Source: Planctomycetota bacterium
Lineage (GTDB): Bacteria; Planctomycetota; Phycisphaerae; Phycisphaerales; SM1A02
DNA length: 40,096 bases
NCBI GenBank assembly: GCA_017859745.1
Contig: JAFMML010000030.1
Location: forward strand, 1 to 40,096
Direction: 5' to 3'
Positions 1-40,096 of the stretch are shown piece after piece. The position numbers and the translations under genes were made by a program. The notes under the pieces were generated by a model that was not told the DNA's origin, searched no databases, and worked only from the letters and a program-made list of their open reading frames with translations. Numbering within the stretch: position 1 is the first letter of the stretch; every line of letters starts with the position of its first letter.

Positions 1-55
1 CGACGGCACCGTCGGTGGTGCAGACCTGACGATCCTGCTGGCCAACTGGGGCTGA
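1..55 (+). CDS. C-terminal end of a dockerin-repeat secreted protein (partial)
   Basis: Only the last 17 codons are inside the window, read from base 2 to a TGA at 53-55. They encode DGTVGGADLTILLANWG. This is the second half of a dockerin-type calcium-binding repeat (Asp-rich loop followed by a short helix ending LANWG), the usual C-terminus of many secreted planctomycete proteins. A nearly identical LANWG repeat is found in the small protein at 8817-9101. Nothing can be said about the body of the protein. Start and length are outside the window. Confidence 0.75.
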   Translation, partial: DGTVGGADLTILLANWG

Positions 56-184
56 GTCGAGGCCCGGATCCCTCGCCGTCGCCGACGCGACGACGACCGA
101 AGCCCCGTGGCCGTCGAGGTCGGGTCGCCCGAGGGCGGTGTTCCCCGAACGGCGACCGTCGTCTCGATTCGAGCGTCGCGAAGA

Positions 185-2023
185 TCAGTTCATCCCGGCG
201 AGTTGCCGCACCGTCGCCATGAACGTCCGCTTCAGGTGGGCATGGGTCGCGTAGACGAGGCTCGCCCAGAGACCCGCCGAGATCAGCGAACCCACGGCGA
301 GCGCCACGCGGGCCGCACCGGGATCTCCGATCGAGGCCGGCATCGCCGACGCGGGGAACACCGCGGCGACCACGAGGTTGCCCGGCGCCAACGCCGCCAT
401 CGCCGCACCGACGACGGGAATGCTGCGACCGGCCCCCGCCCCGCAGAGCCCAAGCACGCCGGCGATCACGATCAGGATCCCGACCGCACCGACGACCGCA
501 CCGATGCTCCCGCGACTCTTGATCGACCACTGCAGGCCGACCATCACCGCGAAGCCGACGAAGCCCGTCAGCACCACCGCCAGTTCGAGCGCCGCCTCGG
601 GCAGCACCAGGGGAACCGTCACCGCACCGACTCCGACCGCGTCGCTGACGGTGACCTCGACATCGCCGCCGAAGCCGCCCGTGGCCACGTAGAGCGACGC
701 GAGTCCCAGCGTCGCCACGGGAACGAGCATCATCGGTAGCAGGATCTGCACCAGCCCCTGCAACTTGCCCGCGAGATAGGGTCCGGGTTGGATCGGCGTC
801 GTCAGGATGATGTCGAGACTTCCGTCCTCCCGCTCCCGACTCACCGAGGTCGCGGCCAGATTCAGGGCGGTCAACACGATCACGAACACCTCCGCTCCCA
901 CCGCGGCCACCAGCGCCAGGCGCAGTCCGTACGTGTCGATGGTTCCCTGTCGGTGCAGCAGCAGAAGCAGCAACGCCGCGGCGATCCCCACCAGCGCGAA
1001 GGCGAATCGACCGAAGAGCCCCCCCACGGTCAGGCCCCGCAACGTCCGCTCACGCCAGGCGACGGGGTTGGCCCCGATCCGACGTCGGCTCCGCAGCGCC
1101 TCGACCGGCCGACCCAGCCAGCTGCCGCGTCGCCGCGATCGCAGCGGTCGCTCCCCGATGGCCCGAACCCGCAGCGATCCGAAGATCGCCAACGCCGTGC
1201 TCGAGAGGACGCCGAGCCAGATGAAGCAGGCGGTCGGAGAACCCAGCCACAGCCTTCCCAGCAGTCCACCGGGGGCGGTCGCGGGATCCCAGGCCTCGTA
1301 GCGGTTGCTCAGCAGCTCCGCCTCGAGCGCGAGGAACGGGTTGAGCGGTGTCAGGACCGTGGTCCGCATGGTCGTGCTGCCAACCGCCACCGGCTGCCGA
1401 AGCCAGAGATCGCCCGCGTAGGTCAGGGCGAGGACCATCATCACCGTGACGTAGAAGACCAGCACCGCCCGCCGGCCGGCGGTTCGAGTGACCGCCAGGG
1501 TGACCGCAACCGCAGCGACCGCGAGGGCGCTGACGGCGGCGATCGCGTAGCTCGCGGCGATGCTTGCACCGGGCACGCCGCCGAAGGCCTGCGTGAAGAC
1601 GAAGAGCGGCAGCGTCGAGACGAGCAGCGCCAGGACGAAGAACAGGCGTCCGAACAGGTTGCCCAGCACGATCTGCAGCGGCCGCAGGGGCGTCGTCAGC
1701 AGGATGTCCCAGGTGCGGGGACTGGCCTCCTGAGCGATGGCCCCGGCCATGAAGATCGGGGTCAACAGGCAGATCAGCGCCACCTGGCCGAAGCTCACCA
1801 GCGTGAACGCCGACGCGGCCCGCTGGGCGAGTTCTCGCAGGGAGGTGCTGGGACCCAGAAGGGCCAGGAGCAGAAGCACCATCATGGCGGCGAGGTATCC
1901 CGACCGCAGGTAGAGGTGCCTCAGGCGGCGGCTTCCCCCCTCGACCAGACGAATCGCCACCGGGTTGAGCGGCAGGAGGCGAAGCAGTCGATCAAGCGCA
2001 GCGGGCATGTCGGCGGAGTCCAC
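185..2023 (-). CDS. ABC-2 type transporter permease, internally duplicated
   Basis: A 612-residue polytopic inner-membrane protein of the ABC-2 permease type. Two homologous halves are visible. Each begins with an NPVA-R motif (residues ~20 and ~320), passes a hydrophobic helix, then has an acidic segment followed by WDILLTTPLRP (first half) or LDIILTTPIQP (second half), the coupling-helix-like signature of bacterial ABC-2 exporters, and then three to four further hydrophobic segments. About 12 membrane spans are expected. The start is GTG at 2023; an ATG six codons in (2008) is a credible alternative, and neither has a clear Shine-Dalgarno. No ATP-binding subunit is adjacent: the gene upstream is divergent RNase Y and the one downstream is on the other strand, so the ATPase must be elsewhere. 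The substrate is unknown. Confidence 0.85.
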   Translation of the reverse strand: MDSADMPAALDRLLRLLPLNPVAIRLVEGGSRRLRHLYLRSGYLAAMMVLLLLALLGPSTSLRELAQRAASAFTLVSFGQVALICLLTPIFMAGAIAQEASPRTWDILLTTPLRPLQIVLGNLFGRLFFVLALLVSTLPLFVFTQAFGGVPGASIAASYAIAAVSALAVAAVAVTLAVTRTAGRRAVLVFYVTVMMVLALTYAGDLWLRQPVAVGSTTMRTTVLTPLNPFLALEAELLSNRYEAWDPATAPGGLLGRLWLGSPTACFIWLGVLSSTALAIFGSLRVRAIGERPLRSRRRGSWLGRPVEALRSRRRIGANPVAWRERTLRGLTVGGLFGRFAFALVGIAAALLLLLLHRQGTIDTYGLRLALVAAVGAEVFVIVLTALNLAATSVSREREDGSLDIILTTPIQPGPYLAGKLQGLVQILLPMMLVPVATLGLASLYVATGGFGGDVEVTVSDAVGVGAVTVPLVLPEAALELAVVLTGFVGFAVMVGLQWSIKSRGSIGAVVGAVGILIVIAGVLGLCGAGAGRSIPVVGAAMAALAPGNLVVAAVFPASAMPASIGDPGAARVALAVGSLISAGLWASLVYATHAHLKRTFMATVRQLAGMN

Positions 2024-2097
2024 GATGCGTGATGCAAATGCCTTCTGGAAAGAAGCTTGCGACAGTCCAGGTGGCTCCCGGCAGGTCGCGTGAATCC

Positions 2098-2125
2098 TTG
2101 ACAGGCACCCCGCAGCGGCAATACT
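2098..2125 (+). promoter_or_regulatory. Sigma70-like promoter for rny
   Basis: A perfect -35 TTGACA at 2098-2103 is followed after 16 bp by AATACT at 2120-2125. Transcription would start near 2132, giving RNase Y mRNA a leader of about 445 nt that begins with two hairpins. Confidence 0.5.
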
Positions 2126-2566
2126 ACCGATGCTTCACCCGACCCGGAGGTCGGGCTTGACGGACTGCCCGCCGAAGGAGCGGGCCGATCACCGATATCG
2201 CCGCATCTCGCGGCCCCGAGACCTGCCACATGGCCACGCGCTCGTACGAACGCGGAAGTCGGCATCGGGCTCGGAGATAGATTTCTTTCGATTGCAGCGC
2301 GTGTCTTGAGTTTCCAATCCCATGAACCGCATCTCCTTGCACGATCCGAACCGCTCCTCCGCGAACATCGGATCGGATGGGGATGGGCCGTCGTCGTTCG
2401 AGTCTCGAGTCTCGCCGACGCCCGGAGTCCCGGATCGGAGGGGATCCGCCCCGTCCGAACCACACGCCTGATTCGCTGATCGGTCCGAACCTCCTTCGCT
2501 CGGCGAACGCGCTTCTCCACGCGTTCGTGAATCGATCGCTCAGCCGCACGCCGGCTGGGCCTTGCG

Positions 2567-2572
2567 AGGAGG
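2567..2572 (+). promoter_or_regulatory. Strong Shine-Dalgarno fixing the GTG start of rny
   Basis: AGGAGG at 2567-2572 sits 6 nt before the GTG at 2579. It is the best ribosome site in the window and decides the start codon. Confidence 0.85.
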
Positions 2573-2578
2573 TTTGAC

Positions 2579-4132
2579 GTGCCCCCCATCGAACTCGTCG
2601 TCACCGGACTCGTCGCCCTGCTGGTGGGCGCCGCCATCGCCGCCGCCATCCTCGCGCCCCGGCGACGACAGGCCGCCGCCGATGCCGAGCGAATCGTCCG
2701 CGACGCTCGCGCCGAAGCGGACTCCCTGACCAAGTCGGCGGCGCTCGAGGCCGAGCGCAAGGCCGCCGAACGCCGGGACGCCTTCGACAAGGAGGTGGCG
2801 GAGACCCTTGCGGAGATCAAGCAGAGCCAGAACCGTCTCGCCAAGCGCGAGGACAACCTCGATCGGAAGATGGAGGACCTCGGCGTGCGGGAACAGGGAC
2901 TCGACGCGCGTGCGCGGGAACTCGACAACCGCGATCGAGGGCTCGACGAGCGGGAGTCCGCCATCGACGGCCTGCGGGACGATCTCTCACGGCGCCTGTC
3001 CGAGGTCGCGAAGATGACGACCGAGGAGGCTCGCGAGGCGTTCATGGCCGAAGTGCGGGTCGAGGCCGAGCACGACGCCGCCGCCCTGACCCGCGAGGTC
3101 ATCGAGGAGGCCGAGCAGAAGGCCCTCGAGCGATCCCGCGAGATCACCCTGCAGGCGATCCAGCGCTTCGCCGCCGAGCACGTCGCCGACAGCACCGTCC
3201 GCTCGATCAAGATCCCCTCCGACGACATGAAGGGCCGGATCATCGGCCGCGAAGGACGCAACATTCGAGCGATCGAGAAGGCCACGGGCGCGGACATCCT
3301 CGTCGACGACACGCCCGGCGTGATCAGCGTCTCCTGCTTCGACCGCGTTCGTCAGGCGATCGCCGCGGAGAGTCTCCAGAAGCTCGTGGCCGACGGCCGG
3401 GTGCATCCCTCCCGCATCGAGGAGATCGTCGAGCAGACCAGGCGCGACATCTCCGAGCGGATCGTCAAGCACGGCAACGAGGCGGTGCTCGAGGCCAACA
3501 TCCGCGGCCTGAATCCCAAGATCGTCGAGGCGATGGGCAAGCTCCACTTCCGCACGAGCTACGGACAGAACGTGCTTCGCCACTCGATGGAGGTGGCGTA
3601 TCTCAGTCAGATCATCGCCGACCAGCTCGGTCTCGACGGACAGATTGCGCGGCGCTGCGGCTTCCTCCACGACATCGGCAAGGCGATGGACCACGAGATG
3701 GAGGGCGGCCATCCGGCGATCGGCATGGAGTTCGCCCGCAAGCACGGCGAGAAGTCCGAAGCGGTGCTCAACGCCATCGGAGGCCACCACGGCGACATCG
3801 CCGCGACGACGCCGTACACGCCGATCGTGATGGCCGCCGACGCGGTCTCCGGCGCCCGGCCGGGAGCCCGCCGCGAGTCGATGGAGCTCTACATCAAGCG
3901 CCTCGAGCAGCTCGAAGGCATCGCCATGGAGCAACCGTTCGTCGACGAGGCCCATGCGATCCAGGCGGGCCGCGAGGTGCGGGTCATCGTCGATGCGAAG
4001 AAGGCCGACGACGTCCAGACCTTCGCGATCGCCACCGCGATCGCCAAGCGGGTCGAGGAGGAGATGACCTTCCCCGGCGAGATCAAGGTGACGGTGCTCC
4101 GCGAGGTGCGGGCCGAGGCGACGGCCCGCTGA
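2579..4132 (+). CDS. rny: Ribonuclease Y
   Basis: 517 residues, the usual length of the RNase Y family, a membrane-anchored endoribonuclease that starts bulk mRNA decay. An N-terminal membrane helix (residues ~5-25) is followed by a long charged coiled coil (~30-190), a KH RNA-binding domain with the GxxG loop in GRIIGREGRNIR (~217-230), and an HD phosphodiesterase domain with His335 (LRHSMEVA) and the metal-binding pair His364-Asp365 in FLHDIGKAMDHE. The C-terminal domain is complete. The GTG start is fixed by AGGAGG six bases upstream. The gene stands alone behind a promoter at 2098-2125, with a leader of about 445 nt that could allow autoregulation (inference). Its stop codon lies inside an inverted repeat shared with the convergent thioesterase gene. 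Confidence 0.96.
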   Translation: MPPIELVVTGLVALLVGAAIAAAILAPRRRQAAADAERIVRDARAEADSLTKSAALEAERKAAERRDAFDKEVAETLAEIKQSQNRLAKREDNLDRKMEDLGVREQGLDARARELDNRDRGLDERESAIDGLRDDLSRRLSEVAKMTTEEAREAFMAEVRVEAEHDAAALTREVIEEAEQKALERSREITLQAIQRFAAEHVADSTVRSIKIPSDDMKGRIIGREGRNIRAIEKATGADILVDDTPGVISVSCFDRVRQAIAAESLQKLVADGRVHPSRIEEIVEQTRRDISERIVKHGNEAVLEANIRGLNPKIVEAMGKLHFRTSYGQNVLRHSMEVAYLSQIIADQLGLDGQIARRCGFLHDIGKAMDHEMEGGHPAIGMEFARKHGEKSEAVLNAIGGHHGDIAATTPYTPIVMAADAVSGARPGARRESMELYIKRLEQLEGIAMEQPFVDEAHAIQAGREVRVIVDAKKADDVQTFAIATAIAKRVEEEMTFPGEIKVTVLREVRAEATAR

Positions 4133-4187
4133 GGTCGTCTTCGGCGTCGTTGGTGGGGTCCTTCGCTCCGGGGCGAAGCCGACCTCA
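4130..4187. terminator. Inverted repeat carrying both convergent stop codons
   Basis: Arms TGAGGTCG (4130-4137) and CGACCTCA (4180-4187) are perfect inverted copies, and each contains the TGA stop of one of the two convergent genes. Inside lies a second hairpin CTTCGC / GCGAAG (4161-4178). It is a plausible two-way terminator without a U-tract. Confidence 0.45.
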
Positions 4188-4583
4188 ATCCGACGGGTTC
4201 GTCAGACTTGCCGGCAGCGGCCGGGCCCGACCCTCCCGATCGATGCATGCGAGCGTGGTCTCCGCGGTCGCAAGCACCTCGTCGCCGAGACGAAGCTCGT
4301 ACTCGTGCTCGATCTTGACGTGCCCGAGGCTCGCGACGCGGGTCTCGAGCGCAAGCAGGTCGTCGTAGCGGGCCGGTCGCTTGTAGCGGATCGACAGCTT
4401 GACGACCGCAAGCAGCACGCCCGCCGCCTCGAGATCGCGGTAGTTGCCGCCGGAGGATCGAAGCAGCTCCGTCCGGCCCATCTCGAACCACGGCGCATAC
4501 GCGGAGTGGTGTGCGACGCCCATGGGATCGCACTCGGCATAACGAACGCGGATCTCGATCGTGCCCGACTCGCCGGCCTTCAT
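4185..4583 (-). CDS. Acyl-CoA thioesterase, 4HBT (YbgC/FadM-like) hotdog fold
   Basis: 132 residues, typical for single-domain hotdog thioesterases that hydrolyse acyl-CoA esters in the cytoplasm. The family signature is near the N-terminus: RYAECDPMGVAHHSAYAPWF, with the catalytic Asp about residue 20, then the helix FEMGRTELLRSSG. Further conserved parts are the SIRYKRPARYDDLL strand and the FadM/YbgC-type ending around AETTLACIDREGRARPLP. The ATG at 4583 is the only sensible start before this motif. It has no Shine-Dalgarno but a TACCGT box lies 7 nt upstream, compatible with a leaderless message. The exact acyl substrate cannot be told; the neighbours do not point to a pathway. Confidence 0.85.
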   Translation of the reverse strand: MKAGESGTIEIRVRYAECDPMGVAHHSAYAPWFEMGRTELLRSSGGNYRDLEAAGVLLAVVKLSIRYKRPARYDDLLALETRVASLGHVKIEHEYELRLGDEVLATAETTLACIDREGRARPLPASLTNPSD

Positions 4584-4590
4584 GGGGAGG

Positions 4591-4596
4591 ACGGTA
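4591..4596 (-). promoter_or_regulatory. Candidate -10 box close to the thioesterase ATG
   Basis: On the minus strand TACCGT lies 7 nt before the ATG at 4583, and no Shine-Dalgarno is present. Transcription would start at or next to the start codon. Confidence 0.3.
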
Positions 4597-4696
4597 GTCG
4601 ACTCCGAACGTGTCCGGGAAGGCGGCTTCGCGCAGAAGGAAGGGAGAGGACGCCGAGGCGCCCTCTCCCCATTCGTCGGGGGACCGCCGTGCGGAC

Positions 4697-5341
4697 TCAG
4701 GAGCCGGCCTTCGCCTTGACGCCCTCGAGGCCGACCACCACTACGACCTTGTCGCCGAGCGATCCGCTCTCGACGCCGTAGCTCATCCCGAACTCGCTGC
4801 GCTTGATCGTGAAGGCCGCCTCGAAGCCGATCCGCATGCCACGACCCTTGTCCGCGGCCCCGGTGAACTCGACCATCGCGGAGACGGGCTTCGTCGTGCC
4901 GAGCAGCGTCAGGTCGCCGTCGACCTTCCACATGCCGTTGCCTGCGGGGCTCGCCTTGGTGCTCTTGAAGGCCATCTCCGGAAACTCCGTCGCGTTGAAG
5001 AAGTCCGGGCTCAACAGATGCTTGTCGAGGTTGTCGTTGCCGCTGTGAACGCCCGCGATGGGGATCTGGATGTCGAAGTCGAGCGTCCCGGTGGGACCCG
5101 GCGTGTAGTTCATCGATCCCTTCACGTCGTCGAAACGGCCCCAGAACATGCCTGCTCCGAGATGCTGGACCTTGAAGTGGGCGTTGGAGTGGACGCCGTC
5201 GACGGTGTAGGCACCCGATGCTTCAGTGGCGGTGATCGGCACTTCCGAGCCGGCTTGTCGCGGCGCAAGAGCCAGCGCCGCAGCAGGCATCGCGACGGCC
5301 AGGGCGAGGAGAAGTCCATTGCGAGTGTTCGGTCTGATCAT
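4697..5341 (-). CDS. YceI family periplasmic protein (copy 1)
   Basis: 214 residues: a signal peptide (hydrophobic stretch LLLALAVAMPAAALALA, residues ~10-26) and one YceI domain, a lipocalin-like barrel that in studied members binds polyisoprenoid lipids. Family features are YTVDGVHSNAHFKVQHLG at the start of the barrel, FWGRFDDVKGSM, the HSGNDNLDKHLLSPDFFN region, FPEMAFKST, and the closing IKRSEFGMSYG. The ATG at 5341 is preceded by GGAG at about 9 nt and begins the signal peptide. A second YceI protein (6523-7146) shares even the signal-peptide motif PAAALALAPR, so the pair arose by duplication. The two are separated by a membrane protein on the same strand. The ligand is unknown. Confidence 0.9.
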   Translation of the reverse strand: MIRPNTRNGLLLALAVAMPAAALALAPRQAGSEVPITATEASGAYTVDGVHSNAHFKVQHLGAGMFWGRFDDVKGSMNYTPGPTGTLDFDIQIPIAGVHSGNDNLDKHLLSPDFFNATEFPEMAFKSTKASPAGNGMWKVDGDLTLLGTTKPVSAMVEFTGAADKGRGMRIGFEAAFTIKRSEFGMSYGVESGSLGDKVVVVVGLEGVKAKAGS

Positions 5342-5518
5342 GTCGGTCTCCGTGAAGGACGGTGATGAACGCGGCGAGGCGGCTTCCGGTGCCGCGGGTG
5401 GGTACTCGAACGTGGCCGATCGCGGATTCGGCGGACGGGCGGCTCCGGATCCAGCCGACGCGGCGCTCGGCGACCCCGGCGGGCAACGGTCGTCGACCTT
5501 CAAGAGTCGACCGGGTCG

Positions 5519-6445
5519 TCAGTACCCGTAGTCGTAGTCGTACTCCGAGCCGTCGTCTCCGTCGCCGGAGTCGAACACGCCACTCTCGACGACCGCGGTC
5601 CCCGAGGCGACGCCCACGACCGCCAGCACGATGGCGAGGCGTAGCAGTGAACGGAATCGGAATCGTCGCGGCAGCGGAGTCCGCATCGCCACCGGCGCCA
5701 CCGCCAGGGCGAGGAAGCTCCAACCGGGAATGCCGACCAGGTCGTAGGCCCATCCGACGATGGCGGCGCTTGCCAGCACCGTCGAGAGCGTCGCGAGACC
5801 CGCAAAGCCGAGATCGCGTCGTCCGCGGATCGCCAGCACTCCCGCGGCCATCGACAGTGCCGCCATCGCACCGAGCGGAATGGCCAGCTTCGCGAACCCC
5901 GAGACGAGCACGACGCCCGAGAGTCCCGACCCGGCCAACCAGAACGCGACCCCATCGGCCCACCCGGCTCCCGGCAAGGCGGGGTCGTCGTCGTCCGATC
6001 GACGCACGCTCGGCCACGTCAGGCACCAGGCCGACCCAGCGACCACCAGCAGCACGACCGCACGATCGGCGGTCTCGTCGAAGCCAGGTGGCCTCAGCAT
6101 CAGGACCGTCGCGATGCCGCAGAGCAGTGCAAGCAGCGTTCCGACGATCGCCGCGGGCAGTCTCGGTGCGAAGTGCCGGAGCAGCGAGGTCGCGACCGCC
6201 ACCCCCGCCGCGGCCCCGCCGACCACCCAGAGCCACTGCCACTTCTGACGCAACTCCCAGAGCTTGTCGCCCTCCTGCGCCCACAGCGCGAACGCGAAGG
6301 TGATGGCCGCCGCAACCGCCAAGCCCCATCCGCTGGGATTCCGGGGACTCTCTCGGCGCCAGAGACGCATGCCGATCGCAAGCGGCAGCAGACCCGCCGC
6401 CATCGGCAAGAGCACGCCCTCGAGCACGGCTTCTGCAGGACTCAT
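5519..6445 (-). CDS. Polytopic membrane protein of unknown function
   Basis: 308 residues with about eight to nine hydrophobic spans throughout. A short basic loop after the first span (RLWRRESPRNP) and an acidic loop in the middle (RRSDDDDPALPG, ~residue 150) are visible. The C-terminus is a soluble tail with a strikingly acidic, tyrosine-rich end (SGDGDDGSEYDYDYGY). I do not recognise the family. The ATG at 6445 has GGAG 9 nt upstream. It lies between two YceI genes in the same orientation with gaps of 77 and 177 bp, so it may share a transcript with the one at 6523-7146 and work in the same envelope process (inference). YceI genes are often next to cytochrome b561-type membrane genes, but this protein lacks the expected histidine pattern. 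Confidence 0.7.
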   Translation of the reverse strand: MSPAEAVLEGVLLPMAAGLLPLAIGMRLWRRESPRNPSGWGLAVAAAITFAFALWAQEGDKLWELRQKWQWLWVVGGAAAGVAVATSLLRHFAPRLPAAIVGTLLALLCGIATVLMLRPPGFDETADRAVVLLVVAGSAWCLTWPSVRRSDDDDPALPGAGWADGVAFWLAGSGLSGVVLVSGFAKLAIPLGAMAALSMAAGVLAIRGRRDLGFAGLATLSTVLASAAIVGWAYDLVGIPGWSFLALAVAPVAMRTPLPRRFRFRSLLRLAIVLAVVGVASGTAVVESGVFDSGDGDDGSEYDYDYGY

Positions 6446-6522
6446 CTCGGCGACTCCGAACGTTCAACCGGCCATGAGGCGAAGGACCTCGTCGATGTCC
6501 TTCGTGCCAAGTGCGGGCAGGT

Positions 6523-7146
6523 CTAGGACGCGAGACCTTCCAGGCCGACGATGATCTCGACGTCGTCGCCCAGACCACCCTCGTCGACCTGGTAGGACAT
6601 GCCGAAGTCGCTCCGGGTGACCGTGAACCGTGCCTCGAAGCCGATCAGCCGCTTGCCGTAGGGCTCGGAGTACCCGATCCACTCGACCATCGCGGTGATC
6701 GGCTTGGTGACGCCGAGCAACGTGATCTCGCCTTCGACCTTCCAGATGTTGCCTTCGACGGGCGTCGCGTTGGTGCTCTTGAAGGTCATCTCCGGGAACT
6801 CCTTCATGTTGAAGAAGTCCGGGCCCTTGAGATGATTGTCGAGCTTGCCGTCGCCGGAGTGGACGCTGCCGATCGGGATCCGGACGTCGAACTCGAGCGA
6901 ACCCGGAGAGACGGTCATGGTGCCCAGCACGTCGTCGAAGCGGCCCCAGAACCGGCTCGCGGCGAGATGCTCGACCCTGAACTGGCAACTCGAGTGCACA
7001 CGGTCGATCTTGTAGGTGCCGACGGCCTTCTCCGGGATCGGCGAGACCGAAGGTGCCGAGGATCGAGGCGCGAGGGCGAGGGCGGCCGCGGGCAGTGCGA
7101 TCGCGAGGGCGACCAGCATCGGGCGGCGAAGAACGGGTCGGGACAT
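6523..7146 (-). CDS. YceI family periplasmic protein (copy 2)
   Basis: 207 residues with a signal peptide (MLVALAIALPAAALALA, ~10-26) and a YceI barrel. The same landmarks as copy 1 appear: YKIDRVHSSCQFRVEHL, FWGRFDDVLGTM, VHSGDGKLDNHLKGPDFFNM, FPEMTFKST, TRSDFGMSYQ and an ending LGDDVEIIVGLEG. By eye roughly half of the positions match copy 1. A cysteine in HSSCQF is not in copy 1. The start ATG at 7146 has GGAG 9 nt upstream. It is the first gene of the minus-strand group 7146-4697. The role is presumably binding of an isoprenoid or similar amphiphile in the periplasm (family knowledge); no ligand can be assigned. Confidence 0.9.
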   Translation of the reverse strand: MSRPVLRRPMLVALAIALPAAALALAPRSSAPSVSPIPEKAVGTYKIDRVHSSCQFRVEHLAASRFWGRFDDVLGTMTVSPGSLEFDVRIPIGSVHSGDGKLDNHLKGPDFFNMKEFPEMTFKSTNATPVEGNIWKVEGEITLLGVTKPITAMVEWIGYSEPYGKRLIGFEARFTVTRSDFGMSYQVDEGGLGDDVEIIVGLEGLAS

Positions 7147-7448
7147 GTCTGACTCCAGGCGAGGAACGGGTCGGGGTGCCGGGCGTCGCCTCCGATCGAC
7201 GAACACCGGCACCGACCGATTATGGCGGAACCGTAGCCATCGGGGCGGATCGCCGTCGCCGGAGACTTCGGAAGCTCGCGAACTCTCGCCCGGGCCACGC
7301 GTGGGCGCGAGCCCGTCCTCGACTCCTCCCCGACATTCGCCTTCGAGCCGCGTGCCGACACCATGAGCGGCACCCACCTGCGAACCCGCGTCGAACGCGG
7401 TCCGCGGCACACGGCCTCGCGGATCCGTCGCACGAGCTCGGTGCCGCC
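7147..7448. other. Intergenic region, no supported gene
   Basis: About 300 bp between the glycosyltransferase stop and the YceI start, both on the minus strand. A CATAAT hexamer facing the YceI gene is at 7219-7224 (minus strand), about 70 bp before its start, with no matching -35. Nothing else stands out. Confidence 0.4.
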
Positions 7449-8717
7449 TCAAGCGGCCCGACGGCTCGGAAGCACCGGTGCGGTCTCGAGCGCTGCAGGC
7501 ACTGCGCCGAGCGGCAGCGGCGTGTCGCCGCTCCAGGTCTCCGGCAGCATCGCCGCCTGCAGACGATCGAGCACCACGGGCCAGTCGAGGCTCTCGCGGG
7601 CGTAGACGAGCGCGGCTTGGCCCATCGACTGCAGCTGCTCGGGATCCTCGAACGCCTCGATCAGCGACGCGGCGAGGCCGGCGGCGCTGCGCTCCTCGGC
7701 GATGAGGCCGGTGATGCCGTCGAGGACGATGTCCGGCAGCGCCCACTCGCGGAAGCCCACGATCGGCGTCGCAAGGTGCGCCGCCTCGCTGTAGACCAGC
7801 CCCCACGTCTCGCATTCCGACGGCATGCAGAACGCCGACGCCTCGAGGAACAGACGCTCGAGGTCTCGTCCGGTCGCGAAGGGAATCTGCCGCACGCCCG
7901 GGGCATCGATCTCGCGATCGCGCACGCCCACCACCGTGAGCGTCGCGTCGGGGAAGACGTCCCGAAGCAACGAGAACGCCTCGAGCAGGAGCGGACCGCC
8001 CTTGCGTTCCCAGTCGCGGCCCACGAACAGCAGGCGACGCCGGCGGTAGCGGGCGAGATCGGTCTGGGGAAGTCCGCTCGGCCGAAGGATCGGGCCGCAG
8101 CCGATCGCGGTCACGCGGCTTCGGGGAATGCCGTAGTCGGCCTCGAACGCCTCGCCCACGAAGTTGCCGAACGAGATGGTCCCGTCGGCGGCGAGGTTCT
8201 GGGTTCGCTGCCGTTCCATGTCCGCCTCGCGCCGAGATGGATCGGTGTGGCCGAAGGCGGCGCGTTCATGAGCCTGGCCCGCCGCGAGGTCCTGCAGCAG
8301 AAACCGGCGGATCGGGAGGGTGTCGTCGTGCTCGGGATAGACGTAGTGGTAGAGCACGCTCGCGCCTTCGGGAAGTCGACGAAGGCGCCGACCGATCGCG
8401 CCCTGCCCTTCGTTCCGCCAGTGGGAGCCGCGCCGAAACAGCGGCGAGTCCATCAACTTCCTTCGCCAACGCGAGGTTGGCGGAGGCGACAGGAGGTTCA
8501 TGGCGAAGCGGGCGTTTCGGGAGATCGCACCGGCGAGCAGATTCCGATCGAGGAGTCCTCTGGTCAGACGAGCGCTGATACCGCTGTTGGTCCATCGCGC
8601 CCAAGGATCGTCCGGCGCCACATAGAACACCTGCCGCGCGGGCGGCAGGCGATCGTTGAAATCCCGATGCAGTTGAACCGTACGGGTCGGGACCGATGTC
8701 TCGGAAACGGGGCGCAT
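7449..8717 (-). CDS. Glycosyltransferase, GT4-like (GT-B fold)
   Basis: 422 residues, cytoplasmic. The C-terminal half carries the classic GT4 nucleotide-sugar domain: LLFVGRDWERKGGPLLLEAF (~230-250), a Rossmann strand DATLTVVGV, and the EX7E-type motif in MPSECETWGLVYSEAAHLATPIVGF (two glutamates that contact the donor sugar nucleotide). The N-terminal half is less conserved, as usual for the acceptor domain, and is rich in Arg. The ATG at 8717 has no clear Shine-Dalgarno. No other polysaccharide gene is nearby, so the acceptor and product are unknown. Gene boundaries are firm; specificity is not. Confidence 0.85.
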   Translation of the reverse strand: MRPVSETSVPTRTVQLHRDFNDRLPPARQVFYVAPDDPWARWTNSGISARLTRGLLDRNLLAGAISRNARFAMNLLSPPPTSRWRRKLMDSPLFRRGSHWRNEGQGAIGRRLRRLPEGASVLYHYVYPEHDDTLPIRRFLLQDLAAGQAHERAAFGHTDPSRREADMERQRTQNLAADGTISFGNFVGEAFEADYGIPRSRVTAIGCGPILRPSGLPQTDLARYRRRRLLFVGRDWERKGGPLLLEAFSLLRDVFPDATLTVVGVRDREIDAPGVRQIPFATGRDLERLFLEASAFCMPSECETWGLVYSEAAHLATPIVGFREWALPDIVLDGITGLIAEERSAAGLAASLIEAFEDPEQLQSMGQAALVYARESLDWPVVLDRLQAAMLPETWSGDTPLPLGAVPAALETAPVLPSRRAA

Positions 8718-8816
8718 AATCGGTGGATCGGATCACCGTCCGATGCACCGCGGTCAAAGCGGCCGAAACGCGACCTACGCCGCGCGCCCGACCCGCCCTC
8801 GTCCGTTCTCGGACGC

Positions 8817-9101
8817 TCAGGGAATCTCGGTCGGACAAGGTCCCCAGGCACCCATCAAGATGGCCTGATCGGCGCCGTCGGTGGTGCCGTTGCCATCGAG
8901 GTCGGTGGCTCCGGGCTTGCCCCAGTTGGCGAGCAGGATGCCGAGGTCGGCGCCGTCGACCTTGCCGTCGCCGTTGAGGTCGCCGGTGCAGGCGGCCGTC
9001 GAGGCCACCGTCGCGGGACCGATGGCGGACGCGGTCGGGGCTCCCGCCGAAACGAGCATCAGAACTCCGGCGCCTGCACACATCGAAAGAAGGCGGGTCA
9101 T
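8817..9101 (-). CDS. Small secreted protein consisting only of a dockerin-like repeat pair
   Basis: 94 residues: a signal peptide (GAGVLMLVSAGAPTASA, residues ~9-26), a spacer, then two calcium-loop repeats, GDLNGDGKVDGADLGILLAN and TDLDGNGTTDGADQAILMGA, the second ending in WGPCP. The Asp/Asn positions of both loops are intact, so calcium binding is likely. A Cys before the first repeat and one after the second could form a disulfide clasp. ATG 9101 has GGAG nine bases upstream. In most planctomycete proteins this pair is a C-terminal tail of a large exoprotein; here it is the whole mature protein. It could be an adaptor, a competitor for a cohesin-like partner, or a relic of a larger gene. 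Confidence 0.8.
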   Translation of the reverse strand: MTRLLSMCAGAGVLMLVSAGAPTASAIGPATVASTAACTGDLNGDGKVDGADLGILLANWGKPGATDLDGNGTTDGADQAILMGAWGPCPTEIP

Positions 9102-9225
9102 GGTGGGTACTCCGAAATGAACACGAAGGTCATGGGCGATCGACTGTCGAAGTCCGTGCTTCGCCCCGAACGGTCCTGAAGACTACGACTGTTTCGAGTC
9201 CGGGCAAGCCCCCGATCGGCTCGTA

Positions 9226-9289
9226 TTCACCCCAACCAGTTCACTCCAACCGCGGCCGCAGGCTCTCCCGTTGCGGTGTTCACCCCACC
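9226..9289. repeat. Three short direct repeats (TTCACYCCAACC)
   Basis: TTCACCCCAACC at 9226-9237, TTCACTCCAACC at 9240-9251 (a 14-nt period) and TTCACCCCACC at 9279-9289. They lie between the stop of lipA and the start of the dockerin mini-protein gene, 125-190 bp upstream of the latter. They may be binding sites for a regulator, or simple drift. Confidence 0.35.
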
Positions 9290-9304
9290 GATCGAATCGG
9301 CATT

Positions 9305-10402
9305 TCAGTCCGCAGCGCCTCGATCCCGTCGTCGAGCGTCCCGGATGAGGCCGTCCATCGCCCGTGCGGTGTCGCCACGCGGTCCGGCAAGGCGAGCCGC
9401 CTGCTCGTCGGCGTGATAGCTCGATCGCACCAGTGGACCGCTCTCGACCACCTTGAATCCCTTCTCGAGACCCGACACGCGGTACCGCTCGAACTCGTCG
9501 GGATGGACCCAGCGGGCGATCGGCAGGTGGTTGCGGGTCGGCTGCAGGTACTGCCCGATCGTCATGATGTCCGCGTCGCTCTCGCGGCGGACGTCCTCGA
9601 GCAGTTCGTGGACCTCCTCCTCGCGCTCGCCGATGCCGGCCATGATGCCGGTCTTGGTCACGAGGCCGCCCGCCTTGATCTGTGAAAGCACCCGGAGGCT
9701 CCGCTCGTAGCGGGCCTGCGGCCGGACCACGGGGTGCATGCGACGCACCGACTCCATGTTGTGGGCGAGGATCTCCGGCCGGGCGTCGATCACCTTCTGC
9801 AGGGCCTTCTCGTCGCCCATGAAGTCGCCCACGAGCACCTCGACCGACATGTCGGGGCACGCCTCGTGGACCCGCTCGATCGTCTCGGCCCAGATCGCGG
9901 CGCCGCCGTCGGGAAGTTCGTCGCGGTTGACCGAGGTGATGACCACGTGCTTGAGGCCGACCAGCTTGAGGCTCTCCGCGACACGGCGGGGCTCGTCGGT
10001 GTCGAGTTCGGGCGGCCGACCGGTCTTCACGTTGCAGAAGCCGCAGCTGCGGGTGCAGGTGTCGCCGAGGATCATGATCGTCGCCGCGCCGCGGGCCCAG
10101 CACTCGCCGATGTTCGGGCAGCTCGCCTCTTCGCAGACGGTGTGCAGGCGATGCTCGTCGATGATCGACTTCATCTTCCGGAAGCCCTCGCCCCCGGGCA
10201 TGCGAGCCCGAAGCCAGTCGGGCTTCTTTCCGATGCGAAGGGTCTGGGCCTCCTTCTCGATGTTGTTGATCACGAACCCCGTCAGGCTGACCGCGGCGTC
10301 CCCGAGGTTGCGGGCGGTGTCTCCGCCGAGCGGCCGCGGGTGCCGGGCGAGGGTTCGGGCCAGCGGCGAGTTGGGTGCAGGAGCGGGGTCGGGCGTGTTC
10401 AT
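9305..10402 (-). CDS. lipA: Lipoyl synthase
   Basis: 365 residues. This radical-SAM enzyme inserts two sulfurs into octanoyl groups on lipoyl carrier proteins, completing the lipoate cofactor of 2-oxoacid dehydrogenases and the glycine cleavage system. Both iron-sulfur sites are intact: the auxiliary-cluster cysteines C90, C95 and C101 (CX4CX5C, CEEASCPNIGEC) and the radical-SAM motif C116, C120, C123 (CTRSCGFC). The LipA-specific RSSYHA motif near the C-terminus, whose serine ligates the auxiliary cluster, is present. The N-terminal ~40 residues are proline- and alanine-rich and not conserved. The ATG at 10402 fits the family length. No lipB neighbours it. Transcribed alone, away from the divergent gene at 10636. 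Confidence 0.96.
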   Translation of the reverse strand: MNTPDPAPAPNSPLARTLARHPRPLGGDTARNLGDAAVSLTGFVINNIEKEAQTLRIGKKPDWLRARMPGGEGFRKMKSIIDEHRLHTVCEEASCPNIGECWARGAATIMILGDTCTRSCGFCNVKTGRPPELDTDEPRRVAESLKLVGLKHVVITSVNRDELPDGGAAIWAETIERVHEACPDMSVEVLVGDFMGDEKALQKVIDARPEILAHNMESVRRMHPVVRPQARYERSLRVLSQIKAGGLVTKTGIMAGIGEREEEVHELLEDVRRESDADIMTIGQYLQPTRNHLPIARWVHPDEFERYRVSGLEKGFKVVESGPLVRSSYHADEQAARLAGPRGDTARAMDGLIRDARRRDRGAAD

Positions 10403-10635
10403 GACGGGAAACCGATGGAAGCGGCAAGGGTAGCCGGGACCCGTCCGCCAGATCCAACCCTGTTTCTTGGAGCCCAGACACGATTCTCAACCATCTGGAG
10501 GTTCCCGGCGTCGCGGTCCTCCAATCCGTGGTCTCCTCTCCGACAGACACCAGGTTCCCCGCTGGATGGGCGGCGTCCGTCGGACGACCTCGACCCACTG
10601 GGAGAAATCGTGCCGATCCACGGAGTTTGCCCATC

Positions 10636-11379
10636 ATGACCAGCGACTCGAGGCCGCATGCCTCCCCCACCGTTGAACCGACCCGATCCGCCCGCCTCAC
10701 TCGCTACGGCGCCGCGGCTGCGTTCGCCGGCCTTGGCAGCGGAGGAGCGGCCGTCGCTTCGGTGGTGACCTCGTCGTCGGTCGGCTGGTCTGGGTGGACC
10801 GGTGTGGTCGCATCGGTCAACGGCACTCTCAACAACACCGCTTTCGGGACCGCGCTGCTCAACGGTGGGTTTCGCTTCAGCATGAGACAGTGGGCGGGGG
10901 GTCGACTGGCGTATGCCGGTGCGTTGGGAGGCAGCAACCGAATCGGCAGAAGCCGTCTTGGCGGAGGCTCCGTGATCGGACCAAACCCGCCCGGTGGCAA
11001 CTGGTTGTCGAACAACGGCACGGCCATCGGCACGGCCATCGCGTTCAGTACCAGGTCCCCGAACGGCCCCTGGTCGCCGCTCGGACTGCAGGCGTGGTCG
11101 CTCGCGGCCGGAACGGGCCCGGATTCCGTCCGCGGGTTCCTGCCGTTCAGGATCGGCGCAACGGGCGGCTTCTACTACGGCTACTTCGACGTCGAGGTCG
11201 GTCGGACCGGCATCACCGTGCCGAGCACGTTCTCGATGACGATTCATGGCTGGGCGTACGAGTCCGTGGCGGGCCAGAGCATCACCATCCCGGGGGCGGC
11301 AGCCGTCCCCGGCGGCGCCGGTCTCGCAGCGCTCGTCGCAGGTGCCGCCGGCCTTCGAGGCAGACGGCGCGCGAAGTGA
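10636..11379 (+). CDS. Secreted protein with PEP-CTERM-like sorting tail
   Basis: 247 residues. An N-terminal region of about 25 polar residues leads into a hydrophobic segment (YGAAAAFAGLGSGGAAVASVV), probably a signal peptide. The mature part is rich in Gly, Ser, Thr and aromatic residues and probably beta-stranded; it contains GGFYYGYFDVEVGRTGIT. The C-terminus has the three-part sorting signal typical of exosortase substrates: a proline-glycine motif (AAVPGG), a short hydrophobic helix (AGLAALVAGAAGL) and a basic cluster (RGRRRAK). ATG 10636 has GGAG ten bases upstream. Anchoring by an exosortase-like enzyme is inference; none is in this window. I do not recognise the body of the protein. 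Confidence 0.7.
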   Translation: MTSDSRPHASPTVEPTRSARLTRYGAAAAFAGLGSGGAAVASVVTSSSVGWSGWTGVVASVNGTLNNTAFGTALLNGGFRFSMRQWAGGRLAYAGALGGSNRIGRSRLGGGSVIGPNPPGGNWLSNNGTAIGTAIAFSTRSPNGPWSPLGLQAWSLAAGTGPDSVRGFLPFRIGATGGFYYGYFDVEVGRTGITVPSTFSMTIHGWAYESVAGQSITIPGAAAVPGGAGLAALVAGAAGLRGRRRAK

Positions 11380-11474
11380 GCGAGCCGAGCGGGACGGGAG
11401 CGGCGGTAAGGACGAGGACGGTGGACGACGCCAGCTTGTTGCGGACGCCTGCCGACTCCGCGGCAGACGTTCGA

Positions 11475-11576
11475 GTCAGACAGAGTCGGACATGTCCGAT
11501 GGGTCGGACTGAGGCCGCGTCGCACTTCGTGCTGGCGCCTGGTGCGGAGCAGGAGTCGAGGCCTCGCTCCGCGAGG
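11475..11576 (-). repeat. Intergenic repeat element, copy 1 (inverted relative to copy 2)
   Basis: Read on the minus strand it contains a hairpin CCTCGC-GGA-GCGAGG (11562-11576), then TCCGCACCAGGCGCCAG (11532-11548), a 20-nt insertion, and degenerate 9-bp-spaced units of TCCGAC type (about 11475-11511). The same modules in the same order form copy 2 at 21936-22022 on the plus strand. It lies in the 270-bp gap upstream of the M16 protease gene. Confidence 0.7.
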
Positions 11577-11633
11577 GCGGTCGGCTGCCGGCGCCGTCCG
11601 ACGATCGCAGCGCCCCTCCGTCGCCATCGCTCG

Positions 11634-11639
11634 TAGCAT
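11634..11639 (+). promoter_or_regulatory. Candidate -10 box close to the M16 protease ATG
   Basis: TAGCAT ends 10 nt before the ATG at 11650 and there is no Shine-Dalgarno. A leaderless or nearly leaderless mRNA is likely if this is the -10 element. Confidence 0.35.
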
Positions 11640-11649
11640 CCCGCCTTCC

Positions 11650-12873
11650 ATGGCGATCCAATACCACCACGACGTCCTTCCCAACGGCCTGACCGTCCTC
11701 GCCGAGACCGATCCCGCCGCCGCGACCGCGGCCGTCGGGTTCTTCGTCCGGACCGGAACCCGCGACGAGCGGCCCGAGGAGATGGGCGTCAGCCACTTCC
11801 TCGAACACATGGTGTTCAAGGGCAGCGAGACCCGCGGACCCGTCGAGGTGAGCGCAGAACTCGACGACCTGGGCCTCGAGCACAACGCCTTCACGAGCCA
11901 CGAGATGACCGTCTACTACGCCTCGGGCCTGCCGGAGTCGATCCTGCAAGGCACCGAGGTCCTCGCGGACATCCTTCGGCCGGCGCTGCGTGACGCGGAC
12001 TTCGAGGAGGAGCGAGGCGTCATCCTCGAAGAGATCGCGATGTACGCCGACCAGCCCTTCTGGGTGCTGATGGAGGAGGCGGGAGAGCGTTACTTCAGGA
12101 ACCACCCGCTCGGCTTTCGTGTGCTCGGTACGACCGAGACGATCTCGAAACTGCCCGTCGAGACGATGAAGCAGTACTTCGGAAATCGCTACGCCAGCGA
12201 CTCGGTCGCGATCGCCGCCGCCGGCAACATCGACTTCGCGGCGCTGCGGGAGAAGGTCGGCGAGACCTGTGCGTCGTGGTCTCCGTCCGGCGCCGTTCGC
12301 GAACACCCCCCTCTCGATCTGGGTGCGGGCGACTTCACCCTGCGTCGGCCGGGTCTCTCCGCCGCCTACGGCGTCATGCAGATGCCCGCCGTGGATCGTC
12401 TCGATCCGCGTCGCTACGAGGCCTCGCTGGTCGCGCAGATCCTCGGGGACCACGAGGGCTCGCGGCTCTTCTGGTCCCTTGTCGAGACCGGTCTCGCCGA
12501 GCAGGCCGACGCGTCCTTCGATCCCCACGACGGCGTCGGGGAGATGAGCGTCCACTGGGTCTGCGAACCCGAGGCCAACGACGAGGTCGAGTCGATCATC
12601 CGCAGGGAGTTCGCCCGCTTCGCGGAGAGCCTCGACGAGGAGGACCTTCTCAGGAGCCGGGCGAAGGTCGCGACCGCGGTCACCCTCGCCGGAGAGAGCC
12701 CCTCCGGACGCATGCACCGCCTCGGCGCCAACTGGACCGTCGGCCGCGAGTACTCGACGCTCGAGGACGAGCTCGCCCGGATCGAGGCGGTCACGCTCGA
12801 TGGCCTGCGCGAGTACCTCGAGGCGTTTCCGCTCGAGGCGCGGATGACCGGACGCCTGTTGCCGGAGGGTTGA
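11650..12873 (+). CDS. M16 family zinc peptidase (processing-peptidase-like)
   Basis: 407 residues, the usual length of single-unit bacterial M16B peptidases. The inverted zinc motif HxxEH is complete (His49-Phe-Leu-Glu52-His53, in SHFLEHMVFKG), and the third ligand is Glu128 in VILEEIAMYAD, exactly 74 residues further, as in active members. After a linker the second, non-catalytic half follows, with the G-S-RLFWSLVETGLA signature that is normally G-SRLF--LRE-GLAY. No signal peptide is present. The ATG at 11650 has a TAGCAT box 10 nt upstream and no Shine-Dalgarno. The gene converges on the aminotransferase with 16 bp between them. The substrate is unknown; family members cut peptides or presequences. 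Confidence 0.93.
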   Translation: MAIQYHHDVLPNGLTVLAETDPAAATAAVGFFVRTGTRDERPEEMGVSHFLEHMVFKGSETRGPVEVSAELDDLGLEHNAFTSHEMTVYYASGLPESILQGTEVLADILRPALRDADFEEERGVILEEIAMYADQPFWVLMEEAGERYFRNHPLGFRVLGTTETISKLPVETMKQYFGNRYASDSVAIAAAGNIDFAALREKVGETCASWSPSGAVREHPPLDLGAGDFTLRRPGLSAAYGVMQMPAVDRLDPRRYEASLVAQILGDHEGSRLFWSLVETGLAEQADASFDPHDGVGEMSVHWVCEPEANDEVESIIRREFARFAESLDEEDLLRSRAKVATAVTLAGESPSGRMHRLGANWTVGREYSTLEDELARIEAVTLDGLREYLEAFPLEARMTGRLLPEG

Positions 12874-12889
12874 ACGAGTCCGTTCGGGC

Positions 12890-13792
12890 TCACTCGACGA
12901 CCCGCTCGCCTTCGACGGCGGTGAGCTTCGAGAACAGGTCCGACAATCGCTCGGTCATCGGACCGACCGCGCCGTCGCCGATCGTCCGCCCGTCGACGGT
13001 CGTGACCGCGGCGAGTTCGCCCATCGTGCCGGTGCAGAACATCTCGTCGGCTCGGTAGATCTCGGTCTGGGTGAGATCGCGCTCGGCGTGGGGGATCCCC
13101 TCGCGACGGCAGAGCTCGAGCACGACGCTTCGCGTGATCCCCTCGGGGCACGCGACATCGCGACTGGTCTCGACCTTCCCGCCGGTCACGATGAAGACGT
13201 GCGTGGCGTTGGTCTCGGCGACGAAGCCCTGCCGGTCGAGCATCAGGGCGTCGTCGGCGCCGGCGGCGTTGGCCTCGATCTTGGCGAGGATCGACTGGAT
13301 CAGGTTGCAATGGTGGATCTTGGGATCGAGGCAATCCGGCGGGAAGCGTCGCACGCTGCTCGTCGCCAGCGACAACCCGCTGCGGCCGTAGACCGGCGCC
13401 TTGAACTCCGCCAGCACGATCAACGTCGGTCCGGACTGGTTGAGGCGCGGATCCATGCCCGAAGTCACCTTCACCCCGCGGGTGAGCGTCAGTCGAATGT
13501 GCACTCCGTCCCGCATCGAGTTCGCCTCGAGCGTGCGGCGAATCTCGGCGACGATCGCCTCGTCGTCGGGAATCTCCGCGAACGCGAGGGCCTTCGCCGA
13601 CGATCGGAGCCGCGCGAGATGCTCCTTCAGTCGGAAGATCCTGCCGTCGTAGACTCGAAGGCCCTCCCACACCGCGTCGCCGCCCTGCACGGCGCTGTCG
13701 AAGGGCGAGATGCCGGCCTCGTCGCGGTGAACAAGTCGGCCGTCGATGTTGACGATGAGGTCCGCGTTTCGGGGATCGAAGCGTTGCAGCAT
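12890..13792 (-). CDS. PLP-dependent aminotransferase, fold-type IV (branched-chain aminotransferase-like)
   Basis: 300 residues. This is the class IV family that includes IlvE, D-amino-acid transaminase and aminodeoxychorismate lyase. The Schiff-base lysine is Lys158 in DPKIHHCNL, followed by the family helix ILAKIEANAAGADDALMLD, the phosphate-side motif GFVAETNATHVFIV, and the C-terminal CTGTMGELAAVTTVDGR loop. By overall pattern it is closest to branched-chain aminotransferases, but the usual NY after the lysine is replaced by HC, so the substrate is uncertain. The ATG at 13792 is 40 bp after the stop of the sulfotransferase-like gene on the same strand, so they are probably co-transcribed. 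The same domain order is found fused in plant BCAT-like proteins. Confidence 0.88.
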   Translation of the reverse strand: MLQRFDPRNADLIVNIDGRLVHRDEAGISPFDSAVQGGDAVWEGLRVYDGRIFRLKEHLARLRSSAKALAFAEIPDDEAIVAEIRRTLEANSMRDGVHIRLTLTRGVKVTSGMDPRLNQSGPTLIVLAEFKAPVYGRSGLSLATSSVRRFPPDCLDPKIHHCNLIQSILAKIEANAAGADDALMLDRQGFVAETNATHVFIVTGGKVETSRDVACPEGITRSVVLELCRREGIPHAERDLTQTEIYRADEMFCTGTMGELAAVTTVDGRTIGDGAVGPMTERLSDLFSKLTAVEGERVVE

Positions 13793-13832
13793 GTCGGCAG
13801 TCTGACAGGTTCCAGCGGACTCGCCCTGGACC

Positions 13833-14588
13833 TCACTCCGCGAGCATCGCCCTGTGGAGTGCCTGGCACTCGGCCAGCACGCCCCGTAGCGCCTGGGGAA
13901 CCTTCGGCGGAGGCCCCTCCTCGGGCCCCGCAAACCCGGTCGACCGTTCGACCGAGGCGTACCAGTGCCTCGCCCAGACGCCATCGCTCTCGCGCGGACC
14001 CGGCGGCCAGGCAAGCATCGCCTCGTCGAAGGGAATGCCGAGGCGCCGGCAGAGTTCCGACAACGCGCGACGCGGATCCCGACGAATGTCGGCGGCATCG
14101 ACCACCGGTGGATCGAGACCCTGCGACCGCAGACGCTCGAGCAGACGAAGCTGCTGCGGCAGACCGAGGTCCTCCGGAGTGGGAGACGCGACGACCTTCG
14201 AGAAGGACACGATCACCCGCGCGGGATCGCGCACCAGGAACGCGTGACGCAACCGGTCGAGCCACCCCGACACGAGGTCCTCGAGACCCTCGCGAAGGTG
14301 ATGGCTCATGTGCTTCTGGTACCAGATGCGGCGTCCGTCGGGCACGGGACCGACGAGTCTGCGAATCACGGTCGCGGCGTCCGGATCCTGCGCCGCAATC
14401 ACGTCTTCCCGACCGGGATGGTCGAGCCCCGTTGCGGCGAGGTAGCTCGCATAGAGCGGCTCGTCCTCGACCGCGGTGTCCCGTCGGTTGCCGAAGGAAC
14501 GCATGAGCGCCGTCGAGAGATTCCTCGGTCCGGACCACATGGCGATCCGAATCGGCGGCGGCGAATCTCGTCCGTGCTCGCGGGTCAT
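13833..14588 (-). CDS. Sulfotransferase-like P-loop protein
   Basis: 251 residues, cytoplasmic. The N-terminal RIAMWSGPRNLSTALMRSFG (~residues 14-33) has the form of the 5'-phosphosulfate-binding loop of sulfotransferases, followed by EDEPLYASYLAATGLDHPG, a highly conserved block of this subfamily. HAFLVRDPARVIVSFSKV fits the 3'-phosphate-binding segment (RDPxxxxxS). The reaction is not known for this subfamily; annotation as sulfotransferase rests on the fold. The C-terminal GVWARHWYASVERSTGF region is also conserved in relatives. The ATG at 14588 opens the gene; there is no clear Shine-Dalgarno. The aminotransferase follows after 40 bp and the upstream membrane protein ends 45 bp before, so three genes (15140 to 12890) may form one unit. 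Confidence 0.8.
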   Translation of the reverse strand: MTREHGRDSPPPIRIAMWSGPRNLSTALMRSFGNRRDTAVEDEPLYASYLAATGLDHPGREDVIAAQDPDAATVIRRLVGPVPDGRRIWYQKHMSHHLREGLEDLVSGWLDRLRHAFLVRDPARVIVSFSKVVASPTPEDLGLPQQLRLLERLRSQGLDPPVVDAADIRRDPRRALSELCRRLGIPFDEAMLAWPPGPRESDGVWARHWYASVERSTGFAGPEEGPPPKVPQALRGVLAECQALHRAMLAE

Positions 14589-14633
14589 CCCGGCCGGGAG
14601 TGTCTCAGGATTCGGCTGGTTCGGGACGTCCGG

Positions 14634-15140
14634 TCATCGGCGACGAACGGACCGAGGATCGTCGTGGATCACCCGCGGGCCTGCGGACTTCGCCCGAACG
14701 CCGCCGAATCCCACGACCGCCAAGGCACCACCGACCGCCACTCCGCCTCCCATCACGAAGCTCCCGGCCACCATGGCCGGCAGAGGCTCGCGGACCCGTC
14801 GGATCATCTCGGTGAACTTCGGGGTCCAGCGCCGATCGTCGTAGTCCTCGGACTTTCGAATGCTCGTCGAGCCCGCGACGAGTCCGAACACCGTGACGAA
14901 CACCGCGAGAATCAAGGCGGAGCGGAACTGCCCGGCGACCTTGGCCGCCGTGTACCCCGAGAGGATCGCGGGCACCACCAGAATGAAGGGGCCGACCACC
15001 GCGAACCACAGGGAGAAACGCCACGCCCCCGGCACGAGCAGGGTCTCGGTCCCGAGGAATCCGATCGTCGCCGCCAGCGTCAGAAGCGCCGTCGTCACGA
15101 GGACCAGATAGCCGATCAAGATGGAGACGAGGGGTCTCAT
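14634..15140 (-). CDS. Small membrane protein of unknown function
   Basis: 168 residues starting at ATG 15140. Four hydrophobic spans are visible: LVSILIGYLVLVTTALLTLA, FSLWFAVVGPFILVVPAIL, SALILAVFVTVFGLVAG and AMVAGSFVMGGGVAVGGALA. Between spans three and four is a polar loop of about 35 residues with many charged residues (SIRKSEDYDDRRWTPKFTEM). The end is basic (DDPRSVRRR). No family recognised. It is the first of a possible three-gene minus-strand unit with the sulfotransferase-like protein and the aminotransferase, and is divergent from the transporter at 15284. Confidence 0.65.
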   Translation of the reverse strand: MRPLVSILIGYLVLVTTALLTLAATIGFLGTETLLVPGAWRFSLWFAVVGPFILVVPAILSGYTAAKVAGQFRSALILAVFVTVFGLVAGSTSIRKSEDYDDRRWTPKFTEMIRRVREPLPAMVAGSFVMGGGVAVGGALAVVGFGGVRAKSAGPRVIHDDPRSVRRR

Positions 15141-15283
15141 GGGGTGCCTGGCAGCCCCGGAACAACTCTCCCCATTGGCGAATCGGCAGCGGGCGGCGCA
15201 CAACTTGCGTCGAAATCCATGCAAGCCGTCTCCGAGTGGGCATCATCCGGAAACCGCGATCCGCGTTGATCGTGTCCCCACGC

Positions 15284-16780
15284 ATGTCTGCACCCTCCGA
15301 CCAGACCCACTCCGCGAACCTCGTCGAGGAACCATCGCCCCGTTGGAGCATTCGTGGACCGGCCTTGTTCGCCGGACCGACGGCAGCCATCGCCGTGGCG
15401 ACGACCTTGCCCGAACCGAGCGCCACCGCCGAGACGTTCGCCCTTTCGCACGAGGGCGGTGTGGTGCTCGGGCTCATGGCGTGGATGGCGATCTGGTGGC
15501 TGTTCCAGGCGGTGCCCATCGCGGTCACCGCCCTCCTGCCGGTCGCCCTGCTGCCGGTCTTCGGGGTCGGCCGGTTCTCCGACGCGGCCGCGCCGTATGC
15601 CTCGGACGTGATCTTCCTCTTCGCCGGTGGCTGTCTGCTCGCCACTGCGATCGACCGACATGGGCTCGGTCGACGCTTCGCGACGGCGATCCTCTCGGTC
15701 GCCGGTCGCCGACCCGCCGCGATCGTCGGGGCGTTCGTCGTGGTCACCGCGGCGCTCTCGGCGGTCGTCTCCAACACCGCAACCGTCGCGATCGTGCTGC
15801 CGCTCGCGGCCGGCGCCGTCGCCTACGTCGAACGCCACGCCGCGCCGGGCCCGGAGCGCGATCGGCTCGTCCGCCGCTTCACCGTCTGTCTGCTGCTCGC
15901 CGTCGCCTACGCGGCCAACATCGGAGGATGCCTGACCATCGTGGGCAGCCCGCCGAACGCGATCGGTGCGAAGCTCCTCAGCGAGCGCACCGGCGAGCCG
16001 ATCTCGTTCCTGGGATGGATGCGCTTCGGCGCGCCGGTCGTCGCGATCATGCTCCCGACGATGTGGCTTCTCCTGACCTCCGTTCTGCAGCCGCTGCGGG
16101 ATCTGGTGCTCGATACCGACGAGGGACCGACCTTCGAGGCGGCGAAACCGATGACCCGGGAAGCCTGGTTCACCCTGGGCGTGTTTCTCGCGACGGTCGC
16201 GGCCTGGGTGAGCAGGCCCTACTGGCCCGGCGAGATCTCCTCGATCGGCGACTGGGGTGTGGCCACGATCGCGGCGCTGCTGCTGCTGTGCGTGCCGCTG
16301 CGAACCTCCACCGGATGCACCACGCTCGGGGTGAGAGACCTCGCCGGTCTCCCGTGGGGCGTGTTCATCCTCTTCGGCGGCGGCATCAGCCTGGCGGTGG
16401 CGATGAAGGCCCACGGCGTCGACGGATATCTCGGGTCGCTGTTCACCGATCTCGAGGGGCTGCCGCCTTGGCTCGTCGTCGCAGCGGTCGTCGCGGCGGT
16501 CGTCTTCCTGACCGAGATCACTTCGAACACCGCCGTGGCCAGCGCCGTCATTCCGGTGCTGCTCGCGCTTGCGGCCACACTCGCCATGGCCCCCGCGGAA
16601 CTGGTGCTCACCGTGGCCGTCGCGGCGAGCCTGGCCTTCATGCTGCCCGTCGGCACGCCACCCAACGCCCTGGTCTTCTCGACCGGCCGGGTTCCGGTGG
16701 CGGCGATGATCCGCTGCGGTCTCGTCCTGAACCTCGTCGCGATCGTGGTGATCACCGGCCTGTCCAGAATCCTCCTTTGA
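15284..16780 (+). CDS. SLC13/DASS family transporter (dicarboxylate or sulfate, Na+-coupled)
   Basis: 498 residues with about 11-12 membrane spans. Both halves carry the hallmark SNT motif at the tips of the re-entrant hairpins: VVSNTATVAIVLPL in the first half and EITSNTAVASAVIPVL in the second, which in this family form the sodium and carboxylate sites. The two matching loops GSPPNAIGAK and LPVGTPPNALVF are also present, the latter being the DASS signature. An early ALLPVALLPVFGV segment is also typical. I chose ATG 15284; a GTG 16 codons upstream in frame is possible but adds only a basic stretch. The substrate could be C4-dicarboxylates, citrate or sulfate; the sequence does not decide. 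It precedes the nucleoside-transporter fusion by 98 bp on the same strand. Confidence 0.9.
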   Translation: MSAPSDQTHSANLVEEPSPRWSIRGPALFAGPTAAIAVATTLPEPSATAETFALSHEGGVVLGLMAWMAIWWLFQAVPIAVTALLPVALLPVFGVGRFSDAAAPYASDVIFLFAGGCLLATAIDRHGLGRRFATAILSVAGRRPAAIVGAFVVVTAALSAVVSNTATVAIVLPLAAGAVAYVERHAAPGPERDRLVRRFTVCLLLAVAYAANIGGCLTIVGSPPNAIGAKLLSERTGEPISFLGWMRFGAPVVAIMLPTMWLLLTSVLQPLRDLVLDTDEGPTFEAAKPMTREAWFTLGVFLATVAAWVSRPYWPGEISSIGDWGVATIAALLLLCVPLRTSTGCTTLGVRDLAGLPWGVFILFGGGISLAVAMKAHGVDGYLGSLFTDLEGLPPWLVVAAVVAAVVFLTEITSNTAVASAVIPVLLALAATLAMAPAELVLTVAVAASLAFMLPVGTPPNALVFSTGRVPVAAMIRCGLVLNLVAIVVITGLSRILL

Positions 16781-16865
16781 TCGCGATCGACATCGATCGG
16801 GGTCCCGGATGGGCCACGAGGTCGTGCCGACTCTTGCCTCCCACCTGAACCGCGGCCCTCCGACG

Positions 16866-16871
16866 TACATT
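16866..16871 (+). promoter_or_regulatory. Candidate -10 box close to the fusion-gene ATG
   Basis: TACATT ends 7 nt before the ATG at 16879, and no Shine-Dalgarno is present. It supports the ATG over the in-frame TTG at 16870, which would overlap the box. Confidence 0.35.
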
Positions 16872-16878
16872 GCCGCCC

Positions 16879-19152
16879 ATGCCCGACGGAGATCCCTCGC
16901 GATTCCACGGCCTGCTCGCGATCGCGGCATTCGTCGCGGTCGCGTGGCTCTTCTCGTCCTCGCGAGGTCGCGTCCCGGTGCGCATCGTGGTCACCGGGAT
17001 GCTGCTGCAGGTGGTCATTGCGCTGCTGCTGCTGCGGGTGCCGGTGACCGCCGACGCCTTCGACGCCGTCGCCGGTGTCGTCGCCAAGGCGATCTCCTTC
17101 GCGGACGAGGGCAGTCGCTTCGTGTTCGGATCGCTCAGCGACCCCTCCGGCCCGTGGGGGTTCGTCTTCGCCTTTCGGGTGCTGCCGGTCATCGTCTTCT
17201 TCGCGGCGACGATGGCGGTGCTCTACCAGCTGCGGGTGATGCCGGTGATCGTCTCGGGCATGGCATGGTGCCTGCGTCGAACCCTCGGCGTCACCGGCAC
17301 CGAGGCGCTCTCGACGGCGAGCAACGTGCTCGTCGGGCAGACCGAGGCGCCGCTCTGCGTTCGGCCGTACCTGCCGCGGATGACCCGATCCCAGCTGATG
17401 GTCGTCATGACCGGCGGCTTCGCGACGATCGCCGGCAGCGTGCTGGCTGGCTACGTGAGCTTCCTCGGCGGCGAGGACGAGGCCCGGCGGGTCGAGTTCG
17501 CTCGACATCTGCTGACCGCATCGCTGATGTCGGCGCCTGCGGCGTTCGTGATGGCGAAGCTGCTCGTGCCCGAGACCGAACCGGTGGAGGAGAGCGAGGT
17601 CGAGGCGGCGGAACTCAAGCCCGGCGCCAACGTCCTCGATGCGGTCGCCGTCGGCGCCGGCGACGGCTTGAAGCTCGCCCTCAACGTCGCGGCGATGCTC
17701 GTCGCCTTCGTGGCGATCCTCGCGCTGATGGACTGGCCGATCGCGGCGCTGGGCGAATGGGCACCTGTCGCGGCATGGCGGGGCGAGCACGACCTTGGGC
17801 CGTGGGGCATCGCGCCGCTGCTGGGACTCTGCTTCTCGCCGGTGGCGTGGTTGCTGGGCATACCCTCGAACGACGTGTCCCGAGTCGGGGAACTGCTGGG
17901 GACGCAGATCGTCGCCACCGAGTTCGTCGCCTACCTCCGGCTCTCCGAGATGCAGGCCGACTCCAGCCTGTCGCCGCGTTCCGTCGTGATCGCCACCTAC
18001 GCCCTCTGCGGGTTCGCGAACCTTCCGTCGATCGCGGTCCAGATCGGCGGTCTCGGCGCCCTCGCGCCGACGCGTCGCGCCGACCTGTCGCGGCTGGCGT
18101 TCCGCGCCATGTGCGGCGGCGCCATGGCCTGCTGGTCCACCGCGGCGATCGCGGGCATGGTCCTGCCTGCGGACGAGATGCCGCCACGCCTCGACGTGTC
18201 CCCGATCTCGCAGCGCGCCGAGGACTCGCCCGCGTCCGAACGGGACGCCGACACCTGCGGCCCGCCGGTTCCCGGCATCGTGGTGCTCGACGGTCGCGAT
18301 TCGTGGCCACAGGGGTTGCGGAAGATCGAGGAGCCTCTTGCGACTCTGCACAACGTCTTCGAGATCGCGCCGGGCCTCTACAGCGGCTCCGGCCCCGAGA
18401 CCGAGGCCGAACTCGACGCGTTGGCGAACCTCGGCATCCGCACGGTGATCTCCGTCGACGGCGCGCGCCCGAAGCACGAGTGGGCCTCCGAGCGCGGCAT
18501 GCGCTACGTGCACCTGCCGATCGGCTACGACACCGTCGATCCCCTGCAGCGGATGCGCCTCGTGCGGTCGGTGCGCGATCTCGAACGACCCATCTACCTG
18601 CACTGCCATCACGGCAAGCACCGTGGTCCGGCGGCGCTGGTCTACGCACAGGTCTCGCTCGGACGTTGCGACGCCCGCACCGGCCTGCGTCTCCTCGAGA
18701 TCCTCGGGACGTCCAGGAGCTACCCGGGCCTCTATGCCGCCGTGACCGGCGCAAGCCTGGTCGATCCGGACGAGATCGATGCGGTCGAGGAGCTGGAACT
18801 CGCGCCGGTCGCGAAAGTCGGCGACCTTGCCGCAGGCATGGCGAAGGCCGATCGCGTGTTCGATCGCCTCTTCGTCATCGAGGCCGCCGGCTGGAAGGTC
18901 CCCGCGGAGCACCCCGATCTCGTGCCCGCCGCGGAGACCGGCATCCTGACCGAGCTCTTCCGCGGCATGCGGGGACTTCGCGAGGGTGCGTCGCCCGGTG
19001 ACGACCACGAGCGGCAGATCGAGGCGTTCATCGAACGATCGACGGCCCTCGAGGCGGCGATTCGCGAAGGTCGGGCGAAGGAGGCTTCTGCAGTCCTCGC
19101 CGATCTCGACACCAGGTGCACCGCCTGCCACAAGGCGTGGCGCAACAAGTAG
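16879..19152 (+). CDS. Fusion: concentrative nucleoside transporter + tyrosine-phosphatase-like domain + cytochrome c'-like heme domain
   Basis: 757 residues in one uninterrupted frame. Residues ~1-430 are a CNT nucleoside transporter with the key motifs GQTEAP (Glu156), TEFVAYLRL (Glu348) and CGFANLPSIAVQIGGLG (Asn381), which in studied CNTs bind nucleoside and Na+. A linker of about 55 residues follows. Residues ~490-620 form a cysteine-dependent phosphatase-like domain with the P-loop HCHHGKHRG (Cys576, CX5R) and an upstream strand GIRTVISVDGARP. Residues ~625-757 are helical and end in CTACHKAW (Cys747, Cys750, His751), the position of the CXXCH heme site in cytochrome c'. Phosphatase plus terminal CXXCH occurs in other planctomycete proteins as far as I recall; its fusion to a CNT is unfamiliar to me. 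Covalent heme requires a periplasmic C-terminus, which fits CNT topology. An ATG at 18187 could give an internal start, but no ribosome site is seen. Confidence 0.85.
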   Translation: MPDGDPSRFHGLLAIAAFVAVAWLFSSSRGRVPVRIVVTGMLLQVVIALLLLRVPVTADAFDAVAGVVAKAISFADEGSRFVFGSLSDPSGPWGFVFAFRVLPVIVFFAATMAVLYQLRVMPVIVSGMAWCLRRTLGVTGTEALSTASNVLVGQTEAPLCVRPYLPRMTRSQLMVVMTGGFATIAGSVLAGYVSFLGGEDEARRVEFARHLLTASLMSAPAAFVMAKLLVPETEPVEESEVEAAELKPGANVLDAVAVGAGDGLKLALNVAAMLVAFVAILALMDWPIAALGEWAPVAAWRGEHDLGPWGIAPLLGLCFSPVAWLLGIPSNDVSRVGELLGTQIVATEFVAYLRLSEMQADSSLSPRSVVIATYALCGFANLPSIAVQIGGLGALAPTRRADLSRLAFRAMCGGAMACWSTAAIAGMVLPADEMPPRLDVSPISQRAEDSPASERDADTCGPPVPGIVVLDGRDSWPQGLRKIEEPLATLHNVFEIAPGLYSGSGPETEAELDALANLGIRTVISVDGARPKHEWASERGMRYVHLPIGYDTVDPLQRMRLVRSVRDLERPIYLHCHHGKHRGPAALVYAQVSLGRCDARTGLRLLEILGTSRSYPGLYAAVTGASLVDPDEIDAVEELELAPVAKVGDLAAGMAKADRVFDRLFVIEAAGWKVPAEHPDLVPAAETGILTELFRGMRGLREGASPGDDHERQIEAFIERSTALEAAIREGRAKEASAVLADLDTRCTACHKAWRNK

Positions 19153-19393
19153 ATCGAGACGCCGACACCACGCGTCGAGGATGCGGCGGGATCCTGGACG
19201 CGCTCCGAATTCCGCGCGATCGCCACGAGGGACGCGTGGTCCGTGAATCCACGATGTGACGCTCCCGAAGCGGGAGGTCAGCGGCGGCATCCTCCGTCGC
19301 GACCGTTTCCAGAAGCGACGACCGATCCGTTGCGAGCTCAAGTCGCTTCCGACGGTCCAAACTCGAGCGACCCCAAGTCAAGAGGAGTACTCC

Positions 19394-20377
19394 ATGATCC
19401 TGTCCACCGTGCTTTCGTCTGCGCTCGCCGGCGCGCTGCTCGCGGTGCCCGCCTCCCAGCAGGCCCCGACCGCCCAGCAGAAGTCCCCGAGCATCTCCAG
19501 CATCAAGTCGATTCCCGCGACCGCGGTCGCGGCGGGCGACTTCAACACGCTCGTCACCGCGCTGCAGGCGGCCGAACTCGTCTCGGTCCTCGAGGGCGAA
19601 GGTCCCTTCACCGTCTTCGCGCCGACCGACGCGGCGTTCGCCAAGCTCCCCGCGGGCACCGTCGAGACCCTGCTCAAGCCGGAGAACCGCGACCGCCTCG
19701 TGCAGATCCTCACCTACCACGTCGTGCCCGGGAAGGTCCTCGCTCGCGACGTCGTGAAGATCAAGAACGCCGGCACCGTCGCCGGACCGCGGGCCAAGGT
19801 GAAGGTCGACGGCGGGAAGGTCTTCATCGACCAGGCCCAGGTCGTCAAGACCGACATCGCCTGCTCCAACGGCGTGATCCACGTCATCGACGAGGTGATC
19901 ATCCCGACCGACAAGACCATCCCGCAGGTCGCCACCGAGGCGGGCACCTTCAACACGCTGCTCGCGGCGGTGAAGGCGGCCGGTCTCGTCGACGTCCTGT
20001 CCTCGAAGGGCCCGTTCACGGTCTTCGCCCCGACCGACGAGGCGTTCGCGAAGCTCCCCAAGGGCACGGTCGAGAGCCTTCTGAAGCCTGAGAACCAGAA
20101 GAAGCTGGTCGAGATCCTCACCTACCACGTGGTCCCGGGCCGGGTCTACAGCGATCAGGTCGTCGAGCTCTCCGAAGCTCCGACGGTGCTCGGCCGCAAC
20201 GTGCCGGTCGCGGCGGCGAAGGGTCGCGTCACCGTCGGCGGTGCCGACGTGGTGGCGGTCGACATCGATGCCGCCAACGGCGTGATCCACGTGATCGACG
20301 AGGTCATGATCCCCGGTGCCGAGACCGGTTCGGCCGCCGACGCCCCGGCGAAGCCCGCCAAGCGGAAGTCCTACTGA
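19394..20377 (+). CDS. Secreted protein with two fasciclin (FAS1) domains
   Basis: 327 residues. A signal peptide ([20 protein letters not shown]) is followed by two FAS1 domains, an adhesion-type fold found in surface and matrix proteins. Each has the H1 and H2 boxes: [34 protein letters not shown] and [13 protein letters not shown] in the first, [34 protein letters not shown] and [13 protein letters not shown] in the second. Both keep the YHVVPG motif. The domains are close relatives, so an internal duplication is likely. The C-terminus is a short Ala/Pro/Lys tail. The start at 19394 is fixed by GAGGAG six bases upstream. A strong terminator (20417-20444) closes the unit, so the gene is transcribed alone. 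Confidence 0.94.
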
Positions 20378-20416
20378 TTCCGCATCGACCGAACGTCCTT
20401 TCGACGATCGATCCCG

Positions 20417-20444
20417 CACGGACCCGGCCGAGGCCGGGTCCGTG
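20417..20444 (+). terminator. Intrinsic terminator after the fasciclin gene
   Basis: A perfect 12-bp stem, CACGGACCCGGC and GCCGGGTCCGTG, with a CGAG loop, followed by TTCGTTT. It begins 40 bp after the stop codon. Confidence 0.8.
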
Positions 20445-20487
20445 TTCGTTTCGAAGAGAATGCCCGTCCGCGTCCGCCCGCACTCCC

Positions 20488-20898
20488 ATGGAGCCTCCCC
20501 TCGTGATCCAGTCCGCAGACGCCTCCCCGACCGAGAAGCCCGAGCGCAACGTCCTCGGCGGACCGCTTGTCGAGTGCTCTCGCGACCCCCTCACCGGCTT
20601 CTTCCGCGACGGCTGCTGCCGCACCGGTCCCGACGACGTCGGAACCCACACCGTGTGCGCGATGATGACCGCCGAGTTCCTCGAGTTCTCCCGCTCGAGG
20701 GGCAACGATCTCCTCACCCCGCACCCCGAGTGGAACTTCCCGGGACTGAAGCCCGGCGACCGCTGGTGCCTCTGCGCGTCCCGTTGGCTCGAGGCCGACG
20801 AGGCGGGATGCGCCCCCGGCGTCGTCCTCGCCGCGACCCACGAACGCACCCTCGACGTGGTGCCGATCGAACGCCTTCGCGCCCGCGCGATCGTCTGA
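20488..20898 (+). CDS. DUF2237 family protein
   Basis: 136 residues, the family length. DUF2237 proteins are small, cytoplasmic and of unknown function. The conserved blocks are all present: NVLGGPLVECSRDPLTGFFR, DGCCRTGPDDVGTHTVCAMM, TAEFLEFSRSRGNDLLTP, FPGLKPGDRWCLCASRWLEA and LAATHERTLDVVP. Five conserved cysteines (the CC pair, HTVC and WCLC) suggest a metal or redox site, which is inference. ATG 20488 has no strong Shine-Dalgarno. It converges on the DoxX gene with 11 bp between the ends. Confidence 0.9.
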   Translation: MEPPLVIQSADASPTEKPERNVLGGPLVECSRDPLTGFFRDGCCRTGPDDVGTHTVCAMMTAEFLEFSRSRGNDLLTPHPEWNFPGLKPGDRWCLCASRWLEADEAGCAPGVVLAATHERTLDVVPIERLRARAIV

Positions 20899-20909
20899 CG
20901 CGGACGCGA

Positions 20910-21332
20910 TCAGAACCGTCGCTTCTTCTCGCCGAAGAACTTCTGATCCAGCGACGCGCGGCCCGGGCCCATGATCACGATGCAGATCGCCCCCAGCATG
21001 TAGAGCAGCGCGGGCTCGCGAGCTCCTTCGGTGGGCAGGAACCACGGACTCCCCGCGTGGTGCACGAAGCCCGCGACGAACATGGTCGCCACGATCACCG
21101 TCGCCGCCGGGCGAGTGAACAGTCCGACGGCGACCAGGGCGCCCGCGACCAGCTCCCCGACCACCGCGCCGACAAGACTCCCCTTGGCTCCGATCCCGAG
21201 TGGATCCGGGAAGGCGAGATCCTCTGGATTCGAGAGGAGCAGCATGAACTTGGGCCATCCGTGCCCGAGCGCCATCAGACCGCCGAAGGTCAGTCGAAGC
21301 AGGAGAAGACCGATGGTCTGGGTGGTCTGCAT
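20910..21332 (-). CDS. DoxX family membrane protein
   Basis: 140 residues with four membrane spans, matching the DoxX/DoxD-like family. Visible blocks are LLLLRLTFGGLMALGHGWPKF near the N-terminus, GAVVGELVAGALVAVGLFTRPAA in the second span region and AREPALLYMLGAICIVIMGPGRAS towards the end. Family members are linked to quinol oxidation or redox stress in a few organisms, but the role here is unknown. I chose ATG 21332, which has GGAG seven bases upstream; an ATG at 21380 in frame is less likely. The C-terminus is basic (FFGEKKRRF). Confidence 0.88.
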   Translation of the reverse strand: MQTTQTIGLLLLRLTFGGLMALGHGWPKFMLLLSNPEDLAFPDPLGIGAKGSLVGAVVGELVAGALVAVGLFTRPAATVIVATMFVAGFVHHAGSPWFLPTEGAREPALLYMLGAICIVIMGPGRASLDQKFFGEKKRRF

Positions 21333-21417
21333 GGAGGGGCTCCGATTCGTCGAGACCAACGCCTCGACGGGGCGTGTCATCGGTCGCCTCCATCGACGAG
21401 CGTGAACCGTGGCCCGG

Positions 21418-21423
21418 TAGCAT
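21418..21423 (+). promoter_or_regulatory. Candidate -10 box close to the acetyltransferase ATG
   Basis: TAGCAT ends 6 nt before the ATG at 21430. The intervening CCGAGG could also act as a weak ribosome site, so the leaderless reading is less certain here. Confidence 0.3.
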
Positions 21424-21429
21424 CCGAGG

Positions 21430-21912
21430 ATGAGCCTCTCGCCGTGCGACGCCTCACCGACCGGGGAACCCACCGGGCCGCGACTGGTGGTGCGGGCGCC
21501 GGCGAACGAGGGCGAGTGGCGCTCGGCTCTCGAGATCCTGCACGAACTTCGTCCCGACGTCTCGATCGCCGAGATGCGTGGTCGCATCGACGCGATGAGG
21601 CCCTTGACCGCCTACCGCCTGCTCGTCGGCCTCGACGATCGAGTCGAGGTCGTCGCCGTCGCCGGCATCCGTCCCGACGACGGTCTCTCGCGAGGGCCGC
21701 ATCTTCGGGTCGACGATCTGGTGGTGTCCGAAGCGCATCGAGATCGCGGATTCGGCCGGGCGATGCTCCGAGGCGTGGCCGACGAGGCGCGGCGGCTGGG
21801 TCTCCCGAGGGTCCTGCTCGACGCCCGGCATTCGGCCCGCGGGTTCTACGAGCGCCTCGGCTTCGCCTTCCGCGAGGCCGAGCCGTGCATGATCGACGTC
21901 GACGCGCTCTGA
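21430..21912 (+). CDS. GNAT family N-acetyltransferase
   Basis: 160 residues with one GNAT domain, which transfers an acetyl group from acetyl-CoA to an amine. The acetyl-CoA pyrophosphate loop is clear in VDDLVVSEAHRDRGFGRAML (R-x-x-G-F-G, ~residues 98-117). The C-terminal LLDARHSARGFYERLGF is the usual GNAT motif B. The first 20 residues are polar and unconserved. The substrate cannot be inferred; relatives of this short type acetylate small molecules or protein N-termini. The gene converges on transketolase, and the 115-bp gap between them is mostly filled by the intergenic repeat. Confidence 0.88.
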   Translation: MSLSPCDASPTGEPTGPRLVVRAPANEGEWRSALEILHELRPDVSIAEMRGRIDAMRPLTAYRLLVGLDDRVEVVAVAGIRPDDGLSRGPHLRVDDLVVSEAHRDRGFGRAMLRGVADEARRLGLPRVLLDARHSARGFYERLGFAFREAEPCMIDVDAL

Positions 21913-21935
21913 CTGCCGCCTGCATCGCCGGCCGT

Positions 21936-22022
21936 CCTCGCGCAGCGAGGCATCGGTCGTGTCCGCACCAGGCGCCAGTCCGACCAGTCCGACATGTCCG
22001 ACCGGTCCGACCGGTCCGACAA
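21936..22022 (+). repeat. Intergenic repeat element, copy 2, with five 9-bp units
   Basis: Hairpin CCTCGC-GCA-GCGAGG (21936-21950), then TCCGCACCAGGCGCCAG (21962-21978), identical over 17 nt to copy 1, then five consecutive 9-bp units GTCCGACNN from 21978 to 22022 (endings CA, AT, CG, CG, AA). The array ends 5 bp before the transketolase stop codon. It fills the gap between two convergent genes. Confidence 0.8.
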
Positions 22023-22027
22023 GCCGC

Positions 22028-23992
22028 TCAGACCGCGACGCCGCAGATCTGCGCGGCCTTCGCGCTGATCGACGCCGCATCGAGCCCGCAGTAGGCGAGG
22101 ATCTCCTGCTCGCTTCGCGCGGACTTGGGCAACCGATCGACGGTCATCTGCACCAGCGTGAACGCGTCCCCGCTGTCGGTGCACGCCTCCGAGACCGCGG
22201 CCCCGATGCCGCCGCCGAAGTTGTCCTCGACGGTGAGGATGTTGCCGCCGTTCTCGTTGGCGATGTCGAGGAACATCTCGCGGTCGAAGGGCAGCGAGTA
22301 CAGGTCCACCAACGTCGCATCGATTCCGGCCTTGTCGAGCAGCTCGAGGGCCTTGTTGCACTCGTGGACCATGTAGCCCGCCGAGACGATCATCAGGTCG
22401 CGACCCTCGGTCAGGACCTGGAAGGAGCCGAGCTCGAACGCGGTCGCGTCGTCGTAGAGGAACTCGACCTCCGGCCGGGCCACTCGCAGGTAGCACAGTC
22501 CCTGATGCTCGGCCGCGGCGACGGTCAGGGCGTAGGCGGCGTAGGCGTCGGCGGGCTGCAGCACGTAGCAGCCCGGCGCTCCGCGATGGTCCTTCACCGT
22601 CGAGAGACTTCGAAACCAGCTGACGTCGGGCAGGGCCATCTGGCTCGGTCCGTCCGCCGCGGGGGTGATGCCCACGTGCGATCCGACGACCTTCAGGTTC
22701 GCCCCCGACAGCAGGCCCATCTCGATCTGGTCGTAGGCACGGGTGATGAACTTCCCGAAGCTCGCCATGAACGGAATCTTGCCGGCGGCGGAGAGACCCA
22801 CGCCGACCGAGACCATGTTCTGCTCGGCGATGCGGCACTCGGCGAAGCGGTCGCTCATCGCGCGATCGTTGGCGAACCACTCGACGAAGGTGCTGTTCTT
22901 GACGTCCGCATCGAGGGCCCACACCGACGGATTCGCACCGCCGAGGGCTCGCAGCGCCAGGCCGAACGCCTTCCGCGAGGAGAGCTTGCCCGCCTGCAGG
23001 GTGCTCAGCATGTCCCAGGACTTCATCGCCTCGGGCAACGACGGCACCTCGATGGCGGTCGCTGCCGGCGCCTCGTACTGGTCGGGCGGGAAGATCCGAA
23101 GCTCGTCGCCGGCGAGGGCCGAGGTCAGACCGACGCGGGTCGCGGTCAGCTCCTCCTCGGCTTGGCGAAGCTTGTCGCCGACGACCGGCTTGCCGTGCCA
23201 TCCGCCGGTCTGCAGCATCGGGATGCCCCAGCCCTTGACGGTGCGGGCGACGACGGCGCAACAGACGCCCTCACCCGCCTTCTTGGCGGACTCTGCGAAC
23301 GCGTCGCGGATCGCCGTGGGGGCGTGACCGTCGATCTCGAACACCTCGAAGCCGAACGCCCGCAGCTTCGCGGCGATCTTCTCGGGCGACTGCTGGTCGC
23401 TGACCGCGTCGGACTGGCCGAACTTGTTGCAGTTGAAGATGGGCAGGACGTTCGCGAGCCGGTGCTCGATGACGAAGTCGGCGGCCTCCCAGACCTGGCC
23501 CTCGCGGCTCTCGCCGTCGCCGCAGATGCAGTAGATCCGCTTGTCGATGCCGTCGGTGCGGGCCGCAAGAGCGAGGCCGGCCGCGACCGAGAGTCCCTGC
23601 CCCAGGCTGCCGGTCGCCGCATCGAAGAAGGGGAAGCCCTCGGCGGGATTGGGGTGGCCGTCGATCGACGAGGCCACGTCCCGGAGGCTCATCAGGTCGC
23701 TCTCCTGCATCGGACGCAGGGCGTTGGGGTCCTTCCCGAAGGCGATCCCAAGATCCGCGGCGGCGGCGTAGACGATCGGGACGGCGTGGCCGGCGGAGAG
23801 GACCAGTCGATCGGAGGTCGGATATCGCGGGGCCTCGGGAACCCAACGCATGGTGTTGTAGAGAAGAACCGTGACGATGTGTCCCAGACTGAGTGCGGTG
23901 CTCGGGTGTCCGCTGCCGGCCTCGGCACACGCCTTCATCGCCTTCAGGTCGAGCTCGGTGGCCTTCGCATGGACGGCGGCATCGAACGACAT
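22028..23992 (-). CDS. tkt: Transketolase
   Basis: 654 residues, full family length. The enzyme moves two-carbon ketol units between sugar phosphates in the pentose phosphate pathway. The thiamine diphosphate motif GDGESREGQVWEAADF..NCN is intact, as are GSGHPSTALSLGHI near the N-terminus, LSAGHAVP, GSLGQGLSVAAG, and the second-domain ECRIAEQNMVSVGVGLSAAG with the conserved catalytic Glu, followed by the C-terminal transketolase domain. Two ATG codons are possible. The one at 23992 is preferred because AAAGGA (24001-24006, minus strand) is 8 nt away, while it is only 2 nt from the ATG at 23998. No other pentose phosphate gene is nearby. Confidence 0.95.
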   Translation of the reverse strand: MSFDAAVHAKATELDLKAMKACAEAGSGHPSTALSLGHIVTVLLYNTMRWVPEAPRYPTSDRLVLSAGHAVPIVYAAAADLGIAFGKDPNALRPMQESDLMSLRDVASSIDGHPNPAEGFPFFDAATGSLGQGLSVAAGLALAARTDGIDKRIYCICGDGESREGQVWEAADFVIEHRLANVLPIFNCNKFGQSDAVSDQQSPEKIAAKLRAFGFEVFEIDGHAPTAIRDAFAESAKKAGEGVCCAVVARTVKGWGIPMLQTGGWHGKPVVGDKLRQAEEELTATRVGLTSALAGDELRIFPPDQYEAPAATAIEVPSLPEAMKSWDMLSTLQAGKLSSRKAFGLALRALGGANPSVWALDADVKNSTFVEWFANDRAMSDRFAECRIAEQNMVSVGVGLSAAGKIPFMASFGKFITRAYDQIEMGLLSGANLKVVGSHVGITPAADGPSQMALPDVSWFRSLSTVKDHRGAPGCYVLQPADAYAAYALTVAAAEHQGLCYLRVARPEVEFLYDDATAFELGSFQVLTEGRDLMIVSAGYMVHECNKALELLDKAGIDATLVDLYSLPFDREMFLDIANENGGNILTVEDNFGGGIGAAVSEACTDSGDAFTLVQMTVDRLPKSARSEQEILAYCGLDAASISAKAAQICGVAV

Positions 23993-24481
23993 GGGCATGG
24001 TCCTTTCTTGGGGATCGCTGGGACGTACTCCAGCAGACCCGCGTTGGAGAGTTCGGGCGGTCTCCGCACGAATCCGAGCCGGACTCGGGACGGGCCAGCC
24101 GCGAACGAGCGACGGTTGGCGACCGGATGCGAACTGCGATCCAACGAGGCATCCGGACGGACGATGAGCCCCGTCCTCAGCCTTCCGGCCGGGGCCGCAA
24201 CGGTGGAGGAACGAGGTGGTGGAAGCAGCGCGGCGTTGGGACCACTCGGGATCCCCGCCGCGGGGCGGGCAGTATCGGCTCGGGACCGGGTTTCCGCAAG
24301 ATCGACATCGGTCGGACGCGGCCCCATATCTCCCCGGACCGGCACCTTGTGATCGCCACCTGTCCGGGCCATCGAAGATCGCGCAAGCCGAGGCCGGCAC
24401 GCGATCAAGACGCCTTCTCGCGACTCCGGCAGTCATCCACGGGTGGGTCGCACGACCAGCGGCCCGATCCGGGTTCGGCCC
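23993..24481. other. Intergenic region, no supported gene
   Basis: 489 bp between the PpiC-like gene and transketolase, both on the minus strand. It holds the transketolase ribosome site (24001-24006). Several open frames cross it but none has a ribosome site, a plausible composition or a recognisable product. CCATCGAAGATCGCGCAA at about 24369-24386 is nearly repeated at 29479-29496. Confidence 0.4.
24001..24006 (-). promoter_or_regulatory. Shine-Dalgarno that decides the transketolase start
   Basis: AAAGGA on the minus strand is 8 nt from ATG 23992 and 2 nt from ATG 23998, favouring the downstream one. Confidence 0.6.
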
Positions 24482-25846
24482 TCAGCGGTAGTAGCGATCG
24501 AGGGCGATCGCGACGAGTCGGGCTCGCATCGTGTTGAGATCGTCGCTCACCCAACGTCGCCGCAGCGACTCGAGGTAGCGCCGCTGCTCGATCGCGAACT
24601 GCTGCGCCCGCAGCCCCTCTCGCAGCGCGAGCTGCACCATGGGATCGAACAGACTCAGGGCCGGGGGCCGATCGATCGACAGCACCGCGAGCCACGTCGT
24701 CGAAGTCGGGCGCTCGATCGGGGGACCCGCCTGCCCGACGGGCACTCCTTCGATCGCCTCCCGGAACGGCGCCGCCAGATCGAGGCCGGCAATGCCCTCC
24801 GCAGGCAGCGGGAACTGCCGCCAGAATCCGCCGTCGGGAAGGCCCAGCGAGGTCGCGACCTCCGCGAAGGACTCGCCCGCGGCGAACCGTTCCTTCACCG
24901 AAGCGATCGCCTCTGCGCCGTCGCCGCGCTCGGTCAGGCGGATCCGGCCCACTCGAACCAGGCCCGGCGGATTGAACTCCACCTCGCGGCGTCGGTACTC
25001 CTGCTCGATGTCGCGCCAGGACACGATGACGCGGGGCTCGATCTTCTTTCTCAGAAGGTCCGACGCCAAGGCCAGGTCCCGGCGACGATCCATGAACTCC
25101 TCGAGGGAGAGGCCCTGCTCCTCCAGAACGCTCGACTCGGCACTGGCGACGTTGCCGCCGCGACGGGCGATCTCCTCCTCGCGCATGTCCAGCAACCAGG
25201 CGAACAATCCCTGCTTCTGCTCCGGGCTCAGACCGCTCTCGGCCTCCGAGATGACCAGCTCGCTGTCCACGAACTCCTCGAAGCGGCGCCGCACCAGTTC
25301 GATCATCGCCTGTCGCGATTCGGCCCGATCGGGCAGGCCGGCGATTCTCAGGAGACGCGCCTCGATCGGCTCGAGGAACTCGCCGGCGAAGATCGGACGT
25401 CCGTTGATCTGACCGACGAGACTCTCGACCGGCCATTCGCGCCCCGGCGGCAGCGGTTCGACGAGCGCCGACGACCGCGAAGCGATCACCGGCGCCGGAC
25501 CTTCGGCCGTGTCGACCTCGACGACCTCGCGCTCCTGTTCGACGACGGCGTCGCCGACGCGTTCGACCGACACCTCGGTCTCGACTTCGGGTGCGAAGAC
25601 CTCCTCCGGCACCGCAACGATCGTGCGTGGCGCGGAAGGAGGCGTCGAGAAGTCCGCGAGGGTGATCTCCGTCGGCGGCGTGGTCGGTCCGTCCGAAGCG
25701 CAACCCGCGAGCAGGACGGTCAGCACCGACGCGGCGGCCGTCGAAGGCCAGATCGAGCGACGGTCGACGGCACACGCCGCACTCGACGACCGTCGAGTCG
25801 TCGGCGCCGACGTGCGCTGCCGCAGGCCGAGACGCGGGCGTGTCAT
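24482..25846 (-). CDS. Lipoprotein resembling SurA/PpiC peptidyl-prolyl isomerase chaperones
   Basis: 454 residues. The N-terminus is unusually long and arginine-rich (about 30 residues) before the lipoprotein signal TAAASVLTVLLAGC, with the lipidated Cys49 in LAGC. A low-complexity acidic segment rich in Val, Glu and Pro follows (~60-125). The core starts with LVGQINGRPIFAGEFLEP, the typical opening of SurA-like chaperones (VNG..I), continues as a helical region, and then a PpiC/parvulin-like region with ASVKERFAAGESFAEVATSLGLPDGGFW. The core strands of parvulin are only partly recognisable, so chaperone function is better supported than isomerase activity. The ATG at 25846 has TATAGT 8 nt upstream and no Shine-Dalgarno. 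Divergent from DUF1844. Confidence 0.75.
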   Translation of the reverse strand: MTRPRLGLRQRTSAPTTRRSSSAACAVDRRSIWPSTAAASVLTVLLAGCASDGPTTPPTEITLADFSTPPSAPRTIVAVPEEVFAPEVETEVSVERVGDAVVEQEREVVEVDTAEGPAPVIASRSSALVEPLPPGREWPVESLVGQINGRPIFAGEFLEPIEARLLRIAGLPDRAESRQAMIELVRRRFEEFVDSELVISEAESGLSPEQKQGLFAWLLDMREEEIARRGGNVASAESSVLEEQGLSLEEFMDRRRDLALASDLLRKKIEPRVIVSWRDIEQEYRRREVEFNPPGLVRVGRIRLTERGDGAEAIASVKERFAAGESFAEVATSLGLPDGGFWRQFPLPAEGIAGLDLAAPFREAIEGVPVGQAGPPIERPTSTTWLAVLSIDRPPALSLFDPMVQLALREGLRAQQFAIEQRRYLESLRRRWVSDDLNTMRARLVAIALDRYYR

Positions 25847-25854
25847 GGCAGCGG

Positions 25855-25860
25855 ACTATA
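25855..25860 (-). promoter_or_regulatory. Candidate -10 box close to the PpiC-like ATG
   Basis: TATAGT on the minus strand lies 8 nt before the ATG at 25846. On the plus strand the overlapping TATACT (25857-25862) is a candidate -10 for the DUF1844 gene, so this may be a compact divergent promoter. Confidence 0.4.
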
Positions 25861-26006
25861 CTTCGCCGATCGTTGGGGAACCGCGGCGACATGCCCGCCG
25901 ATCCGCATCGAGCGACGATTCCGAACACGTCCCGACGACGTCCTCGATTCGAGTCCCTTCGAGCGATCTCGAAGGACCTTCCGAGGACCCGAGGACGGAG
26001 AAGACC

Positions 26007-26522
26007 ATGACCGACAGCGATCAGGACGGACCCAAGCTCCACATCGACTCCGACTGGAAGGCGCAGGCCGAGGCCGAAAGAGCCCGTCTTGCCGAAGCGG
26101 AGGCGAAGGTCGCCGCCAAGAACGAGGGCGACGAAGCTGGAGAGGGACGCGGCGAGTTGCCGACGCCGGACTTCCGCGGCCTCGTCGGGATGCTCGCCTC
26201 GCAGGCGATCATGGGCCTCGGTGCGATGCAGGACCCCAAGACCGGACGGGTCGTGGTCGATCTCGAGGGATCTCGATTCGCGATCGACCTGCTCGGCATG
26301 CTCGAGGAGAAGACCAGGGGCAACCTCGAGAAGGACGAGTCGGAGGAGCTCTCGCAGGTGCTCGGCGAACTTCGCAGTCGCTACGTCCAGCTGACCAAGC
26401 TCGTCGCGACCCAGATGGCCGCCGGCAAGGTCTCGACCGACGCCGGCGATCTCGCGGGGGGCTCGGGAGCGGGTGCCGGTGGGACCACCACCCCCAGCGG
26501 CCTCCACATCCCAGGCAGCTGA
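26007..26522 (+). CDS. DUF1844 family protein
   Basis: 171 residues, cytoplasmic and mostly helical. The N-terminal KLHIDSDWKAQAEAERARLA is a charged helix typical of planctomycete members. The DUF1844 core is FRGLVGMLASQAIMGLGAMQ, then a short hairpin with KTGRVVVDLEGSRFAIDLLGML, then a helix EEKTRGNLEKDESEELSQVL. The C-terminus is a low-complexity Gly/Ala/Thr tail. Function is unknown for the family. ATG 26007 has GGAG six bases upstream and starts just at the conserved block. It precedes sdhC by 170 bp on the same strand, but sdhC has its own promoter-like box. Confidence 0.85.
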   Translation: MTDSDQDGPKLHIDSDWKAQAEAERARLAEAEAKVAAKNEGDEAGEGRGELPTPDFRGLVGMLASQAIMGLGAMQDPKTGRVVVDLEGSRFAIDLLGMLEEKTRGNLEKDESEELSQVLGELRSRYVQLTKLVATQMAAGKVSTDAGDLAGGSGAGAGGTTTPSGLHIPGS

Positions 26523-26677
26523 GACCCCGGACGGCGTTCCGTGCACATGAGGGACGGGGCGTCGGCCGCCCGATTGCCCACGGCGGGGCGATCGCGGCCC
26601 GGCGCGCCGTCTTGTCGTCCGGCCGCATCGGAGGCGATTCCGCCGACGAAACGGGGAAAACCCGACACCCCGACACC

Positions 26678-26683
26678 TATACT
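26678..26683 (+). promoter_or_regulatory. Candidate -10 box close to the sdhC ATG
   Basis: TATACT ends 9 nt before the sdhC ATG with no ribosome site between. It is within a 12-mer, CTATACTTCGCC (26677-26688), that also occurs at 25856-25867. Confidence 0.45.
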
Positions 26684-26692
26684 TCGCCCCTC

Positions 26693-27514
26693 ATGAGCAC
26701 ACTCGCCGCCGCTCCGGGAACGGGGTCCTCCCCGGCCTCCCGCAGCTTTCTCGATCGCCACTACCTCCTGCTTCGGCGCCTGCACTCCCTGAGCGGCGTG
26801 GTGCCGATCGGGGTGTTCCTGCTGCCGCACCTGACGACCAACTCCTCGATCGTCTGGGGCAACCAGCTCGGGCACAGTCCCTACGGCCCGGGAACCGGTG
26901 GCGTCTACACCTTCCAGCACGAGGTGGACTTCATCCACTCGCTGCCGGCGCTGGTCCTGATCGAGGTGGGCCTGATCTGGCTGCCGCTGCTCTTCCATGC
27001 GGCGATGGGCATCGTCTTCGCACGGACCGGGCGAACGAACGTCTCGGCCTACCGCTACGGCGGCAACTGGCGATACGCCCTGCAGCGGGCGACCGGCTAC
27101 GTCGCGCTGGTCTTCATCTTCTTCCACCTCTCGAGCCTTCGGTGGGGGTGGACCTACGGCGGCTTCTTCCCGACCTTCGACCCCGAGGCGGCGGCGTCCA
27201 CGACGGCGATCCACTTCCAGGACGGACGCCTCGGCCTGCTGATGGCGGCGTTCTATCTCGTCGGCGTGCTGTCGGCGGTCTATCACTTCGCCAACGGCCT
27301 CTGGACCGCGGCGATCACCTGGGGCCTCACCGTCAGCCGCACCGCCCAGCAGCGGTGGGGCCGGGTGTGCACGGCGCTGGGTCTGGCATTGGCGGCGATG
27401 GGCGTCGCAGCGGTCTGGGGCTTCTCGACGCTGGACATCCAGGAGGCCGAGCAGGTCGAAGTGAAGATGCAGGCGGGAGTCCGAAGCAGCGAGGGTCTCG
27501 CACCCGCGGAGTGA
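26693..27514 (+). CDS. sdhC: Succinate dehydrogenase / fumarate reductase cytochrome b558 subunit
   Basis: 273 residues with five hydrophobic spans, as in the Bacillus-type single-chain diheme anchor of complex II. It binds two b-type hemes and passes electrons between the iron-sulfur subunit and quinone. Candidate heme ligands are the histidines in RRLHSLSGVVP and LLPHLTTN (first span), LLFHAAMG, FIFFHLSSL and AVYHFANG. The N-terminal 20 residues are polar. The ATG at 26693 follows a TATACT box by 9 nt and has no Shine-Dalgarno. The C-terminal tail after the last span is acidic. sdhA follows 46 bp downstream; sdhB, which usually completes this operon, is absent here. Confidence 0.92.
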   Translation: MSTLAAAPGTGSSPASRSFLDRHYLLLRRLHSLSGVVPIGVFLLPHLTTNSSIVWGNQLGHSPYGPGTGGVYTFQHEVDFIHSLPALVLIEVGLIWLPLLFHAAMGIVFARTGRTNVSAYRYGGNWRYALQRATGYVALVFIFFHLSSLRWGWTYGGFFPTFDPEAAASTTAIHFQDGRLGLLMAAFYLVGVLSAVYHFANGLWTAAITWGLTVSRTAQQRWGRVCTALGLALAAMGVAAVWGFSTLDIQEAEQVEVKMQAGVRSSEGLAPAE

Positions 27515-27560
27515 GCATCGCCGGGCGAGACGCGAGACCGGCGACAAGGAGTCGAACGAG

Positions 27561-29450
27561 ATGGCAGCAGCAGGCGGACGACATCGGGTGATCGTGGTGG
27601 GCGGCGGACTCGCCGGCCTTTCGGCGACCCTTCGCATCACCGAGGGCGGGCTTCCCGTCGACCTCTTCTCGATCGTGCCGGTCAAGCGCAGCCACTCCGT
27701 CTGCGCCCAGGGCGGGATCAACGCCTGCAACGAGATCGCCCGCCAGCAGGGCTACAGCGAACACGAGCACTTCGACGAGACGATCTACGGCGGCGACTTC
27801 CTCGCCCATCAGCCGCCGGTCCACGAGATGGCCCATTGGGCCCCACGCATCATCGATCTTCTCGATCGCATGGGCGTCCCGTTCAACCGGACCTCCGAAG
27901 GCCAGCGGGACCTGCGGCTCTTCGGCGGCAGCCTCTACAAGCGGACCCACTTCGCCGGCGCGACCACCGGACAGCAGCTGCTCTACGGCTTCGACGAGCA
28001 GGTGCGACGCGCCGAGGCCGAGGGCAAGGTGACCAAGTACGAGCACTGGGAGTTCCTCGGCCCGGTGGTCGAGGACGGCCGCTGCGTGGGCATCGTCGCC
28101 CAGGACCTGCGCACCATGCAGATCCGCTCGTTCCGCGCCGACGCGGTGGTCATGGCGACCGGCGGATGCGGACTGGTCTTCGGCAAGAGCACCAACTCGG
28201 TGATGTGCACCGGCGCCGCGGCGAGCCGCTGCTACCAGGCCGGCGTCCACTACGCCAACGGCGAGTTCATCCAGGTCCATCCCACCGCCATCCCCGGCGC
28301 CGACAAGCTGCGCCTGATGAGCGAGTCCGCCCGCGGCGAGGGCGGCCGCGTCTGGGTGCCTCGCACCAAGGGGGACAGCCGCGATCCCCGTCGGATCCCC
28401 GAGGCCGAGCGCTACTACTTCCTCGAGGAGCGATACCCCAAGTACGGCAACATCGTGCCCCGGGACATCGCCACCCGCGAGATCTTCTCGATCTGCGTCC
28501 ACGACGGCCTCGGCGTCGGCGGCGGCAACATGGTCTACCTCGACCTCACGCACCTCGGCCGGGAGTACCTCGAGCGCAAGCTCGGCGGCATCATCGAGAT
28601 CTACCGGAAGTTCGTCGGCGACGATCCGGTGGACACGCCCATGAAGATCTTCCCCGGCGTCCACTACTCGATGGGCGGCCTGTGGACGACCTACGAGGCG
28701 AAGTCGGATCTGCAGGGCATGGTCTACGGCTCTCCCAACTCGATGACCACCAACATCGAGGGCCTCTACGCCTTCGGCGAGGTGAACTACCAGTACCACG
28801 GGGCCAACCGTCTCGGCGCAAACGCCCTGCTCTCCTGCATCTTCGACGGTCTCTTCTGCGGCGCCGGCGTCGTCAACTACGCCCGCGAGCGGACGCCCGC
28901 CATCGACGCGGCAAGCGCACCCTACGAAGCGGCGGTTCGGACCCAGGAGGCCCGCATGAAGGCGCTCCTCGACGCCGACGGCAGCGAGAACCCCTACGCC
29001 ATCGGCAAGGAGCTCGGCGAGGAGATGACCGCCGCGAGCACCGTCGTGAAGAGCGGACCACGCCTCGAGCAGTCCCTCGAGACGATCGCCTCCTTCCGCG
29101 AGCGGTACTCGCGCATCCGTCTTTCCGACACGGGCATGTGGACCAACCAGACCCTCGCCTACGCCCGTGCGGTCGGCGACATGCTCGTCGTCGCCGAGGC
29201 GATCGTCCGCGGCGGCCTCGAGCGCAGGGAGTCCCGCGGCAGCCACTACCGCACCGACTTCACCGAGCGGAACGACGAGCAGTTCCTCGCGACCACCGTC
29301 GCCACCTTCGACCCCGCGACCGGCGGATCGAAGATCTCCTTCGAGAAGGTCGAGACCGCCCTCGTCGAGCCGCGCAAGCGGACCTACGGCAAGGTCGAAG
29401 CGACCTCCGCCGGCAAGGAGAAGGCCGTCGCCTCGCCGAACCCGAGCTGA
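27561..29450 (+). CDS. sdhA: Succinate dehydrogenase / fumarate reductase flavoprotein subunit
   Basis: 629 residues. It is the FAD-containing catalytic subunit that oxidises succinate to fumarate. The Rossmann FAD site is VIVVGGGLAGLSATLRI (residues ~10-26). The histidine for covalent FAD attachment is in RSHSVCAQGGINA. The active-site region HPTAIPGADKLRLMSESARG contains the conserved His and Arg. HYSMGGLWT and GEVNYQYHGANRLGANALLS are further conserved blocks, and the C-terminal helical domain is complete. The start at 27561 has GGAG 9 nt upstream. The length and sequence style match the type found with b558 anchors. A terminator-like hairpin (29496-29524) follows, so the transcript probably ends without sdhB. 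Confidence 0.95.
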   Translation: MAAAGGRHRVIVVGGGLAGLSATLRITEGGLPVDLFSIVPVKRSHSVCAQGGINACNEIARQQGYSEHEHFDETIYGGDFLAHQPPVHEMAHWAPRIIDLLDRMGVPFNRTSEGQRDLRLFGGSLYKRTHFAGATTGQQLLYGFDEQVRRAEAEGKVTKYEHWEFLGPVVEDGRCVGIVAQDLRTMQIRSFRADAVVMATGGCGLVFGKSTNSVMCTGAAASRCYQAGVHYANGEFIQVHPTAIPGADKLRLMSESARGEGGRVWVPRTKGDSRDPRRIPEAERYYFLEERYPKYGNIVPRDIATREIFSICVHDGLGVGGGNMVYLDLTHLGREYLERKLGGIIEIYRKFVGDDPVDTPMKIFPGVHYSMGGLWTTYEAKSDLQGMVYGSPNSMTTNIEGLYAFGEVNYQYHGANRLGANALLSCIFDGLFCGAGVVNYARERTPAIDAASAPYEAAVRTQEARMKALLDADGSENPYAIGKELGEEMTAASTVVKSGPRLEQSLETIASFRERYSRIRLSDTGMWTNQTLAYARAVGDMLVVAEAIVRGGLERRESRGSHYRTDFTERNDEQFLATTVATFDPATGGSKISFEKVETALVEPRKRTYGKVEATSAGKEKAVASPNPS

Positions 29451-29495
29451 TTCGGGTCCGCCTCGGGCGTCTGCGCCCCATCGAAGATCGCACAA

Positions 29496-29524
29496 ACGCC
29501 CCGGTCGCAACCCGGTCGGGGCGT
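29496..29524 (+). terminator. Terminator-like hairpin after sdhA
   Basis: ACGCCCCG (29496-29503) pairs with CGGGGCGT (29517-29524) around a 13-nt loop, 46 bp after the sdhA stop. There is no U-tract. Confidence 0.5.
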
Positions 29525-29592
29525 CGCCGTATCCTCGCCCTCGGGGGTATGCCTCCATGGGATCCCTCGACGGAATGCACCGGAGACCCGAC

Positions 29593-32433
29593 ATGACCAG
29601 TGCTCGCCCCCGAACCCGCTCCTGTCAGGGACCCAACCAGGCGCCTGGGAATCTCGTCGGCCACCTCGTTGGAAACCTCGTTGGAAACCTCGCGGCGGTC
29701 CGCCGACCCGCGTCCGGGGTCCTCGCCGCGGCGATCGCGGCAGGAACGCTCTCGACGTCGGGGTTCGCCCAAGGAACCGGCGGTCGCCTGCCGGATCCGC
29801 GCCGCGGCGCCGAAGTCGCAGCCTGGCTCGAGGAGTCAGGTCTGGACGGCTCCAAGCCGGGCGCCGATCGACTCGACGCGGTCTGGACGGCGCACGAGAC
29901 GTATCTCGCCGCGGTCGAACGCCTCCGCGACGGCCAGATCGAAACGTGGCTCGAGCGATACCCCGAGGAGCAGTTCGGTCCGCCCGAGATCGCCGCCGAC
30001 GCACTCGATCGCGCCGCCAGGCAGGCCGCCGAACACCGTCGCCTGTTCGATCGACTCGCGGCCCTCGAGGAGGCGTTCTGGGCCGAGGCGGCGGCGGCGG
30101 CGAACCTCGACGAGACCGCACTCGAGCTCCTGCGCACCCGTGCCGTGCGGAAGCGGGCCCTCGATCTGCAGGCCCGACGCCGCTTCTTCGGCGGCGTCGA
30201 CCCGATCGACCTCGCCGGACTGATCGAGCGCCTCGACGCGACGCCCGAGGAGGAGGCCTCGATCCGCGAGCGTCTCGCCGACCACGACCGTCGCCTCGCC
30301 GAGGCCCTCGCCGTCGCCGTCGAGTCGGAGTTCGAGTCCTCGATCCGTCGTGCCGAGCAGCGAATCGCCTTCGAGCGGGCCGACGCGGACCGTCGGGCCG
30401 CGATCGAGACCGAGGTCGCCGCGGCCACCGAGGAGGGACGCCGCCCGGACCTCGACGCGATCGTCGCGGAGATGGTCGTCGACGGCCTCGACGTCGAGCG
30501 GCCCAACGCCCGCGGCGCCGACGCCCTGCTCGCGCAGCAGCTCGCGAGCCTCGAGCGTCTGCGTGGCGCGATCGCGGACGAACGCCTGGCGATCCTGCTC
30601 GCGAAGCTCAACCACGGCGGTGGCGACCCCCTTGGCCGGCTCTTTCGAGGACCCATCGACGACAAGATCGCCTCCGGCGACATCGACCCGGAGACCGCCG
30701 AGGCGATCGCCGCGATCCGCGAGGCCTACTACCGCGAGCGGACGATGCTGGCGTTCGAGCTGGCCAGGCTCGAGGGCACGTCCCGCCGCGTGCGGCTGAC
30801 CATCGTCGGCGGCGATGGGACCGACCAGTCCCTCGAGCCCGATGCCGATCGTCTCGAGGAGTTGCGAAGCCGTCTGGGGAACGAACTGCCCCAGCAGGTC
30901 CGCGATCGGCTCTCCGGCCTGCTGCAGTTGGAGGAGCTCGAGACCAACCGCCGGGCCGCGAACCTGCCCGGGCGAGGCGGACGCGGCGCCGTGTTCATCG
31001 GGGGAGCCGCCGAGGCGGCCGGCACGATCGACATCGAGGTGATCCAAGGCGCGCCGATCGAGTTCGCGACGACGACGGTCGTCGCCTCGGTCGACGACAC
31101 CTTCGAGGAGGGCCGGACCTTCCAGATCTCGGGACCCATCGTGATGAGCCTCGCCGTGGGAGAGGGCGGCGAGCTCGTCTTCGGAACCCCGGAACCGACG
31201 GTCCCTCCGTTTCGCCCGATCTCGGTCGAGCTGTTCGAGCGCGTTCTTGCCGACGTCGCACTCGGCGAGGACCTTCTGATCGTCGCCGAACAGCTGCGCC
31301 TCGACGCCTCCGACCGCTTCGAGACGACGCTCGCGGAGCTCCGAGACGTCTTGAAGTCGGAGTCCGATGTCGCAAAGGCACGTGGGCCGGGCGCGCCGAT
31401 TCCCTTCGCAAGCGGTCGCGGTGCCAACCTCGAACGAATCGACGCGGCGCTTCGGGAGTGTCTAGACGCCGATCGCGTCATGTTCGAATCGCTCGAGTCG
31501 CTGCTCGACGCCGAGGCCGTCGAGCGTCTCGCGATGTGGCGAAACGCCCGTGCCGCGGAACTGCTCGCCGTCGCATCGGGACTTCGCGACGGCCGCTTCG
31601 ATCCGGATCTCGGCGGCGCCACTCCTCCCTGGGAGCCCGCATACCTGCGCCTCGAGGCGCTCGGACTGCTGTTCGACGCGGTGCCCGACGCCACGGCTCG
31701 TCCCGAGCTTCGACCGCTGCTCGAAGAGCACGTTCGCCGTCATCGCGACGAGCTCGATCGCCACTGGAACAGCCTTCGAAGTCTGGTCCCCGAGCTTCGC
31801 GAAGCGCGGTCGGAGCTGTTCTCCGGGCCGTCTCTCGTCGCGGAGGGCGGCGACCCGGAGGCGCTGATGGCCACGATGCAGGCGCGGCAACGTCGGTTGC
31901 ACGAAGCCGAGCGCAGGATGCGTGAGAACCGGTCGAGCAGCTCGCGGTTCATGCGAGACGAGCTCGATCGCCTCGCCGGCGCCGTGCCCGCGGATCGACG
32001 TGCGACCTACCTCGCCACGGTGCGTCGCGCGGCCTGGCCCGACGTGGTGCCCTCGATGCCGGCGGTGTCGGCGATCGAGACCGCGCGGGAGCTCGTCGGC
32101 GACGACGAACCTCGACGACTCGAACTCGCCGCGATCGAAGGCCGCTACCTCGCCGAGAGCGACCTGCTGTTCACGATGCTCGAGGATCTCGAGGCGCTGC
32201 CGCGCCGGCCGCTCGAGACCCACGACCTCGGCGGCTTCTCGCCGGAACTGATGGGACGTTGGCAGAGCCTCTCGGGCCGCCTTCGATTCCGGCACGGCGA
32301 ACTCGACTTCGAGACCGTTCGGACACTGAGGGATCTCGTCGGTCCGGACGGGGCCGGGCGGATTCCACTGCCGACGGCGGGACGACGGACCACCCAAGGC
32401 GGCGCCGCCGTATTCGAGGCGCCGCTCTTCTGA
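29593..32433 (+). CDS. Large secreted, mostly helical protein of unknown function
   Basis: 946 residues. The N-terminus has a short repeated motif (LVGHLVGNLVGN, ~20-31, from near-perfect 12-bp DNA repeats) and then a signal-like segment GVLAAAIAAGTLSTSGFAQG with probable cleavage after GFA. The mature protein is dominated by charged helices rich in Glu, Arg, Leu and Ala, probably coiled coils (~70-400 and ~560-930). A central part (~445-545) looks like beta structure: GRGGRGAVFIGGAAEAAGTI, DIEVIQGAPIEFATTTVV and GPIVMSLAVGEGGELVFG. I do not recognise a family. The start at 29593 has GGAG seven bases upstream. It might be a periplasmic scaffold or structural protein (inference only). Transcribed alone and convergent with queF. 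Confidence 0.75.
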   Translation: MTSARPRTRSCQGPNQAPGNLVGHLVGNLVGNLAAVRRPASGVLAAAIAAGTLSTSGFAQGTGGRLPDPRRGAEVAAWLEESGLDGSKPGADRLDAVWTAHETYLAAVERLRDGQIETWLERYPEEQFGPPEIAADALDRAARQAAEHRRLFDRLAALEEAFWAEAAAAANLDETALELLRTRAVRKRALDLQARRRFFGGVDPIDLAGLIERLDATPEEEASIRERLADHDRRLAEALAVAVESEFESSIRRAEQRIAFERADADRRAAIETEVAAATEEGRRPDLDAIVAEMVVDGLDVERPNARGADALLAQQLASLERLRGAIADERLAILLAKLNHGGGDPLGRLFRGPIDDKIASGDIDPETAEAIAAIREAYYRERTMLAFELARLEGTSRRVRLTIVGGDGTDQSLEPDADRLEELRSRLGNELPQQVRDRLSGLLQLEELETNRRAANLPGRGGRGAVFIGGAAEAAGTIDIEVIQGAPIEFATTTVVASVDDTFEEGRTFQISGPIVMSLAVGEGGELVFGTPEPTVPPFRPISVELFERVLADVALGEDLLIVAEQLRLDASDRFETTLAELRDVLKSESDVAKARGPGAPIPFASGRGANLERIDAALRECLDADRVMFESLESLLDAEAVERLAMWRNARAAELLAVASGLRDGRFDPDLGGATPPWEPAYLRLEALGLLFDAVPDATARPELRPLLEEHVRRHRDELDRHWNSLRSLVPELREARSELFSGPSLVAEGGDPEALMATMQARQRRLHEAERRMRENRSSSSRFMRDELDRLAGAVPADRRATYLATVRRAAWPDVVPSMPAVSAIETARELVGDDEPRRLELAAIEGRYLAESDLLFTMLEDLEALPRRPLETHDLGGFSPELMGRWQSLSGRLRFRHGELDFETVRTLRDLVGPDGAGRIPLPTAGRRTTQGGAAVFEAPLF

Positions 32434-32439
32434 CGCCTG

Positions 32440-32455
32440 CCGCGACCATTCGCGG
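32440..32455. terminator. Hairpin between convergent genes
   Basis: CCGCGA-CCAT-TCGCGG, a 6-bp stem with a 4-nt loop, 7 bp after the 946-residue protein and before the queF stop. A weak terminator candidate. Confidence 0.35.
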
Positions 32456-32499
32456 ATTCGATCCGCCGCCCGGGACCCGTTCGCGACATCGAGGTCCGC

Positions 32500-32868
32500 T
32501 CAGCCGCGTCGCCACTCCGACGGGACATCGCCCGCCGTCGCGACGATCCGCGACCGAATGCCGCCGCGACCCTTCCAGTCGGTGACCACCTGCAGCCAGC
32601 GCGGACTCATGCCCTGCTGGAGGTCGTCCCGAATGCGGTTGGTGACCGCCTCGTAGAAGATGCCCTCGTTGCGGAAGCTCTGGCAGTAGAGCTTGAGGCT
32701 CTTCAGCTCGACGCAGACCGCCATCGGCTCGTAGCGGACGGTGATCGATCCGAAGTCGGGATGACCGGTCTTCGGGCAGACCGATGTGAACTCCTCGTTG
32801 ACGTGTTCGATGAGGAACGGTTCGTCGGAGGGGCTGTCGAAGTACTCCAGCAGGGCGGCGTCGGGCAT
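32500..32868 (-). CDS. queF: NADPH-dependent 7-cyano-7-deazaguanine reductase (QueF, type I)
   Basis: 122 residues, matching the short unimodular QueF. The enzyme reduces the nitrile preQ0 to preQ1 in queuosine biosynthesis for tRNA modification. The catalytic Cys is in EFTSVCPKTGHPDFG (Cys about 31) and is followed by the catalytic Asp in the same motif. The QueF signature for NADPH binding is in ELKSLKLYCQSFRNEGIFYEA. GGIRSRI near the end is also conserved. The ATG at 32868 has GAGG six bases upstream. No other queuosine gene is nearby and I see no preQ1 riboswitch in its short 5' region, where TACTCT at about 32893-32898 (minus) may be the -10. Confidence 0.95.
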   Translation of the reverse strand: MPDAALLEYFDSPSDEPFLIEHVNEEFTSVCPKTGHPDFGSITVRYEPMAVCVELKSLKLYCQSFRNEGIFYEAVTNRIRDDLQQGMSPRWLQVVTDWKGRGGIRSRIVATAGDVPSEWRRG

Positions 32869-32969
32869 GGCGGTCCTCGAAAAGGGGTTTGCAAGAGTAT
32901 GACCGGTGGGCGGCAGGTTCGGACCGGTCGCGTGCATCGGGACCGTCAACCGTCGTCCGCCGCTTCCGC

Positions 32970-32975
32970 TACAAC
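32970..32975 (+). promoter_or_regulatory. Weak candidate -10 box close to the first M14 gene
   Basis: TACAAC ends 6 nt before ATG 32982, which has no Shine-Dalgarno. It departs from TAnnnT in the last base, so it is a weak case. Confidence 0.2.
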
Positions 32976-32981
32976 CCTCGC

Positions 32982-34817
32982 ATGAACACCAATTCCGTCC
33001 CGGCGATCGCCGCCGGACTCCTGATCGCGTCGACGGCATCCGCCGCCGCCCCGCCCCGCGCCCTCCTCGACGGATACGCCGACGACGCGGTTCTCGAAGC
33101 CCGTCTGGCCGCATTGGCGGCCACCCATCCCCGGCAGGTCGGTCTCGAGACGATCGCGACGAGTCACCAGGGGCGACCGATCCACGCCCTCACCCTGGCT
33201 TCGGACCGCGACGACGCGGACTCGCGCCCCGCGATTCTCATCGTCGGCGGTCTCGATGGTGCCGAACTCGCCTCGACGGAGATCGTCGCCGCGGTCGCCG
33301 AGCGGATGCTGCTCGAGCATCCGCATCTGCTCGACGAGGTCGCGGTGCTCCTCGTGCCGAGGGCGAATCCGGACGCCGCGGCGCGGTTCCTCCGTCGACC
33401 CGGGCCACGCAGCGGCGTGAACGCCCGACCGATGCGCGACGACCGCGATCCCGAGATCGACGAGGACGGACCGAACGATCTCGACGGCAACGGCGTCATC
33501 ACCATGATTCGCCGTCTCGATCCACCACCGAGCGATCGGGCGGCATGGGTCCTCGACGAGGGCGACCCGCGTCTGTTGCGAGGTGCCGATGCGGCGAACG
33601 GCGAACTCCCCCGCTACAGCGTCCATGTCGAGGGACTCGACGACGACGGGGACGGCGTCATCGCCGAGGACGGACCCGGCGGGGTCGATCCCGATCGCAA
33701 CTTTCCCCACCGCTGGCCGGAGTTCGCATCCGATGCCGGCCCGTGGCCGCTCTCCGAACCGGAGTCGCTCGGCCTGGCGAAGTTCGTGCTGGAACGGCCT
33801 CGGATCTACGCGGCCATCGTCGTGGGCCGCGGCGACAACGTCGTGAACCTCCCCGATCCGCGACCGAAGGTGGCCGGCGGGCGCATCCCCGCGGAGATCG
33901 ACGAGGCGGACCTCGAGCTTCACAAGGCGCTTGCCGAGTCGTTCAAGGAGACGACCGGACAGGATCGCGCGCCCGATCGCGACGACGCCGGGAGTCTCGC
34001 CGCGTGGCTCTACCACCAGCGTGGCATTCCGACGATCGCCTGCACCGGCTGGTGGCGGCCCGAACCAGCCGAGTCGGAAGAGGCTTCCGAGGCCGAATCG
34101 GCTCCCGACACCGAGGGCCAAGGCGACGCCACGTCCGACGATCCCACGGCGGCTCCTGCGGCCGCTCCGAACGCCGAATCGAGCCGCGGCGACCGCCGAC
34201 GGCGCGGTGGACGCCGGTCGGAGGAGACCGCGAAGCCCTCGAGCAGTCCGATGTCGATCGACGATCCCGCAGCGTGGCTCGCCGTCGTGGACGATCGCGA
34301 CGGGCTCGGCTTCGTCGATTGGACCGAGATCGAACACCCGACGCTCGGTCGAGTGGAGATCGGCGGGTTCGTGCCCGGTCTCGACACCCTGCCGCCGATC
34401 GCGGAGATCGCCGGACTCGCCGACGGGCAGGCCGCGTTCGTCGCGGACCTGGTCGCACGCCGTCCTCGACCTCGGGTGATCGAGCCGACGGTGCGGCGAC
34501 TCGGGCCGGGACTCCTGAAGATCGACCTCGCGGTCGTCAACGAAGGTCGCATGCCGACCGCCACGACGATGGGCGCCCGGGACATCGTGCCGCCGACGGT
34601 GGTGCGACTCTCGGTGCCGAAGGAGCGCATCCGCAGCGGCATGCCGCAGACCGTGATCGACTCGATCGCGCCCGGTGGACGTCGGGACCTGTCCTGGATC
34701 GTCTCCACGTCTCCCGAGGGCGATCCGATCGAGATCGTCGCCTTCGGACCGTTCCTGCCCCAGATCGCCTTCACCGTCGACGCCGACGGCACCGTCCTCG
34801 AGGAGGGCTCCCGATGA
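32982..34817 (+). CDS. M14 carboxypeptidase-like secreted protein with lost zinc site (pseudo-enzyme)
   Basis: 611 residues. A signal peptide (VPAIAAGLLIASTASAAA) is followed by an M14-type fold that aligns from end to end with the next gene, although at low identity. Shared landmarks are SHQGRPIHALT, LLVPRANPDAA, DDRDPEIDEDGPNDLDGNGV (Asp-rich calcium-like insert), DPDRNFPHRWP and LSEPESLGLAKFVL. The catalytic residues are not kept: the zinc HxxE is Asp92-x-x-Glu95 (GGLDGAE), the third zinc ligand is Gly282 or Arg283 (VVGRGDN), and the catalytic Glu is Gly356 (ACTGWW). An acidic/Arg-rich low-complexity insert (~365-425) is absent from the partner. Its stop overlaps the next start (ATGA), so the two are translationally coupled. 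Probably a non-catalytic partner or sugar/peptide-binding protein. Confidence 0.85.
   Translation: MNTNSVPAIAAGLLIASTASAAAPPRALLDGYADDAVLEARLAALAATHPRQVGLETIATSHQGRPIHALTLASDRDDADSRPAILIVGGLDGAELASTEIVAAVAERMLLEHPHLLDEVAVLLVPRANPDAAARFLRRPGPRSGVNARPMRDDRDPEIDEDGPNDLDGNGVITMIRRLDPPPSDRAAWVLDEGDPRLLRGADAANGELPRYSVHVEGLDDDGDGVIAEDGPGGVDPDRNFPHRWPEFASDAGPWPLSEPESLGLAKFVLERPRIYAAIVVGRGDNVVNLPDPRPKVAGGRIPAEIDEADLELHKALAESFKETTGQDRAPDRDDAGSLAAWLYHQRGIPTIACTGWWRPEPAESEEASEAESAPDTEGQGDATSDDPTAAPAAAPNAESSRGDRRRRGGRRSEETAKPSSSPMSIDDPAAWLAVVDDRDGLGFVDWTEIEHPTLGRVEIGGFVPGLDTLPPIAEIAGLADGQAAFVADLVARRPRPRVIEPTVRRLGPGLLKIDLAVVNEGRMPTATTMGARDIVPPTVVRLSVPKERIRSGMPQTVIDSIAPGGRRDLSWIVSTSPEGDPIEIVAFGPFLPQIAFTVDADGTVLEEGSR
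34814..34817 (+). promoter_or_regulatory. ATGA stop/start overlap of the M14 pair
   Basis: The four bases ATGA contain the start of the second M14 gene and the stop of the first, a layout that usually means translational coupling and balanced production. Confidence 0.85.
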
Positions 34818-36592
34818 ACCGCCCACGATTCGCTCGAACGCCGCGGTCCCTTCGCCCCGTCATCGCGATCGCCGCGGCGCTTGCGGCCGCGGCACCGCTT
34901 TGCGCTCAGCAGCAGATCGACGCGAAGGTCGATCTCGCGTGGAACCGCTACTACGAGCTCGACGAGGTCGGGGAGATCCTCGAACGTCTCGCCGCAGCGC
35001 ATCCCGAGCTCGCCACGCTCGAGTCGATCGGCGAGAGCCACGAAGGTCGTCCGATGTGGCTCTTCACGATCAACAACCCCCGGACCGGCCCCGACACCGC
35101 CAAGCCCGGCGTCTACATCGACGGCTCGATCCACGCCAACGAGATCCAGGCGACCGAGACGGTGCTCTACTCGATCTGGTACCTGCTCGAGGCCTACGAC
35201 GAGGTCGAGTCGATCCGCGAACTCGTCGACCGCACCGCGTGGTACTTCGTTCCGGTGGTGAATCCCGACGGTCGGGCCTCGTGGTTCGAGGAGCCTCACA
35301 CCTCGAGTTCGAGCCGCACCGGAGTCGCTCCGGTCGACGACGACCGCGACGGACGCGTCGACGAGGACGGCCCCGACGATCTCGACGGCGACGGCTTCAT
35401 CGAACGCATGTGGCGCAAGGACCCCTTTGGCACCCATCGCCGCGATCCCCGCGATCCCCGGCGATTCGAACCGGTGCCCAGCGCGCCGAAGGCCGACGGC
35501 ACCCGCGAGTACGGCGAGTGGTCGTGGGCGGGTCAGGAGGGCATCGACAACGACGGAGACGGACGGGTCAACGAGGACGCCCGGGGCGTCTACGACATGA
35601 ACCGAAACTGGCCGAGCGGCTGGCATCCCGACCACGTGCAGCGCGGCGCCGGGCCGTATCCGCTGTGCTGGCCGGAGACTCGATGCGTCGCCGAGTTCAT
35701 CCTCACCAAGCCCAACATCGCCGCGGGGCAGGCCTACCACAACACCGGCGGCATGATCCTCCGCGGACCCGGCGCCGACTTCCGCACCGACGCCTACCCC
35801 CGCGCCGATCTCAGGGTGTACGACGAGATCGCGAACGCCGGCGCCGAGATGCTGCCCTTCTACCGGCCGCTGGTGATCCACTCCGATCTCTACACGGTGC
35901 ACGGCGGTTTCGTGAACTGGATCGCCGAGGGCCTCGGCGTCGTCTCCTTCACCAACGAACTCTGGACCGACCGCCGCATCCTGCAGACCGGCGACACCCC
36001 CGACGCCGACGCGCGGCAGCGTTGGCAGGACCGTGTGCTGTTCGGACGCACCTGGAGCGACTGGCAGGAGATCGAGCACCCCGAGTACGGCACGGTGCTG
36101 GTCGGTGGAGGCACCAAGTTCTCGAGTCGCATTCCTCCGCCGTTCATGCTGGAGGAGGAGTGCCATCGGAACTTCGCCTTCACCGCCTTCCACGCCGGCG
36201 AAACGCCGCTGGTGCGCTTCGAGACGATCGAGGTCGAACCGCTCGGTGGCGATCTGTGGCAGATCGACGTCGCCGTCGCCAACGATCGCCTGATCCCCAC
36301 CCGCACCGCCCGCGCCGCCCAGAACCGGATCGGCGTGCCCGATCGCCTTTCGGTCGCGGTGCCGGGAGGCACCGTGCTGGCCGCGGGTCCGATGCGAAAC
36401 GGCCTCGACACCACCTTCGACGCGGTCCAGCATCGGCCCGATCGCCTTCTGATCGAGTCGGGGATTCCCGGCCATGGTTCGCGATGGTTCCGATTCATCG
36501 TGAACGCCCCGGCGGGGACGATCGCCAAGATCCGATTCGCCGCGGAGAAGGCGACCGATCTCGAGGGCGAAGCGACGCTTGGGGACCTCTGA
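34814..36592 (+). CDS. M14 family zinc carboxypeptidase, secreted
   Basis: 592 residues. A signal peptide (VIAIAAALAAAAPLCAQ) precedes a complete M14 domain. Zinc ligands are His107 and Glu110 (DGSIHANEIQATE) and His309 (AYHNTGGMILRGPG); the catalytic base is Glu382 (SFTNELWTD). The substrate-binding Asn-Arg pair is in YDMNRNWPSGW. Two Asp-rich inserts, DDDRDGRVDEDGPDDLDGDG and DNDGDGRVNED, look like calcium-binding loops. The C-terminal ~150 residues are beta-rich. The enzyme should remove C-terminal residues from peptides or act on cell-wall peptides in the periplasm or outside. The ATG overlaps the TGA of the upstream paralog and has GGAGGG at a suitable distance. A lipoprotein gene starts 29 bp later. 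Confidence 0.93.
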   Translation: MNRPRFARTPRSLRPVIAIAAALAAAAPLCAQQQIDAKVDLAWNRYYELDEVGEILERLAAAHPELATLESIGESHEGRPMWLFTINNPRTGPDTAKPGVYIDGSIHANEIQATETVLYSIWYLLEAYDEVESIRELVDRTAWYFVPVVNPDGRASWFEEPHTSSSSRTGVAPVDDDRDGRVDEDGPDDLDGDGFIERMWRKDPFGTHRRDPRDPRRFEPVPSAPKADGTREYGEWSWAGQEGIDNDGDGRVNEDARGVYDMNRNWPSGWHPDHVQRGAGPYPLCWPETRCVAEFILTKPNIAAGQAYHNTGGMILRGPGADFRTDAYPRADLRVYDEIANAGAEMLPFYRPLVIHSDLYTVHGGFVNWIAEGLGVVSFTNELWTDRRILQTGDTPDADARQRWQDRVLFGRTWSDWQEIEHPEYGTVLVGGGTKFSSRIPPPFMLEEECHRNFAFTAFHAGETPLVRFETIEVEPLGGDLWQIDVAVANDRLIPTRTARAAQNRIGVPDRLSVAVPGGTVLAAGPMRNGLDTTFDAVQHRPDRLLIESGIPGHGSRWFRFIVNAPAGTIAKIRFAAEKATDLEGEATLGDL

Positions 36593-36608
36593 TCGAGGCG
36601 CGGCGATC

Positions 36609-36614
36609 TAGACT
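36609..36614 (+). promoter_or_regulatory. Candidate -10 box close to the lipoprotein ATG
   Basis: TAGACT ends 7 nt before ATG 36622, with no Shine-Dalgarno. It gives the lipoprotein gene a possible promoter of its own although it follows the M14 pair by 29 bp. Confidence 0.35.
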
Positions 36615-36621
36615 CGTGCCC

Positions 36622-37911
36622 ATGAGCCGACACCCAGCCTGGATGCTGCTCCGCACGGGCATTCTGATGGCCGCAGTCATCGTCCTGCAGGCCTGCGCCG
36701 GTTCCAGTCGGAAGCCGGCGGCGATTCAGGCGCGCGGGCAGGCCACGGACCTCTCCCGACAACTGCTCGACATCGCCGACGTCGCCTCGGCGGTCTTCTC
36801 CAACGAGGTCGCGAGAATGCGGCTCGACGGCGCCGACGACGTGCGGACGTTCGCGGCGGAGTCGGTGCGGAACAACGCGGTCTCGTACATCCAGTCGATC
36901 GCCCTCGACGGCGATCCCGCCACCGGCCTGCTCGACCTCTACGCCTTCGCCCAGCTGGGGATCTGGGCATGCGAGAACCGCGCACGCCTGTACGGAGAAG
37001 TCTTCTTCGAGGATTGCGAGGGCACCTACGGCGTCGTCCTCGATCGGACCCGAAGGCTGGCGGAGAAGTGGATGACGGAGGCGCAGCGCCGGCGGATCGA
37101 CGACGCCGTCGCCCGCTACAAGCTGGCCCACCCCGATCGGACCTCGATCGGCATCCTCCGCCTGCCCGACCTTGCCCGCTCCGCCGGCACGACCACCGAC
37201 TCGCTTCGCTCCGCCTCGCCGACGCTGTTCAGTCCCGTCAGCGAGGCCGCCGAGCAACTCGAGCAGACTCGCCTGCTGGGGAGTCGGGTGCTGTGGTTGT
37301 TGAGTCGCCTGCCCCAGGCCTTGGGATGGCGAGCCCAGACGGTGCTGATGGAGGCGTTCGCCAGCGACGCCTTCCGGCGCATCGAGTCGCTCGTGGACGA
37401 CCTTCGCGAGTCGATCGAGGGGATGAAGAGCGGACTCGCAGAGACCCGAACCTCGATCGACTCCTTCGCCTCGCGCACCGCGGAGTTGTCCGAGGGTCTC
37501 GATCGAATGGGAACGGCCACCGATCGGCTCGCCGCCGCGGCGACGGCGATCGAACCGCTGGCGGAATCGCTGGATCGAACCACCGCCGGCCTCGATCGGA
37601 TGGCCGTCGAACTCGGGCGGTTCGAGCAGCACGCCACCCGCATGGAGCAGGGCCTCGCCGAGGTCGCGGGGAGTTCCGATCGCCTCGGCGACGATCTCGA
37701 CGCAGTCGCCTCGCGGTTGAACGGCCTGGACGATTCGGTCGAGTCCCTGGGTTCGTCGGTCGAGAAGCTTCAGAACAAGATCGTCGAGATCGAGACGCTC
37801 GAAGGCCAGATCCTCGAGAGCCTGCTCTGGAAGGTCATGGGGATGGCCGCAGTCCTGATCGTGCTCACCGGCCTGGTCATCGTGATCTCGGTCCGGTTCG
37901 GGCGCCGCTGA
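36622..37911 (+). CDS. Lipoprotein with coiled coil and C-terminal membrane anchor, unknown function
   Basis: 429 residues. The signal ILMAAVIVLQAC ends in a lipobox-like LQAC (Cys25), so the mature N-terminus may be lipidated. Residues ~35-215 are a helical domain with conserved-looking aromatic and acidic positions (ENRARLYGEVFFEDCEGTYG). Residues ~245-395 are a long coiled coil in heptads (LRESIEGMKSGLAETRTSID and on to LGSSVEKLQNKIVEIETLEG). A C-terminal membrane span (MGMAAVLIVLTGLVIVISV) ends in RFGRR. Having both a lipid anchor and a terminal span suggests a bridge between two membranes or a strongly tethered periplasmic rod; alternatively the N-terminal signal is a plain membrane helix. 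Not a recognised family. A strong hairpin (37957-37991) follows. Confidence 0.75.
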   Translation: MSRHPAWMLLRTGILMAAVIVLQACAGSSRKPAAIQARGQATDLSRQLLDIADVASAVFSNEVARMRLDGADDVRTFAAESVRNNAVSYIQSIALDGDPATGLLDLYAFAQLGIWACENRARLYGEVFFEDCEGTYGVVLDRTRRLAEKWMTEAQRRRIDDAVARYKLAHPDRTSIGILRLPDLARSAGTTTDSLRSASPTLFSPVSEAAEQLEQTRLLGSRVLWLLSRLPQALGWRAQTVLMEAFASDAFRRIESLVDDLRESIEGMKSGLAETRTSIDSFASRTAELSEGLDRMGTATDRLAAAATAIEPLAESLDRTTAGLDRMAVELGRFEQHATRMEQGLAEVAGSSDRLGDDLDAVASRLNGLDDSVESLGSSVEKLQNKIVEIETLEGQILESLLWKVMGMAAVLIVLTGLVIVISVRFGRR

Positions 37912-37956
37912 CCGACGGCCGCATCTCGCTCTCTCCATCGCCGTCGCCACGCAGGA

Positions 37957-37991
37957 AACCGGGACGAGCGCCTCCTGCGCTCGTCCCGGTT
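37957..37991. terminator. Strong bidirectional terminator hairpin
   Basis: A perfect 14-bp stem, AACCGGGACGAGCG and CGCTCGTCCCGGTT, around CCTCCTG, between the convergent lipoprotein and chitinase genes. There is no clear U-tract on either side, but the stem is the longest in the window. Confidence 0.75.
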
Positions 37992-38064
37992 CGAGGCGGA
38001 CGTGAGCGAGAGGAGCCGCTGCACATCCACACGGGGGGGTCGTGTCCGTGGCGTCTTCAGGCGA

Positions 38065-40096
38065 TCACGGCGCCTCCCCCGGCACACCGTCGAGCGACTC
38101 GAGCACCGCATCGAACATCGTCTCCCGCCGATCGCCGGACGCTTCCCAGAACATCAGCCCGCCGAGGCCGCGCTCCTGCACGAGGGAACCCTTGAGCATC
38201 ACGCTCGCCGGATCGTCGTAGCTGATGAAGTGGCCTCCGAACGCGCTGCCGTAGAGCCAGGGCGCCTTGGCCTGCGGATCCCAGTGGCGGGTGTACGAAC
38301 CCGAGGCGATCTTGTCCTCGATGTCGGTCCAGTCGTAGACGCCGGTGGCCCCACTCGACCAGTCGTCCCACTGGCCCGGGGGCACCGAGGTGGCCGACTG
38401 GAAGAGACCATCGTTCGTGGCGGACACGCCACCCCAGCTGCGGCCGTAGAACGCCACGCCGGGAACGATCTTCGCCGCGGGGACGCCACGAGCGAGCATC
38501 TCCTCGATCGCCCACGTCACGTTGTACTTCTCGCGAAGCTCGGGATTCACCGCGGTCATGCCGGGGCTCGAGCGCAGGCCCGCCTGGTGACCGGTCGTCG
38601 AGAGGTCCCACGCCCCGAAGAGGTCGTAGCTCATCACGTTGATGAAGTCGAGGTGGGGGTGCATGCCTTCGAGGTCGAAGTTGACGAGCTTGTCGAAGCC
38701 CGCCGCCGAGGCGATCGTGAGCAGGTACTCCGTGCCGTCCTCCGCCGCAGCGGCGTCGAGCTGCGCCCGGAGTTCGGCGAGAAGCAGCGTGTAGTTCTCG
38801 CGATCCTCCGGCCGGTACACGTTGCTCGCGAGGCCTCCCGAGACCGGGTACTCCCAGTCGAGATCCACCCCGTCGAAGCCGTACTCGCGCAGGAACTCCA
38901 CGCAGCTCTCGGCGAAGATCGAACGGCTCGACTCGGTGAGGGCGATGTCGCTGAAGCGGGCGCTCCAGGTCCAACCACCCACGGAGATCATCGTCTTCAG
39001 GTGCGGGTGTTCGGCCTTGAGGACGTTGTTGAACTGGTTGTAGTTGCCGCGCAGCGGCTGGTCCCAGGTGTCGCCGGGATAGGCCTTGTCGATCGCGGCG
39101 TACGGATCGCCGATGGCGATGCGGCCGTCGGCGGAGATGTTGGCGAAGGCGTAGTTGATGTGGGTGATCTTCTCGAGGGGCATCGACGAGGGGTAGTACT
39201 GCCGACCGTAGATGCCCCACTCGGCGAAGTACGCGACCACCCGCTTTTCGGGACACGCGCCGTAGAGCGCTTCGAGCATGAGACGATCGGTCGCATCGAC
39301 CACGCCGTTCGCGTCGAGATCCGCGGCGAGATCCTCGCCGCTCTCGCCCATCGAGGCGTCGAGCAGCGCGAGGTCCGCATCGCCGACGACGAAGTCCAGA
39401 TCGAGATCGCCCACGCACGAGAATCGGGGACCGCTTTCGCCGCTCGAGCCGCCATCGCCGCCACCGCCGTACTGGCCGTCGGGGTCGTCGCCGCCCGAGC
39501 CTCCACTGGAATCACCACCGCCCGAGTCGTCGCCGCCCGAGCCTCCACTGGAATCACCACCGCCCGAGTCGCCGCCGCCCGAACCTCCACTGGAATCACC
39601 GCCACCCGAGTCGCCGCTTCCGGAGTTCCCGCTACCGGAGTCCCCACTACCGGCGCCGGACCAGCCCTCGGGAAGGTCGTAGACCACGGTCGCATCCACG
39701 CCGTTGACCCGACATGCGGTGACATCCTCGGTCATCGTGCCGATTCCGGAGAATCCCACCGAGACGTTGGCGCCGGCGGCGATGTCGCCGTTCCACTCGA
39801 GGCTGTCGATCGTGGTGAGATCACCGTCTTGCGAGTGGGAACCATTCCAGAGACTCGCGACGTCGGGGCCGCCTCGATACTCGAGCGTCCAGTTCTCGAT
39901 GGTCGGGCCACCGGCGTTGGTGATGGTGATGGTGGCGCCGTATCCGCCACCCCACACATTGCCCACACTGAACAGGACGACCGGAGGTTCGATGGTCGAG
40001 CCGTCGCCAGCGTCGCCGTCGCCAGCGTCGCCGTCGCCAGCTTCGCCACCGCCAGCGTCGCCACCGCCAGCGTCGCCACCGCCAGCGTCGCCACCG
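38065..40096 (-). CDS. Secreted multidomain chitinase-like enzyme: CBM2, dockerin-like pair, GH18 (5' partial)
   Basis: The frame is open from the window edge (40096) to the stop at 38065; the start lies outside. In order the protein shows: a Gly/Asp/Ala linker from 15-bp repeats (40006-40095); a CBM2-like carbohydrate-binding domain (VGNVWGGGYGATITITNAGG.. to GFSGIG, ~39990-39720) with the aromatic and WNG positions of the family; a Gly/Ser/Asp linker from 42-bp repeats; a dockerin-like pair (CVGDLDLDFVVGDADLALLD and DLDANGVVDATDRLMLEALYG, ~39420-39255); and a GH18 catalytic domain (VVAYFAEWGIYGRQY to the end). The catalytic motif DGVDLDWEYP is intact, with the acid Glu codon at 38851-38853, as are SVGGWTWS and FYGRSWGG. 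It should hydrolyse chitin or related beta-1,4-GlcNAc polymers. A GTG at 39966 is not the true start because the coding frame continues upstream into the linker. Confidence 0.92.
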   Translation of the reverse strand, partial: GGDAGGGDAGGGDAGGGEAGDGDAGDGDAGDGSTIEPPVVLFSVGNVWGGGYGATITITNAGGPTIENWTLEYRGGPDVASLWNGSHSQDGDLTTIDSLEWNGDIAAGANVSVGFSGIGTMTEDVTACRVNGVDATVVYDLPEGWSGAGSGDSGSGNSGSGDSGGGDSSGGSGGGDSGGGDSSGGSGGDDSGGGDSSGGSGGDDPDGQYGGGGDGGSSGESGPRFSCVGDLDLDFVVGDADLALLDASMGESGEDLAADLDANGVVDATDRLMLEALYGACPEKRVVAYFAEWGIYGRQYYPSSMPLEKITHINYAFANISADGRIAIGDPYAAIDKAYPGDTWDQPLRGNYNQFNNVLKAEHPHLKTMISVGGWTWSARFSDIALTESSRSIFAESCVEFLREYGFDGVDLDWEYPVSGGLASNVYRPEDRENYTLLLAELRAQLDAAAAEDGTEYLLTIASAAGFDKLVNFDLEGMHPHLDFINVMSYDLFGAWDLSTTGHQAGLRSSPGMTAVNPELREKYNVTWAIEEMLARGVPAAKIVPGVAFYGRSWGGVSATNDGLFQSATSVPPGQWDDWSSGATGVYDWTDIEDKIASGSYTRHWDPQAKAPWLYGSAFGGHFISYDDPASVMLKGSLVQERGLGGLMFWEASGDRRETMFDAVLESLDGVPGEAP
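39484..39609. repeat. Three 42-bp tandem repeats in the chitinase linker
   Basis: Units at 39484-39525, 39526-39567 and 39568-39609 each encode 14 residues of a Gly/Ser/Asp linker (SGGGDSSGGSGGDD type). The first two units are near-identical in DNA; the third has a few differences. Likely prone to slippage. Confidence 0.8.
40006..40095. repeat. Six 15-bp tandem repeats in the chitinase linker
   Basis: Units GCCAGCGTCGCCRYC at 40006, 40021, 40036, 40051, 40066 and 40081 encode a five-residue Gly/Asp/Ala linker. The array reaches the window edge, so its full length is unknown. Confidence 0.8.

Follow-up and report, generated by a model that had tools for sequence, protein, structure and literature searches.

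Why should a nucleoside transporter carry a phosphatase domain and a heme domain at its C-terminus, all in one reading frame? The question is raised by a gene in a 40,096-nucleotide stretch of planctomycete DNA (contig JAFMML010000030.1 of assembly GCA_017859745.1, the whole of which is called the window here). A sequence-only reading had described the gene as a single 757-residue frame of three parts. Open reading frame and Pfam analyses bear out both the frame and its length, and confirmed the order of the parts: a CNT/NupC nucleoside transporter, a linker, a TpbA-like CX5R phosphatase domain, and a class II heme domain ending in CTACHKAWR. The motifs also lie where that reading had placed them (GQTEAP at residues 153-158, TEFVAY at 347-352, CGFANLPS at 377-384, Cys576 in HCHHGKHRG, and Cys747, Cys750 and His751 in CTACH). 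The genome of the gene, designated G000, contains one match to the fusion protein, and an in-frame TTG lies at 16870, upstream of the ATG start. The gene and its main divisions are as follows.

16879..19152, plus strand: whole fusion gene, 757 amino acids plus stop, starting with ATG at 16879; open frame without stops, full-length orthologue in G001 (a second species of the genus)
16903..18165, plus strand: CNT/NupC nucleoside transporter, residues 9-429; three Pfam CNT models, matches to VcCNT and CNTnw, predicted fold matching both
18166..18339, plus strand: linker, residues about 430-487; disordered and with no hydrophobic segment, little conserved between G000 and G001
18340..18783, plus strand: TpbA-like PTP-superfamily phosphatase domain, residues about 488-635; PTP-SAK in Pfam, TpbA by profile and fold
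18784..19149, plus strand: class II (cytochrome c'-type) four-helix heme domain, residues about 636-757; four long helices, cytochrome c' profile match

All three Pfam CNT models match within residues 14-426 above their cut-offs (Nucleos_tra2_N, 9.8e-22; Gate, 1.8e-16; Nucleos_tra2_C, 2.9e-71), and the nupC subfamily model TIGR00804 matches at 3.1e-117, yet below its own cut-off of 442 bits. In comparisons with sequences of known structure, the CNT part matches VcCNT (3tij, 4.1e-83) and CNTnw (5l26, 1.1e-83), and the CNT fold in the full-length predicted model matches the same two structures. The nucleoside and Na+ site of VcCNT we take to comprise N149, QTE 154-156, E332, F366, N368 and S371. 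Upon alignment to VcCNT, the site residues are kept in the fusion protein as N149, Q154, T155, E156, E348, F379, N381 and S384, several of them within one motif:

17335..17352, plus strand: GQTEAP, residues 153-158, nucleoside/Na+ site by alignment to VcCNT; conserved in the CNT alignment

Judging by its sequence, the transporter part is a Na+-coupled-type CNT nucleoside importer. Additions to the C-terminus of a CNT may recur: three other planctomycete CNTs (L117:2537-4507, L123:615-2822 and L124:3-2075) have different extensions there, of about 120-220 residues, likely helical and without a Pfam match. About 100 bases upstream of the fusion gene and on the same strand, a CitMHS/Na_sulph_symp (SLC13-type) transporter is encoded at 15236-16780 (+) of the window, possibly in one transcription unit with the CNT.

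Is the fusion genuine? Both species that carry it are known only from draft MAGs, and one could propose an assembly or frameshift artefact, or two proteins made by way of an internal start in the linker. However, a search of 60 genomes of near relatives found one with a full-length homologue, the independent MAG G001 (JAPOKA010000005.1), in which the same full-length fusion runs without stops. The two assemblies share the junction, and an assembly error or frameshift was rejected on that evidence. An internal start near 18187 was also checked and is unlikely: the G001 linker lacks Met, and there is no signal segment in the linker of either species, so that a separately made C-terminal half would have no export signal. 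We regard an artefact of any of these kinds as extremely improbable. G000 and G001 each have one CNT and one copy of the C-terminal half, and the fused copy is therefore the only one.

The two fusion proteins are 72% identical overall, 82% in the CNT and 61% in the C-terminal half, with the key residues kept. The dN/dS values between them, by the Nei-Gojobori method, are 0.21 (CNT), 0.24 (phosphatase), 0.42 (linker) and 0.44 (heme part); purifying selection acts on both added domains, the phosphatase and the heme part. The fusion might still be neutral or accidental, with a tail that is tolerated and useless in its new place, and its occurrence in only two species and the faster evolution of the heme part and linker relative to the CNT would fit. 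But neither species has lost any of the invariant phosphatase or heme residues, both domains show dN/dS values well under 1, and we consider a useless tail very unlikely. The same observations, with the full fusion in a second species, uphold the initial judgement that this is not a decayed read-through.

Searches with the full protein found the three-part order in only G000 and G001, and the idea of a widespread trait was rejected. Apart from these two, none of the 181 genomes searched from the taxonomic family and none of the 392 searched from the phylum had the fusion; there, the CNT and the C-terminal half are separate genes, or only one of them is present. Nor was a further CNT fusion found in the order when 400 genomes were queried with the C-terminal half and the best and longest open frames were scanned with Pfam. 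In the third species of the genus (G002), the CNT is 77% identical and ends about 30 residues past the last helix, a fasciclin gene follows, and a search found no C-terminal half anywhere in the genome. The gene order of SLC13-type transporter then CNT is common to all three species, the tail to two; the CNT is therefore at an old site, and the tail was gained in the line of G000 and G001 (or, less simply, lost from G002). Present in two species, and with a sister species whose CNT at this locus has no tail, the fusion looks recent.

What kind of phosphatase has been added? PTP-SAK matches residues 500-582 at 2.6e-7, above its cut-off, and a profile built from 64 relatives of the C-terminal half matches TpbA at 1.8e-11. 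An AlphaFold2 model of the C-terminal half based on these 64 relatives (mean pLDDT 94) has a phosphatase fold followed by four long helices, and TpbA is its first Foldseek match (1.7e-6). Phosphatases filled the matches listed in this fold comparison, and cytochromes c' were not among them. Two features bear on catalysis.

18601..18624, plus strand: P-loop HCHHGKHR, residues 575-582, with nucleophile C576 and phosphate-binding R582; C576, G579 and R582 in 64/64 relatives
18529..18531, plus strand: Asp551, at the position of the TpbA general acid Asp105 by profile alignment; Asp in only 29/64 relatives

An HCX5R P-loop with its Cys and Arg, set in a predicted DSP fold, points to a dual-specificity phosphatase of the PTP superfamily. 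Most PTPs have Ser or Thr directly after the P-loop Arg, which speeds hydrolysis of the phosphocysteine. The fusion protein has Gly583 instead, and the 64 relatives have Ser (31), Gly (27) or Ala (6). A lower turnover is expected, and PTP membership is not excluded, as PRLs also have no Ser/Thr there. The four His of the P-loop (H575, H577, H578 and H581) are nearly invariant, in 62-63 of the 64 relatives, which is unusual for a CX5R phosphatase; contact of these His with metal or heme is conceivable.

In the heme domain, Cytochrom_C_2 matches residues 708-755 at 0.0013, with 20.1 bits, below its cut-off of 26.5; several relatives, L024, L042, L092 and L101 among them, reach or pass that cut-off, and when the heme part alone is searched as a profile, cytochrome c' is matched at 6.6e-7. 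Conserved residues of the domain are the following.

19117..19131, plus strand: heme-attachment motif CTACH, residues 747-751, followed by Arg755; C747, C750, H751 and R755 in 64/64 relatives
18838..18840, plus strand: Met654 in helix 1, a possible axial heme ligand or distal-pocket residue; Met in 64/64 relatives

In the profile alignment, the cytochrome b562 ligand Met7 falls three residues past Met654, and the role of Met654 as a ligand is therefore not established. Its invariance would be compatible with His/Met six-coordination, as in electron transfer, as well as with a five-coordinate, gas-binding iron, and NO/CO sensing by the domain is possible. The label "cytochrome c'-like" given at the outset thus holds for the class II four-helix fold, and does not settle how the heme is coordinated.

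The C-terminal half is a full member of an unnamed planctomycete family of exported phosphatase-cytochromes, which have the same two domains in the same order, with invariant CX5R, CXXCH and Met654. The sequence-only reading had named phosphatase and CXXCH combinations as known from planctomycetes, rightly so: of 400 genomes searched in the order, 222 encode relatives of the C-terminal half. A scan of named genomes found at least 500 places encoding such a relative; 80 were kept, mostly from planctomycete MAGs, and only the G001 copy among them is attached to a CNT. Most of the 80 begin with one short hydrophobic segment, and about 55 of the 80 have a lipobox-like motif as judged by a crude pattern. 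In a phylogenetic tree, the two fused sequences group together (SH-aLRT 99), and their sister group (96) consists of separate proteins from a neighbouring genus, with signal-peptide-like starts. No description of the CNT fusion or of the phosphatase-cytochrome family was found in the open-access literature; what is new is a rare domain arrangement of known folds, together with a large family for which no description was found.

Other partners of the module were also encountered. In three genomes from another family of the order, a glutathione peroxidase domain precedes the module in one frame (L026:4530-6017 (+), L027:4377-6083 (+) and L104:256-1788 (-)). In G054 (L034:5482-7473 (-)), a Na/Ca exchanger (PF01699, 1.4e-58) is followed in one frame by a divergent module with an altered P-loop, TCETGRDR, and an intact CTRCH, a second transporter fusion; it was seen in G054 alone and not found in 149 further genomes of that organism's family.

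On which side of the membrane does the tail lie? Both termini of VcCNT are periplasmic (PMC5465479), and prokaryotic CNTs have an Nout-Cout topology (PMC4659628). Since the last CNT helix of the fusion protein ends near residue 428 and the C-terminus of bacterial CNTs is periplasmic, the tail is placed in the periplasm. The location proposed earlier for the phosphatase and heme parts is thus supported by the topology of VcCNT, by the signal peptides and lipoboxes of unfused relatives, and by the presence, in each of the genus's three genomes, of a gene for a cytochrome c assembly protein (PF01578). In the full-length model, the CNT is well predicted and the linker is disordered (pLDDT 25-44 across residues 434-478); the C-terminal half is weaker, as expected with an alignment of two sequences there. 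No contact between tail and CNT appears in this model.

Taken together, these results suggest that the CNT probably replaces a lost signal peptide or lipid anchor, exporting and tethering a heme-phosphatase that acts on periplasmic or membrane phospho-substrates, with the heme possibly tuning the cysteine. The proposal is favored because unfused relatives are exported, the fused pair is sister to proteins with signal-peptide-like starts, and the CNT C-terminus is periplasmic. It is also favored by the variety of fusion partners of the module (a glutathione peroxidase, a Na/Ca exchanger) and by the lack of preferential co-occurrence of CNT and module (see below). The full fusion in a second species, the dN/dS values of the added domains, the absence of a second copy of either part, the shared SLC13-CNT gene order, the cytochrome c assembly protein and the disordered linker also count in its favor. 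In the proposed scheme, an in-frame fusion would have linked the periplasmic C-terminus of the CNT to the planctomycete module of TpbA-like phosphatase and class II cytochrome c, and the CNT would do what a signal peptide or lipid anchor did for the free ancestor. It would carry the C-terminal half through the inner membrane to the side on which heme can be joined to CTACH, and a flexible tether of roughly 50 residues would keep that half at the outer face. There, the phosphatase would act, like its free relatives, on phosphorylated targets, periplasmic or at the membrane, and the neighbouring heme might tune the chemistry of its cysteine. We infer export, heme attachment, catalysis and redox tuning for the tail, and transport that is not directly coupled to the phosphatase.

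A different role was suggested when the gene was first read: an ecto-nucleotidase coupled to an importer, in which the phosphatase dephosphorylates a periplasmic nucleotide or related ligand, the fused CNT imports the nucleoside, and the heme serves as a redox or NO/CO gate. Both activities would be found at one face of the membrane, genes for steps of the same pathway are often fused, and selection maintains this fusion. However, the nearest characterised relative, TpbA, dephosphorylates proteins (PMC4409338), and the module is usually free or has unrelated partners. No nucleotidase family matched the fusion protein in scans with Pfam and subfamily models. Moreover, in the 181 family genomes the module occurs in 36 of 65 with a CNT and 61 of 116 others (p=0.76), a weak test because the genomes are incomplete and phylogenetically non-independent, and a comparison of 61 genomes likewise gave no signal (p=0.36). 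Nucleotide dephosphorylation feeding the transporter is not supported by these results, and we consider it quite improbable. A PADLOC search gave no match that would indicate anti-phage defence.

Could the tail instead regulate the transporter? A low-turnover phosphatase domain might alter CNT activity according to the redox state of its heme or cysteine, much as PRL phosphatases, which have Ala after the P-loop Arg, act as pseudophosphatases on CNNM magnesium transporters (PMC12192612). Gly583 in place of Ser/Thr fits such a switch, and the fold matches of the C-terminal half include PRL as well as PRL-CNNM complexes. Against it, many PTP folds were matched, of which PRLs are just one kind; free relatives without a transporter have Gly, Ser or Ala at the 583 position; and the linker is disordered with no tail-CNT contact predicted. 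We view this switch as possible and rather unlikely. Nucleoside import directly coupled to, or gated by, a built-in periplasmic phosphatase responsive to redox state or gas is a similarly doubtful proposition; if true, a single protein would link periplasmic redox state to nucleoside salvage.

If the CNT does serve as exporter and anchor, an integral transporter does the exporting and anchoring that otherwise falls to a signal peptide or lipid anchor. Two of the three species in the genus have kept the fusion under selection, which may indicate that proximity to the CNT is important for more than anchoring. The fusion offers a testable hint as to where this family of exported heme-phosphatases works, and is no proof of action on nucleosides.

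How does the fusion protein compare with known systems? With VcCNT (3TIJ), CNTnw (5L26) and NupC it shares the whole transporter fold, the nucleoside-site motifs and the last helix with which CNTs end, at about 40% identity in the aligned structures; known CNT structures stop just past that helix, whereas the fusion protein adds 328 residues. The best match of the phosphatase domain by both profile and fold is TpbA (4R0S), a periplasmic dual-specificity phosphatase of Pseudomonas aeruginosa that shares the HCxxGxxR loop and an Asp at the general acid position, which in TpbA is Asp105 (PMC4409338). TpbA works in the periplasm, but has neither a heme domain nor a transporter, and has Thr rather than Gly after the P-loop Arg. 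The heme domain resembles cytochrome c' (class II cytochrome c) in its four-helix bundle, its C-terminal CXXCH and an Arg at His+4; unlike cytochrome c', it has an invariant Met in helix 1, and the likeness in sequence is confined to the last two helices. Cytochrome c' is usually a free dimeric protein. The PRL-CNNM pair likewise places a PTP-fold domain without the P-loop Ser/Thr beside a transporter, a likeness by analogy only, since that pair is cytosolic, consists of separate proteins, involves an unrelated transporter and has no heme. Finally, a signal peptide or lipobox is the usual N-terminus in the planctomycete family itself, and in G000 and G001 a CNT stands there instead.
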